Below, one piece after another: positions 1 through 64,000 of a stretch of 64,000 nt of DNA (the stretch's first letter is position 1; each line of letters starts with the position of its first letter). Made by a program: the position numbers and the translations under genes. The stretch is taken from contig NZ_BBYM01000014.1 of NCBI RefSeq assembly GCF_001570405.1, positions 85,316-149,315 of the forward strand. The letters run 5' to 3'. This stretch comes from Microtetraspora niveoalba (GTDB taxonomy: Bacteria; Actinomycetota; Actinomycetes; Streptosporangiales; Streptosporangiaceae). Below the pieces are notes generated by a model that did not search any database, was not told where the DNA came from, and saw only the letters and a list, made by a program, of their open reading frames with translations.

Positions 1-553
1 TCGAGTGGAAGCTCTGCGCCGCCAACGCGCCGAAGGAGCCGAGTGGCCGGCCGCGGTAGAAGCCGCCCAGGCCGTGGGCGTTGTCCTCGATCAAGGCGAG
101 GCCGTACCGCTCACACAGTTTGCCGATCGTCTCCATCTCGCAGGCGACCCCCGCGTAGTGGACCACGACCACCGCCCGCGTGCGATCCGTGATCGCGGCC
201 TCGATGAGCTGTTCGTCGATGTTCAGGGTGTCCGGCCGGCAGTCGACGAACACCGGCACCGTGCCCCGGAGGGCGAACGCGTTGGCGGTCGACACGAAGG
301 TGAAGGACGGCATGATCACCTCGTCGCCCGGCCGCAGGTCCAGCAGAAGCGCCGACATCTCCAACGCGTGTGTGCAGGACGTGGTCAGCAACGCGCCGCG
401 GGACTTCGTGATCTCTGTCAACAGCCGGGTGGCCCGCGCTGTGAATGGTCCGTCACCGGACGTGGATCCGCGACGTACCGCCTCGGCGAGGTACTCCAGC
501 TCGTTCCGAGAGACGTGCGGTCGGTTGAAGGGAACTGTGTCGGCTGTTGTCAC
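1..553 (-). CDS. DegT/DnrJ/EryC1-family sugar aminotransferase (3' part missing)
   Basis: Read on the minus strand this frame is open from a GTG at 553 to the window edge. It gives a typical N-terminal half of a PLP-dependent nucleotide-sugar aminotransferase (WecE/RffA-like): an early NRPHVSRNE stretch, a TTSCTHALEMSALLL segment that binds the cofactor phosphate, GDEVIMPSFTFVSTANAF, and VVVVHYAGVACEM with ALIEDNAHGLGG, where the Asp contacts the pyridine nitrogen. The family transfers an amino group to a 4-keto or 3-keto sugar nucleotide. The catalytic Lys lies beyond the window. It starts 75 bases after the stop of the membrane protein at 628-3003, so the two probably share a transcript. 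A more upstream TTG start behind an AGGAGG is also possible. The family is clear; the substrate is not. Confidence 0.85.
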   Translation of the reverse strand, partial: MTTADTVPFNRPHVSRNELEYLAEAVRRGSTSGDGPFTARATRLLTEITKSRGALLTTSCTHALEMSALLLDLRPGDEVIMPSFTFVSTANAFALRGTVPVFVDCRPDTLNIDEQLIEAAITDRTRAVVVVHYAGVACEMETIGKLCERYGLALIEDNAHGLGGFYRGRPLGSFGALAAQSFHS

Positions 554-627
554 GAGTGCAGTGAACAACGAGCGGCCACGCCGCCTCCTGCCGCGCCGCA
601 GCCGCTTGGCGAGCCATTGCGAAAGCC

Positions 628-3003
628 TTACGCAGCGCGCGGCATTTCGTAAATCGCGCAGCCGGGAGATCGGAATCGCAGCGTCGCGAACGCGCCGATC
701 CGTGGGCTCGCGTCTCGCTCGTCCACGAACAACCAGCGCACGCCGTACCGGTCGCGCAGCCGTTCCACCGCCTTCCGGGACGGCGAGGTGAAGGCCAGAT
801 CGTTCGCGCGCAGCCGCTCCCGGTCCCAGAACGGCAGATACTCCGGAGAGTCGCCCGGCCGCCACTGGCTCATGTTCCTGCCGGTGAAGGCCCATCCTTC
901 GACCAGTACGCGCCGTTCGCTCAAAGCGGCGACCCAGAAATGGCGTTCATCGCACGCGACCTGCCCATCGGGCCTGCAGTGAGCGTTCGTGGCGACGAGG
1001 TCGCCCGGGTCCGAGTGGGAACGCAGCCATCGGCCGGCCGCCATGAGGCCGGGGGCCGTCAGGGTGCTCTGGATGGCCTGGGACTCCTGGAACTCGGTGG
1101 TCGCGACCGCCTCGTGCATCCCGGACCCGGCCACGCGGGGCAGCACCGACAGGACGTGACCCTGCACGTCCGCCTGCAGGGCGAGCGCCGTGGAAGCGAC
1201 GGACACGAGCGCCCACGCGCGGTACCCGCCCCACGTACGGAGGAGGAATGTCCCCGCCAACACGGAAACGGCCACGAGCACCAGGTAGGGCCGGTACAGG
1301 ACACTGTCGGGCTGCCCCTGGCCCAGCGGAATCCTGACGCCGCAGATGAAGGGGAGCAGGTACGCGACGGCGATTCCTGCCGCTGCCGCACAGATCGCCG
1401 CCCTGCGTGGAACACGCGCCCGCCGCACCAGTACGAGAAGCCCGTACACCGACAGGATCACCAGGTAAGGGTAGGCGCCGTACATGAAGAAGAGCTGGCT
1501 GCGACCGGGGTGGCCGAGCATGAGTGCCGTGCCGAGCCCGATCACGCCGATGCCGAGCATGAGGAGCACGCTGTGGCGCGTGAGTGACCGCGTCCGGCTC
1601 AGCAGGCCGAGGGTTCCGGACCACATGACCACCAAGCTCAGCAGGAACACCGACGTGACACCGACCAGAGCGCCCGTGGAAGGCTCGACCGCCGCGCCCA
1701 GGTCCCTCCATGCCTGCCAGCAGGTACGCATGAAGAACAGCGGCACGACCATGATGGCGGACCGGGCCCCGCCGAACAGCACGAACTGCGCGTACAGGAG
1801 GCAGGCGACGGTCATCCCCAGGGCGCCGAGCACGGGCCGGCTCAATCTCCGATGTCTGACGGCCTCGACCAGGGTGATCGCCACGAGCCCCGCGCCGAGC
1901 ATGGGCAGGTACGTGGCCTTGGCGCCCATCACCGCCAGCAGGAAGATCGCCAGCAGGACCCAGACGGTGCCGGTGTGCCTGCGTTCCAGAAGATCGATCA
2001 GAATGAGCACGACCGGGGCGAACAGGAGCGCCCCGAAAGTCTGCGTGGGGCTCGTCCACGCGAGATCCGGCACTCCTCCCCAGCTGAACGGCCCGTTCTG
2101 GCCGACGAAGAAGCCCGGAATCGCGACCGTGATCGTCCCTGCCGTGGCGAGCAGCGCCGCGGTCCAGGAGCGCGTGACACGTCGCGCGGTCATTCCGATC
2201 AGCACGACGAACGCGAGCAGCATGGGCAGCACACCGATACGGTTCACCAGAACCAGCGGCTCCACGCCGGTGATCCAGCTCGACGCCGCGAAATGCGCGT
2301 AGACGAACCAGTGGTACGAGAGGGGCTCGCCCGCGACCATCGGCGTCATCGGCGGCATCTGATGCTTCAGCTCGCCGGTCAGAGCCAGATGGAACGGCAC
2401 GTCCGGCGGGGCGGCGGCGAGCGCCGGCCAGTCGAGCGGGGTCACCGCGAAATAGGAAGCGGCCCCCCATCCGAGCAGATACGCGACGAGCGGCACGAGT
2501 GACCACGAGTACCAGAGAGGGGTCGTTCCTGTGTGCCGTCCGCCCCTCCAGTGCCGTCGCAGGCGGGGAACGGCGATGAAGACCGCGTAGGTGGCGGCCG
2601 GCCAGGCCAGCACCAGCAGGGGCAGGCCGATCGCGCGGGCGGCGATGTAGGTGAAGATCTCGATGGCGTAGCCCAGGGCCAGCCCAAGAGCGATCTCTTC
2701 GACGCGCGTACGGCGGCCCTTGTACAGGGCCCGGACCAGTAGCACACCGGGAACGGCGACGCAGAGGAGCACGTATGCGCTGAAGACGACCAGGTCGCGA
2801 GGGGACACACCGTAGTAGAGGAGCACCGCGACGCTGAGCCCGGACGTCGCGATCGCGGGCAGCCACCGGGATGTCAGGAAGGCGGCCGCCCTCCGGCGCC
2901 GGCCGGCGGGCCGTCCGCCGTCCGCGGACCCGCCCGCGTCCGCGATCCGTTCGGACGTGTGCGAGTCCGACGTGGAACCGTGAACCGGTGAGATCGTGTC
3001 CAT
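628..3003 (-). CDS. Large multi-pass membrane protein, possible GT-C type glycosyltransferase (paralogue of 7761-10121)
   Basis: The 791-residue product has a charged cytoplasmic N-terminus (about 40 residues, many Arg), then a dozen or more hydrophobic segments from residue 45 to about 600, and a soluble C-terminal domain of about 150 residues. It shares blocks with the 786-residue product at 7761-10121: GEPLSYHWFVYAHFAASSW, GAKATYLPMLGAGL, and a C-terminal ERRVLVEGWAF block followed by RYGVRWLFVDER. A polytopic N-terminus with an outside C-terminal domain resembles lipid-linked-sugar GT-C enzymes, but no acidic catalytic loop motif could be assigned with certainty, so the function is inference. 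It is divergent from the membrane protein at 3285, and the aminotransferase at 553 follows 75 bases downstream. No good ribosome-binding site is seen before the ATG. Confidence 0.85.
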   Translation of the reverse strand: MDTISPVHGSTSDSHTSERIADAGGSADGGRPAGRRRRAAAFLTSRWLPAIATSGLSVAVLLYYGVSPRDLVVFSAYVLLCVAVPGVLLVRALYKGRRTRVEEIALGLALGYAIEIFTYIAARAIGLPLLVLAWPAATYAVFIAVPRLRRHWRGGRHTGTTPLWYSWSLVPLVAYLLGWGAASYFAVTPLDWPALAAAPPDVPFHLALTGELKHQMPPMTPMVAGEPLSYHWFVYAHFAASSWITGVEPLVLVNRIGVLPMLLAFVVLIGMTARRVTRSWTAALLATAGTITVAIPGFFVGQNGPFSWGGVPDLAWTSPTQTFGALLFAPVVLILIDLLERRHTGTVWVLLAIFLLAVMGAKATYLPMLGAGLVAITLVEAVRHRRLSRPVLGALGMTVACLLYAQFVLFGGARSAIMVVPLFFMRTCWQAWRDLGAAVEPSTGALVGVTSVFLLSLVVMWSGTLGLLSRTRSLTRHSVLLMLGIGVIGLGTALMLGHPGRSQLFFMYGAYPYLVILSVYGLLVLVRRARVPRRAAICAAAAGIAVAYLLPFICGVRIPLGQGQPDSVLYRPYLVLVAVSVLAGTFLLRTWGGYRAWALVSVASTALALQADVQGHVLSVLPRVAGSGMHEAVATTEFQESQAIQSTLTAPGLMAAGRWLRSHSDPGDLVATNAHCRPDGQVACDERHFWVAALSERRVLVEGWAFTGRNMSQWRPGDSPEYLPFWDRERLRANDLAFTSPSRKAVERLRDRYGVRWLFVDERDASPRIGAFATLRFRSPGCAIYEMPRAA

Positions 3004-3284
3004 GACCGCAAGACTGGCGACACCCGTGCCGGGAAGCGGCTCCGACCCAGCGTGACCACCGTTTCATTGCCAGGCCTTTGTTGTCGTCAAAGCCGTTTTC
3101 GCGGGCGAGGAACCGTTCACGGGTCCCCGGCGCCGCGCTCTTGTCGCCCGGATGCGCTTTCGATTCTTTGCGGGGACTTGAAATACGCGGCGGGCATGCG
3201 TGCGCCGCCGTTCGGACTCCCCCCGATTAAAGTGGCCGGACGTCCCGGAACGTCCCCGCCACAACATCATTCGGGTGATTCTTT

Positions 3285-4541
3285 GTGGAGTACATAGTTG
3301 TCGCGGCGTCCGCGGCGATACTCATCTTCCTCGTTCAGTCCTGCCTGGACGGACCTGTGGCACGACGGGCGTTGTGGGTGCTGCTCCTGGCCTTCGCCGC
3401 GCGACTGGTCATCCATGTCATGGTCATACGGAGCGTGCTCCCCTACGGGGGCGACAACTACACGTACGGGCAAAGGGCACTGGAGATCGTCGCGTACTGG
3501 AAACGCGAGGGATTCCAGTTCGTCACCTCCGACCAGATCCCCGACCTCTATTCCGTGGCCGTGCCGTGCAACGTCTTCGCACTCGTCATGTACATCTGCG
3601 GCGGTCCGGCGCTCCTGGCGTGCACGTCGGTGATCGCGCTCATGGCGTGCGCCCTGTGTATCTTCATGTACCGGTTCGCCCGGCTGATCGGCGCCGACGA
3701 GCGTTCCTCCTTCCGCCTTCTCGTCCTGGTCGCGTTCCTGCCCGCGTTCCTGCTGCACACGTCGGACACGTTCAAGGACGGTTTCAACGTGTTCCTGGTC
3801 GTGTCGTGCCTGGGGCTGGCCGTGTCGAACGTACAGAGATTCGACATCCGGAAAGTGCTGTTGCTCGCACCGTTGTTGTGGGCCCTGTGGAACGTACGCC
3901 CCTACATGGTGTTCATGTGCGCGCTGCCGCTCGTTCTCGGTTTCGTGGGGGCCAGGCGCGCCCTCCCCTTCTGCACCCTCGCCCTTCTCGCGGGGATGCT
4001 GGCATCCTTCGCGTTCTTCTCGGGAGCGGCCCCGAACGCGGCGGTCGAGACGATGCAGCAGCAGCTGGAACTCGGCCAGTCGGAGACGGTCCGCCTCGCG
4101 AACGCGGACACGGGATCGGGCGTCGTGTTCGACGACGGCGGAAACCCGTGGAGCGCTTTTCTGCCGAAACTTCTCTACACCGTGTTCTCCCCCTTTCCCT
4201 GGATGGGGGGGAGCGTGGTGCTGCAGCTCGCGAAAATCGAAACCCTGATCTGGTACTACCTGATTTTCTGCGCGGTGCGAGGAGCACGACAGTTGTGGAA
4301 CCAGGACCGAAGAGTCCTGATGGTCCTGCTTCTTTTCATCGTGCCCTGCACGATCGTGTACGCGACGAGCATGTCCAACATCGGTCTCATCTTCCGGCAG
4401 CGGATGCCGATCGTCATGACGGTGAGCCTGCTGGCGGCGATCGCCTGGACATGGCGCCGGCAGCGCCCCGGGCGGATGGCCTCCGACCAGCTCCCGCCGC
4501 CCGCCACCCGACCGGCACGGCGTCGCGTCACCGCCGGATAG
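3285..4541 (+). CDS. Polytopic membrane protein, candidate Wzy-like polysaccharide polymerase
   Basis: A GTG start gives 418 residues dominated by hydrophobic segments (about 9-11 by eye), with a periplasmic-looking acidic loop GGDNYTYGQRALE near residue 50 and a longer loop around residues 255-300 carrying NADTGSGVVFDDGGNPW. One or two large outside loops between membrane segments is the usual architecture of O-antigen/EPS polymerases and some GT-C transferases. The C-terminus is Arg/Pro rich and cytoplasmic. It stands alone on the plus strand, divergent from the 791-residue membrane protein, with a GT4 enzyme and flippase downstream. The polymerase call rests on architecture and neighbourhood only, since the family is not conserved at sequence level. 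Confidence 0.75.
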   Translation: MEYIVVAASAAILIFLVQSCLDGPVARRALWVLLLAFAARLVIHVMVIRSVLPYGGDNYTYGQRALEIVAYWKREGFQFVTSDQIPDLYSVAVPCNVFALVMYICGGPALLACTSVIALMACALCIFMYRFARLIGADERSSFRLLVLVAFLPAFLLHTSDTFKDGFNVFLVVSCLGLAVSNVQRFDIRKVLLLAPLLWALWNVRPYMVFMCALPLVLGFVGARRALPFCTLALLAGMLASFAFFSGAAPNAAVETMQQQLELGQSETVRLANADTGSGVVFDDGGNPWSAFLPKLLYTVFSPFPWMGGSVVLQLAKIETLIWYYLIFCAVRGARQLWNQDRRVLMVLLLFIVPCTIVYATSMSNIGLIFRQRMPIVMTVSLLAAIAWTWRRQRPGRMASDQLPPPATRPARRRVTAG

Positions 4542-5029
4542 GGCTCCGCTTGACGGCGCGGCAGGGCGTGAGACCTCGTCACCGCGCCGCAGCGGGCCCG
4601 GCACCGACCCGGGCGATTCCCTTAGAGCCTGTCAAAGGACTGGCAAGAAAACGATCGAGTGGCTGCGCCTGAGGCCGTTCGGAGCGATCGGATCACCAGG
4701 CTTGCGCTCATGGAACCGACCTCGCCCGTTCGCCGTCCCGCGTTCGCGGCGCCTCTCTGATCCGGCCTCCGCACAGCGCCCGCCGCACTCGGCCCGGGAC
4801 CGCTCTCGAACCGGCCCCGGGTCACGCCGTCGAGGTCCCGCCTCCGCCGGCCCCGCCGGATCCACCTCCCCGCCGGTCGCGGGGACAACCCGCGCGGCCA
4901 TACGCGGCCGCGCCGGCCCCGTGGATCCGACTTCGCCAGGCCGGTGTTCCGGCCCGGCGACCGGTCGGTCCGCGGCCGCGGGACCCTCGCGGTCCTGATC
5001 GTCCCTGACACGCATCACAGGAAGTCGCC
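4542..5029 (+). other. 488-base gap with a hairpin and a possible IS-end scar
   Basis: No convincing gene. CGGCGCGG at 4554-4561 can pair with CCGCGCCG at 4582-4589 as a weak terminator for the membrane gene. From 4622 the sequence TTAGAGCCTGTCAAAGGACT resembles the terminal repeat style of actinobacterial IS5-type elements, and the segment to about 4730 differs in texture (AAGAAAACG) from its surroundings, but no transposase fragment was recognised. The last 30 bases carry AGGAAG before the ATG at 5030. Confidence 0.35.
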
Positions 5030-6139
5030 ATGAGAATTCTGCACATCGGATATCGACTGCCGCCGGAGCCCGGAGGCATGGAGCTCCATGTTGAACGACT
5101 CATCCGGGCGCAGGCGCTCCGCGGGCACGAGGTGATCGTGGCGCACCGGCGCGGCGAGCTTCCGCGGGGCGTGGAACCGATGCCGGTGGCGCGCACCAGA
5201 GCCGGCCGGGCGGTGTCCTTGAAGTCCGACGAGATCGCCTTCGCGATGGAGTGCGCCGCGGCGCTCCCCCGCGTTCCCGCGCCCGACGTCATCCACCTGC
5301 ACGGCGATCACCGGGAGGCGCTCGCGCTCGGTTCCGCCGCCCGGCGCCTCGGCATCCCGCTGATGCTCCACATTCACGGCGCGCTCACCATGCGCCACCG
5401 CCCGATCATGCCGTGGGCGTTCCGCCATGTCGGCGGCTTCATCGTGGCGGGAACCCGCCCCAAAGCGGATCTGCAGGCCGTCGGCGTCCCGGACCACCTC
5501 ATCCGCATGACGTCGGCCGGTCTGGACGTCGGCCGGCTCACCGGATTCCGTGACAGCGGCCGGGTCGAGCGAGGATTGATCGTCAGCGTGGGCTCGCTGG
5601 TGAAGGTGAAGAACCACGAGCTGACCATCGAGGCGTTCCACCGGGTGCGAGCCGTACGTCCGGACGTCCGCCTCGTCATCGCGGGAGAGGGGCCGGAACG
5701 CGACCACCTGCGGCGACTCGCCGCCACCGGCCCGGGGATCGAGTTCACCGGTCACATCTCCCCCGACCGCGTCTATTCGCTGGTGAACCGAGCCGAGGTC
5801 CTCGTGCACGCGTCCCAGCGGCTGCGCGGCATCGGCGAGGGGATCCCGAACGCCGCGCTGGAGGCGCTGGCTCTCGGCACCGCCGTCCTCGTCTCGTCGG
5901 AGGCCACGCTCGACCCAGTGGTCCCCCGGGACGCCTATCGGACGTTCCGGTCGGGGGACGTGGCCGACCTGGTCGTCCGGCTCCACGCTCTCCTGGACGA
6001 CGACGAGGAGCGCCGGCGGCTGGGCGAGCGCGGCGTCCGCGCCGCCGAGGATCTCGACTGGCCGCTGGTCGCCGCACGGATCGAGCGCTGGTACGAGATG
6101 GTCACCACGCGCCGGGTGCCTGTCCTGGCGGCGCGATGA
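5030..6139 (+). CDS. GT4-family glycosyltransferase
   Basis: The 369-residue product has the GT-B layout of retaining GT4 enzymes. The N-terminal domain starts MRILHIGYRLPPEPGGMELH with the Gly-rich acceptor loop, and the C-terminal domain starts near residue 185 with GSLVKVKNHELTIEAF, followed by VRLVIAGEGPERDHLRRL, a FTGHI strand, and EGIPNAALEALALGTAVL carrying the E-x7-E nucleotide-sugar motif. Such enzymes add one sugar to a lipid-linked glycan on the cytoplasmic face. AGGAAG stands 6 bases before the ATG. It is followed 63 bases later by the flippase, probably in one transcript. Donor and acceptor sugars cannot be read from the sequence. Confidence 0.9.
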   Translation: MRILHIGYRLPPEPGGMELHVERLIRAQALRGHEVIVAHRRGELPRGVEPMPVARTRAGRAVSLKSDEIAFAMECAAALPRVPAPDVIHLHGDHREALALGSAARRLGIPLMLHIHGALTMRHRPIMPWAFRHVGGFIVAGTRPKADLQAVGVPDHLIRMTSAGLDVGRLTGFRDSGRVERGLIVSVGSLVKVKNHELTIEAFHRVRAVRPDVRLVIAGEGPERDHLRRLAATGPGIEFTGHISPDRVYSLVNRAEVLVHASQRLRGIGEGIPNAALEALALGTAVLVSSEATLDPVVPRDAYRTFRSGDVADLVVRLHALLDDDEERRRLGERGVRAAEDLDWPLVAARIERWYEMVTTRRVPVLAAR

Positions 6140-6202
6140 CCGGCCCCGTGACAGGCCGCAGCCGTCTGATCTTGTCCGTCCGGGCGTGAAGGGATTTCGG
6201 GC

Positions 6203-7573
6203 ATGTCCGTCACCACTCGCAGTCGATCCGCGCGCCGCGTCCGGCTCCCGGGTGGGCGGCAACTGCTGACCTTCACGTCGCTGAGCTCGGCCGGGCTCGG
6301 CGAGGCCGTGCTCCCCACGCTCAGCCTGATCGCGCTGGTCCGGATGACCGGCGCGCAGATCTCCGGTCAGGTCATCTTCGCCCAGTCCGTGGCCGGGCTC
6401 TGGTTCCTCGTGTCCAACCCGGGTCTCGAGGACGCGACGCAGCGGTTCGTCCCGCTGGAGCAGCAGCGCAGCGGCAGGGGGTCGGCGCTCTTCCTCCTGT
6501 TGCTGCGCTGGAGCACCGGAATCGGCCTCGCCGCGACGGCGGTCGCCCTCGTGGCGGTCCTGGCCGCCCGGCTGCTCGGCCTCGTCTCCGGCGGTCTCGC
6601 GCTCATGCTCGCTCTCGCCGTCGTCGGACGGGGCGCCATCGTCCCGTACGCGACGGCGGGCGCGGGGTTCGCGCTCGCGAACCGGCTGCGGACGTTCGGC
6701 ATGCTGCGGGTGCTGGCCGCGTTCCTGTCCTTCGGCCTGTCGCTCGTGGGGCTGTGGGCCGGCGGTCCCCTGCTCTACCTCGCCGGGCAGGCGGTGGGCG
6801 GGCTGGCCATGGCCGCCGTCATCTGCCTGACCGCGTCGCGGGCGACGGTGTCCGCGCTCGGGCCGGCGACGGGGCACGCACGGCTGCCGGCCGGGCTGAT
6901 CCCGTTCACCTTCAAGACATCGGTGGGGACCACCGTCGCCGGGATCTCCGACACGGGCATCCTCACCATCGCGGGCCTCCTCGGCGGGCCGTCGCTCGTG
7001 ACCGTCCTGAAGATCGCGCTGGCCCCCGGCCGCTTCTACGCCAACCTGACCATCCCGGTCACGACGATGCTGTACCCCCGAATAACCCAGGCCGTCGCGC
7101 AGGGGGCCGGGCCGGCGTTCATCAAGCGAATGGTCCGGCGTACCTCTCTGCTGCTCTCGGTGAGCGGGGCGGTGACGGCCCTGGTCGCGTTCCCACTGAT
7201 CGGCACCGTCATCGCCATGGCGTACGGAGCGGAGTACGCGGACACGGGCGCGGTGGCGATGCTGCTGCTCGGCGCCGCGTGCGTCAAAAGCGTCGCCTGC
7301 TGGTCCAACACTCTCGCCCTCGGGGTGGGGAAGCCGGGCTGGCGGCTCTCCTATCTCACCGCCGAGGCGGCCCTTCTCGTCGCCGCCCTCCTCGTGGCGC
7401 ACTGGTCGGCGTCCGGCACCGCGGCGACCGCGCTCCATTTCGCGTCGGGGACGCTGGTTCTCGCCGCCCTCGGCAGCGGCTTCTGGCTCGCCATGCTGGG
7501 CCCCGTCACCGCCCCCCGCCCGGAGGCGCCCGCCCCGGTGGACCGGCCGGCTCGCCCCCTCGAGAGAGTGTGA
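6203..7573 (+). CDS. Polysaccharide flippase (Wzx/MATE-like)
   Basis: The 456-residue product has a short basic N-terminus (RSRSARRVRLPGG) and then about 12-14 hydrophobic helices to residue 445, with few charged loops, which is the size and layout of PST/Wzx exporters in the MOP superfamily. GGPSLVTVLKIALAPGRFY in the middle and a long Pro-rich cytoplasmic tail fit the family. It would turn lipid-linked repeat units to the outer face of the membrane. A GAAGGGA element lies upstream of the ATG at 6203. It follows a GT4 gene and precedes the second large membrane protein, within a polysaccharide locus. Family assignment is by layout and context, not by a fixed motif. Confidence 0.85.
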   Translation: MSVTTRSRSARRVRLPGGRQLLTFTSLSSAGLGEAVLPTLSLIALVRMTGAQISGQVIFAQSVAGLWFLVSNPGLEDATQRFVPLEQQRSGRGSALFLLLLRWSTGIGLAATAVALVAVLAARLLGLVSGGLALMLALAVVGRGAIVPYATAGAGFALANRLRTFGMLRVLAAFLSFGLSLVGLWAGGPLLYLAGQAVGGLAMAAVICLTASRATVSALGPATGHARLPAGLIPFTFKTSVGTTVAGISDTGILTIAGLLGGPSLVTVLKIALAPGRFYANLTIPVTTMLYPRITQAVAQGAGPAFIKRMVRRTSLLLSVSGAVTALVAFPLIGTVIAMAYGAEYADTGAVAMLLLGAACVKSVACWSNTLALGVGKPGWRLSYLTAEAALLVAALLVAHWSASGTAATALHFASGTLVLAALGSGFWLAMLGPVTAPRPEAPAPVDRPARPLERV

Positions 7574-7747
7574 CGGAGTGTCCTCCTGCCGGAATGGATC
7601 TCGCCCTGAGCGAGGTCTCCATCGAGCGCCATCGCGGCATATACGTCGTGCGCGGCGTGAAGTAGCCGTTCGGCCGGGGCGGCACAATCTTTCGCAAGGA
7701 AGAAACCAACAGAACGTGTCCGCTCCCGCCGATTCGGCATAAGAAAC

Positions 7748-7753
7748 TACCGT
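7748..7753 (+). promoter_or_regulatory. Possible -10 box for a leaderless transcript
   Basis: TACCGT fits the actinobacterial TANNNT -10 pattern and lies 7 bases before the ATG at 7761, which has only CCCCCC in front and no Shine-Dalgarno sequence. That spacing is what is expected when transcription starts at the A of the start codon. Inference from position only. Confidence 0.35.
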
Positions 7754-7760
7754 ACCCCCC

Positions 7761-10121
7761 ATGGAAACGCGCCCACTCGCGAACGCTCCAAAAACATCGT
7801 CCGAAGAATTCATGGGAACCGCAGGGTCGAATACGAATTCGGCCTGCCGCCCACATACCACCCGATTTCCGCGACGCGTTCTGATGTCGCGGTGGCTGCC
7901 TCCGGCTTTTCTCGGCTCGTTGACCGCGGCCGCGCTGTCTTTTTACGGCGTTTCCATCTCGGATATCGCCGTCTTCGTCACCTACATCGCCCTGGGCCTG
8001 ACACTTCCCGGCGTACTCGTGATCCGGTCCTTCTACGGCGGCGCCCGTTCCCTGGCCGAAGAGATCGCTTTGGGATCGGCACTCGGTTACACACTCGAGG
8101 TGCTGACGTACATCCCCGCACGCGCCGCCGGGATGCCGCTGCTCGTCCTGGCGTGGCCGGCCGGCACGTACGCGCTCTTCCTCGCCGTCCCCCGGCTGCG
8201 CCGGCACTGGAGAGGACCGGCCCGCGAGGGCGCCCCCCTGTGGTGGTCGTGGTCGATCGCCCTGACGATCGCCTATCTGGTCGCCTGGAGCGCGGCGGCC
8301 TTCTACAGGACGAACGCCCTGACCTGGCCGGCGCTCGGGCTGGCCAATGTCGACGCGTCGTTTCATCTCTCGTTGATCGGCGAGCTGAAACACCACATGC
8401 CTCCGATGAGTCCGGGGGTCGCCGGAGAACCGCTTCTCTATCACTGGTTCGTCCACGCGGAAATGGCCGCGACGAGCTGGGTCACCGGGATCGAGCCGGT
8501 CGTCCTGCTGCTCCGCCTCTCCATGCTGCCCATGCTGGCCGTGCTCGTCGTCCTCGTGGGCATGATCGCCATGCGCGTCATGAATACACGGGTCGGTGCG
8601 CTCCTGGCGGTCGTGGCCGCGATATTCATGGCGGCTCCCAACCTCTATCTCGGCAGTAACGGAATATTCACGTGGGGCGGCATTCAGGACGCGGCGTGGA
8701 ACAGCCCGAGTCAGACGTTCGGCGCCGCCTTGTTCGCACCGGTCGTCCTTCTGCTGATCGATAGGCTGGAAGGCAGGTCACGCCGCCGCGAATGGCTGCT
8801 GCTCGCCGTGTTCCTCGCCGCGCTGACGGGCGCCAAGGCGACCTACCTTCCGCTGCTGGCCGCCGGGCTGGCCGCGGTCGCCGCGGTGGAGGCGGTCAAG
8901 AGCCGCAGGTGGCCGCGCCCCTCGCTCCTCGCACTGGGGATGACGGCGGCGTGCCTTCTCTACGCGCAGATCGTGCTGTTCCACGCCGCCCGCCAGGGGG
9001 TGAGTATCTCCCCTTTCGCCATCACCGCGCAGGTGTGGAGGGATCTCACCGGACGCGCTGAGGCTCCCGCTCTGACCGCGACGGTCGGCCTCGCTCTCCT
9101 GTACGTGATGAGCTGGATCATCACCTGGTCCGGGGTTCTGGGGCTGCTCAGCCGGCCACGCCTTCTGGTCCGCCCCGCCGTCGTCCTCATGATCGGCATC
9201 GGGGCCGCCGGGCTCGGCGCGGCACTCCTGCTCCGAAGCCTCCACCTCAACCAGCTCTATTTCCTGCGGTCCGCCTACCCGTACATGGGGATCGCCGCGG
9301 TATACGGACTCGTCGTTCTCGTACGCGCTTCGCGCGTGTCGCTCGTCAAGGTGGCCGCCGCGACCGCCGCCGGCCTCGCCGCCGCCTACCTGATCCCCGT
9401 CGTCTGCGGGGTCGAGATCCCGCAGCGTCCCGGCCAATCGCCCACGCTCCTGTATCTGCCGTACATCGTGCTGCTGCTCCTCGTGACCGGGACGGCGATC
9501 GCCCTGATCGCGCGGCGAGGCGGCCGTGGCTTCGCGCTCACGCTGTCGATGATCGCGGCGATAGGACTGCCCGCGGAGGCGCACGCGCGCGCCCTCTCGA
9601 TGGCCCGCGCCGCCACCGGAGCCGGGCCGGTGGAAGCCGTCGCGGCACCGACGGAGGCCGCCGTACCGCAGGGCCTTCTCGCCGCCGCGCGGTGGCTGCG
9701 CGACCATTCACAACCCGACGACCTCGTCGCGACGAACGGGCACTGCCGTTGGGGGTTCGCGGACCGCTGCGACGGCCGTCACTCCTGGGTGAGCGCCCTC
9801 ACCGAACGACGCGTGCTGGTCGAAGGGTGGACCTACACCGAGAAGAACTGGGACCGGCTGCGCCCGGGACAACAACCGGAGAGCACCGACTTCTGGGACA
9901 CCGCGCGGATCGGATCGAACGACCGGGCCTTTCTCAGCCCGTCGCAGGCGTCCATCCGGCGTCTGCGGGCGCGTTACGGCGTCCGCTGGCTCGTCGCGGA
10001 CGAACGGAACGCCGATCGGGAACATGGGATCGCGAACTACGCGACCTTGCGGTTCCGCTCCGGCGATTTCGCGGTCTACGAGGTCCCGGACGACCCGCGC
10101 GACTCCGTACGACGCATGTGA
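7761..10121 (+). CDS. Large multi-pass membrane protein, possible GT-C type (paralogue of 628-3003)
   Basis: The 786-residue product has a 45-residue N-terminal tail, a series of hydrophobic segments to about residue 610, and a soluble C-terminal part. Blocks shared with the minus-strand protein at 628-3003 include GEPLLYHWFVHAEMAATSW, GAKATYLPLLAAGL, RWLRDHSQPDDLVATNGHC, ERRVLVEGWTYTEKNWDR and RYGVRWLVADERN. Function is not known; a role in moving or adding lipid-linked sugars is inferred from architecture and context. The ATG lacks a ribosome-binding site and may be leaderless. The N-terminal 40 codons are richer in A/T than the rest of the gene. A strong hairpin at 10139-10168 ends the transcript. 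Confidence 0.85.
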   Translation: METRPLANAPKTSSEEFMGTAGSNTNSACRPHTTRFPRRVLMSRWLPPAFLGSLTAAALSFYGVSISDIAVFVTYIALGLTLPGVLVIRSFYGGARSLAEEIALGSALGYTLEVLTYIPARAAGMPLLVLAWPAGTYALFLAVPRLRRHWRGPAREGAPLWWSWSIALTIAYLVAWSAAAFYRTNALTWPALGLANVDASFHLSLIGELKHHMPPMSPGVAGEPLLYHWFVHAEMAATSWVTGIEPVVLLLRLSMLPMLAVLVVLVGMIAMRVMNTRVGALLAVVAAIFMAAPNLYLGSNGIFTWGGIQDAAWNSPSQTFGAALFAPVVLLLIDRLEGRSRRREWLLLAVFLAALTGAKATYLPLLAAGLAAVAAVEAVKSRRWPRPSLLALGMTAACLLYAQIVLFHAARQGVSISPFAITAQVWRDLTGRAEAPALTATVGLALLYVMSWIITWSGVLGLLSRPRLLVRPAVVLMIGIGAAGLGAALLLRSLHLNQLYFLRSAYPYMGIAAVYGLVVLVRASRVSLVKVAAATAAGLAAAYLIPVVCGVEIPQRPGQSPTLLYLPYIVLLLLVTGTAIALIARRGGRGFALTLSMIAAIGLPAEAHARALSMARAATGAGPVEAVAAPTEAAVPQGLLAAARWLRDHSQPDDLVATNGHCRWGFADRCDGRHSWVSALTERRVLVEGWTYTEKNWDRLRPGQQPESTDFWDTARIGSNDRAFLSPSQASIRRLRARYGVRWLVADERNADREHGIANYATLRFRSGDFAVYEVPDDPRDSVRRM

Positions 10122-10138
10122 GACACGTATGACACGAA

Positions 10139-10168
10139 TGAGGGGCACCGCCGTCGCGGTGCCCCTCA
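10139..10168. terminator. Bidirectional hairpin terminator
   Basis: GAGGGGCACCGC (10140-10151) pairs perfectly with GCGGTGCCCCTC (10156-10167) around a CGTC loop, with an additional T-A pair outside. It lies between two convergent genes, the membrane protein ending at 10121 and asnB ending at 10188, and can serve both. Confidence 0.85.
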
Positions 10169-10187
10169 CGCGTTCGCTGTCAGCCCC

Positions 10188-12104
10188 TCACGAGCCGATC
10201 GTGTCTCCCGCACCGGCCGCGGCGAGGCGGTTGCCCTGGGCGGCGCGCGCCCGGTGCCAGAGCTCGAACTGCACCAGCGACCACAGGATGGCACTGTGAT
10301 CGGCTCCGGCCATGTGCCGCTGCAGCAGATCGTGTACGGCATGCGGCCGGAACAGCCCCCGGCCGCGCGCGGTGCCGTCGGTCAGCACCTCCCAGGCGAG
10401 TTCCCGCAACTCGCCGCGCAGCCAGGCCGCGAGCGGGACACCGAACCCCTGCTTGGGGTAACGCAGCAGCTCCGGCGGCAACCACGGCTCGACCGCGCGC
10501 CTCAGCAGCACCTTCGTCTGGCGGTTGCGGACCTTGAGTGAGGCGGGCAGACCCGCGGCCCATTCCATCAGGTGGTGGTCCAGGAACGGGGACCTGCCCT
10601 CCAGCGAGTGGGCCATCGTGGTGGTGTCGACCTTGACCAGCAGATCTCCCGGGAGATACGTCAGGACGTCGACGTCGAGAGCGCGGCCGAGATCCGTCCC
10701 GGCCCGCGAGGCCAGGAAGAGATCCTCGACCAGGGCGCCGCTGTCGACCTCGGACAGCAGGACGCGCAGCTCGTCGCTGTAGATGCCCCACTTCTGGTCC
10801 TCGGTGCAGCAGCACATCAGCCCCGCGTACCGGCGTGACGGCGGCTCGGCGGCGAACTTCAGGAGACGACCGAGGCGGCGTCTGAACGTGCCGTAATCGC
10901 TCCGCTCCACAATCGCTGCGCCGACCCTCGAGCCCACCGCCGCAAATGAGCGTGGCAGGGCGGGGATCCGGCGGGCCATGTTCATCAGGGCGTAGCGCTG
11001 GTAACCGCCGAAGGACTCGTCTCCGCCGTCGCCGTTGAGCGCGACCGTCACGTGCCTGCGGCTCATCTGCGCGACGTAGAAACTCGGGATCGCCGAGGAG
11101 TCGGCGAACGGCTCGTCGAACTGCGCGGCCAGGATCGGCAGCACGTCGAGCTTGCCCTGCGTGACGACCAGCTCGTGGTGATCGGTGCCGTACCGGTCCG
11201 CCACCATCCGCGCCTTGTGGCGCTCGTCGTACCTGTCCTCCTCGAAGCCGATGCAGAACGTCTTGATCGGCTCGCGGCTCTGCATCGCCATGGCGGCGAC
11301 GACCGCGGACGAGTCGATGCCTCCCGACAGGAAGGCGCCGACCGGGCGCTCGCTCACCATGCGGATCCTGGTGGCCTCCAGCAGCAGCTCGCGCAGCCGC
11401 TCCTCCGCCTCGCGCTCGTCGGCCACCTCGCGGGTGGCCGGGTCGAGCGTCCAGTAGCGGCTCAGCGTGACGCGGCCCCGCTCCCAGACGAGCACGTGGC
11501 CGGGCGGGAGCTTGTGCGCTCCCTGGTAGATCGACCACGGCGCCGGAACGTACTGATAGGAGAGGTAATGGTGAAGGGCGACCGGGTCGGTCTCGCGGCA
11601 CATGCCGGGGTCCTGCTCCAGCGACTTGAGCTCGGAGCCGAACCAGATCGTGTCGCCGTCCGACCGCCAGTACAGCGGCTTCTTGCCGACGCGGTCCCGC
11701 GCGAGCACGAGCCGTCCCCGGGCCCGGTCCCAGATCGCGAAGGCGAACATCCCCCGCAGGCGGTGGACCATGTCGGCGCCGTGCTCCTCGTAGAGGTGCA
11801 CGAGGCATTCGGAGTCGCCGGTCGAGCGGAGTGTGTGCCCGCGGCGGGCCAGATCCTGCCGCAGCTCGGCGAAGTTGTACAGCTCGCCGTTGAACACGGC
11901 GACGACCTGCCCGTCCTCACTGTGGACGGGCTGGTCACCGGTCATCACGTCGATGATCGCCAGGCGGCGCATCCCCAGCGCCACCCGGTCGTCGTTGTAG
12001 AAGCCCGCGCCGTCGGGGCCCCGGTGCGCGATCACATCGCACATCCGGCGGACCAGCTCCGGGTCGGGCGCCGTCGTCGACGCGATCCCCGCGATTCCGC
12101 ACAT
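10188..12104 (-). CDS. asnB: Asparagine synthase, glutamine-hydrolysing type
   Basis: With the ATG at 12104 the 638-residue product begins MCGIAG, so Cys2 is the N-terminal nucleophile of the class II glutaminase domain; a longer reading from 12152 would bury it and is rejected. HRGPDG and FNGELYNF complete the glutaminase site. The synthetase domain has the PP-loop SGGIDSS and NGDGGDESFGGY. The enzyme makes Asn from Asp, ATP and Gln; homologues in polysaccharide and natural-product loci can amidate other carboxylates such as uronic acids, which is possible here. Its ATG overlaps the upstream glycosyltransferase stop as ATGA, so translation is coupled. Confidence 0.93.
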   Translation of the reverse strand: MCGIAGIASTTAPDPELVRRMCDVIAHRGPDGAGFYNDDRVALGMRRLAIIDVMTGDQPVHSEDGQVVAVFNGELYNFAELRQDLARRGHTLRSTGDSECLVHLYEEHGADMVHRLRGMFAFAIWDRARGRLVLARDRVGKKPLYWRSDGDTIWFGSELKSLEQDPGMCRETDPVALHHYLSYQYVPAPWSIYQGAHKLPPGHVLVWERGRVTLSRYWTLDPATREVADEREAEERLRELLLEATRIRMVSERPVGAFLSGGIDSSAVVAAMAMQSREPIKTFCIGFEEDRYDERHKARMVADRYGTDHHELVVTQGKLDVLPILAAQFDEPFADSSAIPSFYVAQMSRRHVTVALNGDGGDESFGGYQRYALMNMARRIPALPRSFAAVGSRVGAAIVERSDYGTFRRRLGRLLKFAAEPPSRRYAGLMCCCTEDQKWGIYSDELRVLLSEVDSGALVEDLFLASRAGTDLGRALDVDVLTYLPGDLLVKVDTTTMAHSLEGRSPFLDHHLMEWAAGLPASLKVRNRQTKVLLRRAVEPWLPPELLRYPKQGFGVPLAAWLRGELRELAWEVLTDGTARGRGLFRPHAVHDLLQRHMAGADHSAILWSLVQFELWHRARAAQGNRLAAAGAGDTIGS

Positions 12105-13216
12105 CAGGCTTTCACGCTCCTGGCCAGGTCCTGGTAAAGCTCTTCGAACCACTCCGCGGTGCCGGCCATGTCGACGCTGTCCGCGCTGGCCAGGGCTCCG
12201 GCCCGCAGCTCACGGTGCGTCCGCGGCTCCATCGCCCGGAGCAGGGCTCTCGCGAGCGCTCCAGGCGAGCCGGGCTCGGTCAGGATCCCGTTCCGGCCCG
12301 ACGTGATCAGGTCGGGCAGCCCGCCGACCTCCGTGGAGACGACGGGCACCCCCGCCGCAAGCGCCTCCATCACCACGACGGGCAGGCCCTCGTAGTGCGA
12401 GCTGAGAACCAGCAGGTCGGCCGCCGCGACCAGCCTTCTGGCGTCGGGAACCGGGCCGAGGACGCGCACGTGCCCGCCGAGGCCCCGCTCCCCCACTTCG
12501 CGGCTGACGTCATCCAGCAGCGGTCCGTCGCCGGCGAGCAGGAAGACGGCGTCCGGACGGGTCCGCGTCACCTCTTCGGCCGCCTGGAGCAGCATGGGGT
12601 GGTTCTTCTGCGGGCGGAAGTTGGCCACGCAGACGCACAGGAAGGCGTTCTCGTCCACGCCGAACTCGCGCCGCACGGCGCTCGCCCGCGCGGCCCACCG
12701 CGACTGCTCCCGTATGTCGACGCCGTGCATGCGGGTCAGCACATGACGGGCCCCCACGACGGCGCGCGACCGCGCCACCTGCGGTGACACGGCCACGGTG
12801 CGGTCGTCAAGCCCTCGGGTGAGCCGGTCGAGGTACATCGTTTTGGGCCACCACTCACAGTGGACGGTCGAGACGAGCGCGGGCCGCCCCTTGGCGAACC
12901 TGAGGAACGGGCGGAGCACGATGGCGGGCGCCGGAGAATGCACGTTCAGCACATGCGGCGCGATCCGGCGGACCGTGGTGACAAGCCTGGCGTAGACCAG
13001 CGAACGCGGGCAGCCGCTCAAATCGACAACTGTTATTCCGGCCGCGCGCAAACGCTCGATGAGCTCGTCGGTCGACGCCCGCAGGCAGACCACGGTGTAG
13101 CTCACGCCGCGGCTCGGACGCCGTTTCAGGGCCGCGAGGAGCCGCTCGACGAGGAGCACCTCCGCGCCCCCGACGTTCAGCGTTTTCACGACTTCGCACA
13201 CCCGCAGATCGCTCAT
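12104..13216 (-). CDS. GT4-family glycosyltransferase
   Basis: Starting at the ATG at 13216, the 370-residue product opens MSDLRVCEVVKTLNVGGAE, the usual start and acceptor loop of GT4 enzymes; the extra 24 residues available upstream look non-coding. The C-terminal domain has VCVANFRPQKNHPMLLQA, FLLAGDGPLLDDV, HVRVLGPVPD, and HYEGLPVVVMEALAAGVPVV with the E-x7-E donor-binding motif. A retaining glycosyltransferase in repeat-unit assembly is expected. It is the first gene of a two-gene minus-strand operon with asnB (4-base ATGA overlap) and diverges from the GT4 gene at 13657. Confidence 0.9.
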   Translation of the reverse strand: MSDLRVCEVVKTLNVGGAEVLLVERLLAALKRRPSRGVSYTVVCLRASTDELIERLRAAGITVVDLSGCPRSLVYARLVTTVRRIAPHVLNVHSPAPAIVLRPFLRFAKGRPALVSTVHCEWWPKTMYLDRLTRGLDDRTVAVSPQVARSRAVVGARHVLTRMHGVDIREQSRWAARASAVRREFGVDENAFLCVCVANFRPQKNHPMLLQAAEEVTRTRPDAVFLLAGDGPLLDDVSREVGERGLGGHVRVLGPVPDARRLVAAADLLVLSSHYEGLPVVVMEALAAGVPVVSTEVGGLPDLITSGRNGILTEPGSPGALARALLRAMEPRTHRELRAGALASADSVDMAGTAEWFEELYQDLARSVKA

Positions 13217-13656
13217 CGCGCGCCCGCCCGGCGCGTCACATCGTCGTGACCGCAGCGGGAATTTGAATGACAGCCCATGTGACTTCACCTACCGATTCTT
13301 TGTCCGCGCCGTCCGGAATCGCGGTCCGCGGTGCGGGAGACCTGTCGCGTCGACGTGTCGTGCGCGTCGGAGGACGTGGAAAGCAAAATCGCCGCGAGGG
13401 CCAGGGACAAGCGAAACACGCCCCCTTGACCTCTCCTTTCCGCCGAACTCGGGCGGCCCATCCATACGCCGGCCGTCGCGGTTCGTACGCGTACGACGTG
13501 CGGCGTTGCCCGGGTCGGCCCGCCGGTCGGGGACGCTCATCATGTTCGGGTAGCGAATTCGGAAACTCTTCGCCGCCACAGTGAGCGCACCGTTGGGAAG
13601 CCTCGCGGCCAAGTTAGCTTCTCCGGCGTGAAGCAGGCTTGTCAGCAAGGAGTCCG
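13217..13656. promoter_or_regulatory. 440-base divergent intergenic region with a 14-base palindrome
   Basis: The region separates the minus-strand GT4/asnB operon from the plus-strand GT4/epimerase/WecA/BY-kinase operon and must hold both promoters. TCGTACGCGTACGA at 13483-13496 is a perfect palindrome and a candidate operator. AAGGAG at 13647-13652 is the ribosome-binding site for the ATG at 13657. No gene is supported here. Confidence 0.5.
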
Positions 13657-14838
13657 ATGAAGACGGGCAGCCGGATTCGTGTCATGGAAATCATCGCCCG
13701 GATGAATGTCGGCGGCCCTGCCACGCAGGTTTTGGGGCTGTCGGAGGGCTTGAACCCGGAGGAATTCGACCACCGTCTTTACACCGGCTACGTCGAGGGC
13801 GACGAGGGCGACCACCTACGCCTGCGCGACACGTCCGTTCGGGTGCACCGGGTGCGCGGCCTGGGCCGGTCGATCAATCCCGGCGACGACATCCGCGCCC
13901 TCTTCCGGCTGGTCAGCGCCATGCGACGGTTCCGTCCGCATATCGTGCACACGCGTACGGCCAAGGCCGGCGCCCTGGGCCGTACGGCGGCGCGCCTGTC
14001 GGGCGTGGGGGCGGCGCGGGTGCACGTCTTCCACGGCCACCTGCTGCACGGGTACTTCTCCCCCCTCAAGCTGGGCCTCTACGTGCGGACGGAGAAGGCG
14101 CTCGCCGCGATGACGGACCGGCTGGTGACCGTCGGCACGCAGGTGCGCGACGAACTGCTCGCGGCCGGGATCGGCCGCCCGGAGCAGTACGCCGTCATCC
14201 CGCCCGGCGTACGGCTGGGGCCGGTGCCGAGCCGGGAGAAGGCCCGCGCGGAGCTGGGGCTCCCTCAGGACGCGCCGGTCGTCGCCTACGTCGGCCGGCT
14301 CACCCGGATCAAGCGGCCCGACCGGTTCCTCGACGTGGCGGGCGCGGTGCTCGCCCGCGTTCCCGGCTGCCGGTTCGTCATGTGCGGCGACGGCGACCTG
14401 CGCGAGGAGGTGGAGCACGGCATCGCCCCCGTTCATGACTCCTTCCGCCTGCTGGGCTGGTGGAAGGACGTCGAGACCGTCTACGCGGCGGCCGACGTCG
14501 TGCTGCTGACCTCCGACAACGAGGGCACGCCGCTCACGCTCGTGGAGGCGGGCATGGCCGGGACCCCGGTCGTCGCCACCCGCGTCGGCAGCGTCGCGGA
14601 GGTCGTGCGTGACGGCCACACCGGGCTGCTGGCCGCCCCCGACGCCGCCGAGCTCGCCGGACATGTCGTGCGGCTGCTGTCCGATCCGGACGCCGCCGCC
14701 CGGATGGGCGCGACGGCCCGCGACTGGACGACGGGCGCCTTCGGCGTCGAACGCCTCGTCGCCGACACGGAGGCCCTGTACCGATCACTTCGCGGCGCCT
14801 CCCGGCACCGCCTTACACCGGAGGGAACCACCACATGA
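13657..14838 (+). CDS. GT4-family glycosyltransferase
   Basis: AAGGAG is followed after 4 bases by the ATG at 13657, favoured over a TTG 18 bases upstream. The 393-residue product starts MKTGSRIRVMEIIARMNVGG and carries the GT4 layout: HVFHGHLLHGYFSP, then VVAYVGRLTRIKRPDRFLD opening the donor domain, CRFVMCGDGDLREEVE, and NEGTPLTLVEAGMAGTPVV with the E-x7-E type motif. This family (FNT-type, acting on undecaprenyl-linked sugars) commonly adds GalNAc/GlcNAc-like residues, though the specific sugar is not determined. It begins an apparent operon: its stop overlaps the next gene's start as ATGA, then two epimerases, a WecA-like transferase and a BY-kinase follow. Confidence 0.9.
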   Translation: MKTGSRIRVMEIIARMNVGGPATQVLGLSEGLNPEEFDHRLYTGYVEGDEGDHLRLRDTSVRVHRVRGLGRSINPGDDIRALFRLVSAMRRFRPHIVHTRTAKAGALGRTAARLSGVGAARVHVFHGHLLHGYFSPLKLGLYVRTEKALAAMTDRLVTVGTQVRDELLAAGIGRPEQYAVIPPGVRLGPVPSREKARAELGLPQDAPVVAYVGRLTRIKRPDRFLDVAGAVLARVPGCRFVMCGDGDLREEVEHGIAPVHDSFRLLGWWKDVETVYAAADVVLLTSDNEGTPLTLVEAGMAGTPVVATRVGSVAEVVRDGHTGLLAAPDAAELAGHVVRLLSDPDAAARMGATARDWTTGAFGVERLVADTEALYRSLRGASRHRLTPEGTTT

Positions 14839-15776
14839 GGATCCTTGTGACGGGCGGCGCCGGATTCATCGGCGCCAACCTGTGCCGCGCGCTCATCAAC
14901 CGGCCCGAGGTCGAGAGCGTCACGGTGCTCGACGATCTCAGCACCGGAGACCGGCGGAACGTCGAGGACATCGGGGTGGAGCTGGTGACCGGCAGCATCC
15001 TGGACCGGGGGCTGCTGGCGGAACTCGTCCCGTCCGTGACCACGGTCGTGCACCTCGCCGCGCTGCCGTCGGTGCCGAGGTCGCTGCTGGATCCGCTGGC
15101 CTCGCACACGGTCAACGCGACGGGCACGCTCCACGTCCTGGAGGCGTGCCGGGCCACCCGGCCGCACGTGATCCTCGCGTCCTCGTCGTCCGTCTACGGG
15201 AACAGCTCCGAGCCGTACAAGCACGAGAACCTGGCCACCCGGCCGATCAGCCCGTACGGCGCCAGCAAGCTCGCCACGGAGGCCTACGCCCTGGCGTTCG
15301 CGGAGAGCTTCGGCCTGCGGGTGCTGCCCTTCCGCTTCTTCAACGTGTACGGCCCCATGCAGCCGGCCGGGCACGCCTACGCGGCGGTCATCCCCGCGTT
15401 CGTGTCCGCCGCGCTCGCCGGCGAGCCGCTGCCCGTCCACGGCGACGGCACGCAGGCGCGCGACTTCACCTACGCCGGCACGGTGGCGCAGGTGCTCACC
15501 GACGCGATCGTCCGCCGGGTGGGCAGCGACACCCCGGTCAACCTCGCGTACGGGACCCGGATCTCGCTGCTGTCCCTGAAGGACGCCATCGCCGCGGTGC
15601 TCGGCCACCCGGTCGAGGCGACGTTCCTGCCGCCGCGCGTCGGCGACATCCACGAGTCGCAGGCGTCGCCCCGGCTGCTCCTCGACCTGTTCCCCGACGT
15701 ACGGCCGGTGCCGCTGGAGGAGGGGCTGCGCCTGACCGTGGAGTGGTTCGAGAAGACCGCCGGCGGGCGCGCCTGA
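14835..15776 (+). CDS. NAD-dependent sugar epimerase/dehydratase (extended SDR)
   Basis: The 313-residue product opens MRILVTGGAGFIGANL, the Rossmann NAD-binding loop, has a Ser cluster ASSSSVYG at about residue 120 and the catalytic SPYGASKLATE (Tyr-x3-Lys), then RFFNVYGP and GDGTQARDFTY, all marks of UDP-glucose 4-epimerase-like extended SDR enzymes. It would supply an epimerised nucleotide sugar for the locus. Its ATG overlaps the stop of the preceding glycosyltransferase, indicating coupled translation. A second enzyme of the same superfamily follows, so the locus probably uses two non-standard sugars. Confidence 0.9.
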   Translation: MRILVTGGAGFIGANLCRALINRPEVESVTVLDDLSTGDRRNVEDIGVELVTGSILDRGLLAELVPSVTTVVHLAALPSVPRSLLDPLASHTVNATGTLHVLEACRATRPHVILASSSSVYGNSSEPYKHENLATRPISPYGASKLATEAYALAFAESFGLRVLPFRFFNVYGPMQPAGHAYAAVIPAFVSAALAGEPLPVHGDGTQARDFTYAGTVAQVLTDAIVRRVGSDTPVNLAYGTRISLLSLKDAIAAVLGHPVEATFLPPRVGDIHESQASPRLLLDLFPDVRPVPLEEGLRLTVEWFEKTAGGRA

Positions 15777-15833
15777 TTCCGGCGCGTCTCCGATCCGTTC
15801 ACCCTCTCATCGCATATGTCCCAGGAGAATTCA

Positions 15834-16817
15834 GTGACCACATCACCAAGTAGCACGTACCTGATTACTGGAGGGAGCGGTTTCGTCGGCTCTCATCTGA
15901 GCGACGCGCTTCTCGCACGCGGTGACTCGGTCGTGGTTCTCGACAACCTGTCGACGGGCCGGCTCGAAAACCTCACCCCGCACCCGAACCTGCGTTTCGT
16001 CCAGGGATCGGTGCTCGACGACCTGGTGGTCGACGAACTCGTCCACCAGTGCGACGTGGTCGTCCATCTCGCGGCCGCCGTCGGGGTCAAACTGATCGTC
16101 GAGCAGCCGCTGCGCTCGCTCACCACGAACATCCGCGGCTCGGAGATCGTGATCGAGGCGGCCCACCGCTATCGCCGCAAGATCCTCGTGACCAGCACGA
16201 GCGAGATCTACGGCAAGAACTCCGGCGGAGCGCTCACCGAGTCCTCCGACCGGATCCTCGGCAGCCCGACGGTGGCCCGCTGGGCGTACAGCACGGCGAA
16301 GGCCGTGGACGAGATCCTGGCCAACGCCTACCACAAGGAGCGCGGCCTGCCGGCGATCATCGTCCGCCTGTTCAACACGGTGGGGCCCCGGCAGAGCCCC
16401 GCGTACGGGATGGTCATCCCGCGCCTCGTCAGGCAGGCCGTCAGCGGCGCTCCCCTCACCGTGCACGGCGACGGCACGCAGACCCGGTGCTTCGCGCACG
16501 TCGAGGACGTCGTCCGCGCGCTCCTGCTGCTCCTGGACGACGACGCCGCCGTGGGCCAGACCTTCAACATCGGTGCCAGCGAAGAGATCAGCATCCTGGA
16601 ACTGGCCAAACTGATCAACGAGATCGCGGGCAGCACGTCCCAGGTGGACCTCATCCCCTATGCCGAGGCGTACGAGCAGGGGTTCGAGGACATGACGCGG
16701 CGGGTGCCGGACACGACGAAACTCCGGGAGCTCACCGGCTGGGCTCCCATGCGGACGCTCGACGACATCCTGCGGGAGACGATCGACGAGGCCCGCGCCG
16801 AGGCATCCCAGCGGTGA
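15834..16817 (+). CDS. NAD-dependent sugar epimerase/dehydratase (extended SDR)
   Basis: An AGGAG at 15823-15827 points to the GTG at 15834 rather than the ATG at 15816. The 327-residue product has the NAD loop ITGGSGFVGSHL, STSEIYG with the catalytic Ser/Thr, a Tyr-x3-Lys as RWAYSTAKAVDE, RLFNTVGPRQ and GDGTQTRCFAHVEDV, typical of GDP-mannose 4,6-dehydratase / UDP-glucose epimerase / UDP-glucuronate decarboxylase relatives. The substrate is not determined; the GPRQ block resembles UDP-glucuronate decarboxylase-like members. Its stop overlaps the next gene's GTG (GTGA), so it belongs to the same coupled operon. Confidence 0.88.
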   Translation: MTTSPSSTYLITGGSGFVGSHLSDALLARGDSVVVLDNLSTGRLENLTPHPNLRFVQGSVLDDLVVDELVHQCDVVVHLAAAVGVKLIVEQPLRSLTTNIRGSEIVIEAAHRYRRKILVTSTSEIYGKNSGGALTESSDRILGSPTVARWAYSTAKAVDEILANAYHKERGLPAIIVRLFNTVGPRQSPAYGMVIPRLVRQAVSGAPLTVHGDGTQTRCFAHVEDVVRALLLLLDDDAAVGQTFNIGASEEISILELAKLINEIAGSTSQVDLIPYAEAYEQGFEDMTRRVPDTTKLRELTGWAPMRTLDDILRETIDEARAEASQR

Positions 16818-17848
16818 ACGGCGTCACCGTCGCGGGCACGGGGACGGTCGCGTTCCTGCTGGCCACCGGTGGCACCCACGTGCTGGGGCGCCTGGCGCTG
16901 CGCTGGGGCATCACCGACCGGCCGGGAGGTTACAAGACGCATGTCCGGCCCGTGCCCTACCTCGGCGGCATCGCGATCATGCTGGGCACGGTCGTGCCGG
17001 CGCTCGGGCTGCTCGGTTTCTCCGATCCGCGCACGACCGCCATCGCGATCGGCGGGATCGCCATCGCCCTGCTCGGCCTCGTCGACGACATCTCGCCGCT
17101 GCCCAAGAGGACGCGGCTGGCGGTCGAATCCCTGACGGCGACCGGGGTCGTGCTCAGCGGGGTCGAAGCGTCGATCACCAGGACCTGGCTCGACGTGCCG
17201 ATCACCGTCGTGTGGATCGTCGTCATCACCAACTCCTTCAACCTGCTCGACAACATGGACGGCGCTCTCGGCGCCATCACGCTGGCGGGCGCCACGCCCC
17301 TCGCTGTGACGGCGTTCGCTCGCGGCGAGTACGGGGCGGGGCTGCTCCTGGTCACCCTGGCGGCCTCCGGCTTCGGCTTCCTCCCGCACAACTGGGCGCC
17401 GGCGAAGGTGTTCATGGGGGACGCGGGGTCGCTGTTCATCGGATTCACCACCGCCTGCCTGGCGGCCCTGCTGGTCACCGGCGAGGGAACGGGCACGGTG
17501 ATGGCCGGAGTGCTGCTTCCGACCTTCGTCGCCACGGTCGACACCGGCGTGGTGACGCTGTCACGCAGGAGGGCGGGCCGGCCGGTGTTCCAGGGAGGGG
17601 CGGACCACGTGTCCCACCGGCTGCGCCGGCTCGGCTTCGGCGCCAGGCTGACGGCGCTGCTGCTCGCCGCGGTCGCCGGGGCGAGCGGGACGCTGGGCCT
17701 GGCCAGCGCGTTGCACTGGATCTCGCCGGTCGTCGCGGTGATCGCCGCCATCGTCTCGGCGCTCGTCCTCATCACCCTGCCACAGCGGGTGCCCATCTAT
17801 TCGCGGCCCCAGCCACCTCCCAAAGTCACATATGAAAGGCGACCTTAG
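16814..17848 (+). CDS. WecA/TagO-like undecaprenyl-phosphate sugar-1-phosphate transferase
   Basis: The frame is open much further upstream, but the GTG at 16814 overlapping the previous stop as GTGA gives the family-sized 344-residue protein. It is a polytopic membrane enzyme with KTHVRPVPYLGGIAI (cytoplasmic loop 1), GLVDDISPLPKRTRL (Mg-binding Asp-Asp), NSFNLLDNMDG (the second Asp motif) and PAKVFMGDAGSLFIGF, all in the order seen in the MraY/WecA/TagO family. It would start the glycan by moving a HexNAc-1-phosphate to undecaprenyl phosphate. The BY-kinase starts 3 bases after its stop. The family is certain; whether it serves this glycan or cell-wall teichoic acid is inference from position. 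Confidence 0.9.
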   Translation: MNGVTVAGTGTVAFLLATGGTHVLGRLALRWGITDRPGGYKTHVRPVPYLGGIAIMLGTVVPALGLLGFSDPRTTAIAIGGIAIALLGLVDDISPLPKRTRLAVESLTATGVVLSGVEASITRTWLDVPITVVWIVVITNSFNLLDNMDGALGAITLAGATPLAVTAFARGEYGAGLLLVTLAASGFGFLPHNWAPAKVFMGDAGSLFIGFTTACLAALLVTGEGTGTVMAGVLLPTFVATVDTGVVTLSRRRAGRPVFQGGADHVSHRLRRLGFGARLTALLLAAVAGASGTLGLASALHWISPVVAVIAAIVSALVLITLPQRVPIYSRPQPPPKVTYERRP

Positions 17849-17851
17849 ACC

Positions 17852-19222
17852 GTGGAACTCCTCCATTACCTACGCCTCATCCGCAAGGGCTGGCCGCTCG
17901 TCGTGCTGTCCTTGGTCCTCGGGAGCGTCAGCGCGGCGGTGGTCACGGCGAAAACGCCGCCCACGTACATGGCATCCATCACCATGATGGCGTCCGGCAC
18001 CGTGAAGGAGTCGGACATGTCCAACGCGTTCCAGTCAGGGGCGCTGTCCGCCCAGCGCATCACGTCCTATGCGAGCCTGTTGACGAGCCGGCGCATGATC
18101 AGCAAGATCACCACGCCGGCCGACGTCGACCGCCTCCAGTCGGCGATCTCGACAGAGGTCATCCCGGGGACCGTGTTCCTTCGCGCCACCGTGACCGACA
18201 GCGACCCCGCGCGCGCCGCGCACGTCGCCAACGCCCTCGGCGACGGCTTCCCCCGGCTGGTCGACCAGATCGAACGGCCCACCCCGCGAAGCCGGCCCGC
18301 CGTCAAGGTCACGGTGGTCGACCGGGCGACCGTCCCTTCGGCCCCGGTCAGCCCCAACCCGCTGGTCAACCAGGCGGTCGCCTTGCTGCTCGCGCTGCTC
18401 CTGGCACTGGGTGTGCTCGTCCTGCGGGACCGGCTGGACACGACGATCAAGACCATCGAGGCGCTGCAGGAGACGTCGCAGACCTCGATCCTCGGGATCA
18501 TCGGCTACGAGCGGGACGCCGGGCGGCATCCCCTCATCCTCCGGGAGACGGGCCAGTCCTCCAGGGCGGAGGCGTTCCGCTCCCTGCGGACGAACCTGCA
18601 GTTCATCGGGGTCGATCGGCCGCCGAAATCCCTCCTCGTCACCAGCTCCCTGCCGGGCGAGGGCAAGTCCTCGACGTCCGTCAACCTCGCGATCGCGCTG
18701 GCACAGGCCGGTTGGCGGGTGGTCCTGGTGGACGCCGACCTCCGGCGGCCGCGGGTCCCGAGCTATCTCGGCATCGAGGGCGGTGTCGGGCTCACCGACG
18801 TGCTGATCGACAAGAGAGGGCTGGACGACGTCATCCAGACCTGGGGCGACCCGGGCATCTCCGTCCTGCCCTGCGGCAGGATCCCGCCCAACCCCAGCGA
18901 GCTGCTCGGCTCGCAGGGCATGCTCACGGTGCTCACCCAGCTCACCCAGCAGTACAACATGGTGGTCATCGACGCGCCGCCGCTGCTGCCCGTGACCGAC
19001 GCCGCGGCGCTCGCGGCCGTCTGCGACGCCACGCTGCTCGTCGCGCGGTACGGCAGGACCCGGCGCGAGAACGTGGTCCGCGCCGGAGAGCTGCTGGCGT
19101 CGGTCAACGCCCGGCTGGTCGGCGCGGTGCTGAACTTCGCCCCGGCGAAGAGCGGGCAGTTCTACGGATACGGATACGGCGGATACTCCTCGGACGTCGT
19201 CAAGACACCGGTGAACGCGTGA
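17852..19222 (+). CDS. Fused Wzz-like chain-length regulator and BY-kinase
   Basis: The 456-residue product has an N-terminal co-polymerase half (membrane helix at residues 13-31, outside domain to about 170, second helix about 172-191) and a C-terminal tyrosine-kinase half. The kinase has Walker A SSLPGEGKSST (265-275), the BY-specific A' motif VVLVDADLRRP (290-300), a MVVIDAPPLLPVTD Walker B, and a Tyr-rich tail (FYGYGYGGY) that is the autophosphorylation cluster. This single-chain form is the Gram-negative-like layout (Wzc) also seen in actinobacteria. It sets polymer length and export activity. The gene overlaps the minus-strand tyrosine phosphatase by 23 bases tail to tail, a natural counterpart. 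Confidence 0.92.
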   Translation: MELLHYLRLIRKGWPLVVLSLVLGSVSAAVVTAKTPPTYMASITMMASGTVKESDMSNAFQSGALSAQRITSYASLLTSRRMISKITTPADVDRLQSAISTEVIPGTVFLRATVTDSDPARAAHVANALGDGFPRLVDQIERPTPRSRPAVKVTVVDRATVPSAPVSPNPLVNQAVALLLALLLALGVLVLRDRLDTTIKTIEALQETSQTSILGIIGYERDAGRHPLILRETGQSSRAEAFRSLRTNLQFIGVDRPPKSLLVTSSLPGEGKSSTSVNLAIALAQAGWRVVLVDADLRRPRVPSYLGIEGGVGLTDVLIDKRGLDDVIQTWGDPGISVLPCGRIPPNPSELLGSQGMLTVLTQLTQQYNMVVIDAPPLLPVTDAAALAAVCDATLLVARYGRTRRENVVRAGELLASVNARLVGAVLNFAPAKSGQFYGYGYGGYSSDVVKTPVNA

Positions 19223-19796
19223 GGAGCGTGAGCGGGACGGACAACGCGTCGGCGATCGTCCGTCCCGCCACACGGTAGGCGCGCCGGGAGCGACCGAAGG
19301 GGTCGGCGATATCGGGCTGGTCCACGCGGACCAGCCCGCGGCGCGCTCCGGCCTCGGCCACGAGCCGGCGGGCCCGCTGTACGGGATCCTCGTGACCGAT
19401 GATCGCCTCGGCCGGCACGCCGCGGGACAGCACGCCGAACTCGGCGATGGTGAAGGACCGGGTGACGGCGGGAGGATGCAGGGCCGCCACCTCGGACCGA
19501 TGCCCGGCGGTGGCCGCGAGCACGAGATCGGAGCCGGCGACCAGTTCCTCCGTCAGCGGGCGGGCGGCGAACCCGCCGGGATCGCCGCCGAGCCGGACCA
19601 GCGCCCGCCGCGCGCGCTCGGGCATCTCCATACCCGGCGTGGCGCGGGTGCCCGCGCTGGTCACCCGGATCGGCGAGTCCGCTCCGAGGACCGCCCGGGC
19701 CAGCCGCTCCGCCATCGCCGAGCGGCAGATGTTGCCCGTGCACACGAAAAGGACGTGGAAGCCCTCGTCGGCTTCCACGTCAAGCTGTGACGACAT
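19200..19796 (-). CDS. Low-molecular-weight protein-tyrosine phosphatase
   Basis: The 198-residue product (ATG at 19796, GGGGGAGG 11 bases upstream; another start 21 bases earlier is possible) has the P-loop LFVCTGNICRSAM with the nucleophilic Cys and Arg near its start and DQPDIADPFGR late in the chain, whose Asp is the general acid. It is longer than the usual 150-160 residues, mostly through a short N-terminal tail and the C-terminus. In exopolysaccharide loci this enzyme removes phosphate from the BY-kinase tyrosine tail. It is convergent with and overlaps the BY-kinase gene, which supports that role. Confidence 0.9.
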   Translation of the reverse strand: MSSQLDVEADEGFHVLFVCTGNICRSAMAERLARAVLGADSPIRVTSAGTRATPGMEMPERARRALVRLGGDPGGFAARPLTEELVAGSDLVLAATAGHRSEVAALHPPAVTRSFTIAEFGVLSRGVPAEAIIGHEDPVQRARRLVAEAGARRGLVRVDQPDIADPFGRSRRAYRVAGRTIADALSVPLTLLTRSPVS

Positions 19797-19865
19797 CGAT
19801 GGCACCGCCTCCCCCATCTGGAACCGCGGCGCCCGGCCGCGCGGCTCGTCGAGCGCTCCCGGCCG

Positions 19866-20369
19866 TCATCGTGCCCTGTCCCGGCACGGGATCCTGCGCA
19901 GGAACGAAGGGCACTCCTGGGGCGGAGCCGCCGGACGCCACCAGCTCTCCCCGTCGTCGCGGCCGCCCGTGACCGGCTCGTCGTGCTTCTTCGCGGCCTT
20001 CCGCCGCGGTGCCTCTCCGGCGATCCCGGCGGCTCGCGGGCCGGTGTCCTCCCCCGCCGTCCCGGCGGCTATCCGGCCGTAGCGCCCGCTCTCCGCGGGA
20101 AACCGGGTGAACGCGTCAGGAGCGCCCTTGACGCTCCGCTCGTACGAACCGAGCAGCGCGTGGCCGCCCGCGAGCGTGCCCGCGGACAGGACCAGGCAGG
20201 TGACGCCGCAGCCGATGATCGCCCGGCACATGCTGCGCCTCCTGAGCAGCGCCCTCCCCGCGGGATCGGTGATTTCGCCGGACTCGCGCGTACCCTCCAT
20301 GAACGCGACGGTAGATCGTCGCCGCCGGGCGGCTCTCCGTGGCACGCCGGGTTTTACCCTTTCCGGCAT
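19866..20369 (-). CDS. Short membrane-anchored protein, possible remnant of an LCP ligase
   Basis: The 167-residue frame has a basic cytoplasmic N-terminus, one hydrophobic segment (about residues 47-72, MCRAIIGCGVTCLVLSAGTL) and a YERSVKGAPDAFTRFPAE stretch that looks like the region just after the anchor of LytR-CpsA-Psr (LCP) proteins. The rest is low-complexity and charged (KAAKKHDEP, Trp-Trp-Arg) with no LCP catalytic Arg/Asp motifs. It begins 9 bases after the DUF4012 stop, so it could be the second gene of that operon; a start at 20300 is also possible. Whether it is a functional small protein or a decayed LCP is open. Confidence 0.5.
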   Translation of the reverse strand: MPERVKPGVPRRAARRRRSTVAFMEGTRESGEITDPAGRALLRRRSMCRAIIGCGVTCLVLSAGTLAGGHALLGSYERSVKGAPDAFTRFPAESGRYGRIAAGTAGEDTGPRAAGIAGEAPRRKAAKKHDEPVTGGRDDGESWWRPAAPPQECPSFLRRIPCRDRAR

Positions 20370-20378
20370 CGCCGCCCG

Positions 20379-22142
20379 TCACGGCGACGGCGCCGGGCAC
20401 CCCTGGTCGTTCTCCGTGATCCGGGTGCGCTGGGGCTGGACGAGCGGCTGCGCGGGAGCCTCCGGAGGCGCGGCGGAGACGGGTTCCACCAGCCTGAACT
20501 CCAGCGTCCGCGCCTGCCGGGGGGCGAACTCCAGCAAGGTGGAGTACACCGGATGGGATCGTTCCGCCTCGACGATGACGCCGCTCTTCCGGCCGTCCAA
20601 CCGCACCCCGTTCAGCCTCGCGCCCGGGCTCGCGTACAGCGACACCCAGAGCAGGTTGGAGCCCGGGGCGTGACGCTGCTGCGGCGAGTCGAGCCGGGCG
20701 GTGACGTAATCAGGCAACGCCCCGCGCGGCACGTCGTTGTCCAGCCGGACGCGCACCGTCGTGGCGCGGGTCCCGTCGGCCCGGCACGCGCCCAGGTCGT
20801 ACGTGACGGAGCGCCGGAGGTAGTAGTCGAGCTTGCTTCCGGCCGAGTTGTTGACCACCAGCCCGGCGAAGGGACCCGACCGGCCGGGAAGCACGCCGCC
20901 CAGCGGCGTGGCGGCCAGCCGCCGCTCCACGGCGGCGTCGCGGCTCCAGACCTGGATCCTCCGCTCGTCCACGAGCCGGGACAGGACCGGCAGGAGCCGC
21001 ATGGGGTCGGCGAGCGCCTTGCCGATCTGCTCGCTGACGGCGCCGGCGACCGTGATGAGGAACTTCTTGCGGTCCCCCCGGTCCGGGTAGCGCTCGTAGG
21101 CCGTCCGCTCGGTGAGATCGACGACGTTGCCGGCCGTCACCGTCTCGCCGTCCGGCAGGGTGACGGGCCCGATCAGCTCCAGGAGGTAGGAGAGGCCGAC
21201 CGGGTCGGTGGCGACGGCGCCGTCCAGCCGGTGGCCGAACCGCCGTTCCCAGAGCCGGGTCCAGGTGGCGGCGGCGTACGGGAAGTGCGGTGAGAGGTTG
21301 GAGACGGACAACATCGAGGTCGCGTTCGGTCCGTACCGCGCGCGGTACGCGGCCCCGTGCCCGATGACCGGCTTGGGGCTCTCCAGACCGTTCTCCGCGG
21401 ACAGCCGCGTGACGCCGACCTTGCCTTTGTCAGCGCTCAGGATGCCGTACGCGCCGATCAGGCCGCCCGTCGCGCGCGACTCGGCGTTGGTCTGGAAGGC
21501 GAGGAAATAGCGGCGGGGGCCGTCGCGGCCCAGCATCGGCGGCAGCAGCGCGGCGGCGTCCGCCGCCGGGCGGAGCCGGTCGCGCAGCCGGTCGGCCTCC
21601 TCCAGCACCGTCTCCCTGGCCTGGTCCAGCAGGCCCACTCCGGTGTCGGCGGGCGTGGCGGCGAGGCGGTCCCGCGCCCACGCGACCCGGGCGACGCCGT
21701 CGTCCAGCATCGGGGACGCGGCGGCGAGCCGGTCGAGAACCTGCCGCGTGTCGTGCACCGACAGGGATTTCGCCGCCATGAACGGCGCGGCCTCCTGATA
21801 GACCCCGCCGACCACGTCGCTGATCTCGGCGACGGCCTCGGCCAGCCCGCCGAAGGTGGTCGCCGCGTCGCCGACGAAAGGGGCGTGTGCGATGAGCCAC
21901 CAGTCGAGGCCGCTGGTCAGCTTCCGGGCCTCGGCCGCGTGCCGCCGCGCGTCCGCCAGCGGTCCGGCCATCTGCCGGGGGTCGTCGGCACCGCGCACCA
22001 GCAGCAACGCGTTCTTCGCGGCCTCCAGGTGATCCCGTGCGCTCAGCCCCAGATACGCCGACCAGCCGCCGGCCAACACGAGGCCGGCGGCTGGAAGGGT
22101 CAGGCCGAAGACGGCGATCCGGCGACGGTTAACGACCCGCAT
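20379..22142 (-). CDS. DUF4012-type surface polysaccharide protein
   Basis: With the ATG at 22142 the 587-residue product has a single N-terminal membrane helix (residues about 9-30) and then a large extracytoplasmic domain. FLAFQTNAESRATGGLIGAYG is the hallmark block of DUF4012 proteins, followed by SPHFPYAAATWTRLWERRFG and DGAVATDPVGLSYLLELIGP, which resembles the LCP-like fold elements of this family. DUF4012 proteins occur in actinobacterial and Gram-positive polysaccharide loci and are thought to act in attachment or export; their chemistry is not established. The start overlaps the LPXTG gene stop by 14 bases, so the LPXTG protein and DUF4012 are co-transcribed. Confidence 0.85.
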   Translation of the reverse strand: MRVVNRRRIAVFGLTLPAAGLVLAGGWSAYLGLSARDHLEAAKNALLLVRGADDPRQMAGPLADARRHAAEARKLTSGLDWWLIAHAPFVGDAATTFGGLAEAVAEISDVVGGVYQEAAPFMAAKSLSVHDTRQVLDRLAAASPMLDDGVARVAWARDRLAATPADTGVGLLDQARETVLEEADRLRDRLRPAADAAALLPPMLGRDGPRRYFLAFQTNAESRATGGLIGAYGILSADKGKVGVTRLSAENGLESPKPVIGHGAAYRARYGPNATSMLSVSNLSPHFPYAAATWTRLWERRFGHRLDGAVATDPVGLSYLLELIGPVTLPDGETVTAGNVVDLTERTAYERYPDRGDRKKFLITVAGAVSEQIGKALADPMRLLPVLSRLVDERRIQVWSRDAAVERRLAATPLGGVLPGRSGPFAGLVVNNSAGSKLDYYLRRSVTYDLGACRADGTRATTVRVRLDNDVPRGALPDYVTARLDSPQQRHAPGSNLLWVSLYASPGARLNGVRLDGRKSGVIVEAERSHPVYSTLLEFAPRQARTLEFRLVEPVSAAPPEAPAQPLVQPQRTRITENDQGCPAPSP

Positions 22143-22572
22143 GGGTGGATCGACGGCGCCTCGCGGTGAGGACGAGCCCCGCCGCGGCGGCAGCCAGCAG
22201 TCCCCCGCCCACGGTGGCCAGCGCCGCCATGGGGGCACCGGTCATCGGCAGTTCGCCCTTGGCCTGGCAACCGCCGCAGCCCCCGCAGCTGGGGCTGCAG
22301 TTGCCACTGCTCGACCAGCTGCCGTTCCGGTTGTGCTGCCGGTTGCGCTGGTGCTGCCGACCCTGCTGCCGGTGGCTTTGCGCCTGCTCCTGACGGATGG
22401 TCTGGTGCACGTTCGCGTGCAGGTTGGGCAGCGGCGGGTACGGCTGCCCGAGCACGACACCGTTCGGCACCGGAAGGGCGGCTTCGGCACTCGCCACCCC
22501 CATGGGTCCGAGCGACAGCGCCCCGGCCGCCATCATCGACAATAGGATAGGTATTGCATTTTTTCGCGCCAT
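22129..22572 (-). CDS. LPXTG-anchored Cys/Gln/His-rich surface protein (sortase substrate)
   Basis: The 147-residue product has a signal peptide (residues 1-29, ending VASAEA), a short Pro-rich stretch (QPYPPLPN), a Gln/His/Arg/Asn-rich segment at residues 57-84, a Cys cluster at positions 92, 96, 99 and 102 in a Ser/Gly context, and a complete cell-wall sorting signal: LPMTG at 108-112, hydrophobic helix 115-135 and the basic tail TARRRRSTHAGR. The mature chain is only about 80 residues. A class E sortase is encoded divergently 444 bases away, and DUF4012 follows with a 14-base overlap. The Cys cluster could bind a metal or form disulfides; no family was recognised. Confidence 0.85.
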   Translation of the reverse strand: MARKNAIPILLSMMAAGALSLGPMGVASAEAALPVPNGVVLGQPYPPLPNLHANVHQTIRQEQAQSHRQQGRQHQRNRQHNRNGSWSSSGNCSPSCGGCGGCQAKGELPMTGAPMAALATVGGGLLAAAAAGLVLTARRRRSTHAGR

Positions 22573-23016
22573 TCAGGACTCCCTGACGATAAGAGGTCAC
22601 GCGATGGGCGATTTCCCCCGGAATACCGGGACAGGTTCGCCACGTAAGCTTTATATGCGCCCGCCGGAGAAGCACTCCGGCGGGCGCGTGGTTCTTACCC
22701 AGCGATCACCGAGCGTTCTCGAATTGTTGACGATCATCTCCTCGCGGTGGCACGGATCCGGCCGGCGCGTGGAGAACCCGCCCTGCGCCCTTTACCGGCG
22801 GATCTCCTCGTCCACTTTCGTCGGTATTTATAGCGAGAGATCGGTTATCGCATGGCCCGCCGCGCTGTGCGGCGGTTTCGCCGGGATCCATGCGGCGAAA
22901 TGTCGGGGAAGCGACCTGCCGCCGACGAGGCGGCGTCGCTAAAGAATCAGCCAACGCCCTCGCCGGAGCCGCGTCCCGGCGCTCCCGCCCGGCGATACTC
23001 GACGCGTGCGTGATCA
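22573..23016. promoter_or_regulatory. 444-base divergent region between LPXTG gene and sortase gene
   Basis: No gene is supported. It contains a perfect 13-base-pair hairpin (22657-22687, listed separately) and a second one, CCGCCGC (22857-22863) with GCGGCGG (22869-22875) followed by TTTCG, which could act as an attenuator or terminator on the plus strand ahead of the sortase. The segment 22805-22855 is AT-richer than average (GTATTTATAGCGAGAGATC) and is a likely promoter site. Confidence 0.4.
22657..22687. terminator. Perfect 13-base-pair hairpin upstream of the LPXTG gene
   Basis: GCGCCCGCCGGAG at 22657-22669 pairs without mismatch to CTCCGGCGGGCGC at 22675-22687 around AAGCA. It lies 85 bases upstream of the LPXTG start with no gene ending nearby in either direction, so it may be a 5' leader element (attenuator) rather than a transcript end. 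Confidence 0.5.
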
Positions 23017-23676
23017 GTGGAAGCCGACAGCGCCGTGAGGGCCGCCATCCGACTCGTCTGCGAGCTCGGCGTCACCGCCGGGGTCGTCCTGCTGATGTTC
23101 TGCGCGTACCTGCTCTGGGGCACCGGCTCCTACACAGAGGAGCACCAGCGCGTCCTGCAGTGGCAGTTCGAGCAGGAGATTCATCCGAACAAGGGAACAA
23201 GGAGCCTCGCCCGGACCGACATCGGTCCGATCAAACTCGGCGGCGCCGTCGCGCTGCTGCGCATTCCCCGCCTCGGCTCCGATTACAAGTTCGCCGTCGT
23301 CGAGGGTGTGGACGCCGAGGCGCTTCGTGAAGGCCCCGGCCACTATCCCGGCACGGCAATGCCCGGCGAAATCGGAAATTTCGTGGTTTCTGGTCACCGG
23401 ACGACATATTTGGCGCCGTTCAACGGCATCGGGGAGTTGCGCCAGGGCGACACCATCGTGGTGGACACCCGCGAGGCCCGGTACACCTACCGGGTCATCG
23501 GCAAGGAGGTGGTGCTCCCCACCCGGCTGGACGTCATCGAGCCGGTGCCGGGGCATCCCGCCGAACGGCCCACACGGGCGCTGATCACTCTCACGACGTG
23601 CAATCCGAAATATTCCGCAGCCGAGCGGCTGATCGTCCACGGCGTGCTCGCCGACCGCGAGGACCGCCGAGCGTGA
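23017..23676 (+). CDS. Class E-type sortase
   Basis: The 219-residue product has an N-terminal membrane anchor (residues about 11-34) and a sortase beta-barrel with all three catalytic residues visible: His127 in SGHRTTY, Cys195 in TLTTCNPKYS and Arg204 in AAERLIVHG. Spacing and the TTCNPKYSAAERL block fit actinobacterial class E sortases, which normally cleave LAXTG; the neighbouring candidate substrate carries LPMTG. The GTG start at 23017 is one of two in frame (the other at 23035). A 49-residue membrane protein follows 95 bases downstream, as is common for such sortases. It links the LPXTG protein to peptidoglycan. Confidence 0.92.
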   Translation: MEADSAVRAAIRLVCELGVTAGVVLLMFCAYLLWGTGSYTEEHQRVLQWQFEQEIHPNKGTRSLARTDIGPIKLGGAVALLRIPRLGSDYKFAVVEGVDAEALREGPGHYPGTAMPGEIGNFVVSGHRTTYLAPFNGIGELRQGDTIVVDTREARYTYRVIGKEVVLPTRLDVIEPVPGHPAERPTRALITLTTCNPKYSAAERLIVHGVLADREDRRA

Positions 23677-23771
23677 CGTCCGCCGGCCGCCGGCCCCATG
23701 GCGCCTGTGCCCCTGTCCGCCCGCCGCGCCGGGCCTGATCACCCGCCCCTCAGCGAACGAAGGAGCCAGAC

Positions 23772-23921
23772 ATGTACGGATTCCTCTGGCGGCGGCTGCC
23801 CGGCGGCATCGTGGTCCGGCTGGTCGTCACCCTGCTGCTCGCCGGCCTCGCCGCCGGCCTGCTCTGGTACGTCGTGTTCCCCTGGCTGGCTCCCCGGGTG
23901 CCGATCGACCAGCCCTGGTGA
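23772..23921 (+). CDS. 49-residue single-pass membrane protein downstream of sortase
   Basis: An AAGGAGC at 23759-23765 precedes an ATG at 23772; the frame encodes 49 residues with a basic start (RRLPGGIVVR), one hydrophobic helix (residues about 13-40), and an outside tail APRVPIDQPW. Small membrane proteins of this shape are often found right after class E sortase genes in actinomycetes, and their function is unknown. It is likely co-transcribed with the sortase, since no hairpin lies between them, and a terminator follows at 24020. Confidence 0.75.
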   Translation: MYGFLWRRLPGGIVVRLVVTLLLAGLAAGLLWYVVFPWLAPRVPIDQPW

Positions 23922-23952
23922 GCCGGCCGGCTCCACCGGGCCGGCCCCTTCG

Positions 23953-24004
23953 AGTCGACAGCTTCCAGTCGACAGCTTTGAGTCGACAGCTTTGAGTCGA
24001 CAGC
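23953..24004. repeat. 14-base tandem repeat, four copies
   Basis: AGTCGACAGCTTTG-type units start at 23953, 23967, 23981 and 23995, exactly 14 bases apart; the first and last differ in their final four bases. Each contains the palindrome GTCGAC. It sits between the 49-residue gene and its terminator. Confidence 0.85.
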
Positions 24005-24019
24005 GTCCCGGAACGCCGA

Positions 24020-24059
24020 GGGGCCCTCGCCGCGGGAGGGGGAAGGCGGCGAGGGCCCC
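24020..24059. terminator. Bidirectional hairpin terminator
   Basis: GGGGCCCTCGCCG (24020-24032) pairs with CGGCGAGGGCCCC (24047-24059) around a G-rich loop. It lies between two convergent units, the sortase operon and the sugar ABC ATPase gene ending at 24081. Confidence 0.85.
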
Positions 24060-24080
24060 GGGGAAGGCGAGCCGTACGGC

Positions 24081-25301
<1,221 letters not shown>

Positions 25302-25400
25302 CTCAGTCCTTCGTCGCTTCCTGACGGTTCCGCCCCGTCCTGCAGTCTGGGTCCCCCCGATGCGGGCTGGGCTTCCTCTCCCGAAGATGACCACGGGAGG

Positions 25401-25414
25401 TGGATACGTTTTCA
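25401..25414. promoter_or_regulatory. LacI-type operator-like sequence upstream of the ABC ATPase
   Basis: TGGATACGTTTTCA differs at two positions from the LacI/GalR-family palindrome TGGAAACGTTTCCA and keeps the central CG. It lies 100 bases upstream of the ugpC start. Confidence 0.45.
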
Positions 25415-25511
25415 AGAATCACAGCGGACAGATCGGGACCTGTCAACCTAATCCGCTCGTCATACGGGGCTCGTTACCGTTCCGAGACTGGCGATGATGA
25501 TGGAAATATGG

Positions 25512-25525
25512 TGGAATCGTTTCCA
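25512..25525. promoter_or_regulatory. LacI-type operator overlapping the lacI start codon
   Basis: TGGAATCGTTTCCA matches the LacI-family palindrome TGGAAACGTTTCCA at 13 of 14 positions. Its last base is the A of the regulator's ATG at 25525, so binding would block the regulator's own expression. Confidence 0.65.
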
Positions 25526-26532
25526 TGAACGGTTCGGGGCAGCGCCGTACGACGATCAAGGACGTGGCGGAGTCGGCCGGCGTGGGCGTCGCGACGGTGT
25601 CGCGGGTGTTGTCGGGCGGGTCGGCGAGCGCCGAGACGCGGGAGCGGGTGCTGGCGGCGGCGGCGCGGCTCGACTACCACCCGAGCGCGCTCGGCCGGAA
25701 CCTGCGCCGGCGGCGCACCGGCGGCGTCGGCCTGCTCGTCCCCGACATCACCGACAACTTCTACGCCCGGCTCGCCGACGGCGTGCTGGCCTGCGCCCGC
25801 TCGTACGGGGAGCCGGTCACGGTCGGCGTGACCGGCGACGACCCCGAGCGGGAGAGCGAGCTGATCGGCACGCTCATCGAGCAGAGCATGGACCGCGTCA
25901 TCGCGGTGCCGTCCGGGGACGGCGACGCGTGGGACCCCGTGTTGCGGGCCGGCGTGAACGTCGTCTTCGCGACCCGGCGGGCCGAGCCCGACGTGCCGGA
26001 CGTGCCGGCGGTGCTCGCCGACGACCGCGAAGGCGCCCGCACCGCCGTGGAGTACCTGACCGGCCTCGGCCACCGGAAGATCGCGTTCCTGGCGCGGCGC
26101 GGCCAGTCGCGGCGGGTGGCGGCCTTCACCGCCGCCCTCGCGGCGCTCGGCGTGCCCGTGGAGGACGAGCTGGTCGTCCACGCGCGGGCGAGCCGCGACT
26201 CGGCCTACGCCGCCGCCGCGGGCCTGCTGCAGCGCCGCCCCGACGTCACCGCCGTGCTGACCGGCGGCAACATCCTGGGCGAGGCGGCGGTGCTGGCGGC
26301 CAGGGAGCTGGACGTGCGGGTGCCCCGCGACGTCTCGCTGATCATGTTCGACGACGTGCCCTGGGCCGAGCTGTGCTCTCCCCCGCTCACGGTGATCGCA
26401 CAGCCGGCCCAGGACATCGGGTACCGCGCGGCCGAGCTGGTCCTGCGGCAGGGGCGCAGGCCGCGCGAGGTCGTGTTGCCGTCCGAGCTGGTCGTCCGGG
26501 CGAGCTGCGGGCCCAGGAGGCCGCGCCGCTGA
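25525..26532 (+). CDS. LacI-family transcriptional regulator
   Basis: The 335-residue product has an N-terminal LacI helix-turn-helix (TIKDVAESAGVGVATVSRVL, residues about 10-29) with the hinge-helix block (YHPSALGRNLRRRRT), followed by a periplasmic-binding-protein-like sensor domain from GVGLLVPDITDNFYARLADG to the C-terminus (LIMFDDVPWAELCSPPLTVI). It is divergent from the sugar ABC ATPase and has a near-perfect LacI-type operator over its own start codon, which suggests self-repression and control of ugpC. The inducer is not known; sugar is likely from the neighbour. It is convergent, 15 bases apart, with the peroxidase gene. Confidence 0.92.
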   Translation: MNGSGQRRTTIKDVAESAGVGVATVSRVLSGGSASAETRERVLAAAARLDYHPSALGRNLRRRRTGGVGLLVPDITDNFYARLADGVLACARSYGEPVTVGVTGDDPERESELIGTLIEQSMDRVIAVPSGDGDAWDPVLRAGVNVVFATRRAEPDVPDVPAVLADDREGARTAVEYLTGLGHRKIAFLARRGQSRRVAAFTAALAALGVPVEDELVVHARASRDSAYAAAAGLLQRRPDVTAVLTGGNILGEAAVLAARELDVRVPRDVSLIMFDDVPWAELCSPPLTVIAQPAQDIGYRAAELVLRQGRRPREVVLPSELVVRASCGPRRPRR

Positions 26533-26547
26533 GGCCGCCGGCTCCCG

Positions 26548-27039
26548 TCAGGCGGTGGCGACCTTCTCGATCGCCTCGACGACCTCGGGCGCCTCGGGCT
26601 CGGTACGCGGCCGGAACCGCGCGACCACCTCGCCCGCGCCGTCCACCAGGAACTTCTCGAAGTTCCACTGGATGTCGCCCGCGGCGCCCTCCGCGTCCGC
26701 GGTCTCGGTCAGCGACGCGTACAGCGGGTGCCTGCCGTCGCCGTTGACGTCGGTCTTCTCCAGGAGGGGGAAGTCCACGCCGTACGTGGTGGAGCAGAAC
26801 TCCTGGATCTCCTCCGCCGAGCCGGGCTCCTGGCCCATGAACTGGTTGCACGGCACGCCCACCACCGTGAAGCCGCGGCCGCCGTAGGTCTCCTGGAGGC
26901 GGACGAGGCCGGCGTACTGCGGGGTCAGCCCGCATTTCGACGCGACGTTGACGACGAGGGCCGCCCGTCCGCCGAGGAGGCCACCAAGGGTGGTCGGCGC
27001 CCCGTCCAGGGTCCGCACCGGGATCTCGAGAATGCTCAT
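26548..27039 (-). CDS. Glutathione-peroxidase-family thiol peroxidase
   Basis: The ATG at 27039 gives 163 residues, the family length; the frame is open further upstream but that part is not protein-like. NVASKCGLTPQY carries the peroxidatic Cys36 (not selenocysteine), GVPCNQFMGQEPG the catalytic Gln and a second Cys, and IQWNFEKFLVD the Trp-Asn of the tetrad. Bacterial homologues reduce hydroperoxides, usually with thioredoxin. It is a single gene, convergent with lacI, with only 15 bases between the stops. Confidence 0.92.
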   Translation of the reverse strand: MSILEIPVRTLDGAPTTLGGLLGGRAALVVNVASKCGLTPQYAGLVRLQETYGGRGFTVVGVPCNQFMGQEPGSAEEIQEFCSTTYGVDFPLLEKTDVNGDGRHPLYASLTETADAEGAAGDIQWNFEKFLVDGAGEVVARFRPRTEPEAPEVVEAIEKVATA

Positions 27040-27484
27040 GACGCCGACTTTACCCAGAACACCGTTCGGGGAGGCGCGACGGGAGCGGGTAAAAGTTCCG
27101 CCGCCGCGCGGTCTCGCCACGGTCGAGAGGGCGGCGGACGCGCTGGTCAGAGCGGGTGCGCGCGGCAAACCCCAAGCCACGGTCAATATCCGGGAACCGC
27201 CGTCCCCTCCCCCGGCGCCGGTCGGCCAGCGGGTCCTCTCGGGAGCTCCAGAAGTTCACGGGCGGGCGGCAAACAACTTCCTGCAGCGTGTCGCAGTTCA
27301 CCGGATCGGGGCGGGGTGGCGTACTTCAATCCGGCTACAGAACCCGTCGCGGCGCCTGCCCGGGAGTGCACGTTGGATCCGGTGAGGCCGAGCGGACGGC
27401 CATGCCCACGCCATGGGTGATGGACCGCCTGGCGGGCGCATCCGTGCGCCCCGTTCCGCACGCGACCCGACGACAAGGACCGAA
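27040..27484. other. 445-base gap between peroxidase and transglycosylase-like gene
   Basis: The gap holds the divergent promoters. No gene or strong repeat was found. I looked for the c-di-AMP (ydaO) riboswitch that often precedes cell-wall hydrolase genes in actinomycetes; its conserved blocks were not recognised. AAGGA at 27475-27479 is a ribosome-binding site for the TTG at 27485. Confidence 0.4.
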
Positions 27485-28135
27485 TTGGACAGCAACAGAG
27501 TCAGCAACAGAGTTCTGATACGCAACACGGCGGCCGCGATGATCGCGGTCTCGGTGGTCGGAGGCGTGGGAAGCGGCACCGCCGCCAACGCGGAGCAGAC
27601 CGGGCAGACCGCCGCCGCCACGACTCAGGCCCTCGCGGAGACGTCCGCGGAGGCGACGACCGCGGGGAAAACCGCGGCGGGGAGCGCGGCGGCGCCCGCG
27701 GTGGCGGGATCCGCCGAAAAGGCCGCGCTCCAGGGTGACGCCGCCTCCGAGAGCGGCATAACGAGAGTTCACACCGCCGTCTGGACGACCAGCGCCAAGG
27801 CCGCCAAGCCCAAGGCGAGCACCGCGGCGCCGGCGATCCTCAACAAGGCGTACGCCTTCCGGCTCGTGGCCCGCCGATCATGGCCGGGCACCCAGTTCCA
27901 GTGCCTGGACAGCCTGTGGACGAGGGAGAGCGGCTGGAACCATCGGGCGGAGAACCCGTATTCCGGCGCCTACGGGATCCCACAGGCGTTGCCCGGCAAC
28001 AAGATGAGCGGGACCGGCGTCGACTGGCGCTTCAACCCGTTGACCCAGATCAGATGGGGGCTGAAATACATCAGGTCCCGATACGGCTCGCCGTGCGGGG
28101 CATGGGGCCATTTCCGGTCCCACAACTGGTACTGA
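27485..28135 (+). CDS. Secreted lytic transglycosylase-like protein
   Basis: AAGGA followed after 5 bases by TTG at 27485 is preferred to an ATG at 27413, because it leaves a standard signal peptide (VLIRNTAAAMIAVSVVGGVG then ANA). The 216-residue product then has a low-complexity Ala/Thr-rich linker (about residues 36-125) and a C-terminal domain with SLWTRESGWNHRAENP (catalytic-Glu block of the goose-lysozyme/SLT-like fold), GAYGIPQALPG, NPLTQIRWGLKYIRSRYGSP and GHFRSHNWY. This matches secreted actinobacterial transglycosylases that cut peptidoglycan. A strong terminator follows at 28253. Confidence 0.85.
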   Translation: MDSNRVSNRVLIRNTAAAMIAVSVVGGVGSGTAANAEQTGQTAAATTQALAETSAEATTAGKTAAGSAAAPAVAGSAEKAALQGDAASESGITRVHTAVWTTSAKAAKPKASTAAPAILNKAYAFRLVARRSWPGTQFQCLDSLWTRESGWNHRAENPYSGAYGIPQALPGNKMSGTGVDWRFNPLTQIRWGLKYIRSRYGSPCGAWGHFRSHNWY

Positions 28136-28252
28136 GGGCTTCCACCCGCGATGTCGTCCTGTGACGCGTCATGAAGCGTCGCAAGGGCATGGTGGAACCT
28201 CCGCGACCGGATTTCATATATCAGGAGTGACCAGGGGAAGGGACCACTCCTC

Positions 28253-28287
28253 GGGAGGCGCCCGGGACCGCGGCTCGGGCGCCTCCC
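28253..28287 (+). terminator. Perfect 12-base-pair hairpin terminator
   Basis: GGGAGGCGCCCG (28253-28264) pairs with CGGGCGCCTCCC (28276-28287). A smaller hairpin, AGGAGTG/CACTCCT (28223-28251), precedes it. It ends the transglycosylase transcript. Confidence 0.85.
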
Positions 28288-28384
28288 CTTGCCTTTCGGC
28301 CTTCCGCGCGACGTCTTGTCACAACGTTTTCCGTCGCCCTCATCCCGCGCGGCGGATACTCCCCTGGCGTTGCGGACGGCGCAT

Positions 28385-28565
28385 CACGGAGGGCGTCCTC
28401 CCTCGGCCTCCTCCCTCGGCGCCCTCCCACGGCGTCCCCCTCGGCCTCCTCCCTCGGCCTCCTCTCTCGGCCTCCTCTCTCGGCGTCCTCCCGTGACGTT
28501 CTCCCACGGTGTCCTCTCTCGGCGTCCTCCGGCGACATCCTCCGGTGATGTTCTCCGGCGGCGCC
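28385..28565. repeat. Degenerate 12-base minisatellite
   Basis: About a dozen units of the form TCGGCCTCCTCC or TCGGCGTCCTCC, some with ACGGCG or GTGACG starts, run from the end of the GC-rich block to TTCTCCGGCGG. Units keep a 12-base spacing for most of the array, so all six frames stay open across it. Confidence 0.75.
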
Positions 28566-29033
28566 TGTGGTGCGGCCTTCGATCCTCCGCCCGGCAGTCA
28601 CGGACTTCCGCCGTCTCCGCCCGCCCGTTCTCCTTCCCTCTCTCGTTAATGAAGCCGAACGGAATTCACCCCGCCCCGCGCCGGGCCGTTCCTTTCCGAT
28701 CACACTCTTGCCGTGATCGCGCCATTCTCATGGTCACGAAAGGCGACCAGACGCCGACCTGGCATCCCAAATGCGGAAATGTCGGGAGATTTCATATTCC
28801 CCATGACATTGATTGCTCTGGTCGCACCCCTGGCGATCAGGGGTTCCGCGGAGGTAATGTCGAGGTCAACCGCAACCCGCCACAATTCTCCCGAAGTCCG
28901 CGGGCGGCGCATAGAAAGATCTTATCTGCCGATCAGCGGCGGCCGACAACGGCGAATGCCGCCTTTTCATATCTCTGCAGCCATCGGCATCCGGTCACGC
29001 GACCGGAACGGCAAGAATGAAGAGTTGAGTCGT

Positions 29034-31166
29034 ATGTCCGCATCAAATCGCGACGCCCCTCTCCCAGCGGCCGACGCGGCGGAGCCCGCGAACCGCACAC
29101 CCCGGAGGACACGCGTCCGGAACGCCGTCCCGCGCCTCCTGCCTCGCGCCGTCCGCGACGCCCTCCACGCCCGCCGGCGCCCCCTGATCGCGGGCGCGAT
29201 CGCCGTGGTCCTCGCGCTGGGGGTCATCGTCGTCATGCCCGGCACCGCCACCGCCGTCCAGGCGCCGGTGACCCTCGGCTCCGCGTCGTCCTACGCCGTC
29301 CTCGGCACCACCCTCGTCCGGAACGTCAACCAGACCAGCCTCATGGGAGACCTCGGGGTCAGCCCCGGTGGATCGATCTCCGGATTCCCCCCGGGCACCG
29401 TCACCGGCACCATCCACACCAACGACACGAGCTCCGCGAACGCGAGGTCGGACGCCACGACCGCCTACAACGACATCGCCGGGCGGAGCGGGGCCACGAA
29501 CGTGAACGCGGAGCTGGGCGGCACGACCCAGACCCCGGGGCTCTACACCACGTCGAGCGGCAACTTCACGATCACGGGCACCCTGACGCTCGACGCGCAG
29601 AGCGACCCGGACGCGGTCTTCATCTTCCGGGGAAGCACACTGGCCGCCGCGAACACCAGCAACATCAACCTGGTCGGCGGAGCCCAGGCGAACAACGTGT
29701 TCTGGGAGTTCACCGGCAACACGAACTTCGGGCAATACTGCACGTTCCGCGGCAACGTCCTCACGCAGGGCACCGCCGCGCTCGCCTTCGGCGCGGCGAT
29801 CTCCGGCCGGATCCTCGCCCTGAGCGCGGACGTCCAGATCCAGGGCACGAACAACGACCTGCCGCCCACTCTCGTCGCCGTCCCGAACGACCCGCCGACC
29901 ACCACGACGCTCAGCGTCTCGCAGAACCCCTCGGCGCAGGGGCAGCCGGTGACGTTCACCGCGACCGTCAGCGCGGTCAGCGGCTCCGTCGTTCCCGCCG
30001 GCCAGGTGGCCTTCAAGGACGGCACGACCGTGCTCGCGATCGTCTTCGACCAGAGCGTCGGGTCGGTCACCTACACGACGTCGTCACTCTCCGCGGGACA
30101 ACACTCGATCACGGCCGTCTATCTGGGCGGGAACACACCCGACAACGAGGCGATCATCCACTTCGCCCCCAGCAAGTCGGCGCCGATCACGCAGGTGGTG
30201 ACCGCGTCCCTCTGGGACAGCGTGGCGACCCCTGCCGTGGCGTCGTCCAGCGATCCGCAGGCAGTGGTGCTCGGGGTGAAGTTCAAGGCGACCACAGCCG
30301 GAACGGTCACCGGCATGCGCTTCTACAAGGGAGCGAGCAACACCGGCACCCACACCGCGAGCCTGTGGACCGGCAACGGCCAGCAACTCGCCACCGCCAC
30401 CTTCACCGGCGAGACCGCGACCGGCTGGCAGCAGGTGAACTTCCCCGCCCCCGTCCCCATCACCCCGGGCACCGTCTACGTCGCCTCGTACCACACGACA
30501 TCCGGAGGCTACGCGGTGACCCGCTCCTACTTCACGTCCGCGCGCAACAATGATCCGCTGGTCGCGCTGGCCGACGGCGACCAGGGCGGGAACGGCGTCT
30601 ACACCTACAGCGCCACCAACACGTTCCCCACGAACACCTTCCAGTCCACCAACTACTGGGTGGACGTGGTCTTCGTCTCGTCGGCCGGCTTGTGGAGCAA
30701 CTCCACACCGCCGGCGGTCACAACGCAGAACGATCCGCAGGCTGTGGTGCTGGGCGTGAAGTTCAAGGCCGTCGCCGCCGGCGCCATCAGGGGCATCCGG
30801 TTCTACAAAGGGCCGCTCGACACCGGCACCCACACCGCGACTCTGTGGACCATCAACGGCCAGCAACTCGCCACCGCGACCTTCACCAACGAGACCGCGA
30901 CCGGCTGGCAACAGGTGAACTTCCCCGCCCCCGTCCCCATCACCGCGAACACCCCTTATGTCGCCTCGTACCTCACGACATCGGGAAACTACTCGGTAAC
31001 GCGCCGCTACTTCACCTCCCAATACAGCAACAGGTCGCTGATCGCCTTCCGGGACGGCGACCAGGACGGGAACGGCGTCTACACCTACAGCGCCACCAAC
31101 ACGTTCCCCACGAACACCTTCCAGTCCAGCAATTACTGGGTCGACGTGGTGTTCGACATCACCTAG
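29034..31166 (+). CDS. Secreted DUF3494 (ice-binding-like) protein with Ig-like and two DUF4082-type repeats
   Basis: From the ATG at 29034 the 710-residue product has an Arg-rich N-terminus, a membrane/signal segment at residues 50-75, a DUF3494 beta-solenoid (about 78-285: SASSYAVLGTTLVRN, then GLYTTSSGNFTITGTL and DPDAVFIFRG), an Ig-like repeat domain (about 290-390, SAQGQPVTFTATVSAVSG), and two 160-residue DUF4082-type domains (about 392-546 and 552-706), each with GVKFKA, MRFYKG or IRFYKG, and NYWVDVVF. DUF3494 is known from ice-binding and adhesion proteins; in a soil actinomycete adhesion is as likely. The two C-terminal repeats are nearly identical in DNA. It is followed by a terminator and a second DUF4082-array gene. 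Confidence 0.85.
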   Translation: MSASNRDAPLPAADAAEPANRTPRRTRVRNAVPRLLPRAVRDALHARRRPLIAGAIAVVLALGVIVVMPGTATAVQAPVTLGSASSYAVLGTTLVRNVNQTSLMGDLGVSPGGSISGFPPGTVTGTIHTNDTSSANARSDATTAYNDIAGRSGATNVNAELGGTTQTPGLYTTSSGNFTITGTLTLDAQSDPDAVFIFRGSTLAAANTSNINLVGGAQANNVFWEFTGNTNFGQYCTFRGNVLTQGTAALAFGAAISGRILALSADVQIQGTNNDLPPTLVAVPNDPPTTTTLSVSQNPSAQGQPVTFTATVSAVSGSVVPAGQVAFKDGTTVLAIVFDQSVGSVTYTTSSLSAGQHSITAVYLGGNTPDNEAIIHFAPSKSAPITQVVTASLWDSVATPAVASSSDPQAVVLGVKFKATTAGTVTGMRFYKGASNTGTHTASLWTGNGQQLATATFTGETATGWQQVNFPAPVPITPGTVYVASYHTTSGGYAVTRSYFTSARNNDPLVALADGDQGGNGVYTYSATNTFPTNTFQSTNYWVDVVFVSSAGLWSNSTPPAVTTQNDPQAVVLGVKFKAVAAGAIRGIRFYKGPLDTGTHTATLWTINGQQLATATFTNETATGWQQVNFPAPVPITANTPYVASYLTTSGNYSVTRRYFTSQYSNRSLIAFRDGDQDGNGVYTYSATNTFPTNTFQSSNYWVDVVFDIT
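30193..31163 (+). repeat. 480-base in-frame tandem duplication (two DUF4082 units)
   Basis: Matching stretches recur exactly 480 bases apart, for example AACGGCGTCTACACCTACAG at 30591 and 31071, and the block around CAGCAACTCGCCACCG. Silent positions are conserved too, so the copies are recent or kept alike by gene conversion. Confidence 0.9.
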
Positions 31167-31182
31167 CGCTCCGGTTCCACGC

Positions 31183-31233
31183 GGGGAGCCGTGAGATCCG
31201 CTACGACGACGTGACCGGCTCCCACGGCTCCCC
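31183..31233 (+). terminator. Hairpin terminator after the DUF3494 gene
   Basis: GGGGAGCCGTG (31183-31193) pairs perfectly with CACGGCTCCCC (31223-31233) across a 29-base loop, 17 bases after the stop codon. Confidence 0.7.
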
Positions 31234-31405
31234 GGCCCACGTCACCCCGACCGGTCCTCCGCGATCCGATCAACCGGAAGAACGGCTTTCCGGAGAAGAC
31301 CCATCCCCCAATGCGGGAAACCCTCCGAGCTTCTCGCGTAAACCATACGTCCGCCGCCGGCCCGGTTCGTTTCCATTCGCCTCTCAGCCGCGGCGGGCAG
31401 TGCGA

Positions 31406-34400
31406 ATGGGAATGCGAATGCCAGAATCTGCGAAAAAGACGTCATCCGACCGGCGACTGCTCCGGGCGTTCCTGATCGCCTTCGGTCTCGGCCTGATCGT
31501 GGCCATCACCCTGCTGGACTCGTCCTCCTCCTCCGCGGAGCGGGCGGCGCGGGGCGGGCCTGTTCCCCCTACGAGTACGGCGGCCGGCGCCGGCACCGAG
31601 CTGCCCGCGGCATGGAGTCGCGACGAGGCGCGCAAGACCGGCTTCGCGACGGCCCTGCGCCGGGAGGCGGCCCGAGGCCCGGCATCCAAGAGCGGCGGCG
31701 CCCGCACCCGCGCGCTCCAGGCGGCCTGCCCGCCGACCTCGGTCATCTGCATCGAGAACAGTCTGCCCGGCACCCCGCCGAGCCAGTGGGACATCCCCGG
31801 TGCGGGCAGCAGCAACATCCAGGGGTTCGCGACGCAGATGAGCGTCGACCACGGGCAGACGATCCAGTTCAAGGTCAACACGAACGCGACCGCCTATCGC
31901 GTCGACATCTACCGTGTCGGCTACTACGGGGGCGACGGTGCGCGGCAGATCACGACCATCAGCCCCTCGGCGGCCCTGCCCCAGACCCAGCCGGCCTGCG
32001 TCAGCGACACGTCGACCGGGTTGTACGACTGCGGGAACTGGGCCGTTTCGGCATCGTGGGCGGTGCCCTCCACCGCGGTCTCAGGCGTCTATCTCGCCAA
32101 CCTGGTCAGGACCGACGGCACGACCGGCGCGAGCCAGATCATCTTCGTGGTGCGGGACGACGAGCGCGGATCGGACATCCTGCTGCAGACCTCCGACGCC
32201 ACCTGGCAGGCGTACAACACCTGGGGCGGCGGGAGCCTCTACATGGCGCCCACCTCCGCCGGGCGCGCCTTCAAAGTCAGCTACAACCGGCCGGTCACCA
32301 CGCGGGGCAGCAGTTGCTGCAACGGTTCGGTGGAGAGCTACTTCTTCGACTCCGAGTACCCCATGATCCGATGGATCGAGGCCAACGGCTACGACGTCAG
32401 CTACACCACCGACGTGGACACCGCCAGCCGTCCCGCCCTGCTGCTCAACCACAAGATGTACATGTCCAGCGGCCATGACGAGTACTGGTCCAACGAGATG
32501 CGCAACAACGTCGTGGCCGCCCAGAACCAGCGGGTCAACCTCGCCTTCTTCTCCGGGAACGAGATGTTCTGGAAGACCAGGTGGGAGAGCAGCATCGACG
32601 GGTCGGCCACGCCGTTCCGCACGCTCGTCTGCTACAAGGAGACGCTGGCCAACGCCAAGATCGACCCGAGCCCCCAGTGGACCGGCACCTGGCGCGACCC
32701 CCGTTTCTCGCCGCCCTCGGACGGCGGACGGCCGGAGAACGCGGTGACCGGCACGTGGTTCCGGGTGAACGGCGTGTCGAACGACTCGATGACCGTCCCG
32801 GCGGAGTTCGGCAACATGCGGCTGTGGCGCAACACGTCCATCGCGACGTTGCAGCCGGGCCAGACCGCTGTCTTCCCCGCCGGCACGCTCGGCTACGAGT
32901 GGGACGTGACGCCCGACAACGGCGTGGAACCGCCGGGACCGGTCAGATATTCACGGTCGTCCGTCTCCGTGCCGGGCAGGTACCTGATCAACTTCGGCAG
33001 CGCGTACGGCCCCGGCACCGCGACCCACTCTCTGACCCTGTACAAAGCCTCGAACGGCGCGCTGACCTTCGGTGCGGGCACCACCCAGTGGGCGTGGGGT
33101 CTCGACGCCGTGCACGACAGGGCCGGGTCGCCCACCAACATCAACATGCAACAGGCCACGGTCAACCTGCTCGCCGACATGGGAGCCCAGCCGGCCAGCC
33201 TCCAGCCCGGACTCGTCCCTGCCACCGCGTCGACGGACACGAGCCCCCCGACGTCCACCATCACCAGCCCGGCGAGCGGCATCACGGTGGACACCCTGAC
33301 GACCACCGTCATCCAGGGAACCGCCTCCGACACCGGTGGCGGTGTGGTGGCGGGCGTCGAGGTGTCGGTCGACGGCGGCTCCACGTGGCATCCGGCGACG
33401 GGCCGCACGAACTGGCAGTACCGCTGGGAGCCCACGGCCGCCAGCCCCGTGACGATCAGCGTCCGAGCCGTCGACGACATCGGCAACCTCCAGCCCACTC
33501 CGACGACGGTGAACGTCACGGTGGTCCCGTCGTGCAACGCCTGCACGATCTTCTCGCCCACCGACGTGCCGGCGGAAACGGTCAACGATCCCATCTCGCT
33601 GGAACTCGGGGTGAGGTTCCAGGCGAGCCAGGCGGGCGTCATCAGGGGCATCAGGTTCTACAAGGACGCGCTCAACACGGGAACGCACACCGGCAATCTC
33701 TGGAGTTCGAGCGGCCAGCTCCTGGCGAGCGCGACGTTCACCAGCGAGACGTCGAGCGGGTGGCAGCAGGTGACCTTCTCCACGCCTGTCCCCATCACCG
33801 CCGGCATGACATATGTCGCCTCGTATTTCGCTCCGTCGGGACACTATTCGGTGACACGTCCGTACTTCACCACTCCGCACACGAACGGGCCGCTCACGGC
33901 CCTGGCGAACGGCGCGGGGGGCGGCAACGGCGTCTACAGCTATGGCGCGACAAGCTCGTTCCCCACCAACACCTATAATTCGAGTAATTACTGGGTGGAC
34001 GTGCTGTTCGTCCCGATGAGCAGCCTGTGGGACGACTCGTATATCCCCGCGGTCCCATCGAGCTCGGACCCCCAGGCCGTCACACTCGGTGTCAAGTTCC
34101 AGGCGGTGACGACCGGCATGGTCACCGGTGTCCGCTTCTACAAGGGCGCCCAGAACACGGGAACCCACATCGGAAGCCTGTGGACCAGCAGCGGGCAGTT
34201 GCTCGCCAGTGCGACGTTCACCAACGAAACATCGTCGGGGTGGCAGCAGGTGACGTTCTCGAGCCCGGTCTCGATCGTCGCCAACACCACTTATGTCGTG
34301 ACGTACTTCACGCCGTCGGGACACTACTCGACGACCAACTCCTATTTCACCGACGACTACGCCAACGGACCGCTTGTCAGTCCACAAGACGGCACCCAGG

Positions 34401-34981
34401 GGAGCAACGGCGTCTACATATACGGTTCGTCGAACACGTTCCCCACCAACACCTACCAGGCCACCAATTACTGGGTCGACGTGGTGTTCTCCCCCTCGGC
34501 CAGCCTCTGGGACGACGCGGCGGTCCCGGCGGTCGTGACCCAACCCGACCCGGCGCCCGTGGCACTCGGCGTCAAATTCTCGTCGCTCGCCGGCGGCAGC
34601 ATCCGGGGCATCCGGTTCTACAAGGGACCGCAGAACACAGGGACCCACACCGTGAGCCTCTGGACGAGCGGCGGCCAGTTGCTCGCCAGCACGACATCGA
34701 TCGGGGAGACCGCCTCCGGCTGGCAGAAGGTGTTCTTCGACTCACCGGTCCCCATCACCGCCAACACCACGTATGTCGCCTCCTACCACACGACATCCGG
34801 CAACTACTCCGTGACGCGCCCGTACTTCGGCACGCAATACACCAACGAACCCCTGATCGGGCTCGCGAGCGGCGTGCAAAGCGGCAACGGCGTGTACAGC
34901 TACAGCGCCACGAACACCTTCCCGGTCAACACCTATCAATCCAGCAACTACTGGGTCGACGTCATCTTCGACGTCTACTGA
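31406..34981 (+). CDS. Secreted dimethylformamidase-like protein with Ig-like domain and three DUF4082-type repeats
   Basis: The 1191-residue product (ATG at 31406; others at 31412 and 31418) has one N-terminal hydrophobic segment (about residues 15-35), a low-complexity linker, a large domain at about 125-620 resembling the C-terminal part of the N,N-dimethylformamidase beta subunit (VDIYRVGYYGGDGAR, TWQAYNTWGGGSLY, HKMYMSSGHDEYWSNEMR, NLAFFSGNEMFWKTRW), an Ig-like domain at about 625-705 (VSVDGGSTWHPA), and three DUF4082-type domains at about 714-868, 873-1030 and 1033-1190. The enzymatic domain is common in actinobacterial exported proteins with unknown substrates; amidase activity should not be assumed. 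It is probably a surface or secreted partner of the protein at 29034, with which it shares the C-terminal repeat type. Confidence 0.88.
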   Translation: MGMRMPESAKKTSSDRRLLRAFLIAFGLGLIVAITLLDSSSSSAERAARGGPVPPTSTAAGAGTELPAAWSRDEARKTGFATALRREAARGPASKSGGARTRALQAACPPTSVICIENSLPGTPPSQWDIPGAGSSNIQGFATQMSVDHGQTIQFKVNTNATAYRVDIYRVGYYGGDGARQITTISPSAALPQTQPACVSDTSTGLYDCGNWAVSASWAVPSTAVSGVYLANLVRTDGTTGASQIIFVVRDDERGSDILLQTSDATWQAYNTWGGGSLYMAPTSAGRAFKVSYNRPVTTRGSSCCNGSVESYFFDSEYPMIRWIEANGYDVSYTTDVDTASRPALLLNHKMYMSSGHDEYWSNEMRNNVVAAQNQRVNLAFFSGNEMFWKTRWESSIDGSATPFRTLVCYKETLANAKIDPSPQWTGTWRDPRFSPPSDGGRPENAVTGTWFRVNGVSNDSMTVPAEFGNMRLWRNTSIATLQPGQTAVFPAGTLGYEWDVTPDNGVEPPGPVRYSRSSVSVPGRYLINFGSAYGPGTATHSLTLYKASNGALTFGAGTTQWAWGLDAVHDRAGSPTNINMQQATVNLLADMGAQPASLQPGLVPATASTDTSPPTSTITSPASGITVDTLTTTVIQGTASDTGGGVVAGVEVSVDGGSTWHPATGRTNWQYRWEPTAASPVTISVRAVDDIGNLQPTPTTVNVTVVPSCNACTIFSPTDVPAETVNDPISLELGVRFQASQAGVIRGIRFYKDALNTGTHTGNLWSSSGQLLASATFTSETSSGWQQVTFSTPVPITAGMTYVASYFAPSGHYSVTRPYFTTPHTNGPLTALANGAGGGNGVYSYGATSSFPTNTYNSSNYWVDVLFVPMSSLWDDSYIPAVPSSSDPQAVTLGVKFQAVTTGMVTGVRFYKGAQNTGTHIGSLWTSSGQLLASATFTNETSSGWQQVTFSSPVSIVANTTYVVTYFTPSGHYSTTNSYFTDDYANGPLVSPQDGTQGSNGVYIYGSSNTFPTNTYQATNYWVDVVFSPSASLWDDAAVPAVVTQPDPAPVALGVKFSSLAGGSIRGIRFYKGPQNTGTHTVSLWTSGGQLLASTTSIGETASGWQKVFFDSPVPITANTTYVASYHTTSGNYSVTRPYFGTQYTNEPLIGLASGVQSGNGVYSYSATNTFPVNTYQSSNYWVDVIFDVY

Positions 34982-35037
34982 GGTCTGCCGAGGTCTCGAC
35001 ACGGACGGCGCCGCCCCTGCCACGTCGACCGGCGCAC

Positions 35038-35074
35038 CGGCGACGGCTCCGCCCGACGGGCGGAACCGTCGCCG
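35038..35074 (+). terminator. Hairpin terminator after the dimethylformamidase-like gene
   Basis: CGGCGACGG (35038-35046) pairs with CCGTCGCCG (35066-35074), and an inner CCGCCC/GGGCGG extends the stem. It lies between two convergent genes. Confidence 0.8.
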
Positions 35075-35140
35075 ACCGGCGGGCCGGTGAGCGCCGTCGA
35101 GTTCGCCGAGAGGCGGCGCTCGCCGGCGTTCCGGGTGATG

Positions 35141-35803
35141 TCACGCCTGCTCGCGGCCGGTCAGGCCGCGCTCGCCGAGCCGTACGGCCATGGCCTGTAC
35201 GAGCAGCTCCAGCCCGAACTCGAACTCCGCCTCGTGGTCGCAGGCGGTGAGCTCCGGAGCGCCCGCGCACAGTTCCGGGAACAGGGCGGGGTCGGCCTCG
35301 GCCACGGGAACGTCCGGCCGTACGGGCGCGAACGTGGGCGTCACCCCGACCTCGCGGAGCAGTGAGCCGACGATGTAGGCGATGAACATCCGGAGCATCC
35401 GCACCGCCTCCCCGCCTTGGAAACCGGCCGCGCGCAGGGTGGCCAGCGCCCTCTCGGCGGGGATCATCCCGGCCGGGGAGCGGAGCTGGCGGCTGACCAC
35501 GACCATCGTGCAGCGCGGGTAGTGGTGGGCGATCTGGCGGAACGCCCTGGCCTGGATCCGGACCCGCTCGGTCCAGTGGGCGGACGGGTCGTCGGTGAAC
35601 TCGATCTCCGAGAGCACGGCCTCGGCCACGCCGTCGAGCAGGGCGGACTTGTTCGGCACGTGGTTGTAGAGCGACATGACCCCGACGCCGAGCTCGGCCG
35701 CGATCCGGCGCATCGAGATCGCGTCGGCTCCCTCGCGCTCGATGAGATCCACGGCGGCGGCGACGATTCTCGCCCGGCTCAGAGCCCGGTTCAGGGTCGA
35801 CAT
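35141..35803 (-). CDS. TetR-family repressor
   Basis: The ATG at 35803 (GGGGGGAGAA upstream) gives 220 residues. The N-terminal DNA-binding domain reads IVAAAVDLIEREGADAISM, then RRIAAELGVGVMSLYNHVPN with the recognition helix and the family's Leu-Tyr-x-His block. The C-terminal part (about 70-215) is the ligand/dimer domain of the TetR_C type, ending EFGLELLVQAMAVRL. It is divergent from the diiron protein gene, and two inverted repeats in the 88-base gap are its likely operators. The ligand is not known. Confidence 0.9.
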   Translation of the reverse strand: MSTLNRALSRARIVAAAVDLIEREGADAISMRRIAAELGVGVMSLYNHVPNKSALLDGVAEAVLSEIEFTDDPSAHWTERVRIQARAFRQIAHHYPRCTMVVVSRQLRSPAGMIPAERALATLRAAGFQGGEAVRMLRMFIAYIVGSLLREVGVTPTFAPVRPDVPVAEADPALFPELCAGAPELTACDHEAEFEFGLELLVQAMAVRLGERGLTGREQA

Positions 35804-35832
35804 GTAGCGATTCTCCCCCCACCCCATTGACG

Positions 35833-35847
35833 ACGTACAGCGTACGT
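35833..35847. promoter_or_regulatory. Inverted repeat, TetR operator candidate 1
   Basis: ACGTAC-AGC-GTACGT is a perfect 6-base inverted repeat with a 3-base centre, 30 bases upstream of the tetR start. Confidence 0.7.
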
Positions 35848-35860
35848 GACACGGTGGCGG

Positions 35861-35877
35861 TACGTACGGTGTACGTA
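35861..35877. promoter_or_regulatory. Inverted repeat, TetR operator candidate 2
   Basis: TACGTAC-GGT-GTACGTA is a perfect 7-base inverted repeat with the same 3-base centre layout as the repeat at 35833; centres are 29 bases apart. It ends 14 bases before the diiron gene start, so binding would cover that promoter or ribosome-binding site. Confidence 0.75.
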
Positions 35878-35891
35878 GACGGGAGGTCAAC

Positions 35892-37004
35892 GTGTCGACC
35901 CACGAGCTTTACACCATCCCCACCGAACTCTCCACATGGGATGTGGAGATGGCCGGTTCGGCCCGCTTCACCTGGGAGTACGACGACGGCCGGGATCGGA
36001 TGCTCGCCCTTTACCAGAAGGGCAAGGACAAGCAGTGGGACTCGGTCAAGCGTATCGACTGGGACCTCGAGGTCGACCCGTACAACGTGCTCGGCATGCC
36101 CGACAACACGATCGCGATCTATGGGACTCCCCTGTGGGAGCGGATGGACGAGAAGCAGCGCCAGGACGTGCGGCTGCACGGCGCGGCCTGGCAGTTCTCC
36201 CAGTTCCTGCACGGCGAGCAGGGCGCGATGATCTGCTCGGCCCGCATCGTCGAGTCGGTGCCCGATCTGGACTCGAAGTTCTACGCCGCGACGCAGACGA
36301 TGGACGAGGCCCGGCACGCCGAGACCTACGCCCGGTTCCTGAAGGAGAAGGTCGGGCTGGCCTACCCGATCAACCAGCACCTCAAGGCCCTGCTGGACAG
36401 CACGCTGAGCGACTCCCGGTGGGACATGCCGTACCTCGGCATGCAGGTGCTGATCGAGGGCCTGGCGCTGGCGGCGTTCGGCGTCATGCGCGACCTCACC
36501 ACCAAGCCGCTGCCCAAGCAGATCCTCGCGTACGTGATGCAGGACGAGGCCCGGCACGTCGCGTTCGGCCGGATGGCGCTGCGCGACTACTACAAGAACC
36601 TGTCGGAGGCCGAGCGGCGTGAGCGCGAGGACTTCGTGATCGAGGGCTGCTACCTGATGCGCGACCGGCTGCGCGGGCGCGAGACGTGGGAGGCCCTCGA
36701 CCTGTCCAAGCAGGACGTCGAAGAGGCGATGCGCTGCGTCGACGAGTCCGAGTACCTGCGGCTGTTCCGCTCGCTGCTGTTCAGCCGGATCGTGCCGTGC
36801 GTGAAGGACATCGGCCTGTGGAGCCCGCGCCTCCAGCAGGCGTACGCCGACATGGGCGTCCTCGACATGGCGGGGCAGAACCTCGAAGCGTTGATGAAGC
36901 AGGACGAGGAGATCGCCGACAAGCTCGACGCGGAGCGGTTCGCCAAGGAGGAGGCCGAGCGCCACGAGGAGGTCGCCGCGACCATCGCCATGGCCGCGGA
37001 CTGA
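35892..37004 (+). CDS. Ferritin-like diiron protein
   Basis: GGGAGG precedes a GTG at 35892. The 370-residue product shows a complete ferritin-like diiron site: Glu109 (FLHGEQGA), Glu139-x2-His142 (MDEARHAET), Glu189 (LIEGLALA) and Glu219-x2-His222 (QDEARHVAFG), the spacing of ribonucleotide reductase R2-like and related oxygenase/desaturase proteins. It is neither an R2 subunit by length nor a standard ferritin. The substrate is not known; oxidation or desaturation of a small molecule or lipid is possible. A TetR gene is divergent with two palindromic operators in between, so it is probably repressed until a ligand is present. Confidence 0.88.
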   Translation: MSTHELYTIPTELSTWDVEMAGSARFTWEYDDGRDRMLALYQKGKDKQWDSVKRIDWDLEVDPYNVLGMPDNTIAIYGTPLWERMDEKQRQDVRLHGAAWQFSQFLHGEQGAMICSARIVESVPDLDSKFYAATQTMDEARHAETYARFLKEKVGLAYPINQHLKALLDSTLSDSRWDMPYLGMQVLIEGLALAAFGVMRDLTTKPLPKQILAYVMQDEARHVAFGRMALRDYYKNLSEAERREREDFVIEGCYLMRDRLRGRETWEALDLSKQDVEEAMRCVDESEYLRLFRSLLFSRIVPCVKDIGLWSPRLQQAYADMGVLDMAGQNLEALMKQDEEIADKLDAERFAKEEAERHEEVAATIAMAAD

Positions 37005-37084
37005 CCTCCGCGCCGCCTCCCGTCCCTGTTCGCTCCCGGTCCCCGTCTCCCGTTCGCTCCCCGGCCCGCGGCTCGCGGGCCGGC

Positions 37085-37453
37085 TCAGACGGAGGCCACG
37101 AAGACCACGGCGCCCGCCACGACCGCCAGGACTCCGCACCAGGCGATCAGCGCGTCGGTCATGAAGTTCAGCGGCAGATCGAGATGGAGCGCGCGCTGGA
37201 GGCGCTGGAAGCGGACGCCGATGCGGGCGAGGAGCGCCGCGCCGCAGAGCGCGCCGAAGCCGAAGGCCGCCAGCGGGACGCCGCCCATGCCGTGCCGTGC
37301 GGTGACGCCCGTGGCGACGAGGGCGAGCGTACACAGGGACGCGCCGGTGCGGACCCAGGCCAGCCGGGTGCGCTCGTTCTGGAGTCCCGAGTCCCAGATG
37401 GCGTCGCTCGGGTTCGGCTCGGCCTCGGGAGTCCCCTTCTCGCGAGGTGTCAT
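37085..37453 (-). CDS. DUF202 membrane protein
   Basis: The ATG at 37453 overlaps the upstream gene's stop (ATGA). The 122-residue product has a soluble start with the DUF202 block LQNERTRLAWVRTGASL, then three hydrophobic helices. It is the longer partner of a tandem DUF202 pair. Function of the family (YidH-like) is not established. Confidence 0.85.
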   Translation of the reverse strand: MTPREKGTPEAEPNPSDAIWDSGLQNERTRLAWVRTGASLCTLALVATGVTARHGMGGVPLAAFGFGALCGAALLARIGVRFQRLQRALHLDLPLNFMTDALIAWCGVLAVVAGAVVFVASV

Positions 37454-37782
37454 GCCAAAAGGATCAGGACGAGGGCGATGACCGCCACCCCGGCCACGCC
37501 GTACCCGAAGAGGGGCGCGAGGGCGGGCGGTGGGAGGGGGTCCTGACGGCGCAGGGCGCGCTGGACGTGCCGCCATCGGGGATAGGCCATGACAGCGGTG
37601 ACGGCGGACAAGACCACGAGCACGACGGCGAGGAGCGTTTTGATCCAGTCGACGAAGATGTTCGCGGGGACCGCCGCCATCGCGATGCCTCCCGCGCTCA
37701 TCGCGAGCGAGGTGCTGAGCCAGGTGAGGAACGTCCGTTCGTTGGCCAGCGTGAAACGGGGGTCCGGTTCGTGCCCATCCAT
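37450..37782 (-). CDS. DUF202 membrane protein (YidH-like)
   Basis: The 110-residue product has the family block FTLANERTFLTWLSTSLAM and three predicted helices (about residues 20-40, 46-66 and 90-109), the usual size. It is the first gene of a two-gene operon with the DUF202 gene at 37085, joined by a 4-base overlap. The pair may form a hetero-oligomer; role unknown. Confidence 0.87.
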   Translation of the reverse strand: MDGHEPDPRFTLANERTFLTWLSTSLAMSAGGIAMAAVPANIFVDWIKTLLAVVLVVLSAVTAVMAYPRWRHVQRALRRQDPLPPPALAPLFGYGVAGVAVIALVLILLA

Positions 37783-38189
37783 GAGACATATATTAGTTTG
37801 CCCTATTTCCCATTAGTTATGATGGAATGCCGGAAACAGGAAAGCCTGACCCAGGGAACACCGGCATCCGTCCCGGGGACCAGGCACACCTTTTCCAGGT
37901 ACTCGGATCAGGATTAATGGGAAATCTCCCGGAGAGTGGAGATTCTTCGGCAGGCCCGAAGAGGCCGGGGTGGCGGCCGCGCCGCACTCGCTGTGCGGAG
38001 GGTTCCGGACGGTTCATGCCGGTGAGTCCGGGAAGCCATGAGGTCGGTCGCGGAGCCCGGCCGCGAGACCGGAGCGCCGCCGGGCGCGCCCCGGGCTCCG
38101 GGGCCCGGCAGGCCGTCGGGCGGTCCGGAGAGAGCTCGGGGAGAGTTCCGGGAGAGCTCCGGGAGAGCTCCGGAGAGAGCGAGGAACAT
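37783..38189. other. 407-base divergent gap containing an 11-base tandem repeat
   Basis: No gene is supported; the frame of the zinc-finger gene is open through it but lacks protein character. AT-rich sequence at 37784-37840 (ATATATTAGTTTGCCC) is a likely promoter for the DUF202 operon. A purine-rich array precedes the ribosome-binding site at 38181. Confidence 0.5.
38124..38179 (+). repeat. 11-base tandem repeat upstream of the zinc-finger gene
   Basis: Four to five units of GGGAGAGCTCC and variants (GGGGAGAGTTCC, GGAGAGAGCTCG) run directly into the GAGGAA ribosome-binding site of the gene at 38190. The units contain GAG/CTC complementarity (GAGCTC palindrome). Confidence 0.8.
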
Positions 38190-38459
38190 ATGTCGACATG
38201 TGAGCATCTGCGAAGCGCGGGCAGCCCGGCGCCGGTGACGCCTGACGGCTGCGCCGAGTGCCTCGCCACCGGGGCGCACTGGGTCCATCTGCGCAAGTGC
38301 CTGGACTGCGGGCACGTGGGATGTTGCGACTCCTCCCCCGGACGGCACGCCACGGCGCATTACCGGGACACCGGGCACCCGGTGATCGTCTCGTTCCAGC
38401 CCGGCGAGAACTGGCGCTGGTGCTACCTCGACAATCTGATGGACACGTCGGCGAGCTGA
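38190..38459 (+). CDS. UBP-type zinc-finger protein
   Basis: GAGGAA precedes the ATG at 38190. The 89-residue product carries paired metal ligands in the UBP zinc-finger order: CEH at the start, CAEC, HLRKCLDCGHVGCCDSS, then HATAHYRDTGHPV, and ends with WCYLDNLM. Stand-alone bacterial UBP fingers are common in actinomycetes; their partner is unknown because bacteria lack classical ubiquitin. It is on the plus strand just ahead of the convergent antiporter gene. Confidence 0.88.
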   Translation: MSTCEHLRSAGSPAPVTPDGCAECLATGAHWVHLRKCLDCGHVGCCDSSPGRHATAHYRDTGHPVIVSFQPGENWRWCYLDNLMDTSAS

Positions 38460-38530
38460 CGGACGTACCGGGGAATGACCGGCACGATCCGGTGCCGGTC
38501 ATCGCGTCCGGCGGGCCCGGGAGGTCGTGA

Positions 38531-40120
38531 TCAGTCGCGGACGAGGGTGGCCTCTTCGAAGTCGAGCTCCTGCATCATCCTCCGCAGCACCTCGTCGTCG
38601 ATCCGGCGCTCGTCGCGGAGGCGGATGATCACCTCCCGCTCCGTGTCGATCATCTCCCGTCGGAGGCGGCGGTAGAGCGACGCGGGCGTCTCCTCCCCCT
38701 CCGGCCCGGTGCCGCCGCCCAGCCGCTCCCAGGCGTGCATCGCCCTGCGCTCGGTCCGGGCCCGCAGGACTTCGACGACCTCCTCGTGGACGTCGAGCAC
38801 CCCCTCGGCGATCATCTCGTCCAGCCTGGCCAGCGCCGCGTCGGCGGCCGCCTGTTGCGCGGCGGCCTCGTGCAGGTCGTCCTGGTAGCGCTCACGCTCG
38901 TTGGACACGCCCAGCTTCCTGATCAGCCAGGGGAACGAAAGCCCCTGCACGACCAGCGTGCCGATCACGATGACGAAGGTCACGAACAGCAGCAGGTTGC
39001 GTTCCGGGAAGTCCTGCGGCAGCGCGAACGCGGCGGCGAGCGAGACCACGCCGCGCATCCCCGCCCAGCTCAGGATCGCCACGTGCCGCCACGTCGGCGG
39101 CACGGGCTCGCGCCTTCTGACCCGCTTGGACAGGATGCGCGGCAGGTACGTCGTGGGGATCATCCAGACCACCCGCGCCACCACCGCCACCAGCAGCAGG
39201 ATCAGCGCGTACGTCAGGATCCGGGCGGTGCTCTCACCGGCCAGCCCGCGCACGATCGGCCGGAGCTGGAGGCCGATGAGGATGAAGACGATCGACTCCA
39301 GGATGAAGTCGGCCACCTGCCAGACCGCGTTGGACAGGAGCCGGGTGCCGTACGACGAGTGGCTCATCCGGTAGCCGAGATAGAGCCCCACGATCACCAC
39401 CGCGATCACCCCGGAGGCGTGCACGGACTCCCCCGCCACGTAGGCGCCGTACGGCAGCAGCAGGGACATGGCGTTGGTGACGAGCGCGTCGGTGATCCTG
39501 CGCAGGACCATCCCGGCGGCGTACGCGATGGCGAGGCCGATGGCCACGCCCACTCCGGCGGAGTAGAGGAACTCCCCGCCCGCTTCGAGGAGCCCGACGC
39601 CGGTCCCGACCACCGCGCCGACCGCGACCCGGAAGGCGGTCAGAGCGGTCGCGTCGTTGAACAGGCTCTCGCCGATGAGGATGGTGAGCGGTCTGCGCGG
39701 AAGGCCGAGCCTGCGGGCGATGGCGACCGCCGCGACGGCGTCCGGCGGCGCCACGATGGCCCCGAGCGCGAGCGCGGCCGCGAGCGGAAGCTGCGGGATC
39801 ATCAGGTGCGCTACCACGCCGATCACGACCGTCGTGAACAGCACCAGGCCCACGGAAAGCAGGCTGACCGCCCGTGCCGTGTCGCGCAGCCGTAGATAGG
39901 AGCTGTCGAGCGCCGCCGAGTACAGCAGGGGCGGCAGGAAGATCAGCAGGACGATCTCGGGGTCGAGCCGGTATTCGGGCACGCCCGGCACATACGACAG
40001 GACCAGTCCGACGATCACCAGCAGCAAGGGCGCCGACAGGTCCCGCCTTCGGGCGATGGCGGCGACCACGAGCGCGCCGGCGGCCAGCAGGACCAGTCCG
40101 GCCACCGTCGAGATGTCCAT
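38531..40120 (-). CDS. CPA1-family sodium/proton antiporter
   Basis: The ATG at 40120 gives 529 residues. The membrane half (residues 1-400, about 12 helices) contains LIFLPPLLYSAALDSSYLRL, GAIVAPPDAVAAVAIARRLG with the ion-binding Asp-Asp pattern typical of NhaP/NHE, and ILIGESLFNDATALTAF, all hallmark CPA1 blocks. The last 120 residues form a charged cytoplasmic domain with coiled-coil character (EAAAQQAAADAALARLDEM, RREMIDTEREVIIRLRDERR). It exchanges Na+ or K+ for H+. It may be co-transcribed downstream of the repeat protein at 40174, since the spacing is 53 bases. Confidence 0.92.
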   Translation of the reverse strand: MDISTVAGLVLLAAGALVVAAIARRRDLSAPLLLVIVGLVLSYVPGVPEYRLDPEIVLLIFLPPLLYSAALDSSYLRLRDTARAVSLLSVGLVLFTTVVIGVVAHLMIPQLPLAAALALGAIVAPPDAVAAVAIARRLGLPRRPLTILIGESLFNDATALTAFRVAVGAVVGTGVGLLEAGGEFLYSAGVGVAIGLAIAYAAGMVLRRITDALVTNAMSLLLPYGAYVAGESVHASGVIAVVIVGLYLGYRMSHSSYGTRLLSNAVWQVADFILESIVFILIGLQLRPIVRGLAGESTARILTYALILLLVAVVARVVWMIPTTYLPRILSKRVRRREPVPPTWRHVAILSWAGMRGVVSLAAAFALPQDFPERNLLLFVTFVIVIGTLVVQGLSFPWLIRKLGVSNERERYQDDLHEAAAQQAAADAALARLDEMIAEGVLDVHEEVVEVLRARTERRAMHAWERLGGGTGPEGEETPASLYRRLRREMIDTEREVIIRLRDERRIDDEVLRRMMQELDFEEATLVRD

Positions 40121-40173
40121 CAACCGTCGAGCGTACCCTCGCGGCCGTCACGGGAGCCGGACGGTCCCCTCAC

Positions 40174-41661
40174 TCACCAGTCGCGCTCGTCCCGCTGCTC
40201 GGGGCGCACCCGCTCACCGGTGCTGTAGATCGAGTCCTGGATGTACGGGCGGGTCAGCGACGGGTCGGTCTGGCGCGGGTCGTTCTGCCGCCCGCCCGGG
40301 GCGCCGAGGCCCAGCGGGTCGTTCGGGTCCACTCCCCCGTGCGGAGCCTGCTGGCCCGGCTGGGCCTGGTGCGGCTGCTGCTCTCCCCGTCCCTGCTGCC
40401 CCTGGGGCGGGTAGGGCTCGGGATCGAACCGGTAGGCCGGACGGCCCGGCACCGGCGAGGGGAACTGGTACACCGGCTCCCCCGGGTCGTACGAGCCTTG
40501 GGAGGGGTCCCCGGGGCGGGACGGCGCGTCGTAGTCCCGCGCCCCCTGCTCGTACTGGTCCCTGCCGTACTTGCCGGTCTCGTACTGGTCCCGGTCGTAC
40601 TGGCCCGTCTCGTACTGGCCGTACGCGGGCGGGGTCGGGTCGTAGGGCAGGGAGTCGCCGACGATCAGGTTCTCTCGAGGAACGCTGTCGGCGGGGGCGG
40701 CGGCACGCCGATCCCTGCCGGGGTTGCCCCTCGCGACGAGGACGTCGTTCGGGCCGAGCGCCGCGGGAGCGGGCTCCTGCTGGTACGGCGCCCGCTGACC
40801 GTAATCGGGGTCCTGCTGACCGTAGTCCGGCCCCGGGCGGCCGTAGTCCTGGTCGTGCTGGCCGTAGTCCGGACCCGGACGCCCGTAGTCCTGATCCTGC
40901 TGCCCGTAGTCGGCACCCGGACCGGGGCGGCCGTACTCGGGATCGTGCTGGCCGTAGTCGGCGGCGGGGCGGCCGTACTCCGGCTCCGGCCGGCCGTAGT
41001 CGCTCCCCTGGCGTCCGTAGTCGGGGCCGCCCTGGGAGTACCCGCCGTCCTGCTGACCGTAGCCGCTCTCGGGGTAGCCGGCGTCGGGCTGGTCGTAGCC
41101 CGCGTCCGGGCGGCCGTAACCGCCGCCATCGGGTCCGTAACCGCCGTCGGGTCCGTAGCGCCCGTCAGGCTGCCCGTAAGCCCCGTCAGGCTGCCCGTAA
41201 GCCCCGTCGGGCTGGCCGTAGCCGGCGTCCGGCCCCGGCTGCCCGTACGCGGCGGCCTGGGACTCCTGCTGGTACGGCCCGGCGCCCTGGCCGGGCGCGC
41301 CGTACCCTCCCTGCCCCGGCTGGGGTGGGTATCCCTGGCCGGGCGTCTCGCCGAGCTGCGGGCGGGTGTACTGGCCCGTTCCCGGGTATTCGCCCGTGTC
41401 GATCTGGCTCAACGGGCCGGTTCCCGGCTCCTCGGCGTACTGGCCGCCCGCTTCCGTGAAACCGTCATCGAGGGTGTCGATGAGGCGCCCGACATCGTCC
41501 ATGGGCATGCGGAAACTGGCGGTGCACATCTCGCCCCGCCAGAGGCTCAGGACCAGCGTTCCCTCATGCCAGGTGACCCGGAGCACGCGGTCCTGACCAC
41601 GTGCGTCGAAGAACACCTCACCGAACGATGGCAGTGGGACAACTTCCGACATGGCAGACAT
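40174..41661 (-). CDS. Tyr/Gly/Gln/Pro/Asp repeat protein with a short folded N-terminus
   Basis: The 495-residue product starts with a globular 75-residue segment (VVPLPSFGEVFFDARGQDR, then LRVTWHEGTLVLSLWRGEM) and then becomes a low-complexity chain: runs of YGQPDGA, GYGPDGG, and DYGRPGPDYGQQDQ to about residue 290, then more dispersed YET, YDP and YPP motifs to the C-terminus. Tyr-Gly/Gln-rich text of this kind resembles intrinsically disordered, condensate-forming segments. No signal peptide or membrane segment is present, so it is cytoplasmic. The function is unknown. The array is highly repetitive in DNA, and length variation between strains is likely. Confidence 0.8.
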   Translation of the reverse strand: MSAMSEVVPLPSFGEVFFDARGQDRVLRVTWHEGTLVLSLWRGEMCTASFRMPMDDVGRLIDTLDDGFTEAGGQYAEEPGTGPLSQIDTGEYPGTGQYTRPQLGETPGQGYPPQPGQGGYGAPGQGAGPYQQESQAAAYGQPGPDAGYGQPDGAYGQPDGAYGQPDGRYGPDGGYGPDGGGYGRPDAGYDQPDAGYPESGYGQQDGGYSQGGPDYGRQGSDYGRPEPEYGRPAADYGQHDPEYGRPGPGADYGQQDQDYGRPGPDYGQHDQDYGRPGPDYGQQDPDYGQRAPYQQEPAPAALGPNDVLVARGNPGRDRRAAAPADSVPRENLIVGDSLPYDPTPPAYGQYETGQYDRDQYETGKYGRDQYEQGARDYDAPSRPGDPSQGSYDPGEPVYQFPSPVPGRPAYRFDPEPYPPQGQQGRGEQQPHQAQPGQQAPHGGVDPNDPLGLGAPGGRQNDPRQTDPSLTRPYIQDSIYSTGERVRPEQRDERDW

Positions 41662-42126
41662 AGTGCCTTTACCTGCCCTTATCCGTCCACTCGACCACGG
41701 GAATCCCTACAGTAACGCCTGTTCCGGTGCCGCCTCGGAGCCGCCGCCCCCCGACGGGTAGATCACTTTTGACCATGAAGAGTTCGCCCGTCAGTGTGCC
41801 ACGCGCCCCGCCCGGCCGGACCGGGAACGCCGGGATGTGGTGGCGCCGTCACGGAGCATGGCGGGATCGCCGCGCATGTCACGAACCTCCGAGAGACCAC
41901 CGCGGGACGACCGCGAGACCACCGAGAGACCGCCCCGAACCGGCCGGCGAACCGGCCCACGCTCCCGCAGGAGACGGACCTGGGAACGGCGCCGGAGGCA
42001 GCACGGGAGGAAGCGCGGGAGGAAGCGCGGGAAGCCGTGCCGACGTCCCGCCTGGAGCCCCGGCTGTGGGGCCGCCGGGCAGGACGTCGGGCCGCGGATG
42101 TCGGCGGCAGCGGGTAGCGTTCTCCC
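41662..42126. other. 465-base divergent gap with short purine-rich repeats
   Basis: No gene is supported. GGGAGGAAGCGC is repeated at 42005-42033 (two full units and a partial), and CGAGAGACCACCG-like text recurs at about 41888-41935. The gap contains the promoters of the Tyr/Gly-rich gene and the helicase; the GTG at 42127 has no obvious ribosome-binding site. Confidence 0.4.
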
Positions 42127-44100
42127 GTGCCATCCAGTGATTCCAAGATCGCGCTGCCCCCTGTCGACAAGCTGCTCACCGTGGCGGTGACCGGCCTCGG
42201 AGGCGCCGAGCGGCCTGGTCAGGTCACGATGGCGCGTGCCGTACAGGAGTCGGTGGAGAGCGAGCGGCACCTGGCCGTCCAGGCGGGCACCGGCACCGGA
42301 AAGTCGCTCGCCTACCTCGTCCCCGCCATAAGGCACGCGATGGAGACCGGCGAGGCGATCGTCGTGTCGACCGCCACGATCGCGTTGCAGCGCCAGCTCG
42401 TCGACCGCGACCTGCCCCGGCTGGCGGAGGCGCTGGAACCGCACCTGCCGCACAAGCCCGAGTTCGCGATCCTCAAGGGGCGGCGCAACTACCTCTGCCG
42501 CCACAAGACCGCCGCGGGCATGCCCGACGACGAGGACGACCAGCTCTTCGACCCGCGCGAGGTGAGCGCCACCGGACGGATGGTCCAGCGGATCCAGGAG
42601 TGGGCGAACGAGACCGAGACCGGTGACCGGGACGAGCTGGTCCCCGGCGTCAGCGACCTCGCCTGGCGGCAGTTCTCCGTCAACGCCAAGGAGTGCCTGG
42701 GCGCGCAGCGGTGCCCGAGCGGCGCCGAGTGCTTCGCCGAGCTGGCCAGGCAGCGAGCCGGCGAGGCGGACGTCGTGGTCACCAACCACGCGCTGCTGGC
42801 GATCGACGCCATGGAGGACTTCCCCGTCCTGCCCGAGCACGACGTGGTGGTGGTCGACGAGGCGCACGAGCTGGTCGACCGGGTGACCTCCGTGGTCACC
42901 GACGAGCTGTCCGACGCCACCGTCGCGCTCGCGGTCCGCCGGGCGAGCAGGCTGCTCGACCAGGGCCTGGCCGACCGCCTCAAGGAGGCCGGCGAGGATC
43001 TCGGCGCCCTGCTCGCGGCGGCGCCGCCCGGGCGGGTCGACGAGCTCCCCCAGTCCCTCGGGCTCACCCTCGCGCTCGTCAGAGACGCCGCGTTCGCGTG
43101 CATCACCGCCCTCGGCCCGCGCAACAAGGACAAGGACGACCCCGAGAACGCGGGCGCGCGCAAGGCGGCGTTCACCGCGCTCGACGAGGTCCACGACACG
43201 GCCCAGCGCATGCTCGACGCCTTCGGCGCCGAGTCCGAGGCCGACCGCGCCGAGGTGGTCTGGCTGGACGCCGGGCACGGCCGGGTGCCGCCGACGCTCA
43301 GGGTGGCCCCGCTGTCGGTCGGCGGGATGCTCCGCGACAAGCTCTTCGGCGACCGTACGGTGATCCTCACCAGCGCGACACTCGCCCTCGGCGGCTCCTT
43401 CGACGGCATGGCCCGGCAGTGGGGCATCGGCGACGACTGGACCGGCCTCGACGTCGGCTCTCCGTTCGACCACCCGCGCAGCGGCATCCTGTACGTCGCC
43501 AAGCACCTCCCCCAGCCGGGCCGCGACGGCCTCCCGGAGGCGTACCTCGACGAGATCGCCGAGCTGATCGAGGCGGCGGGCGGGCGCACGCTGGGGTTGT
43601 TCTCCTCGATGCGGGCCGCCAAGGCCGCGACCGAGGCGCTGCGCGAGCGGCTGGACGTGCCGCTGCTCTGCCAGGGCGACGACTCCACGTCGCTGCTGGT
43701 GAAGCAGTTCGCCGCCGATCCGGCGACCTGCCTCTTCGGCACCCTGTCGCTGTGGCAGGGCGTGGACGTCCCCGGCCCCTCGCTCACCCTCGTGATCATC
43801 GACCGGATCCCGTTCCCCCGCCCTGACGACCCGCTCGCGTCGGCCCGGCAGCGCCACATCGCCGCCAAGGGCGGAAACGGCTTCATGTCCGTCGCCGCCA
43901 CGCACGCCGCGCTGCTCCTCGCCCAGGGCGCGGGCCGGCTGCTGCGGTCGATGAACGACCGGGGCGTGGTCGCGGTCCTCGATCCGCGCCTGGCCACCGC
44001 TCGCTACGCCGGCTTCCTGCTGGGCTCGCTGCCCCCGTTCTGGCGCACCACCGACCCGGCGAAGGTGCGGGACGCGCTGCGCCGCCTCACCGGCTCCTGA
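42127..44100 (+). CDS. dinG: DinG-type ATP-dependent DNA helicase
   Basis: The 657-residue product is a superfamily 2 XPD/DinG-type helicase. Walker A AGTGTGKS is at residues 53-60, STATIALQRQL is motif Ia, four Cys (NYLCRHK, KECLGAQRC and GAECF) fit an iron-sulfur cluster domain at about 118-205, VVVVDEAHELVDR is Walker B, and the second motor domain has LFSSMRAAKAATEALRER, FGTLSLWQGVDVPG and the last helicase motif near AQGAGRLLRSMND. Such enzymes unwind damaged or R-loop-containing DNA. It is a single gene, convergent with the MOSC gene. Confidence 0.93.
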   Translation: MPSSDSKIALPPVDKLLTVAVTGLGGAERPGQVTMARAVQESVESERHLAVQAGTGTGKSLAYLVPAIRHAMETGEAIVVSTATIALQRQLVDRDLPRLAEALEPHLPHKPEFAILKGRRNYLCRHKTAAGMPDDEDDQLFDPREVSATGRMVQRIQEWANETETGDRDELVPGVSDLAWRQFSVNAKECLGAQRCPSGAECFAELARQRAGEADVVVTNHALLAIDAMEDFPVLPEHDVVVVDEAHELVDRVTSVVTDELSDATVALAVRRASRLLDQGLADRLKEAGEDLGALLAAAPPGRVDELPQSLGLTLALVRDAAFACITALGPRNKDKDDPENAGARKAAFTALDEVHDTAQRMLDAFGAESEADRAEVVWLDAGHGRVPPTLRVAPLSVGGMLRDKLFGDRTVILTSATLALGGSFDGMARQWGIGDDWTGLDVGSPFDHPRSGILYVAKHLPQPGRDGLPEAYLDEIAELIEAAGGRTLGLFSSMRAAKAATEALRERLDVPLLCQGDDSTSLLVKQFAADPATCLFGTLSLWQGVDVPGPSLTLVIIDRIPFPRPDDPLASARQRHIAAKGGNGFMSVAATHAALLLAQGAGRLLRSMNDRGVVAVLDPRLATARYAGFLLGSLPPFWRTTDPAKVRDALRRLTGS

Positions 44101-44175
44101 CCGGGTGCCGCTCCGGGTTCTCCCCTCGGGACGCGGACGCGCCGGGACGGCGCCGTACGGGAGGCTCCGCGGGGG

Positions 44176-45006
44176 TCAGGAGGTCCGGGACAGAACGGTG
44201 ACCGGGTCTCCGACGCCGATCTCGCCCGGCGCGCGGGGGACCAGCCGGATGCCGAACCAGGTCTTGCCGTCCCACCTGCGGTGCCTGGCCAGGGTGCGGA
44301 TCGGCTCCTTCCCCTTCACCCAGGTGTCCGGGTCGATGGTGGTGACCGCGCAGCGGTCGCAGATCTCCGACACCCGGAAGGCGACGTCGCCGATGCGCAC
44401 TTCGGCCCAGCCGTCCTCCTCGTACGGCTCGGCGCCCTCGACGACCACGCTGGGCCGGAAGCGTGCCATGTCCAGGGCGCCGGGGGTCTCCTCACCGCGT
44501 TCCTCCGCCCCGGCGGCGATCCACTCGTCGAGCCGCCGGAGTGACGCCGCCGACGTCAGCAGCAGGGGCGCGTCCCAGGCGAAGCTGACCACCTCTCCCG
44601 GCAGTCCTCCGTGCGCCGGGTCGATGGAGCGGCGCCGGGGGTCGTCCAGCCAGACGAGGCGGGCGGGCAGTCCGAGCAGCTCGGTGAACCAGGCGTGCGC
44701 CGTCTCGTGGGCCGCGACCGCGCGATCCAGGCCTGTGAAACCCACAGGGACGCCGGGCCCGGACGCGGGCGGCACCACGAGGTCCGGCAGCCCCGGGGCG
44801 GCCAGGGAGAGCCCGCCGTCCGGCAGGTTCCGAGCCGTCACGGAGAGCATGCGCGGGAACTCGCCCAGCCAGAGGTTCTCGCCGTCGTCTCCGATGACAG
44901 CCCAGCGACGGTCCCCGGCAAGCCCCCAGGGCTCGATGGTGGCGCGCTCCACCGGCATACCTGAAGCCGACTTAAGGGGATAAATGTGGATATCGCGGAG
45001 GCGCAT
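44176..45006 (-). CDS. MOSC-domain molybdenum-cofactor protein
   Basis: The ATG at 45006 gives 276 residues starting MRLRDIHIYPLKSASG, the N-terminal beta-barrel block of mARC/YcbX-like proteins; the MOSC domain follows at about 115-270 with FRPSVVVEGAEPYEED and ICDRCAVTTIDPDTW, whose Cys ligates molybdenum. Such proteins reduce N-hydroxylated substrates or carry sulfur. An alternative GTG start 36 bases upstream would use the GATCTCCACC repeats as its first codons. It is the last gene on the minus strand before the helicase. Confidence 0.88.
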   Translation of the reverse strand: MRLRDIHIYPLKSASGMPVERATIEPWGLAGDRRWAVIGDDGENLWLGEFPRMLSVTARNLPDGGLSLAAPGLPDLVVPPASGPGVPVGFTGLDRAVAAHETAHAWFTELLGLPARLVWLDDPRRRSIDPAHGGLPGEVVSFAWDAPLLLTSAASLRRLDEWIAAGAEERGEETPGALDMARFRPSVVVEGAEPYEEDGWAEVRIGDVAFRVSEICDRCAVTTIDPDTWVKGKEPIRTLARHRRWDGKTWFGIRLVPRAPGEIGVGDPVTVLSRTS

Positions 45007-45033
45007 GAGCAAACGATAGAGCGCTCTCTCGGC

Positions 45034-45073
45034 GATCTCCACCGCCTAGATCTCCACCACGTAGATCTCCACC
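45034..45073. repeat. Three GATCTCCACC repeats with 15-base period
   Basis: GATCTCCACC occurs at 45034, 45049 and 45064, exactly 15 bases apart, immediately upstream of the MOSC start. Regular spacing suggests regulator-binding direct repeats or a local slip duplication. Confidence 0.8.
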
Positions 45074-45253
45074 GCGCATCCGCTGTCTCGGTCCGCCACG
45101 CGATGCCACCCGGCGTCGCGGCGCGACCGAACCCGGCGGAGCGGCGCGAAGCCCCTGGTCCGGTCCCGGACACGTGCCCCGTGCCCCCGCGCGCCGGCCC
45201 GCTGGTCCTGCCCACGAACAGCTCAGCCACGAACCGTTCAGCCGGCGGGGGTC

Positions 45254-45583
45254 TCAGGTCTCGGAAAGCTCGAAGGGGGCGAGCAGAGAAGCCATCAGCT
45301 CGTCGGCCGTCTCGGTCGCGGCCGTCGTCGCCCGTCCGACCGCCTCCATGATGGCCTCGGCGAGCGCGGCGGAGCCGAGGCGCATGGCCCTCGGATCGAT
45401 GTACAGGTCGGCCAGGGCCCCGGTCGCGCCGACCTCCACCCGCACGTGGCCGTCCGCCGCCTCGCCCCGTCCCCGCAACTCGGCCAGCCGCTGTCCGACC
45501 TCCTCCGCCCGGCTCATGTGCTCCTGAAGACCGGCGAGGACACGGTCGGCGTCCGGATCACCGGTCGGCGAGAACGGCATCAT
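45254..45583 (-). CDS. YbaB/EbfC-family nucleoid-associated protein
   Basis: The 109-residue product has the YbaB layout: an N-terminal helix (ADRVLAGLQEHMSRAEEVGQR), a beta sheet (HVRVEVGATGALADLYIDPR) and a C-terminal helix. AGGAG precedes the ATG pair at 45583. In actinobacteria YbaB-like genes frequently sit beside WXG100 genes, as here: the WXG100-like genes at 45676 and 46608 are directly upstream on the same strand. It may control them or assist their assembly; this is inference from gene order. Confidence 0.85.
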   Translation of the reverse strand: MMPFSPTGDPDADRVLAGLQEHMSRAEEVGQRLAELRGRGEAADGHVRVEVGATGALADLYIDPRAMRLGSAALAEAIMEAVGRATTAATETADELMASLLAPFELSET

Positions 45584-45675
45584 GCGCTGTCTCCTGTCTT
45601 CTCGTTCTCCTGCCCCGATGCCGTTGTCCTTGAGCGCCCGTCACCGGGCGCCCCGCTCCGCACTGCCCCTCCCGA

Positions 45676-46611
45676 TCACGGGCCCGCGCTCTTGGGGGGC
45701 TGAACCGGCTTCGCCGTCCGCGCGCCGTGAGCGATGATCTTGGCGATCCACTGCTCCAGGGTCGGAGCGGCCGGCTCGCCCTGCAGGGCGTTGTCGATCA
45801 CCGTGTACATGGCGGATCCGGTGAGCCGGGACAGCAGGTTGGCGGTGGGACCGACGGGCACACCGGCGACCTTGGTCAGGTCGTAGACGCCGTTGAAGGC
45901 CATGTTCGCCCCGAAACCCCGCCCGAACTGCACCGCGTTCTCGCCCAGGGAGGTGACCTCGTTGCCGTTGAAGTCCTTCTTCACACCGGCGATCTCGAAG
46001 ATGCTCCACTGGATGATCTGCTGGCCGCCCGCGTACCCGAGGCTGTCGCCCAGGTAATAGAACGAGTTGTAGATGATCTTCTCGACGCTCAGCTTGAAGA
46101 GCTTCTTCTGCAGGATCGCCCGTCCCCTGAACGCCTTCTCGATGATCTGCTTCTGCACGAGGGAGCCGACTCCCGCGGTGCCCCACCCCCAGGCCACGGT
46201 GAAGAGGATGTTCACCAGCATCTGGACCGCGAGAACGATGAGCACATAGCGGGTGATCTCCACCGCCTTCGCGTACTCCCGGCACGCCTTGGCCACCGCC
46301 CGGCAGTAGGTGGCGATGTCACCGGGATAGGCGGCGAACCTGCCGGTCCACATGTTCCTGAACGCGTCCACCGCCGGGCCCGAGTTGTTCGCGAGCACCC
46401 CCGCCACCGCGTCGTTCGCGTCGCCGCGGGTCCGCTCGATCGCGGCGGCGAGCCCCTCCCAGATCTCGGCGGCCTCACGCAGCCTGCCGGGATCCCCCTC
46501 CGGCCACTCGACGGCGAGCGTCGACGTGACGAACGCGGCGCTGCCCACCGAGCCGATGCCCATCGCGGTCCCGAACGGATGGGCCTTGACGAAGCCCAGG
46601 GCGCGGCTCAT
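45676..46611 (-). CDS. WXG100-like N-terminal protein with membrane segment
   Basis: The 311-residue product has a helical N-terminal part (LREAAEIWEGLAAAIERTRG, NNSGPAVDAFRNMWTGRFAA) resembling the WXG100-like domain of CpnT-type polymorphic toxins, a hydrophobic segment VLIVLAVQMLVNILFTVAWG at about 144-163, and a C-terminal domain with Gly-rich helices but no recognised toxin fold. No secretion ATPase gene is in the window. It overlaps the WXG100 gene by four bases (ATGA) and precedes the YbaB-like gene, so the three form an operon. It could be a secreted effector or a structural partner; a toxin call is not supported. Confidence 0.75.
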   Translation of the reverse strand: MSRALGFVKAHPFGTAMGIGSVGSAAFVTSTLAVEWPEGDPGRLREAAEIWEGLAAAIERTRGDANDAVAGVLANNSGPAVDAFRNMWTGRFAAYPGDIATYCRAVAKACREYAKAVEITRYVLIVLAVQMLVNILFTVAWGWGTAGVGSLVQKQIIEKAFRGRAILQKKLFKLSVEKIIYNSFYYLGDSLGYAGGQQIIQWSIFEIAGVKKDFNGNEVTSLGENAVQFGRGFGANMAFNGVYDLTKVAGVPVGPTANLLSRLTGSAMYTVIDNALQGEPAAPTLEQWIAKIIAHGARTAKPVQPPKSAGP

Positions 46612-46994
46612 CTCAGCTCCGCCTCCGTGACGGGGACCGCGACCTCCGGCCCCTTGATCTCGGTGACGAGGGCGGCGACGGACGCCCAGTCCGCCCCGCC
46701 GATGTTCAGCGCCATCGCGTCGAGATTGGCGCCGATGGCACGGTAGCCGTCCCTGACATGCGCGACGTGCTCTGCCGCCTCCTTGACGGCCGCCCGGTAG
46801 CCCTTGCCCTCCTCGGTCCCCGCGAACGTACGGCCGGCGTCGTCGCCGCCCCAGAAGTTCCCCAGGTCCCGAAGGCCGGCCATGGCGCGGGTGAGCGCCG
46901 TCTCCAGCGCGTCTCCCTGGTCGCGGAACTCTCCCGCCTGCCTGTTCAGGCTTGTGTGGCTGATGCTCGTCTCATCGGAACCCGGGTGGGGCAA
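46608..46994 (-). CDS. WXG100-family protein
   Basis: A perfect AAGGAGG followed by TTG at 46994 is preferred over the earlier ATGs at 47048 and 47033, which lack a ribosome-binding site. The 128-residue product is helical and carries the WxG turn as FWGG (Trp48-Gly49-Gly50), with flanking helices EFRDQGDALETALTRAMAGL and EEGKGYRAAVKEAAEHV. ESX/type VII substrates of this family are exported as pairs; the protein encoded next (46611) could be its partner. It is the first gene of a WXG-WXG-like-YbaB operon. Confidence 0.8.
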   Translation of the reverse strand: MPHPGSDETSISHTSLNRQAGEFRDQGDALETALTRAMAGLRDLGNFWGGDDAGRTFAGTEEGKGYRAAVKEAAEHVAHVRDGYRAIGANLDAMALNIGGADWASVAALVTEIKGPEVAVPVTEAELR

Positions 46995-47130
46995 GCCGAC
47001 CTCCTTGCCGATGCACCGGGAAGGCCGACGCATCACGAAACGACGCAAGAGACGCTATTCGCCCCTTGTTACGCCGGAATTCCCCCAGCCGTCATTTCCC
47101 GGTTAACTGACTCCCGACACCCACAAATAT

Positions 47131-47928
47131 TTACAAATCGCCGGAATCGACCGGCATCAAATCGGGGCGCTTGGCGGCGAGACCGTCACCTGACGACTTT
47201 CCGGTGAGCCGGCGACCGATCCACGGGACGAGGTGCTCCCGCACCCACAGCGCGTCCTCACGGCGCTTCGCCCGAGCGTCGACCTCCTCGCGCGGCGGCC
47301 ACTCCGCGCGCCACGTGTCCTCGCCCGGCACGCCGAGCACGTCGAGGACCTTCGCCGCGACCATGCGGTGGCCGTGCTCGTTCATGTGCAACCGGTCCTC
47401 GCTCCACGCCCGCCAGTCGCGCAGCCCCTGCATCGACCACTGGTCGACGAGGCGGCAGCCGTACAGGTCGGCGATCGAGCGGATGTGCAGGTAGAACGTG
47501 GCGAACTTGCCCCGCGCCCGCCGCATGATCGGCGTGTCGCGCGGATCGACCCCGGTGAACAGCAGCACCTCCGCGCCGCTGCCGCGCAGATCGCGTACGG
47601 CCGCCGCCAGCTTCTTGGCCATCCGGTCCGGGTCGCTGCCCGGACGGAGCAGGTCGTTGCCTCCGGCGCAGAAACTGATGAGATCGGGCCTCATCCCGAT
47701 GGCGAGGGGCACCTGATGCTCGACGATCTGGTCGAGGAGCTTCCCGCGGACCGCCAGGTTGGCGTATCGGAAGCCGGGCTGCAGCCGTCCGAGACGTTCG
47801 GCCACGCGGTCGGCCCAGCCGCGGTACCTCTCGGCCTCCCCGGGGCTCGCGCCCGCCGCGGCGACCGGGGGGTCGTTGAGCCCCTCGGTGAAGCTGTCCC
47901 CGACGGCCACGAACGACGTGTAGGCCAC
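47131..47928 (-). CDS. SGNH/GDSL-family hydrolase
   Basis: A GTG at 47928 with AAGAGGGGG upstream gives 265 residues. VAVGDSFTEG carries the GDS nucleophile Ser, CAGGNDLLRP is the Gly/Asn block, and DRLHMNEHGHRMVAA near the C-terminus carries the Asp-x2-His pair of the catalytic triad. There is no signal peptide, so it acts in the cytoplasm, unlike secreted actinobacterial lipases. It would hydrolyse an ester or acyl bond; the substrate is unknown. It follows aroQ on the same strand with a 128-base gap. Confidence 0.88.
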   Translation of the reverse strand: MAYTSFVAVGDSFTEGLNDPPVAAAGASPGEAERYRGWADRVAERLGRLQPGFRYANLAVRGKLLDQIVEHQVPLAIGMRPDLISFCAGGNDLLRPGSDPDRMAKKLAAAVRDLRGSGAEVLLFTGVDPRDTPIMRRARGKFATFYLHIRSIADLYGCRLVDQWSMQGLRDWRAWSEDRLHMNEHGHRMVAAKVLDVLGVPGEDTWRAEWPPREEVDARAKRREDALWVREHLVPWIGRRLTGKSSGDGLAAKRPDLMPVDSGDL

Positions 47929-48056
47929 GCCAACCCCCTCTTGTCAGCCCTTCCTCGACCGGCGCCGGCGATTCGCGCCGCGGAACGGCACGAATCAACC
48001 GAGCTTTCGTCTAGTTTTCCCCATGCCGGTCGCTCGGGCGAAACGCGGGGTGCCCG

Positions 48057-48491
48057 TCAGTCCTGGAGCTCGGCGATCGCCCGCAGCGCGAGGACGTACG
48101 AGCTCATGCCGAACCCGGCGATCGTGCCCGTGGCGACGGCCGCCACGACCGAGGTGTGCCGGAACTCCTCGCGCGCGTTCGGGTTGGAGATGTGCACCTC
48201 CACGAGCGGCGCGGTCCGCTGGGCGATGGCGTCGCGCAGCGCGTACGAGTAGTGCGTGAACGCGGCGGGGTTGAGCACGACGGGGATCTTGCCGTCCGCC
48301 GCCTCGTGAATCCACCCGATGAGCTCCGCCTCGTCGTCGGTCTGCCGGACCTCGACGGACAGCCCCAGCTCGCGGCCGGTCTCGCGGCAGAGCGCGGCCA
48401 GGTCCTCCAGGGTCTGCGCGCCGTACACGTCCGGCTCGCGGCTTCCCAGGCGTCCCAGGTTGGGACCGTTCAGGACCAGCACGGGCCTCAT
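48057..48491 (-). CDS. aroQ: Type II 3-dehydroquinate dehydratase
   Basis: The ATG at 48491 gives 144 residues of the type II enzyme: [19 protein letters not shown] with the catalytic Tyr and Arg loop, [16 protein letters not shown] with the His, and [18 protein letters not shown]. It makes 3-dehydroshikimate in the shikimate pathway. It is the last aro gene of the run; a 26-residue ORF bridges the gap from aroB, and its stop overlaps the aroQ ATG. The usual downstream pepP/efp/nusB genes are not present here. Confidence 0.95.
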
Positions 48492-48568
48492 CGGAGCACC
48501 GCCTTCACATGTGAGCCGGAGTCGGAGGAGCCGGGGCCGCATACCCCGGGAAAACGCACGACGTTCAC
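48488..48568 (-). CDS. Tiny bridging ORF between aroB and aroQ (26 residues)
   Basis: A GTG at 48568 overlaps the aroB stop (GTGA), and its own stop overlaps the aroQ start (ATGA), so 26 codons exactly span the inter-gene gap. The product would read [18 protein letters not shown] and end HVKAVLR. GAGG lies about 8 bases upstream. Overlaps at both ends can happen by chance in GC-rich DNA, so this is tentative, but the pattern recurs between aroK and aroB. Confidence 0.35.
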
Positions 48569-49641
48569 CGGGCGACCTCGTGGTAGGCGGCCTCCAGCAG
48601 TTCCTCGGCCGGGTCCTCCAGCCGGGACGGCCGGGCGAGCCCGTCCAGCACCACGAACCGCAGCCGCGCTCCCCGGCTCTTCTTGTCGACCCGCATGTGG
48701 TCGCGCAGCGCGGGCCACGCCTCCCGCCGGTACGCGGTGGGAAGACCGACGGAGGTGAGGATGGACCGCGTCCGCTCGACGATGTCGCTGCCGATCCGGC
48801 CGTCCAGCCGGGACAGCTCCGCGGCGTAGACCAGGCCGATGGCGACGGCCTCGCCGTGCCGGATGTGGTAGTCCTCGACCCGCTCGATCGCGTGGGCGAG
48901 CGTGTGGCCGTAGTTGAGGATCTCTCTGAGCCCGCTCTCACGCAGGTCGGCCCCGACGACGTCGGCCTTGACCTGGACCTTCCGTTCGATCAGCTCACGC
49001 GTGTGGCCGCCCTCGGGGGTGCAGGCGCCGGCCGGGTCGTCCTCGATCAGCCGGAGGATCTCCGGGTCCGCGATGAAACCCCCCTTGATGATCTCGGCGA
49101 GACCCGCGACGTAGTCCTCCCGCGGCACGGTGACCAGCGTGGCGAGGTCGCACAGGACGCCCTTCGGCGGGTGGAAGGAGCCGACCAGGTTCTTGCCCTC
49201 GGGGGTGTTGATGCCGGTCTTGCCGCCGACGGCCGCGTCGACCATCGCGAGCAGCGTGGTGGGGACCTGCACGACCTGGATGCCGCGCAGCCAGGTGGCC
49301 GCCACGAAACCGGCGAGGTCGGTGGTCGCTCCCCCGCCGACGCCGACGACCGCGTCGGACCTCGTCACACCGTACCGGCCGAGCGACGACCACAGCTCGG
49401 CGGCGACATGGACCGACTTGGCCTGCTCGCCGTCGGGCACGGGCAGCGCGACGACCTCGTATCCGGCCGACTCCAGCACGCCGCAGACCGGGCGGGAGAT
49501 CTCGGGCAGGCTCGCCGGGTGGATCACCGCGACGGTGCGCACCGCGGCGCTGAGCAGCCCGGGCAGCTCCCCGAGGATGCCGGTGCCGACGACCACGTCG
49601 TACGGGCTGTCCCCCCGGACGGTGATGCGCGTGGCGGTCAC
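48565..49641 (-). CDS. aroB: 3-dehydroquinate synthase
   Basis: The 358-residue product (GTG start at 49641) has [20 protein letters not shown] and the [21 protein letters not shown]/substrate loop, AEIIKGGFI with a zinc-ligating Glu, and [11 protein letters not shown] and RHGEAVAIG, the zinc-binding His pair. It converts DAHP to 3-dehydroquinate. The start overlaps the stop of a 45-residue ORF (GTGA) that is itself coupled to aroK. Confidence 0.96.
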
Positions 49642-49775
49642 GACGCCACCTCACCGGAACGCGACGGCACGCGAGGGACGGCGAGCGGCGCCGTGTACGC
49701 CCGGGTGCGGCCCGCGCGATCGGCAGGGCGGACCCCGTGCGCGCGGTGGCCGCGGTGGGCCCGGTGGCCGCTCAT
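49638..49775 (-). CDS. Small Arg/His-rich ORF between aroK and aroB (45 residues)
   Basis: A perfect AAGGAG lies 5 bases before an ATG at 49775 that overlaps the aroK stop (ATGA). The frame runs 45 codons (starts MSGHRAHRGHRAHG, ends SRSGEVAS) and its stop overlaps the aroB GTG (GTGA). So it is translationally coupled at both ends. Basic and His-rich, no membrane segment. Its role is unknown; it may serve only to pass ribosomes into aroB. Confidence 0.55.
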   Translation of the reverse strand: MSGHRAHRGHRAHGVRPADRAGRTRAYTAPLAVPRVPSRSGEVAS

Positions 49776-50290
49776 CCCAGCTCCTTCGCGATCTCGGCGA
49801 CGATGTCGGCGGGCTCGCGCTCGTCGGTGACCACGATCACCCTGGCCAGCCGCTCGTAGATCGGCCGGCGTTCCTCCATCAGCTTCCTGAGCCGGCTGCG
49901 CGGGTTCAGCACGAGCAGCGGGCGGGCGGAGGCGAGCCCGACCCGCTTGACCGCCTGGTCGAGCTTCACCTGCAGGTAGACGACCCGGTGCCCGGCGAGC
50001 GCCTCCTGGGTCGAAGCGTCGAGGATCGCACCGCCGCCCAGCGACAGGACACCCTCGTGCTCCTCAAGGGCGGTCCGTACGGCGACCGCCTCCAGCTCGC
50101 GGAACCGCTCCTCGCCGTCCTCGACGAACACGTCGCTCACCGACTTGCCCGCGACCGCCTCGACGTCGGCGTCCGTGTCGCGGAACCCGACGCCGAGGTG
50201 CTCGGCCAGCAAGGTGCCGATCGTGGTCTTGCCTGATCCCGGCGGTCCGATGAGGACCGCGGCGGGCCGCCGCTGTTCTGCCGATTGCAT
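49772..50290 (-). CDS. aroK: Shikimate kinase
   Basis: From the ATG at 50290 (a GTG at 50296 is also in frame) the 172-residue product has the Walker A GPPGSGKTT near residues 15-23, FRDTDADVEAVAGKSVSDVF with the shikimate-binding Asp, and LGGGAILDASTQ. It phosphorylates shikimate. It lies between aroC (85-base gap upstream) and the 45-residue ORF (overlap at its stop). Confidence 0.95.
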   Translation of the reverse strand: MQSAEQRRPAAVLIGPPGSGKTTIGTLLAEHLGVGFRDTDADVEAVAGKSVSDVFVEDGEERFRELEAVAVRTALEEHEGVLSLGGGAILDASTQEALAGHRVVYLQVKLDQAVKRVGLASARPLLVLNPRSRLRKLMEERRPIYERLARVIVVTDEREPADIVAEIAKELG

Positions 50291-50375
50291 GGTCACGAAC
50301 CTTATCGAGCCTTTCCGGCCCCCACCGGGCCGGGCGTACGCGGATGTCGTGGAGCTGTCCCGCCGTCCTTGGCGG

Positions 50376-51554
50376 CTACTTGATGATCAGGGAGGAGAGG
50401 TAGCCGGACAGGTTCCTGGCGACCTCCTCCACCGAGTCGCCGCCGAACTTCTCCAGGGCCGTGTCGGCGAGCACCAGGGCGACCATCGCCTCGGCCACGA
50501 TGGCGGCCGCGGGCACCGCGCACACGTCCGACCGCTCGTGGTGCGCCTTGGCGGCCTCACCGGTCAGCACGTCGACCGTGGCGAGCGCCCGCGGCACGGT
50601 GGAGATCGGCTTCATCGCGGCGCTGACCCGCAACGGCTCGCCGTTGGTCATGCCGCCCTCGATGCCGCCGGCGCGGTTGGTGACCCTGCGCACGCCGTCC
50701 GGCGTGTTGACGATCTCGTCGTGAGCGCGGGACCCGGGACGGCGGGCCGTCTCGAACCCGTCTCCGACGGCGACGCCCTTGATCGCCTGGATGCCCATGA
50801 GCGCGCCCGCGAGGCGGGCGTCCACGCGCCGGTCCCACTGCCCGTAGCCGCCGATGCCCGGCGGAAGCCCGTACGCGACGACCTCGACGACGCCGCCCAG
50901 CGTGTCGCCGTCCTTGTGGGCCTTGTCGATCTCGGCGACCATGGCGGCGCTCGCGGCCGGGTCGAAGCAGCGCACCGGATCCTCGTCGACGGCGGCGAGG
51001 TCCTTGGGCTCGGGGATCACACCCTCGGGGGCGGCCGCGCCGCCGATGGAGACCACGTGGCTGACGATCTCGACGCCGAGCGCCTGCTTGAGGAAGTTGC
51101 GGGCGACCTGGCCGAGAGCGACCCGGGCCGCGGTCTCCCGCGCGCTCGCCCGGTCGAGCACGGGACGGGCGTCGTCGAAGCCGTACTTCTGCATCCCGGC
51201 GAGGTCGGCGTGGCCCGGCCGGGGTCGCGACCTGGGCGCGTTGCGCGCCTGGCCCTCGAGCACCGCCGGGTCCACCGGGTCGGCGGCCATCACGGTCTCC
51301 CACTTGGGCCACTCCGTGTTGCCGATCCTCACGGCGACGGGCGAGCCGAGCGTGCGGCCGTGCCGGACGCCGCCGACCACGGTCACGACGTCCTGCTCGA
51401 ACTTCATCCGCGCCCCACGGCCGTAACCGAGGCGGCGACGGCGCAGCGCATCGTCCAGGTCGGCCGTGGTCACCTCCACCCCGGCGGGCAGTCCTTCGAG
51501 GATCGCGACGAGTTCGGGGCCATGGGACTCCCCGGCGGTCAACCAGCGCAGCAT
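50376..51554 (-). CDS. aroC: Chorismate synthase
   Basis: The 392-residue product has the FMN/substrate blocks [52 protein letters not shown] and [19 protein letters not shown], typical of the bifunctional-size enzyme of actinomycetes. It makes chorismate, the last common step. First of the aro run. The 66-base repeat and prepilin peptidase lie upstream. Confidence 0.96.
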
Positions 51555-51646
51555 GATGACAAGTCTTCCATGTGTCCCACACTGCGACGTCCCTCCCGCT
51601 CACCAGGCGAGACGGCGATCTCGTCCGAACCCTCTGTTCAGGGGAG

Positions 51647-51778
51647 CCGAGCCACCCGCTGAGGGCATTCCGAGCTCCTGTCCAAGGGGTCCGGCCCCCG
51701 GGTTCAGGGACACCGAGCCACCCGCCCAGGCGATTCCGAGCTCCTGTTCAACGGATCCGAGTCCCCGGGTTCAGGCGA
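51647..51778. repeat. Direct duplication of a 66-base unit
   Basis: CCGAGCCACCCGC at 51647 and 51713 begin two copies 66 bases apart, with ATTCCGAGCTCCTGT and CCGGGTTCAGG conserved in both; about 80 percent of positions agree. A partial copy, TTCAGGGGAG, precedes the first. The second copy runs over the stop codon of the prepilin peptidase (51771). Confidence 0.85.
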
Positions 51779-52565
51779 CGGGCAGCACCACCGCGAGCAG
51801 CGCGGCGCCGAGCATGAACGGGCCGAACGGGAACTCGCTCGTCCGGGTCGCCCTCCCCGTGACCAGCAGCCCGACGGCGTACAGGGCGCCGAGGACGTGT
51901 GCCCCGACGGCCGCGAGGATCACGGCGTCCACCCCGACGGCTCCGGTCACCATGCCGACCGGCACGGCCAGCTTCACGTCGCCCAGCCCCAGCGCCGCCG
52001 GGCGCACGAACCACAGCAGCGCGTACGCCGCCGCGAGGGCGAGCCCGCAGAGCAGCGCCGCGCCGAGGCGGCCGGTGGGCGCGAGCAGGACGGCCAGCAC
52101 CGGAACGGACGGCAGGGTGATCGCGTCCGGTAGCCTCCGGGTCCGCCAGTCGATCACGCTGAGCGTCACCCCGGCGGCCGCCGCGTACAGCAGGGCCGCC
52201 GTCATCGCCACCAGGAAGACAGTCGTGCCGGCGCCCGTTCCCGCGCCCGCTCCGGCGGCCGGCGCCGTTCCGGGCTCCAGCACCGCTTCCAGCCCCGAGT
52301 CCGGCCACCGGTCCGGGGTCAGGCCGGCGGCCCGCCAGGTCACCAGCCCGAAGACGACCGCCGTCACGCCCTCGACGACGTACGGCCGACGCGGAAGGGG
52401 CGGGATCCGCGCCGCCCGGGCGAAGGCGTCCCGCGCCTCGCGCACCGGGGCCTCGGGACGCTCGCCGAACCCGTCGGCGAAGGCACGCGCGTACGCTCCG
52501 ACGGCCGATCCGACCAACCCGGCCGCCCCGGCCAGGCAGGCGGCGGCGACAGCGGTGACGGGCAC
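51771..52565 (-). CDS. A24 prepilin peptidase (methylase domain absent)
   Basis: The 264-residue membrane protein has the two aspartates of the type IV prepilin peptidase: Asp139 in VIDWRTRRLPDAITLP and Asp196 in ALGLGDVKLAVP, separated by two helices. The zinc-binding methyltransferase domain of the long form is absent, replaced by a Gly/Ala-rich loop (about 95-115). It cleaves leaders of type IV pilin/Tad-like proteins; no pilin genes are in the window. Its last codons overlap a 66-base duplicated unit. Such a gene beside aroC is a known actinobacterial arrangement. Confidence 0.9.
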   Translation of the reverse strand: MPVTAVAAACLAGAAGLVGSAVGAYARAFADGFGERPEAPVREARDAFARAARIPPLPRRPYVVEGVTAVVFGLVTWRAAGLTPDRWPDSGLEAVLEPGTAPAAGAGAGTGAGTTVFLVAMTAALLYAAAAGVTLSVIDWRTRRLPDAITLPSVPVLAVLLAPTGRLGAALLCGLALAAAYALLWFVRPAALGLGDVKLAVPVGMVTGAVGVDAVILAAVGAHVLGALYAVGLLVTGRATRTSEFPFGPFMLGAALLAVVLPVA

Positions 52566-52583
52566 GCCGAGACCCTAACCCGC

Positions 52584-52651
52584 GTCGGCCGATCGCGCCG
52601 GACCACCGGAAGAACCCGTGTCGGCCGGATCGCGCCGGACCACCGGAAGAA
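52584..52651. repeat. Near-identical 31-base direct repeat
   Basis: GTCGGCCGATCGCGCCGGAC with ACCGGAAGAA following (52584-52614) recurs as GTCGGCCGGATCGCGCCGGA with CACCGGAAGAA (52620-52651), 36 bases apart with a single inserted base. It lies upstream of the prepilin peptidase start. The rest of the 220-base gap to 52786 shows no gene. Confidence 0.8.
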
Positions 52652-52785
52652 GTGACACTCACATGCCGAGGAAGGCACCCCTCGCCTACTGCATCGGCGC
52701 GTGCGTCGAGGTGGCATTCACCATCCTGGGCAAGGCGCACGAACCGACCAGCGGAGCGGCACCCGGCCGGACGGGCGAAGCGCGG

Positions 52786-53349
52786 TCAGGTCCGCTTGCG
52801 CCGGAACCAGCGGCGCCGGGGCGCGGCTTCGCCGATCTTGGTGATCGTGATCCCGGGCACCGCGTCGGCGAGGCCGTCCAGGGCGGAGGGGTCGCGCTTG
52901 ACGTCCTCGATCGCGGCGAGGGTCTGCAGCATCCCGCCTTCGATCACGAACGGGATCGGCCCTGCGACATCGATCACCACGGCCGCCGCGTTCTCCTGGC
53001 GCGCGGCCTGGCACACCTGCGGGCCGGTCGCCTGGATGGGCCGCGCGTCCGGGCGCCACGTCTTCAGCGCCTCGGTGCCCGTGAAGGCGAGAACGGCCTC
53101 ACGCCCGTCCTTGCCGACGAGCTTGGGCAGCGCCATCTCGCTTTCCTTCTCCTGCTTCAGCCCGTGGTCGCCGATCTCGGACTCGGTGAGCAACGCCACG
53201 ACGGGCACGAGCAGCCGGGCCCGGCTGATCGCGGGCAACACGTCGGCGGCGGAAGCCGTACCGGCCTGGAACGCGGAGAGGGCGGAGGCGACGGCGGCGT
53301 CGGCGCTGCCGTCGTCATCGGGCGCGAGCGGCTGCGGAATGGTCAGCAC
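52786..53349 (-). CDS. SseB-family protein
   Basis: The GTG at 53349 gives 187 residues starting MLTIPQPLAPDDDGSADAAV, with an SseB-type fold: RLLVPVVALLTESEIG, KESEMALPKLVGKDGREAVL with AFTGTEALKTW, and NAAAVVIDVAGPIPFVIEGG. Actinobacterial SseB-like proteins are cytoplasmic, with no known enzyme role. The GGAGG is about 18 bases upstream, far for a ribosome-binding site, so the start is uncertain; longer frames add non-protein-like residues. A strong terminator lies 49 bases upstream. Confidence 0.85.
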   Translation of the reverse strand: MLTIPQPLAPDDDGSADAAVASALSAFQAGTASAADVLPAISRARLLVPVVALLTESEIGDHGLKQEKESEMALPKLVGKDGREAVLAFTGTEALKTWRPDARPIQATGPQVCQAARQENAAAVVIDVAGPIPFVIEGGMLQTLAAIEDVKRDPSALDGLADAVPGITITKIGEAAPRRRWFRRKRT

Positions 53350-53397
53350 GAATGGCGAGCCTACCCGCCTCCGTGCCCCCTCCTCACACCGGTCGGA

Positions 53398-53437
53398 GGG
53401 GGCACGGACCGCACGTCGTCGGGCGGTCCGTGCCCCC
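53398..53437 (-). terminator. Perfect 15-base-pair hairpin terminator
   Basis: GGGGGCACGGACCGC (53398-53412) pairs with GCGGTCCGTGCCCCC (53423-53437). It separates the amidohydrolase gene (stop 53517) from the SseB gene (start 53349). Confidence 0.88.
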
Positions 53438-53516
53438 GGCACATGTCAGGCCGTCCTGGGCGGACACCGCACGGCAGGGCCGGAACGGACGCGTGAGGAC
53501 AGGGCCGGGTGTCGGC

Positions 53517-54623
53517 TCAGGAGAGGTCGGCGATCGCGATGACGGGACCGCCACCGGAAGGCCCCTGGTGCACGGCGGCGACCGACACGAAGATCGCCGG
53601 GTCTCCGGTCACCGACGCCGCGACACCGCCGACGGTGGCCTTGATCTGGCGGTGCCAGTGCACGTCGGAGTCGTCCAGCATGATGTTGCGGCGTCCGCGC
53701 ACCCGCCCGGAGGGGTCGGCCTCGCACTTCATGAAGACGTTGACCAGCCGTCCGCCGAGGTCGCTCGGGTGCGGCCGGTCCGGCAGCTCGATGCCCGCGT
53801 CGCGGATCGCCTCCCAGATGCCGTCGGCGTCCAGCGCGTCCTTCATCACGGAGTGCCCGGCACGATAGCGGCCGCCGATGCCGCGCACGTTCCCGATGAC
53901 GACGATCTGGGCCTGGTCGAGCTCGACACCCGACGAGCACGAGGCCACGGACGAGTAGAGCGACAGGTCCTTGTGGATCTGCTCGGCCGTCGGCATCTCG
54001 ATCTCCCCGAGTGCGACGGCGATGCCGAGCGCGGTCGTGGAGTTCGAGATGTCCATCGACTTGAGCGTGTCCTCGGTGACGACCGTGTGGCCGCGCTCCT
54101 TGGCGTCCGTGATGGTCGCGAGCGTCAGCAGCGGCGTCTTGGTCTGCACGTAGTGCACGTCCGCCGGGTCGTCGATGCCCGCGATCTTCATCGCCTCGCG
54201 GACTCCCCTGGCGACCTTCTCCACCATGGCCGGGCGGCCGATGTCCTCGGGCAGGATCACCTCGCTCATCGCGACACCCACGCTGAGCCGCGGCTCGTCG
54301 GTCCGCACCGCGGTCGCGGGGTCGACGGTCGCGAAGATCGTGGCGTGCGGGCTGAGCACGCCGTCGGTGCCGCCGGACCAGACGAGGGGCACCTGCTTGA
54401 CCTCATCCTCCGTCCTCGTCCCCTTGCTGACCAGGACCTCGCGGAAGGCGCGGTCGGCCAGGATGCGGGTGTAGTCGTTCACACCGCCGTTGCCCTCGGT
54501 CTTGCCGATCACGGCGAGCACGCGGTCGGCCTCGATCACTCCGTCGTCGATCAGTTTCGCGAGCCCGGAGGCGTCGGTCACGCTCTCGATGGTGACCTTG
54601 CGTACCTCGATCGGATCCGGCAT
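53517..54623 (-). CDS. Ring-opening amidohydrolase (cyanuric acid amidohydrolase/barbiturase family)
   Basis: With the ATG at 54623 the 368-residue product matches the length of AtzD/TrzD/barbiturase enzymes, which have three repeats each with a Lys-Ser dyad: [15 protein letters not shown] with [31 protein letters not shown], and [14 protein letters not shown] with [14 protein letters not shown]. They open the ring of cyanuric or barbituric acid. Which ring is used cannot be read. A carbamate kinase lies upstream on the same strand (269-base gap), suggesting nitrogen scavenging, but no biuret or allophanate hydrolase is here. A terminator follows. Confidence 0.9.
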
Positions 54624-54892
54624 CTCCTGCACCTTTCGTTGTCTGGCTCGGGTGTCACGCTCTTTGTTGTACGTGCTTGCGGTCGGCTCTTCTCGCGGGT
54701 CGGTCCCGCCTGTGGACAAGCTCCGGCTTGTGGACGGACTCGGCCGGCGACTCCGACTCCCCCGGCTCCGGCTCCGGCTTCGCCTCTGCGGGCGACCGGC
54801 TCTGTGCCGTAGCGGGCGGCGTGTCGTGACCGGCGGCCGGCGCGTCGGGCGGGCCTGCGCCGTGCCCGGCCCGCCATGGCGGCGTGAGCGGC

Positions 54893-55903
54893 TCACTTCT
54901 CGAGGATCGTTCCGATCACCCCCGCCGAGGCGGTCGGGCCCGTCGCCCCGGTCATCCCCCTCCCACCGGTCGGACCGGTCGCCCCGGCCCCGCCCGTCGC
55001 CTCACGGAGCGCCGTACCGATGTGTTCAAGCGAGGTGATCACGGCTCGGCGCCCGCCGTCCGCGACGAAGCGCAGCGCGGCCTCCACTTTGGGTCCCATG
55101 CTGCCGCTCGCGAAGTGCCCGGCGGCCTGAAGCAGCCGCAACTCGCCGAGACCGACTCTGCCGATGGGGCGCGCGGCGGGCGTGCCGAACCCGGCGACCG
55201 CCCCCGGAACGTCCGTCGCGATGACCAGCACGGTCGCCCGTACGGCTTTCGCCAGCGCCGCGGCGGCGAGGTCCTTGTCGATGACGGCCTCGACGCCCTC
55301 CAGCGTCCCGTCGGCGGTGCGGACGACCGGCACACCGCCTCCTCCGGCCGCGACGACGGTGTGGCCCGCCTCCATCAGCGTGATGGCCGGATCGGCGTCG
55401 AGGATCTCGATCGGCTCGGGCGAGGCGACGACCCTGCGCCAGCCGCGTTCGAAGCGTTTCCAGGTCTGCCCGAGCTTCTCGAGGCGGCGGGCGTCCTCCT
55501 CCGGGAAGTACTGCCCGATCGGCTTGACCGGATCGGCGAAGGCCCGGTCCGCGCGGTCGACCAGGGTCCGGGTGACCACGGTGGCCACCCGGGCGGGCCG
55601 GGGCGCGAGCGCGCGTTCCAGCGCGTTCATCATCAGAACGCCGATCGTGCCCTGCGTCTGGGCCACGCACCAGTCGAGCGGCACCGGCGGCACGACGTGC
55701 GCGGCGAGCTGGTTCTTCAGCAGGATGTTGCCGACCTGCGGCCCGTTCCCGTGGGTCAGCATCACGTCGTGTCCGGCCAGGATCAGCGCGGCGACGTGCG
55801 TCATGGCCTGTTCGACCGCCTGCCGCTGGTCCTCGGGAGACGCGCTCCCCTCGGGAGACGTCATGGCGTTTCCGCCCAGTGCGATCAGTACGCGTTCGCC
55901 CAC
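54893..55903 (-). CDS. arcC: Carbamate kinase with a collagen-like insert near the C-terminus
   Basis: The 336-residue product opens [13 protein letters not shown] and has [63 protein letters not shown] and [13 protein letters not shown], all carbamate-kinase blocks. It makes ATP from carbamoyl phosphate or the reverse. Unusually, [20 protein letters not shown] near residues 300-320 is inserted before the C-terminal GVIGTILEK, a Gly-x-y collagen-like run not found in the core enzyme. It is upstream of the ring-opening amidohydrolase. Confidence 0.93.
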
Positions 55904-56334
55904 ATCGCGAAACTATCCAGCCGGCGACCGGGCTTCATTGGCGAGTTTCGCCCACCGCTGCCTCATCCTTCGGCAAGCCTTGCGCAGTCGGGCGAGCGTA
56001 CGGCGCCGCCGTCGACCGCGGCGGCGGAAAGACGGTCCGGGGCCACCGTGTCCGGGCCGGGAAACCGGGCCGCCGCGGTCGGGTCGCCGAGATCGGGTCG
56101 CCCCACACGAGGCGGCGGGATGTCCTTCCGGCCGGGGAACGGGCCGCCAGAGGTCCGGCTGAGCCACGACGGCCCGCTCTCTCGGTCCACTCCGTCGATT
56201 CACGACATATCCGGCTAAATGCGGCGAAAGCCATCTCAGCCATAACTCCGGTATTAGGGAAACCGGGATTAGCCCTCATCAAAATGCGCTGATTACTCTC
56301 CTTCGACACATCGTGCCCCATAAGGAGACACACA
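55904..56334. other. 431-base divergent gap between carbamate kinase and S37 peptidase
   Basis: No gene is supported. The segment 56215-56320 is AT-richer (CTCCGGTATTAGGGAAACC) and probably carries the peptidase promoter. AAGGAG at 56322-56327 lies before the GTG at 56335. Confidence 0.4.
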
Positions 56335-57759
56335 GTGCGAACCCGAGTGCTCCCCGCCCTCATGTTGTCGGTGCTCGCGGCCGGATCGATCACCATGAGC
56401 GGCATCGCGCCCGCCGCGGCGGAGCCGGATCCCACGGCCTCCACGGCGGCGGCCGAGGACGAGCTCCTCACCAGGCTCAAGGCCATCCCCGGGCTGACCG
56501 TGGTCTCGGAGACCCGGCCGACCGGCTATCGGTTCTTCGTCCTGAGCTTCACCCAGCCGGTCGACCATCGCGACCCGGGCAAGGGAACCTTCCAGCAGCG
56601 GTTCACCCTGCTGCACCGCTCGGCCGACGCGCCGGTCGTGCTCGCCACGGGCGGGTACGGCCTCCCGGTCAACCCCGGCGCCTCTCAGACCGAGCCGACC
56701 CGGCTCCTGAGCGGCAACCAGGTCTCCGTGGAGCACCGGTTCTTCCGCACCTCCCGCCCGGATCCCGCGGACTGGAGCAAGCTCGACATCTGGCAGGAGG
56801 CCACCGACGAGCACCGGATCGTCGAGGCGCTGAAGACGATCTACTCCGGGAAGTGGATCCAGACCGGCGCGAGCAAGGGCGGCATGACCTCGGTCTACCA
56901 CCGGCGCTTCTACCCCGACGACCTCGCGGGCGTGGTGGCCTATGTCGCGCCCAACGACAGGGTCAACCCCTCCGACAAGGCCTACGACGACTTCTTCGCG
57001 AACGTGGCCGACGCGGCCTGCCGTACCGCCCTGGACGACGTGCAGAGGGAGGCGCTGAAGCGGCGTGACCGGCTGGTGCCGAAGCTGGAGGAGTCCGCCG
57101 CGCGGAACGGGCTCACCTTCGCCCGGTCGCTCGGCACCGCCGACCGGTCGTTCGAGATGACGGTGCTCGACACGGTGTGGGCGTTCTGGCAGTACTCCAG
57201 GGCGTCCGACTGCGCCAAGGTGCCGGCCACCACCGCCACCGACGACGAGATCTACAAGTGGATCGACGACATCGCCGGCTTCTCGTTCTACACGGACCAG
57301 GGCATCGAGTACTACGTGCCGTACTACTACCAGGCGGCCAACCAGCTCGGCTGGCCCTCGCTGAAGTTCAAGCACCTGAAGGGCGTGGCCCGTTACCCCG
57401 ACCTGTACCAGGCGTCGTCGGTGCTCCCCCCTGAGCTGCGCCCCGGGCACGACCCGAAGTGGATGCTCGACGTGGACCACTGGGTGCGCAAGGAGGCGAG
57501 CCGGATGATGTTCGTCTACGGCGAGAACGATCCGTGGAGCGCGGAGAAGTTCACGCCCAGCCGGAACGACTCCTACTCGTACGTCGCGCCCGGCGCCAAC
57601 CACGGCGCGAACATCGCCCAGTTGAGCCCGGCCGAGCGCGAGGCGGCGACCGCGACGCTCAGGCGCTGGGCGGGAGTGTCCGAGACGGCCGCCGTCGGCC
57701 CGCGCGCTCTGGCGTCCATCCCCGATGACGACATGCTCCCCACCCGCACGGAGCGCTAG
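56335..57759 (+). CDS. Secreted S37-family aminopeptidase
   Basis: AAGGAG precedes the GTG at 56335. The 474-residue product has a signal peptide (residues 1-29, MLSVLAAGSITMSGIAPAAA) and an alpha/beta-hydrolase fold of the PS-10/S37 tripeptidyl aminopeptidase family: FTQPVDHRDPGKGTFQQRF, TGGYGL, GASKGGMTSVYHRRFYPDD with the nucleophilic Ser180, and near the end YGENDPWSAEKF (Asp) and ANHGANIAQL (His). It trims tripeptides from extracellular proteins. A strong terminator follows. Confidence 0.92.
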   Translation: MRTRVLPALMLSVLAAGSITMSGIAPAAAEPDPTASTAAAEDELLTRLKAIPGLTVVSETRPTGYRFFVLSFTQPVDHRDPGKGTFQQRFTLLHRSADAPVVLATGGYGLPVNPGASQTEPTRLLSGNQVSVEHRFFRTSRPDPADWSKLDIWQEATDEHRIVEALKTIYSGKWIQTGASKGGMTSVYHRRFYPDDLAGVVAYVAPNDRVNPSDKAYDDFFANVADAACRTALDDVQREALKRRDRLVPKLEESAARNGLTFARSLGTADRSFEMTVLDTVWAFWQYSRASDCAKVPATTATDDEIYKWIDDIAGFSFYTDQGIEYYVPYYYQAANQLGWPSLKFKHLKGVARYPDLYQASSVLPPELRPGHDPKWMLDVDHWVRKEASRMMFVYGENDPWSAEKFTPSRNDSYSYVAPGANHGANIAQLSPAEREAATATLRRWAGVSETAAVGPRALASIPDDDMLPTRTER

Positions 57760-57822
57760 CTGCTCGGCCGCCGCGCTCTCCGGCGCATCGCGCGTCGGCG
57801 AGCCCCCAGTGCGGAAAGGCGA

Positions 57823-57857
57823 AGCGGCCGGGTGCTCTCACCGAGCTCCCGGCCGCT
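57823..57857. terminator. Bidirectional hairpin terminator
   Basis: AGCGGCCGGG (57823-57832) pairs with CCCGGCCGCT (57848-57857). It lies between the convergent peptidase and ahpD genes. Confidence 0.85.
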
Positions 57858-57889
57858 CCGTCCTCCGCCGCGTCAGCGGCTCGGCCGTC

Positions 57890-58426
57890 TCATCCCCCGA
57901 CGGAGACGGCCTCGGCCTCGATCGTGGTCGCGACCGCGTTGACCACGGCCGCGATCCTCACGGCCTCCTGGACCTGCTCACGTGACAGGCCGGCGTTGCG
58001 TACGACCTTCTCGTGCGACTCCAGGCAGGTGCCGCAGCCGCCGATGGCGCTGACGGCGAGGCTCCACAGCTCGAAGTCGAGCTTGTCGACGCCCGGGTTG
58101 CCGATGACCGTCATCCGCAGCTTCGCGGGCATCGTGGCGTACGTCTCGTCACCGATCAGGTGCGTCGTCCGGTAGTAGACGTTGTTCATCGCCATGATGC
58201 TCGCGGCGGCCTTCGCCGCCGTGTACGCCTCAGCGGACAGGTAGTCCGCCGCCTCGGCCGCGACCTCGGCGATCACCTTCGGCGACTTGGTCGCCACGGC
58301 GGTGGCGAGCAGCGTCCCCCAGAGCTGCTGCTCGCTCAGAGACGACGTGGTGACCAGCGAGCCGAGGTTGAGCTTGAGGTCCTTGGCGTACGCGGGCAGC
58401 GCTTCCTTGAGGTTGTCGATGGACAT
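57890..58426 (-). CDS. ahpD: Alkyl hydroperoxidase AhpD
   Basis: The 178-residue product of the carboxymuconolactone-decarboxylase fold has the active-site [14 protein letters not shown] (Cys131, Cys134, His138). It passes reducing power from lipoamide-type donors to AhpC and has weak peroxidase activity itself. The ATG overlaps the ahpC stop (ATGA), so the pair is coupled. Confidence 0.95.
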
Positions 58427-58980
58427 CAGGCGCCGGCCAGCAGCTTCTTGGCGTCGAGGGTGTCCTCACCCTTGTTCCAGTTGCACGGGCACAGCTCGTC
58501 CGACTGGAGGGCGTCGAGGACCCGCAGGACCTCCTTGACGTTCCGGCCGACGGAACCGGCGGTGACCATCGTGAACTGGATCTCGTTGTTCGGGTCCACG
58601 ATGAAGGTGGCCCGCTGGGCGACGCCGTCCTCGCCGAGCACGCCGAGGGCGCTGGACAGCTCGCGCTTGATGTCCGACAGCATCGGGAAGGGGAGGTCGC
58701 GCAGGTCGGGGTGGTCCTTCCGCCACGCGTGGTGGACGAACTCCGAGTCGACCGACACACCGAGGACCTGGGCGTCGCGGTCGGCGAACTCGCCGTTCAG
58801 ACGGCCGAACTCGGCGATCTCGGTCGGACAGACGAAGGTGAAGTCCTTGGGCCAGAAGAAGACGACCCGCCACTTGCCTTCGTAGGACTTGTGGTGGATG
58901 GTCTCGAACGCGCTGTCGGCGTCCAGCGAGACGCAGGCGGTGAGCTCGTATTCGGGGAACTGGTCACCAACGGTGAGCAT
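58426..58980 (-). CDS. ahpC: Peroxiredoxin AhpC
   Basis: The ATG at 58980 with AGGAAGG upstream gives 184 residues: [19 protein letters not shown] carries the peroxidatic Cys51, and [16 protein letters not shown] the resolving Cys. It reduces hydrogen peroxide and organic hydroperoxides using AhpD. It is divergent from oxyR, the usual arrangement for an OxyR-activated operon. Confidence 0.96.
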
Positions 58981-59072
58981 GTCAGGCACCTTCCTGAGGA
59001 CGACGTTGTCGTGCCCAGACTGCCGCACGTACCATTGATTCGAGAAATCCGGCAATCGGACCAATCTGAGAG
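58981..59072. promoter_or_regulatory. ahpC-oxyR divergent promoter region
   Basis: This 92-base region holds both promoters. ATTG and CAAT half-sites around 59034-59065 (ATTGATTCGAGAAATCCGGC ending CCAATC) form a loose dyad of the T-N11-A type bound by LysR-family regulators. Exact OxyR sites cannot be fixed by eye. Confidence 0.5.
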
Positions 59073-60011
59073 GTGATTCTTATCAGTGAGGCGGTGCCCA
59101 CCATCGCTCAGCTGCGGGCCTTCCTCGCGGTGGCCAACCATCTGCACTTCCGGGAGGCGGCCGCGACCCTCAGGATGAGCCAGCCGGCGCTGTCGAGCGC
59201 GGTTTCCGCCCTGGAGGAGACCCTGGAGACCCGCCTGCTGGAGCGTACGACCCGTAGAGTCCTGCTGACACCGGCGGGCGAGCGGGTGAGCGTGCACGCC
59301 GCGCGGATCCTCGCCGGTCTCGACGAGCTGGTCAGCGACGTCGCCGAGACGCGGGAGCCGTACAGCGGCCCCGTCCATCTGGGGGTCATCCCGACCGTCG
59401 CACCCTACCTGCTGCCGCTGCTGCTCCCCATGTTCGCCAAGGACTTCCCGCGCCTGAAGCCGACCGTGCACGAGGCCAAGACGGACACGATCCTGGAGGA
59501 GGTCCGCGAGGGCCGCCTCGACATGGTGCTGCTCGCCCTGCCGACCGAGACGAACGGCCTGGTCGAGGAACCGCTGTACGACGAGGACTTCCTGCTCGCC
59601 CTGCCGTACGACCATCCGCTCGCCGCCGACACCGGACCGCTGGGCCGTGATGTGCTCAAGGGGCTCGACATCGTGCTGCTCAACCAGGGCCACTGCCTGC
59701 GTGAGCAGGCCATCGACGTCTGCCGCGAGGTCGGCACGAAGGCCACGATGACGACCTATGCGACGGGCCTGCCGACGCTGGTCCAGCTCGTGGCGGGCGG
59801 CCTCGGCGTGACACTGCTCCCCGAGCTCGCCGTGCCGGTCGAGACCGGCAAACGGGTCCGCATCGCGCTGCGCCGGTTCGCCCGCCCTCCGGGCCGCCGC
59901 ATCGGCCTTGCCTATCGGGCCACGTCTCCGCGCGCCGGCGAGTACGCCCGGCTCTCCGACGCGGTGCGGTCCGCGATCCGGGCCAAGCGCCTCCCCGTCC
60001 GCCTCGTCTGA
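59073..60011 (+). CDS. oxyR: OxyR-type LysR regulator
   Basis: The 312-residue product (GTG at 59073; a GTG at 59094 is also possible) has the LysR DNA-binding domain TIAQLRAFLAVANHLHFREA with PALSSAVSALEETLETRLLE, and a sensor domain that carries the OxyR redox Cys: GHCLREQAIDVCREVG, the two cysteines about 9 residues apart. It senses peroxide by disulfide formation and activates the divergent ahpC-ahpD. Confidence 0.92.
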   Translation: MILISEAVPTIAQLRAFLAVANHLHFREAAATLRMSQPALSSAVSALEETLETRLLERTTRRVLLTPAGERVSVHAARILAGLDELVSDVAETREPYSGPVHLGVIPTVAPYLLPLLLPMFAKDFPRLKPTVHEAKTDTILEEVREGRLDMVLLALPTETNGLVEEPLYDEDFLLALPYDHPLAADTGPLGRDVLKGLDIVLLNQGHCLREQAIDVCREVGTKATMTTYATGLPTLVQLVAGGLGVTLLPELAVPVETGKRVRIALRRFARPPGRRIGLAYRATSPRAGEYARLSDAVRSAIRAKRLPVRLV

Positions 60012-60146
60012 CATCCGGACACCGAGGATCAAGCAGAGACGACCGACGCTATGACTGCGTCTGGCGGACAACGGACATGTCAGGTCATCGCCACCCGCCG
60101 AGAGCAGACGAAGGCAGACCGGTGGAGCGGTGGAGGTTGTCGACGG

Positions 60147-61307
60147 TCAGAGGCGCTTGAGGCGGTCCACGGCCTCGTCGATGACCTCGTCGCGCTTGCA
60201 GAAGGCGAACCGCACATACCGCGCGCCGTACTCCGCGTGGTCGTAGAAGACCTGCGTGGGGATGGCGACCACGCCGGCGCGCTCCGGGAGCCGCCGCGCG
60301 AAGGCGAGGCCGTCGTCGAACCCCAGCGGCCGGATGTCGGCCTGGATGAAGTACGTCCCGGCGGGCCGGAGCACGTCGAAGCCGGCCGCGGCCAGTCCGT
60401 CCGCCAGCCGGTCGCGCTTGGCCGAGAGGGACGCCCGCTGGGCGGCCACCCATTCCATCTCGTGCCGCAGGCCGTACGCGACGGCGAGCTGCCAGGGGGC
60501 GCCGGCCGTGAACGTCATGAACTGCTTGACCGCCTGAACGGCGGCGACCACGGCGTGCGGCGCGCAGACCCAGCCGACCTTCCAGCCGGTCACGGAGAAG
60601 GTCTTGCCCGCCGACGAGATGGTGACGGTGCGGTCGCGCATCCCGGGGAAGGTCGCGAGCGGGACGTGCTCGACCCCGTCGAAGGTGAGGTGCTCGTACA
60701 CCTCGTCGGTGACGGCGATCAGGTCGTGCTCCTCGCACAGGGCCGCGATCGACGCGAGCTCCTCGCGGGTGAACACGGTGCCGGTGGGGTTGTGCGGCGA
60801 GTTGACGAGGATCGCCCGGGTGCGGGGCCCGACGGCGGCGGCCAGCTCGGCGGGGTCGAACGTGAACCTCCCGGCCGCCACGCGCAGCGGCACGGGGACG
60901 CGGACGGCTCCGGCCAGGGCGATCGCCGCCGCGTAGGAGTCGTAGTAGGGCTCGAAGACGATCACCTCGTCACCCGGCTCGCACAGCGCGAGCACCGCCG
61001 CCGCGATGGCCTCGGTGGCGCCCACCGTGACGAGCACCTCGCCGTCCGGATCGTAGTCGAGGCCGTAGCAGGACTTCTGGTGCTCCGACACCGCGTGCCT
61101 GAGCTCGGGGACGCCCGGGCCCGGCGGGTACTGGTTGAGACCGCCGCGGATCGCCTCGACGGCGCGCTCCAGCATCGCCTCGGGGCCGTCGGTGTCCGGG
61201 AAGCCCTGCCCCAGATTGATCGAACCGGTCTCGACGGCCAGTCTCGTCATGGTCGCGAAGACGGTCGTGCCGAACTCGCGCATCCGTGCCACCAGAGGCT
61301 CTCTCAC
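60147..61307 (-). CDS. PLP-dependent aminotransferase, class I/II
   Basis: The 386-residue product is a fold-type I aminotransferase of the kynurenine/methionine/N-succinyl-diaminopimelate group: LGQGFPDTDGPE, GATEAIAAAVLAL, VFEPYYDSYAAAI, NSPHNPTGTVFT, VTDEVYEHLTFD, SSAGKTFSVTGWKVGW with the Schiff-base Lys235, and YVRFAFCKRDE. The substrate is not determined. It is divergent from the nitrilase gene across 105 bases, which raises the possibility of a shared regulator. Confidence 0.92.
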   Translation of the reverse strand: MREPLVARMREFGTTVFATMTRLAVETGSINLGQGFPDTDGPEAMLERAVEAIRGGLNQYPPGPGVPELRHAVSEHQKSCYGLDYDPDGEVLVTVGATEAIAAAVLALCEPGDEVIVFEPYYDSYAAAIALAGAVRVPVPLRVAAGRFTFDPAELAAAVGPRTRAILVNSPHNPTGTVFTREELASIAALCEEHDLIAVTDEVYEHLTFDGVEHVPLATFPGMRDRTVTISSAGKTFSVTGWKVGWVCAPHAVVAAVQAVKQFMTFTAGAPWQLAVAYGLRHEMEWVAAQRASLSAKRDRLADGLAAAGFDVLRPAGTYFIQADIRPLGFDDGLAFARRLPERAGVVAIPTQVFYDHAEYGARYVRFAFCKRDEVIDEAVDRLKRL

Positions 61308-61412
61308 GCTCGCAATTTACCCGTTGGACGCTCCTTCCGGATCAGGGCTGTGGATGACGACCCGGCGCCCCGGCATGGTGGGGACCACCGCCCGGCGGGC
61401 AGACTGGGACGC

Positions 61413-62228
61413 GTGACTCGCGTAGCCCTGTGCCAGATCCCGATCTCCCCTGACCCGAAGGCGAACCTCGAAGCCGCCCGCGAGGCGCTGGCGGAGGCCC
61501 GGGACGCCGAGCTGGCCGTGTTTCCCGAATCGACGCTGACCCGTTTCGGCCGGGGGGTGGCCGAGGCGGCCGAGCCGCTGGACGGCCCGTTCGTGACCGG
61601 GCTGGCCGAGGCGGCGCGCGAGTTCGGGACCGCCGTCATCGCCGGGACCTTCGAGCCCGGGGACGGCCGCGTGCGCAACACCGCCGTCGCGATCTCCGAG
61701 GACGGCGAGCTGAGGGCCGCCTACCGGAAGATCCACCTCTTCGACTCGTTCGGCGCCCGCGAGTCCGACCTCGTCCTGGCGGGTGACGTCCCCGTGGTCG
61801 TCGAGCTGGCCGGGCTCCGCGTCGGTCTGATCACCTGTTACGACGTGCGTTTCCCCGAGCTGGCCAGGGCGCTGGTCGACGCGGGGGCGGACACGTTCGC
61901 GGTCATCGCCGCGTGGGGGGCCGGGCCCATGAAGGAGGAGCACTGGGCGACCCTCGTCCGGGCCCGCGCGATCGAGAACACCACATGGACGGTCGCGGTC
62001 GGCCAGGCGCCCAACCCCGCAGCCTCGGACGGCTTCGGCGTCGGCCGGAGCATGCTGGTCGACCCCCTCGGGGTCGTACGGCACGACCTCGGCCCCGGGC
62101 GTGCCGTGCTGACGGGGGAGATCGACCTGGCGCTCGCCGCGCAGGTGCGCGGGGCGGTTCCCGCGCTGTCGCACCGGAGGCCGGACATTTTCTCCCGCCC
62201 CGCCGGGGAGACGGCGGCCGGATCGTAA
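61413..62228 (+). CDS. Nitrilase-superfamily amidohydrolase
   Basis: From the GTG at 61413 the 271-residue product has the complete catalytic triad: Glu39 (LAVFPESTL), Lys106 (AYRKIHLFD) and Cys142 (LITCYDVRFPELARAL). This fits omega-amidase/2-oxoglutaramate-amidase or N-carbamoyl hydrolase relatives. A divergent class I/II aminotransferase would suit the glutamine transaminase plus omega-amidase pair, an inference from order. The stop lies 11 bases from the right end of the IS200/IS605-type element. Confidence 0.9.
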   Translation: MTRVALCQIPISPDPKANLEAAREALAEARDAELAVFPESTLTRFGRGVAEAAEPLDGPFVTGLAEAAREFGTAVIAGTFEPGDGRVRNTAVAISEDGELRAAYRKIHLFDSFGARESDLVLAGDVPVVVELAGLRVGLITCYDVRFPELARALVDAGADTFAVIAAWGAGPMKEEHWATLVRARAIENTTWTVAVGQAPNPAASDGFGVGRSMLVDPLGVVRHDLGPGRAVLTGEIDLALAAQVRGAVPALSHRRPDIFSRPAGETAAGS

Positions 62229-62238
62229 ACTGTCGGTC

Positions 62239-62357
62239 TTGACATCCTCCCCCTAAAGGAGGGGGATTCCCACGGTCGCCCGTAGGCCTTCCTGCTTCAC
62301 CGCCGGTTGCCCGCTCGGAGGTCTCCGTTGAGGTCTTACACCAGCTCCACAGGCGTT
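62239..62357 (-). ncRNA. Probable omega (guide) RNA scaffold of the TnpB element
   Basis: In TnpB systems the guide RNA comes from the tnpB 3' end through the right end of the element, and the guide is the adjoining host DNA. Here 117 bases follow the tnpB stop and end in GTGGGAATCCCCCTCCTTTA then GGGGGAGGATGTCAA, the hairpin and terminal layout known for this RNA. Guide would be the minus-strand bases from 62238 down, GACCGACAGTTTACGATCCG, in the nitrilase 3' end. Inference by analogy. Confidence 0.6.
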
Positions 62358-63224
62358 TTACCTCTCCGCCAGCCCGGCGGCGAGGATGTTCTTCGCGGCG
62401 TTCACATCGCGGTCATGGGACGCGCCGCAGGCACACTCCCAGGTGCGGACGTTCAGTGGCATCGTGTCCTGCAAGGCGCCACACGCCGAGCACAGCTTGG
62501 ACGAGGGAAACCAACGGTCCACGACCACGAGTTCCCGCCCGTACCAGGCCGCCTTGTACTCCAACGCCGACCGCAGTTCCCGCCACGACGCGTCAGAGAT
62601 AGCGCGTGCCAGCGTGTGGTTTCTCACCATGGTGCGGACGGTCAGGTCCTCGATCACGACCGTTTGGTTCTCACGGACGAGACGAGTCGACAGCTTGTGC
62701 AGGAAGTCACGGCGGCGGTCGGCGATTCGGGCGTACACGCGGGCGACCTTCAGACGGGCCTTGGCCCGGTTCGCGCTGCCCTTTGCCTTGCGTGCGAGTG
62801 CCCGCTGCGCCTTGGCCAGCTTCCGCCGGTCGGCCCGCTCATGCCGGGGGTTGGTCACCTTCTCCCCAGTGGAGAGCGTGACGAGCGCGGTAATCCCAGC
62901 GTCCACGCCCATCCGGTTGTCTGTCGGGTCGAGCGGGCGGATCATCTCCTCCACGAGGATGGATACGAACCACCGGCCTGCGCTGTCGCGGGAGACGGTC
63001 ACCGTGGACGGCTCCGCTCCCTCGGGGAGGGGGCGCGACCACACGATGCGCAAGGGCTCGCTCATCTTCGCCAGGGTCAGGGTGCCGTCGCGCCAGCGGA
63101 ACGCCGAGCGGGTGTACTCCGCCGACGCCCGCGACTTCTTCCGGGACTTGAAGGTGGGGTAATCGGCCTGCCCGGGGGTCGGATAGAAGCGGTACATGTA
63201 TGCCCGCTTCACGATCTGCGCCAT
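62358..63224 (-). CDS. tnpB: TnpB with an internal N-terminal deletion
   Basis: The 288-residue product is shorter than the usual 370-400. After MYRFYPTPGQAD the chain jumps straight to YPTFKSRKKSRASAEYTRSA, a block that normally lies about 90-100 residues in; about 80 residues of the N-terminal WED/REC region are missing in frame. The RuvC part is intact: Asp108 (MGVDAG), Glu192 (VVIEDL), the zinc ribbon CSAC...CACG and Asp273 (HDRDVNAAK). TnpB is an RNA-guided nuclease, but without the REC domain it should not bind guide or target normally, so it is either decayed or altered. Confidence 0.85.
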   Translation of the reverse strand: MAQIVKRAYMYRFYPTPGQADYPTFKSRKKSRASAEYTRSAFRWRDGTLTLAKMSEPLRIVWSRPLPEGAEPSTVTVSRDSAGRWFVSILVEEMIRPLDPTDNRMGVDAGITALVTLSTGEKVTNPRHERADRRKLAKAQRALARKAKGSANRAKARLKVARVYARIADRRRDFLHKLSTRLVRENQTVVIEDLTVRTMVRNHTLARAISDASWRELRSALEYKAAWYGRELVVVDRWFPSSKLCSACGALQDTMPLNVRTWECACGASHDRDVNAAKNILAAGLAER

Positions 63225-63392
63225 GCCTCACATATTAGTAATCGATCAGTTGAGATTCGTACGTATGTTCGCACGTTCGGCGTGTGTTCGTGCGGCGGTT
63301 CGCCTTGCGGCGAATCGCCTACCCCTGCCCTGCTCCGCATGGAGTCCGATTCCTCCCCCGCCTGAAGACGGGGGTTTCCTCGGAGGTTTCTG

Positions 63393-63851
63393 ATGACCGA
63401 GCCGGGACCCAGGACGCCGATGCAGAAGGTGATCCCGCCGCGACTGCTCGTGCCGTACCTGTCGGGTAAGCGGACGATCGTCTCCGGGTACGTGTACCGG
63501 GTGCGGGACTGCGACCGGCTGACCACGCCGACGGCCCTGATCGGCGCCCTGGACCTGCGGTTCGAGGGGTCCGACCTGGTGCCCGGGGTGCCCGAGCTGT
63601 ACATCATGCGCTGGCTGGCGCGCGACACCGACCGCTACGTGGTCCCGTACGGCCCGCACATGGGCGGCGACTGGAACGATGCACCGCCGTTCGCGGGGAA
63701 CGGGTTCACCACGTCCGGGGACGGCGCCGTGCCGCAGTTCCACACGATGCCCATGCCGATCCCCGCCGGGGCCGAGATCATCCACCTGACGGGGAGCGGG
63801 GAACGTGTCTTCGCCCGCTACGACGGCCTGTCCTGGCGTCCGGCCGCGTGA
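63393..63851 (+). CDS. Hypothetical protein
   Basis: The 152-residue product starts at an ATG 3 bases past the approximate IS left end. It reads PRLLVPYLSGKRTIVSGYVY, PELYIMRWLARDTDRYVVPY and PIPAGAEIIHLTGSGERVFA: a compact, mostly beta-strand-like acidic protein without signal or membrane segment. No family was recognised. The IS end removes any normal upstream promoter, so expression may depend on the IS or come from a distant promoter. Stop overlaps the tiny ORF at 63848 (GTGA). Confidence 0.65.
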   Translation: MTEPGPRTPMQKVIPPRLLVPYLSGKRTIVSGYVYRVRDCDRLTTPTALIGALDLRFEGSDLVPGVPELYIMRWLARDTDRYVVPYGPHMGGDWNDAPPFAGNGFTTSGDGAVPQFHTMPMPIPAGAEIIHLTGSGERVFARYDGLSWRPAA

Positions 63852-63976
63852 TCGCGCCGGTGATCCCCCTTGCCGGCCCGGCCGGGCGAGCCACCGCGCC
63901 GTCGCGCGGCGCCCCGGACCTCACCGGGAGACTCCCACAGGCATCCACCACGACTACGGAGCGGGGCGTGGCATGA
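63848..63976 (+). CDS. Tiny bridging ORF (42 residues)
   Basis: The GTG at 63848 overlaps the previous stop (GTGA) and its own stop overlaps the next ATG at 63973 (ATGA), so the 42 codons fill the gap exactly, as also seen twice in the aro run. The product would be low-complexity (MIAPVIPLAGPAGRATAPSR). No ribosome-binding site is seen, so it may be chance; the overlap pattern alone supports it. Confidence 0.3.
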   Translation: MIAPVIPLAGPAGRATAPSRGAPDLTGRLPQASTTTTERGVA

Positions 63977-64000
63977 GTGACATCGAGCCGGTCGGGCTGG
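63973..64000 (+). CDS. Start of an unidentified gene (cut by the window end)
   Basis: An ATG at 63973 opens a frame reading MSDIEPVGL to the window edge. GGAGCGGGG lies upstream as a weak ribosome-binding site. Too short for a function call. Confidence 0.4.

What the first reader, a model, noticed from the sequence alone, without database searches (positions are those of the whole stretch)
62358..63224. TnpB lacks its N-terminal recognition region but keeps the whole RuvC site and its RNA end
The N-terminus keeps the family opening (MYRFYPTPGQA) and jumps in frame to YPTFKSRKKS, losing about 80 residues, while the three acidic RuvC residues and the zinc ribbon are intact and the right end still looks like a guide-RNA scaffold. 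An in-frame clean deletion with an open catalytic domain is unlike random decay, which usually shows stops or frameshifts. It could be a recent lesion, or a minimal TnpB with a changed function (a separate N-terminal part supplied in trans, or RNA binding only).
Basis: partly seen in the sequence, partly recalled or inferred. Interest (0 to 1): 0.7.

Follow-up and report, generated by a model that had tools for sequence, protein, structure and literature searches.

The report
Broken copy of transposon nuclease TnpB
A small jumping-gene remnant in an actinobacterium has lost the part of its RNA-guided DNA cutter that recognises the target, and the evidence points to one ordinary deletion in a stranded copy rather than a new kind of enzyme.

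Summary
Window 62361-63224 (-) encodes a 288-aa TnpB. Against full-length relatives (368 aa, up to 90% identical) exactly 240 bp / 80 codons are missing: nearly the whole helical REC insert between WED strands 1 and 2. The RuvC D/E/D, Cys4 site and 3' omegaRNA scaffold remain. The element is 62239-63392, inserted cleanly 3' of TCAT; three sister genomes hold the empty site.

A minimal TnpB with changed function is not supported. The short form occurs once: 0 of the 80 best relatives share it (71 open and full-length, 9 otherwise broken), and only the window spans the junction among 150 listed matches from 341 family genomes (capped list). The remaining protein diverges ordinarily, which fits a recent loss. 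Three of the five ISDra2 TAM contacts in the lost stretch are essential. No separate REC piece and no Y1 transposase were found in this genome. Internally deleted tnpB copies are in print (PMC7290912). AlphaFold suggests the WED barrel may still close, so RNA binding without cutting is not excluded.

The parts
62239..63392 (-). whole IS200/IS605-type, tnpB-only (IS1341-like, name recalled) element, 1154 bp, left end at the high coordinate
   Evidence: empty sites of three sister genomes match the window flanks up to 62238 and from 63393, no target duplication
62361..63224 (-). tnpB with REC deletion, 288 codons (stop codon 62358-62360)
63161..63164 (-). deletion junction (240 bp / 80 codons missing here; split point ambiguous by 2 nt)
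   Evidence: GGCC just before both break points in 3 of 8 relatives
62901..62903 (-). RuvC D108 (GVDAG)
   Evidence: invariant column; alignment to ISDra2 TnpB
62649..62651 (-). RuvC E192 (VIEDL)
62406..62408 (-). RuvC D273 (HDRDVNAA)
62427..62492 (-). zinc ribbon, Cys 245, 248, 264, 266
62239..62357 (-). right end / predicted omegaRNA scaffold, ending ...GTCAA
   Evidence: covarying consensus fold, window keeps 33 of 34 pairs
62219..62238 (-). flank that would serve as guide; identical to the sequence next to TCAT at the empty site of three sister genomes
63225..63392 (-). left end with subterminal hairpin ACCCCCGTCTTCAGGCGGGGGAGG
   Evidence: conserved in the relatives aligned
63393..63396 (-). 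target-adjacent motif TCAT (read on + as ATGA, start codon of the next gene)
   Evidence: TCAT at 50 of 81 left ends sought by regular expression (3 TCAC, 28 not located); empty sites

Best explanation
A single, recent 240-bp in-frame deletion, perhaps between short GGCC-containing repeats, removed nearly all of the REC domain from a tnpB in a stranded tnpB-only IS200/IS605-type element. Shown: the deletion, its limits, its uniqueness among the relatives examined, the intact ends, and no Y1 transposase match in the genome. Inferred: the protein can no longer read the TAM or hold the guide-target duplex, so it does not cut; the element is a defective copy. It may still make an omegaRNA and perhaps bind it.
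For: Clean 240-bp gap, GGCC before both break points in 3 of 8 relatives and at one only in the other 5. The lost residues cover nearly all of the REC helices predicted at 17-48, 54-66, 71-75 and 78-98 in full-length L034; many nearly invariant residues lie there. PMC10097598 (passages read): ISDra2 REC is residues 13-116, inserted between WED strands 1 and 2; Y52A, K76A and Q80A abolish and S56A and F77A reduce cleavage. All five positions align inside the lost stretch. Short form seen once. Nine of 80 relatives are broken in other ways, so decay is not rare. Empty site in the 3 other genus genomes held and no Y1 transposase match in this genome. PMC7290912 section 3.3 (read) describes tnpB copies lacking 173 nt from position 146 or 151, and copies lacking 463 nt, among disrupted forms.
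Against: No second lesion: the window departs at 2 of 149 columns conserved at 95% or more (median of 72 rows 3), and dN/dS against relatives is like that between intact copies. That fits recent loss, but also retained function. The cut falls close to the domain edges, and AlphaFold still builds the WED strands (mean pLDDT 72.3; blocks of residues 31-100 at 78-89).
Confidence: 0.88

Rival explanations
1. REC-less TnpB kept for RNA binding only: WED and RuvC still fold, hold the omegaRNA made from the right end, and act as a sink, processing factor or regulator without TAM-dependent cutting.
For: AlphaFold keeps the WED strands; Foldseek's best match is still ISDra2 TnpB 8h1j; in ISDra2 the omegaRNA scaffold is bound by WED and RuvC (PMC10097598 passages); scaffold pairs kept; no extra lesions.
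Against: Found once; no sign of selection for the short form; RuvC site intact, unlike the RuvC-inactivated TldR repressors (PMC13418256 passages); without REC, DNA recognition is expected to fail; the Foldseek fit is loose (rmsd 8.5).
Confidence: 0.05
2. Split system: an N-terminal REC piece or a full-length TnpB complements the short protein in trans.
For: One full-length TnpB frame (384 aa, 55% identical over residues 22-288) exists in the genome at G000:C13.
Against: The only REC-like match in the genome at E up to 1 is inside that same full-length protein, 46% identical there; ISDra2 TnpB works as a monomer (PMC10097598 passages).
Confidence: 0.02
3. Assembly or sequencing artefact: the strain really carries the full-length gene.
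For: Draft of 98 contigs; reads were not available.
Against: Only one copy of this close family in the assembly (next best 55%, plus fragments), so collapse between copies is unlikely; no N around the junction and the contig runs on in the window on both sides; an exact 240-bp error with clean flanks is unusual (judgement).
Confidence: 0.05

Closest known systems
Full-length tnpB-only IS200/IS605-type elements of actinobacteria, e.g. L034 (contig labelled Steroidobacteraceae), L038, L042
   Same: same kind of ends and boundaries, same right-end fold, 86-90% protein identity in the shared part for these three
   Different: those keep the 80-residue REC stretch
ISDra2 TnpB (8h1j, 8bf8)
   Same: WED, RuvC and zinc-ribbon layout, catalytic residues
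   Different: has REC, residues 13-116; active nuclease
TldR, TnpB-like nuclease-dead repressors (PMC13418256, passages seen)
   Same: a TnpB relative likely unable to cut
   Different: TldRs have an inactivated RuvC and keep DNA binding; here RuvC is intact and the DNA-reading part is gone; no partner gene was sought or shown
Internally deleted tnpB copies of Halanaerobium hydrogeniformans (PMC7290912, section 3.3 read)
   Same: tnpB with internal deletions
   Different: several copies there, deletions of 173 or 463 nt; here one copy, 240 nt, in frame
IscB/IsrB, which lack a REC domain (statement in PMC10097598, passage seen)
   Same: RNA-guided RuvC protein without REC
   Different: Cas9 ancestors whose bulky omegaRNAs do that work; the right end here is like that of its REC-bearing relatives

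Membership tests
TnpB of IS200/IS605 (RNA-guided endonuclease) | sequence profile of the family | tested here: met
   NCBIfam guided_TnpB 285.6 bits, cut-off 100; Pfam OrfB_IS605 and Cas12f1-like_TNB over cut-off; the stricter NCBIfam IS200_TnpB model scores 294.5, under its cut-off of 425
TnpB of IS200/IS605 (RNA-guided endonuclease) | RuvC D/E/D and zinc ribbon | tested here: met
   D108, E192, D273, C245, C248, C264, C266 in invariant columns
TnpB of IS200/IS605 (RNA-guided endonuclease) | REC domain with TAM contacts | tested here: not met
   residues 21/22-100/101 missing, the five REC contacts of ISDra2 align there; so filed as a defective descendant, not as a working TnpB
TnpB of IS200/IS605 (RNA-guided endonuclease) | omegaRNA scaffold at the 3' end | tested here: met
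   33 of 34 consensus pairs kept; 18 of 34 pairs with changes on both sides over 30 sequences; transcription not tested
TnpB of IS200/IS605 (RNA-guided endonuclease) | RNA-guided cleavage | not testable with these tools
   needs an assay
IS200/IS605-type element (tnpB-only) | precise insertion 3' of a fixed short motif, no target duplication, hairpin ends | tested here: met
   three empty sites, TCAT motif, hairpins
IS200/IS605-type element (tnpB-only) | Y1 transposase available in trans (tnpB-only elements carry none) | tested here: not met
   0 PF01797 matches at E up to 0.001 in G000; 3 in G001, 0 in G002, 25 in G003; a draft genome, so absence is not certain; filed as a stranded element
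TldR | RuvC inactivated, DNA binding kept | tested here: not met
   RuvC residues present, REC absent

The most novel reading that the evidence does not exclude
A natural REC-less TnpB whose WED barrel closes directly across the deletion and which still binds its omegaRNA, giving a minimal guide-RNA-holding protein that cannot read a TAM: an RNA sink or regulator, or a nuclease acting only on single-stranded targets.
Probability: 0.05. Interest if true: 0.6.

Novelty: new member of a known kind. Interest (0 to 1): 0.18.

Why it matters
As a defective copy it matters little: one more example of a tnpB gene decaying in an element that seems stranded without a transposase. It is a neat natural domain-deletion construct, because the REC insert is removed almost at its edges. 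It could be used to test whether WED plus RuvC alone hold an omegaRNA.

Tried and rejected
Conserved short form: searched for and not found. Limits: one search kept the best 80 of 560 relatives; one search scored at most 7 candidates per genome and its list was cut at 150 rows (hand count), so weaker or more distant short forms were not examined. REC piece in trans: not found. Known RNA family over 62200-63450: no Rfam match at E up to 0.1. Partner ends for solo fragments (L139-L144): no clear opposite end and no strong tnpB match within the 3-kb stretches fetched; L143 keeps 30 bp like the tnpB 3' end beside its right-end fragment; left there. Post-deletion selection could not be measured, since no sister copy shares the deletion. 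Literature searches: TnpB with REC domain/truncated/WED/RuvC (6 papers), TnpB with inactivated/N-terminal/domestication/IS605 (none), TnpB with TldR, REC-less wording (15 of 111 listed, unrelated), pseudogene/truncated/degenerate. No listed title or abstract start described a REC-less TnpB, in these searches only; most subscription papers are not held.

One search was my mistake: the ORF was translated on the wrong strand and its result is not used. In one search I printed only 60 rows of the table; the printed alignment of 11 sequences was cut in the middle, with the junction, both ends and the right end in the printed part. Alignment A1 holds the window and 71 intact relatives; the 9 broken ones were dropped. 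A3 holds the window and 29 right ends that I chose from the better matches, most cut at a fixed length. In one search, 50 of 81 left ends had TCAT, 3 TCAC and 28 were not located; tnpB starts were assumed for some loci. In one search, 51 of 81 were scored (window included) and 30 dropped.

Full report
What is there. The gene lies on the minus strand, 62361-63224, and gives 288 residues. It matches the TnpB models of Pfam and NCBIfam, but the N-terminal HTH_OrfB_IS605 model only over its first 18 of 47 positions and under the cut-off, and the strict NCBIfam IS200_TnpB model under its cut-off. The best relatives in one-genome-per-species contigs are about 368 aa long and up to 90% identical. Aligned as DNA with ten relatives, the window lacks one block inside the gene (printed alignment cut in the middle). 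For eight relatives the best split lies after nt 61-63 with 240 bp missing. Three of the eight (L034, L036, L037) carry GGCC just before both break points, which would suit slippage or repair at short repeats; the other five have it at one end only. It is a plausible cause, not a proven one.

What was lost. In the predicted full-length relative L034 (mean pLDDT 76.7) strand 3-13 is followed by helices 17-48, 54-66, 71-75 and 78-98 and then strand 114-118. The missing residues, 21/22-100/101, are thus nearly all of the helical REC insert between WED strands 1 and 2. For ISDra2 TnpB, PMC10097598 (passages read) gives REC as 13-116 and names TAM contacts Y52, S56, K76, F77 and Q80 in REC; alanine at Y52, K76 or Q80 abolished cleavage, at S56 or F77 reduced it. 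In the alignment these five fall on L034 residues 54, 58, 78, 79 and 82 (the offset of two between chain and paper numbering is my inference), all deleted. Two of the five are not the same residue in L034 (S78 and V79). The WED contacts T123 and N124 fall on window T38 and R39, which remain.

What was kept. RuvC D108, E192 and D273 and the four cysteines sit in invariant columns. The right end folds with its relatives: 34 pairs, 97.1% of cells paired, 18 pairs with changes on both sides, above all 500 shuffles (shuffles ignore relatedness, but sliding the partners by 1-3 columns drops pairing to 37-56%). The window keeps 33 of 34 pairs. The short protein is predicted with WED-like strands (3-13, 33-38, 42-45, 48-51, 72-79, 85-95, mean pLDDT 72.3, pTM 0.53). 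Its best Foldseek hit is ISDra2 TnpB with TM-score 0.61 and rmsd 8.5, so the overall arrangement is not reliable.

The element. The three other genomes of the genus that are held carry the flanks joined without the element. This fixes it at 62239-63392, 3' of TCAT on its own strand, with no target duplication. An 18-base part of the flank that would act as guide is found once in each of the four genomes; in the three sisters it is the empty site beside TCAT, and there 20 of 20 bases agree. So the insertion is specific to this species among the four, or was lost cleanly in the others. No Y1 transposase match was found in this genome, so the copy is probably stranded. The genus is probably Microtetraspora: L008 of genome G003 and L046 (Microtetraspora sp. 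NBRC 16547) read alike in the printed alignment; this is inference.

Is the short form conserved? Not as far as searched. Of the 80 related loci kept (best of 560), 71 are open over the whole length, 3 show frameshifts (L045, L055, L105), 4 have one stop (L075, L081, L097, L109) and 2 have no in-frame match to the 5' part (L087, L106); none has this internal gap. In 341 genomes of the family, 189 had a match at E up to 1e-60, and of the 150 rows printed (hand count) only the window spans query 1-288; the others begin at 12-19, as full-length genes do. Further rows were not printed, and at most 7 candidates per genome were scored. The genus search shows no second short copy spanning the junction.

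Is it under selection? The window departs from strongly conserved columns at 2 of 149 places; the median of 72 rows is 3 and the worst 7. Against six relatives dN is 0.07-0.09 and dS 0.42-0.62, like distant intact pairs. These numbers cover mostly the time before the deletion (inference), so they say that the loss is recent or that constraint remained, and cannot tell which. Uniqueness, the loss of residues essential in ISDra2, and the breakage of 9 in 80 relatives make a recent lesion far the likelier.

Precedent. PMC7290912 section 3.3 (read; other passages) lists tnpB copies in Halanaerobium missing 173 nt from position 146 or 151 and others missing 463 nt, five copies of the latter type plus a more deteriorated one. 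Internal tnpB deletions are therefore known. TldR proteins (PMC13418256, passages) are the opposite case: RuvC inactivated, binding kept.

Verdict. Ordinary defective copy, confidence 0.88. The boldest reading left open is a REC-less omegaRNA holder, about 0.05.

Noticed in passing
window 63382-63395, and left ends of related loci: Read on the + strand, the element's left end finishes in an SD-like GGAGG six bases before the ATG that its TCAT target motif supplies. Of 51 left ends scored, 45 carry an SD-like motif there and 33 adjoin an ORF of 250 or more codons starting at that ATG, against 123 of 407 other ATGs in the flanks (30 of 81 loci dropped; loci share descent). The family may insert at start codons and bring its own ribosome site. 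One literature search listed four papers; only titles and abstract starts seen, none on this.
   Followed up: partly
window 62219-62238 and 63393-63851: The insertion sits exactly between the conserved upstream region (TAAACTGTCGGTC) and the start codon of the gene at 63393, so that gene is cut off from its original leader.
   Followed up: no
L139-L144 (G000:C18, C4, C37, C22): Left-end-like (two) and right-end-like (four) fragments, 76-92% identical to this element, without a clear tnpB in the 3-kb stretches: remnants or small non-autonomous relatives.
   Followed up: partly
L034 617-1554: A second stretch 81% identical to this element lies upstream of the first on the same contig, which is labelled Steroidobacteraceae although most other hits are actinobacteria; the contig may be misbinned.
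   Followed up: no
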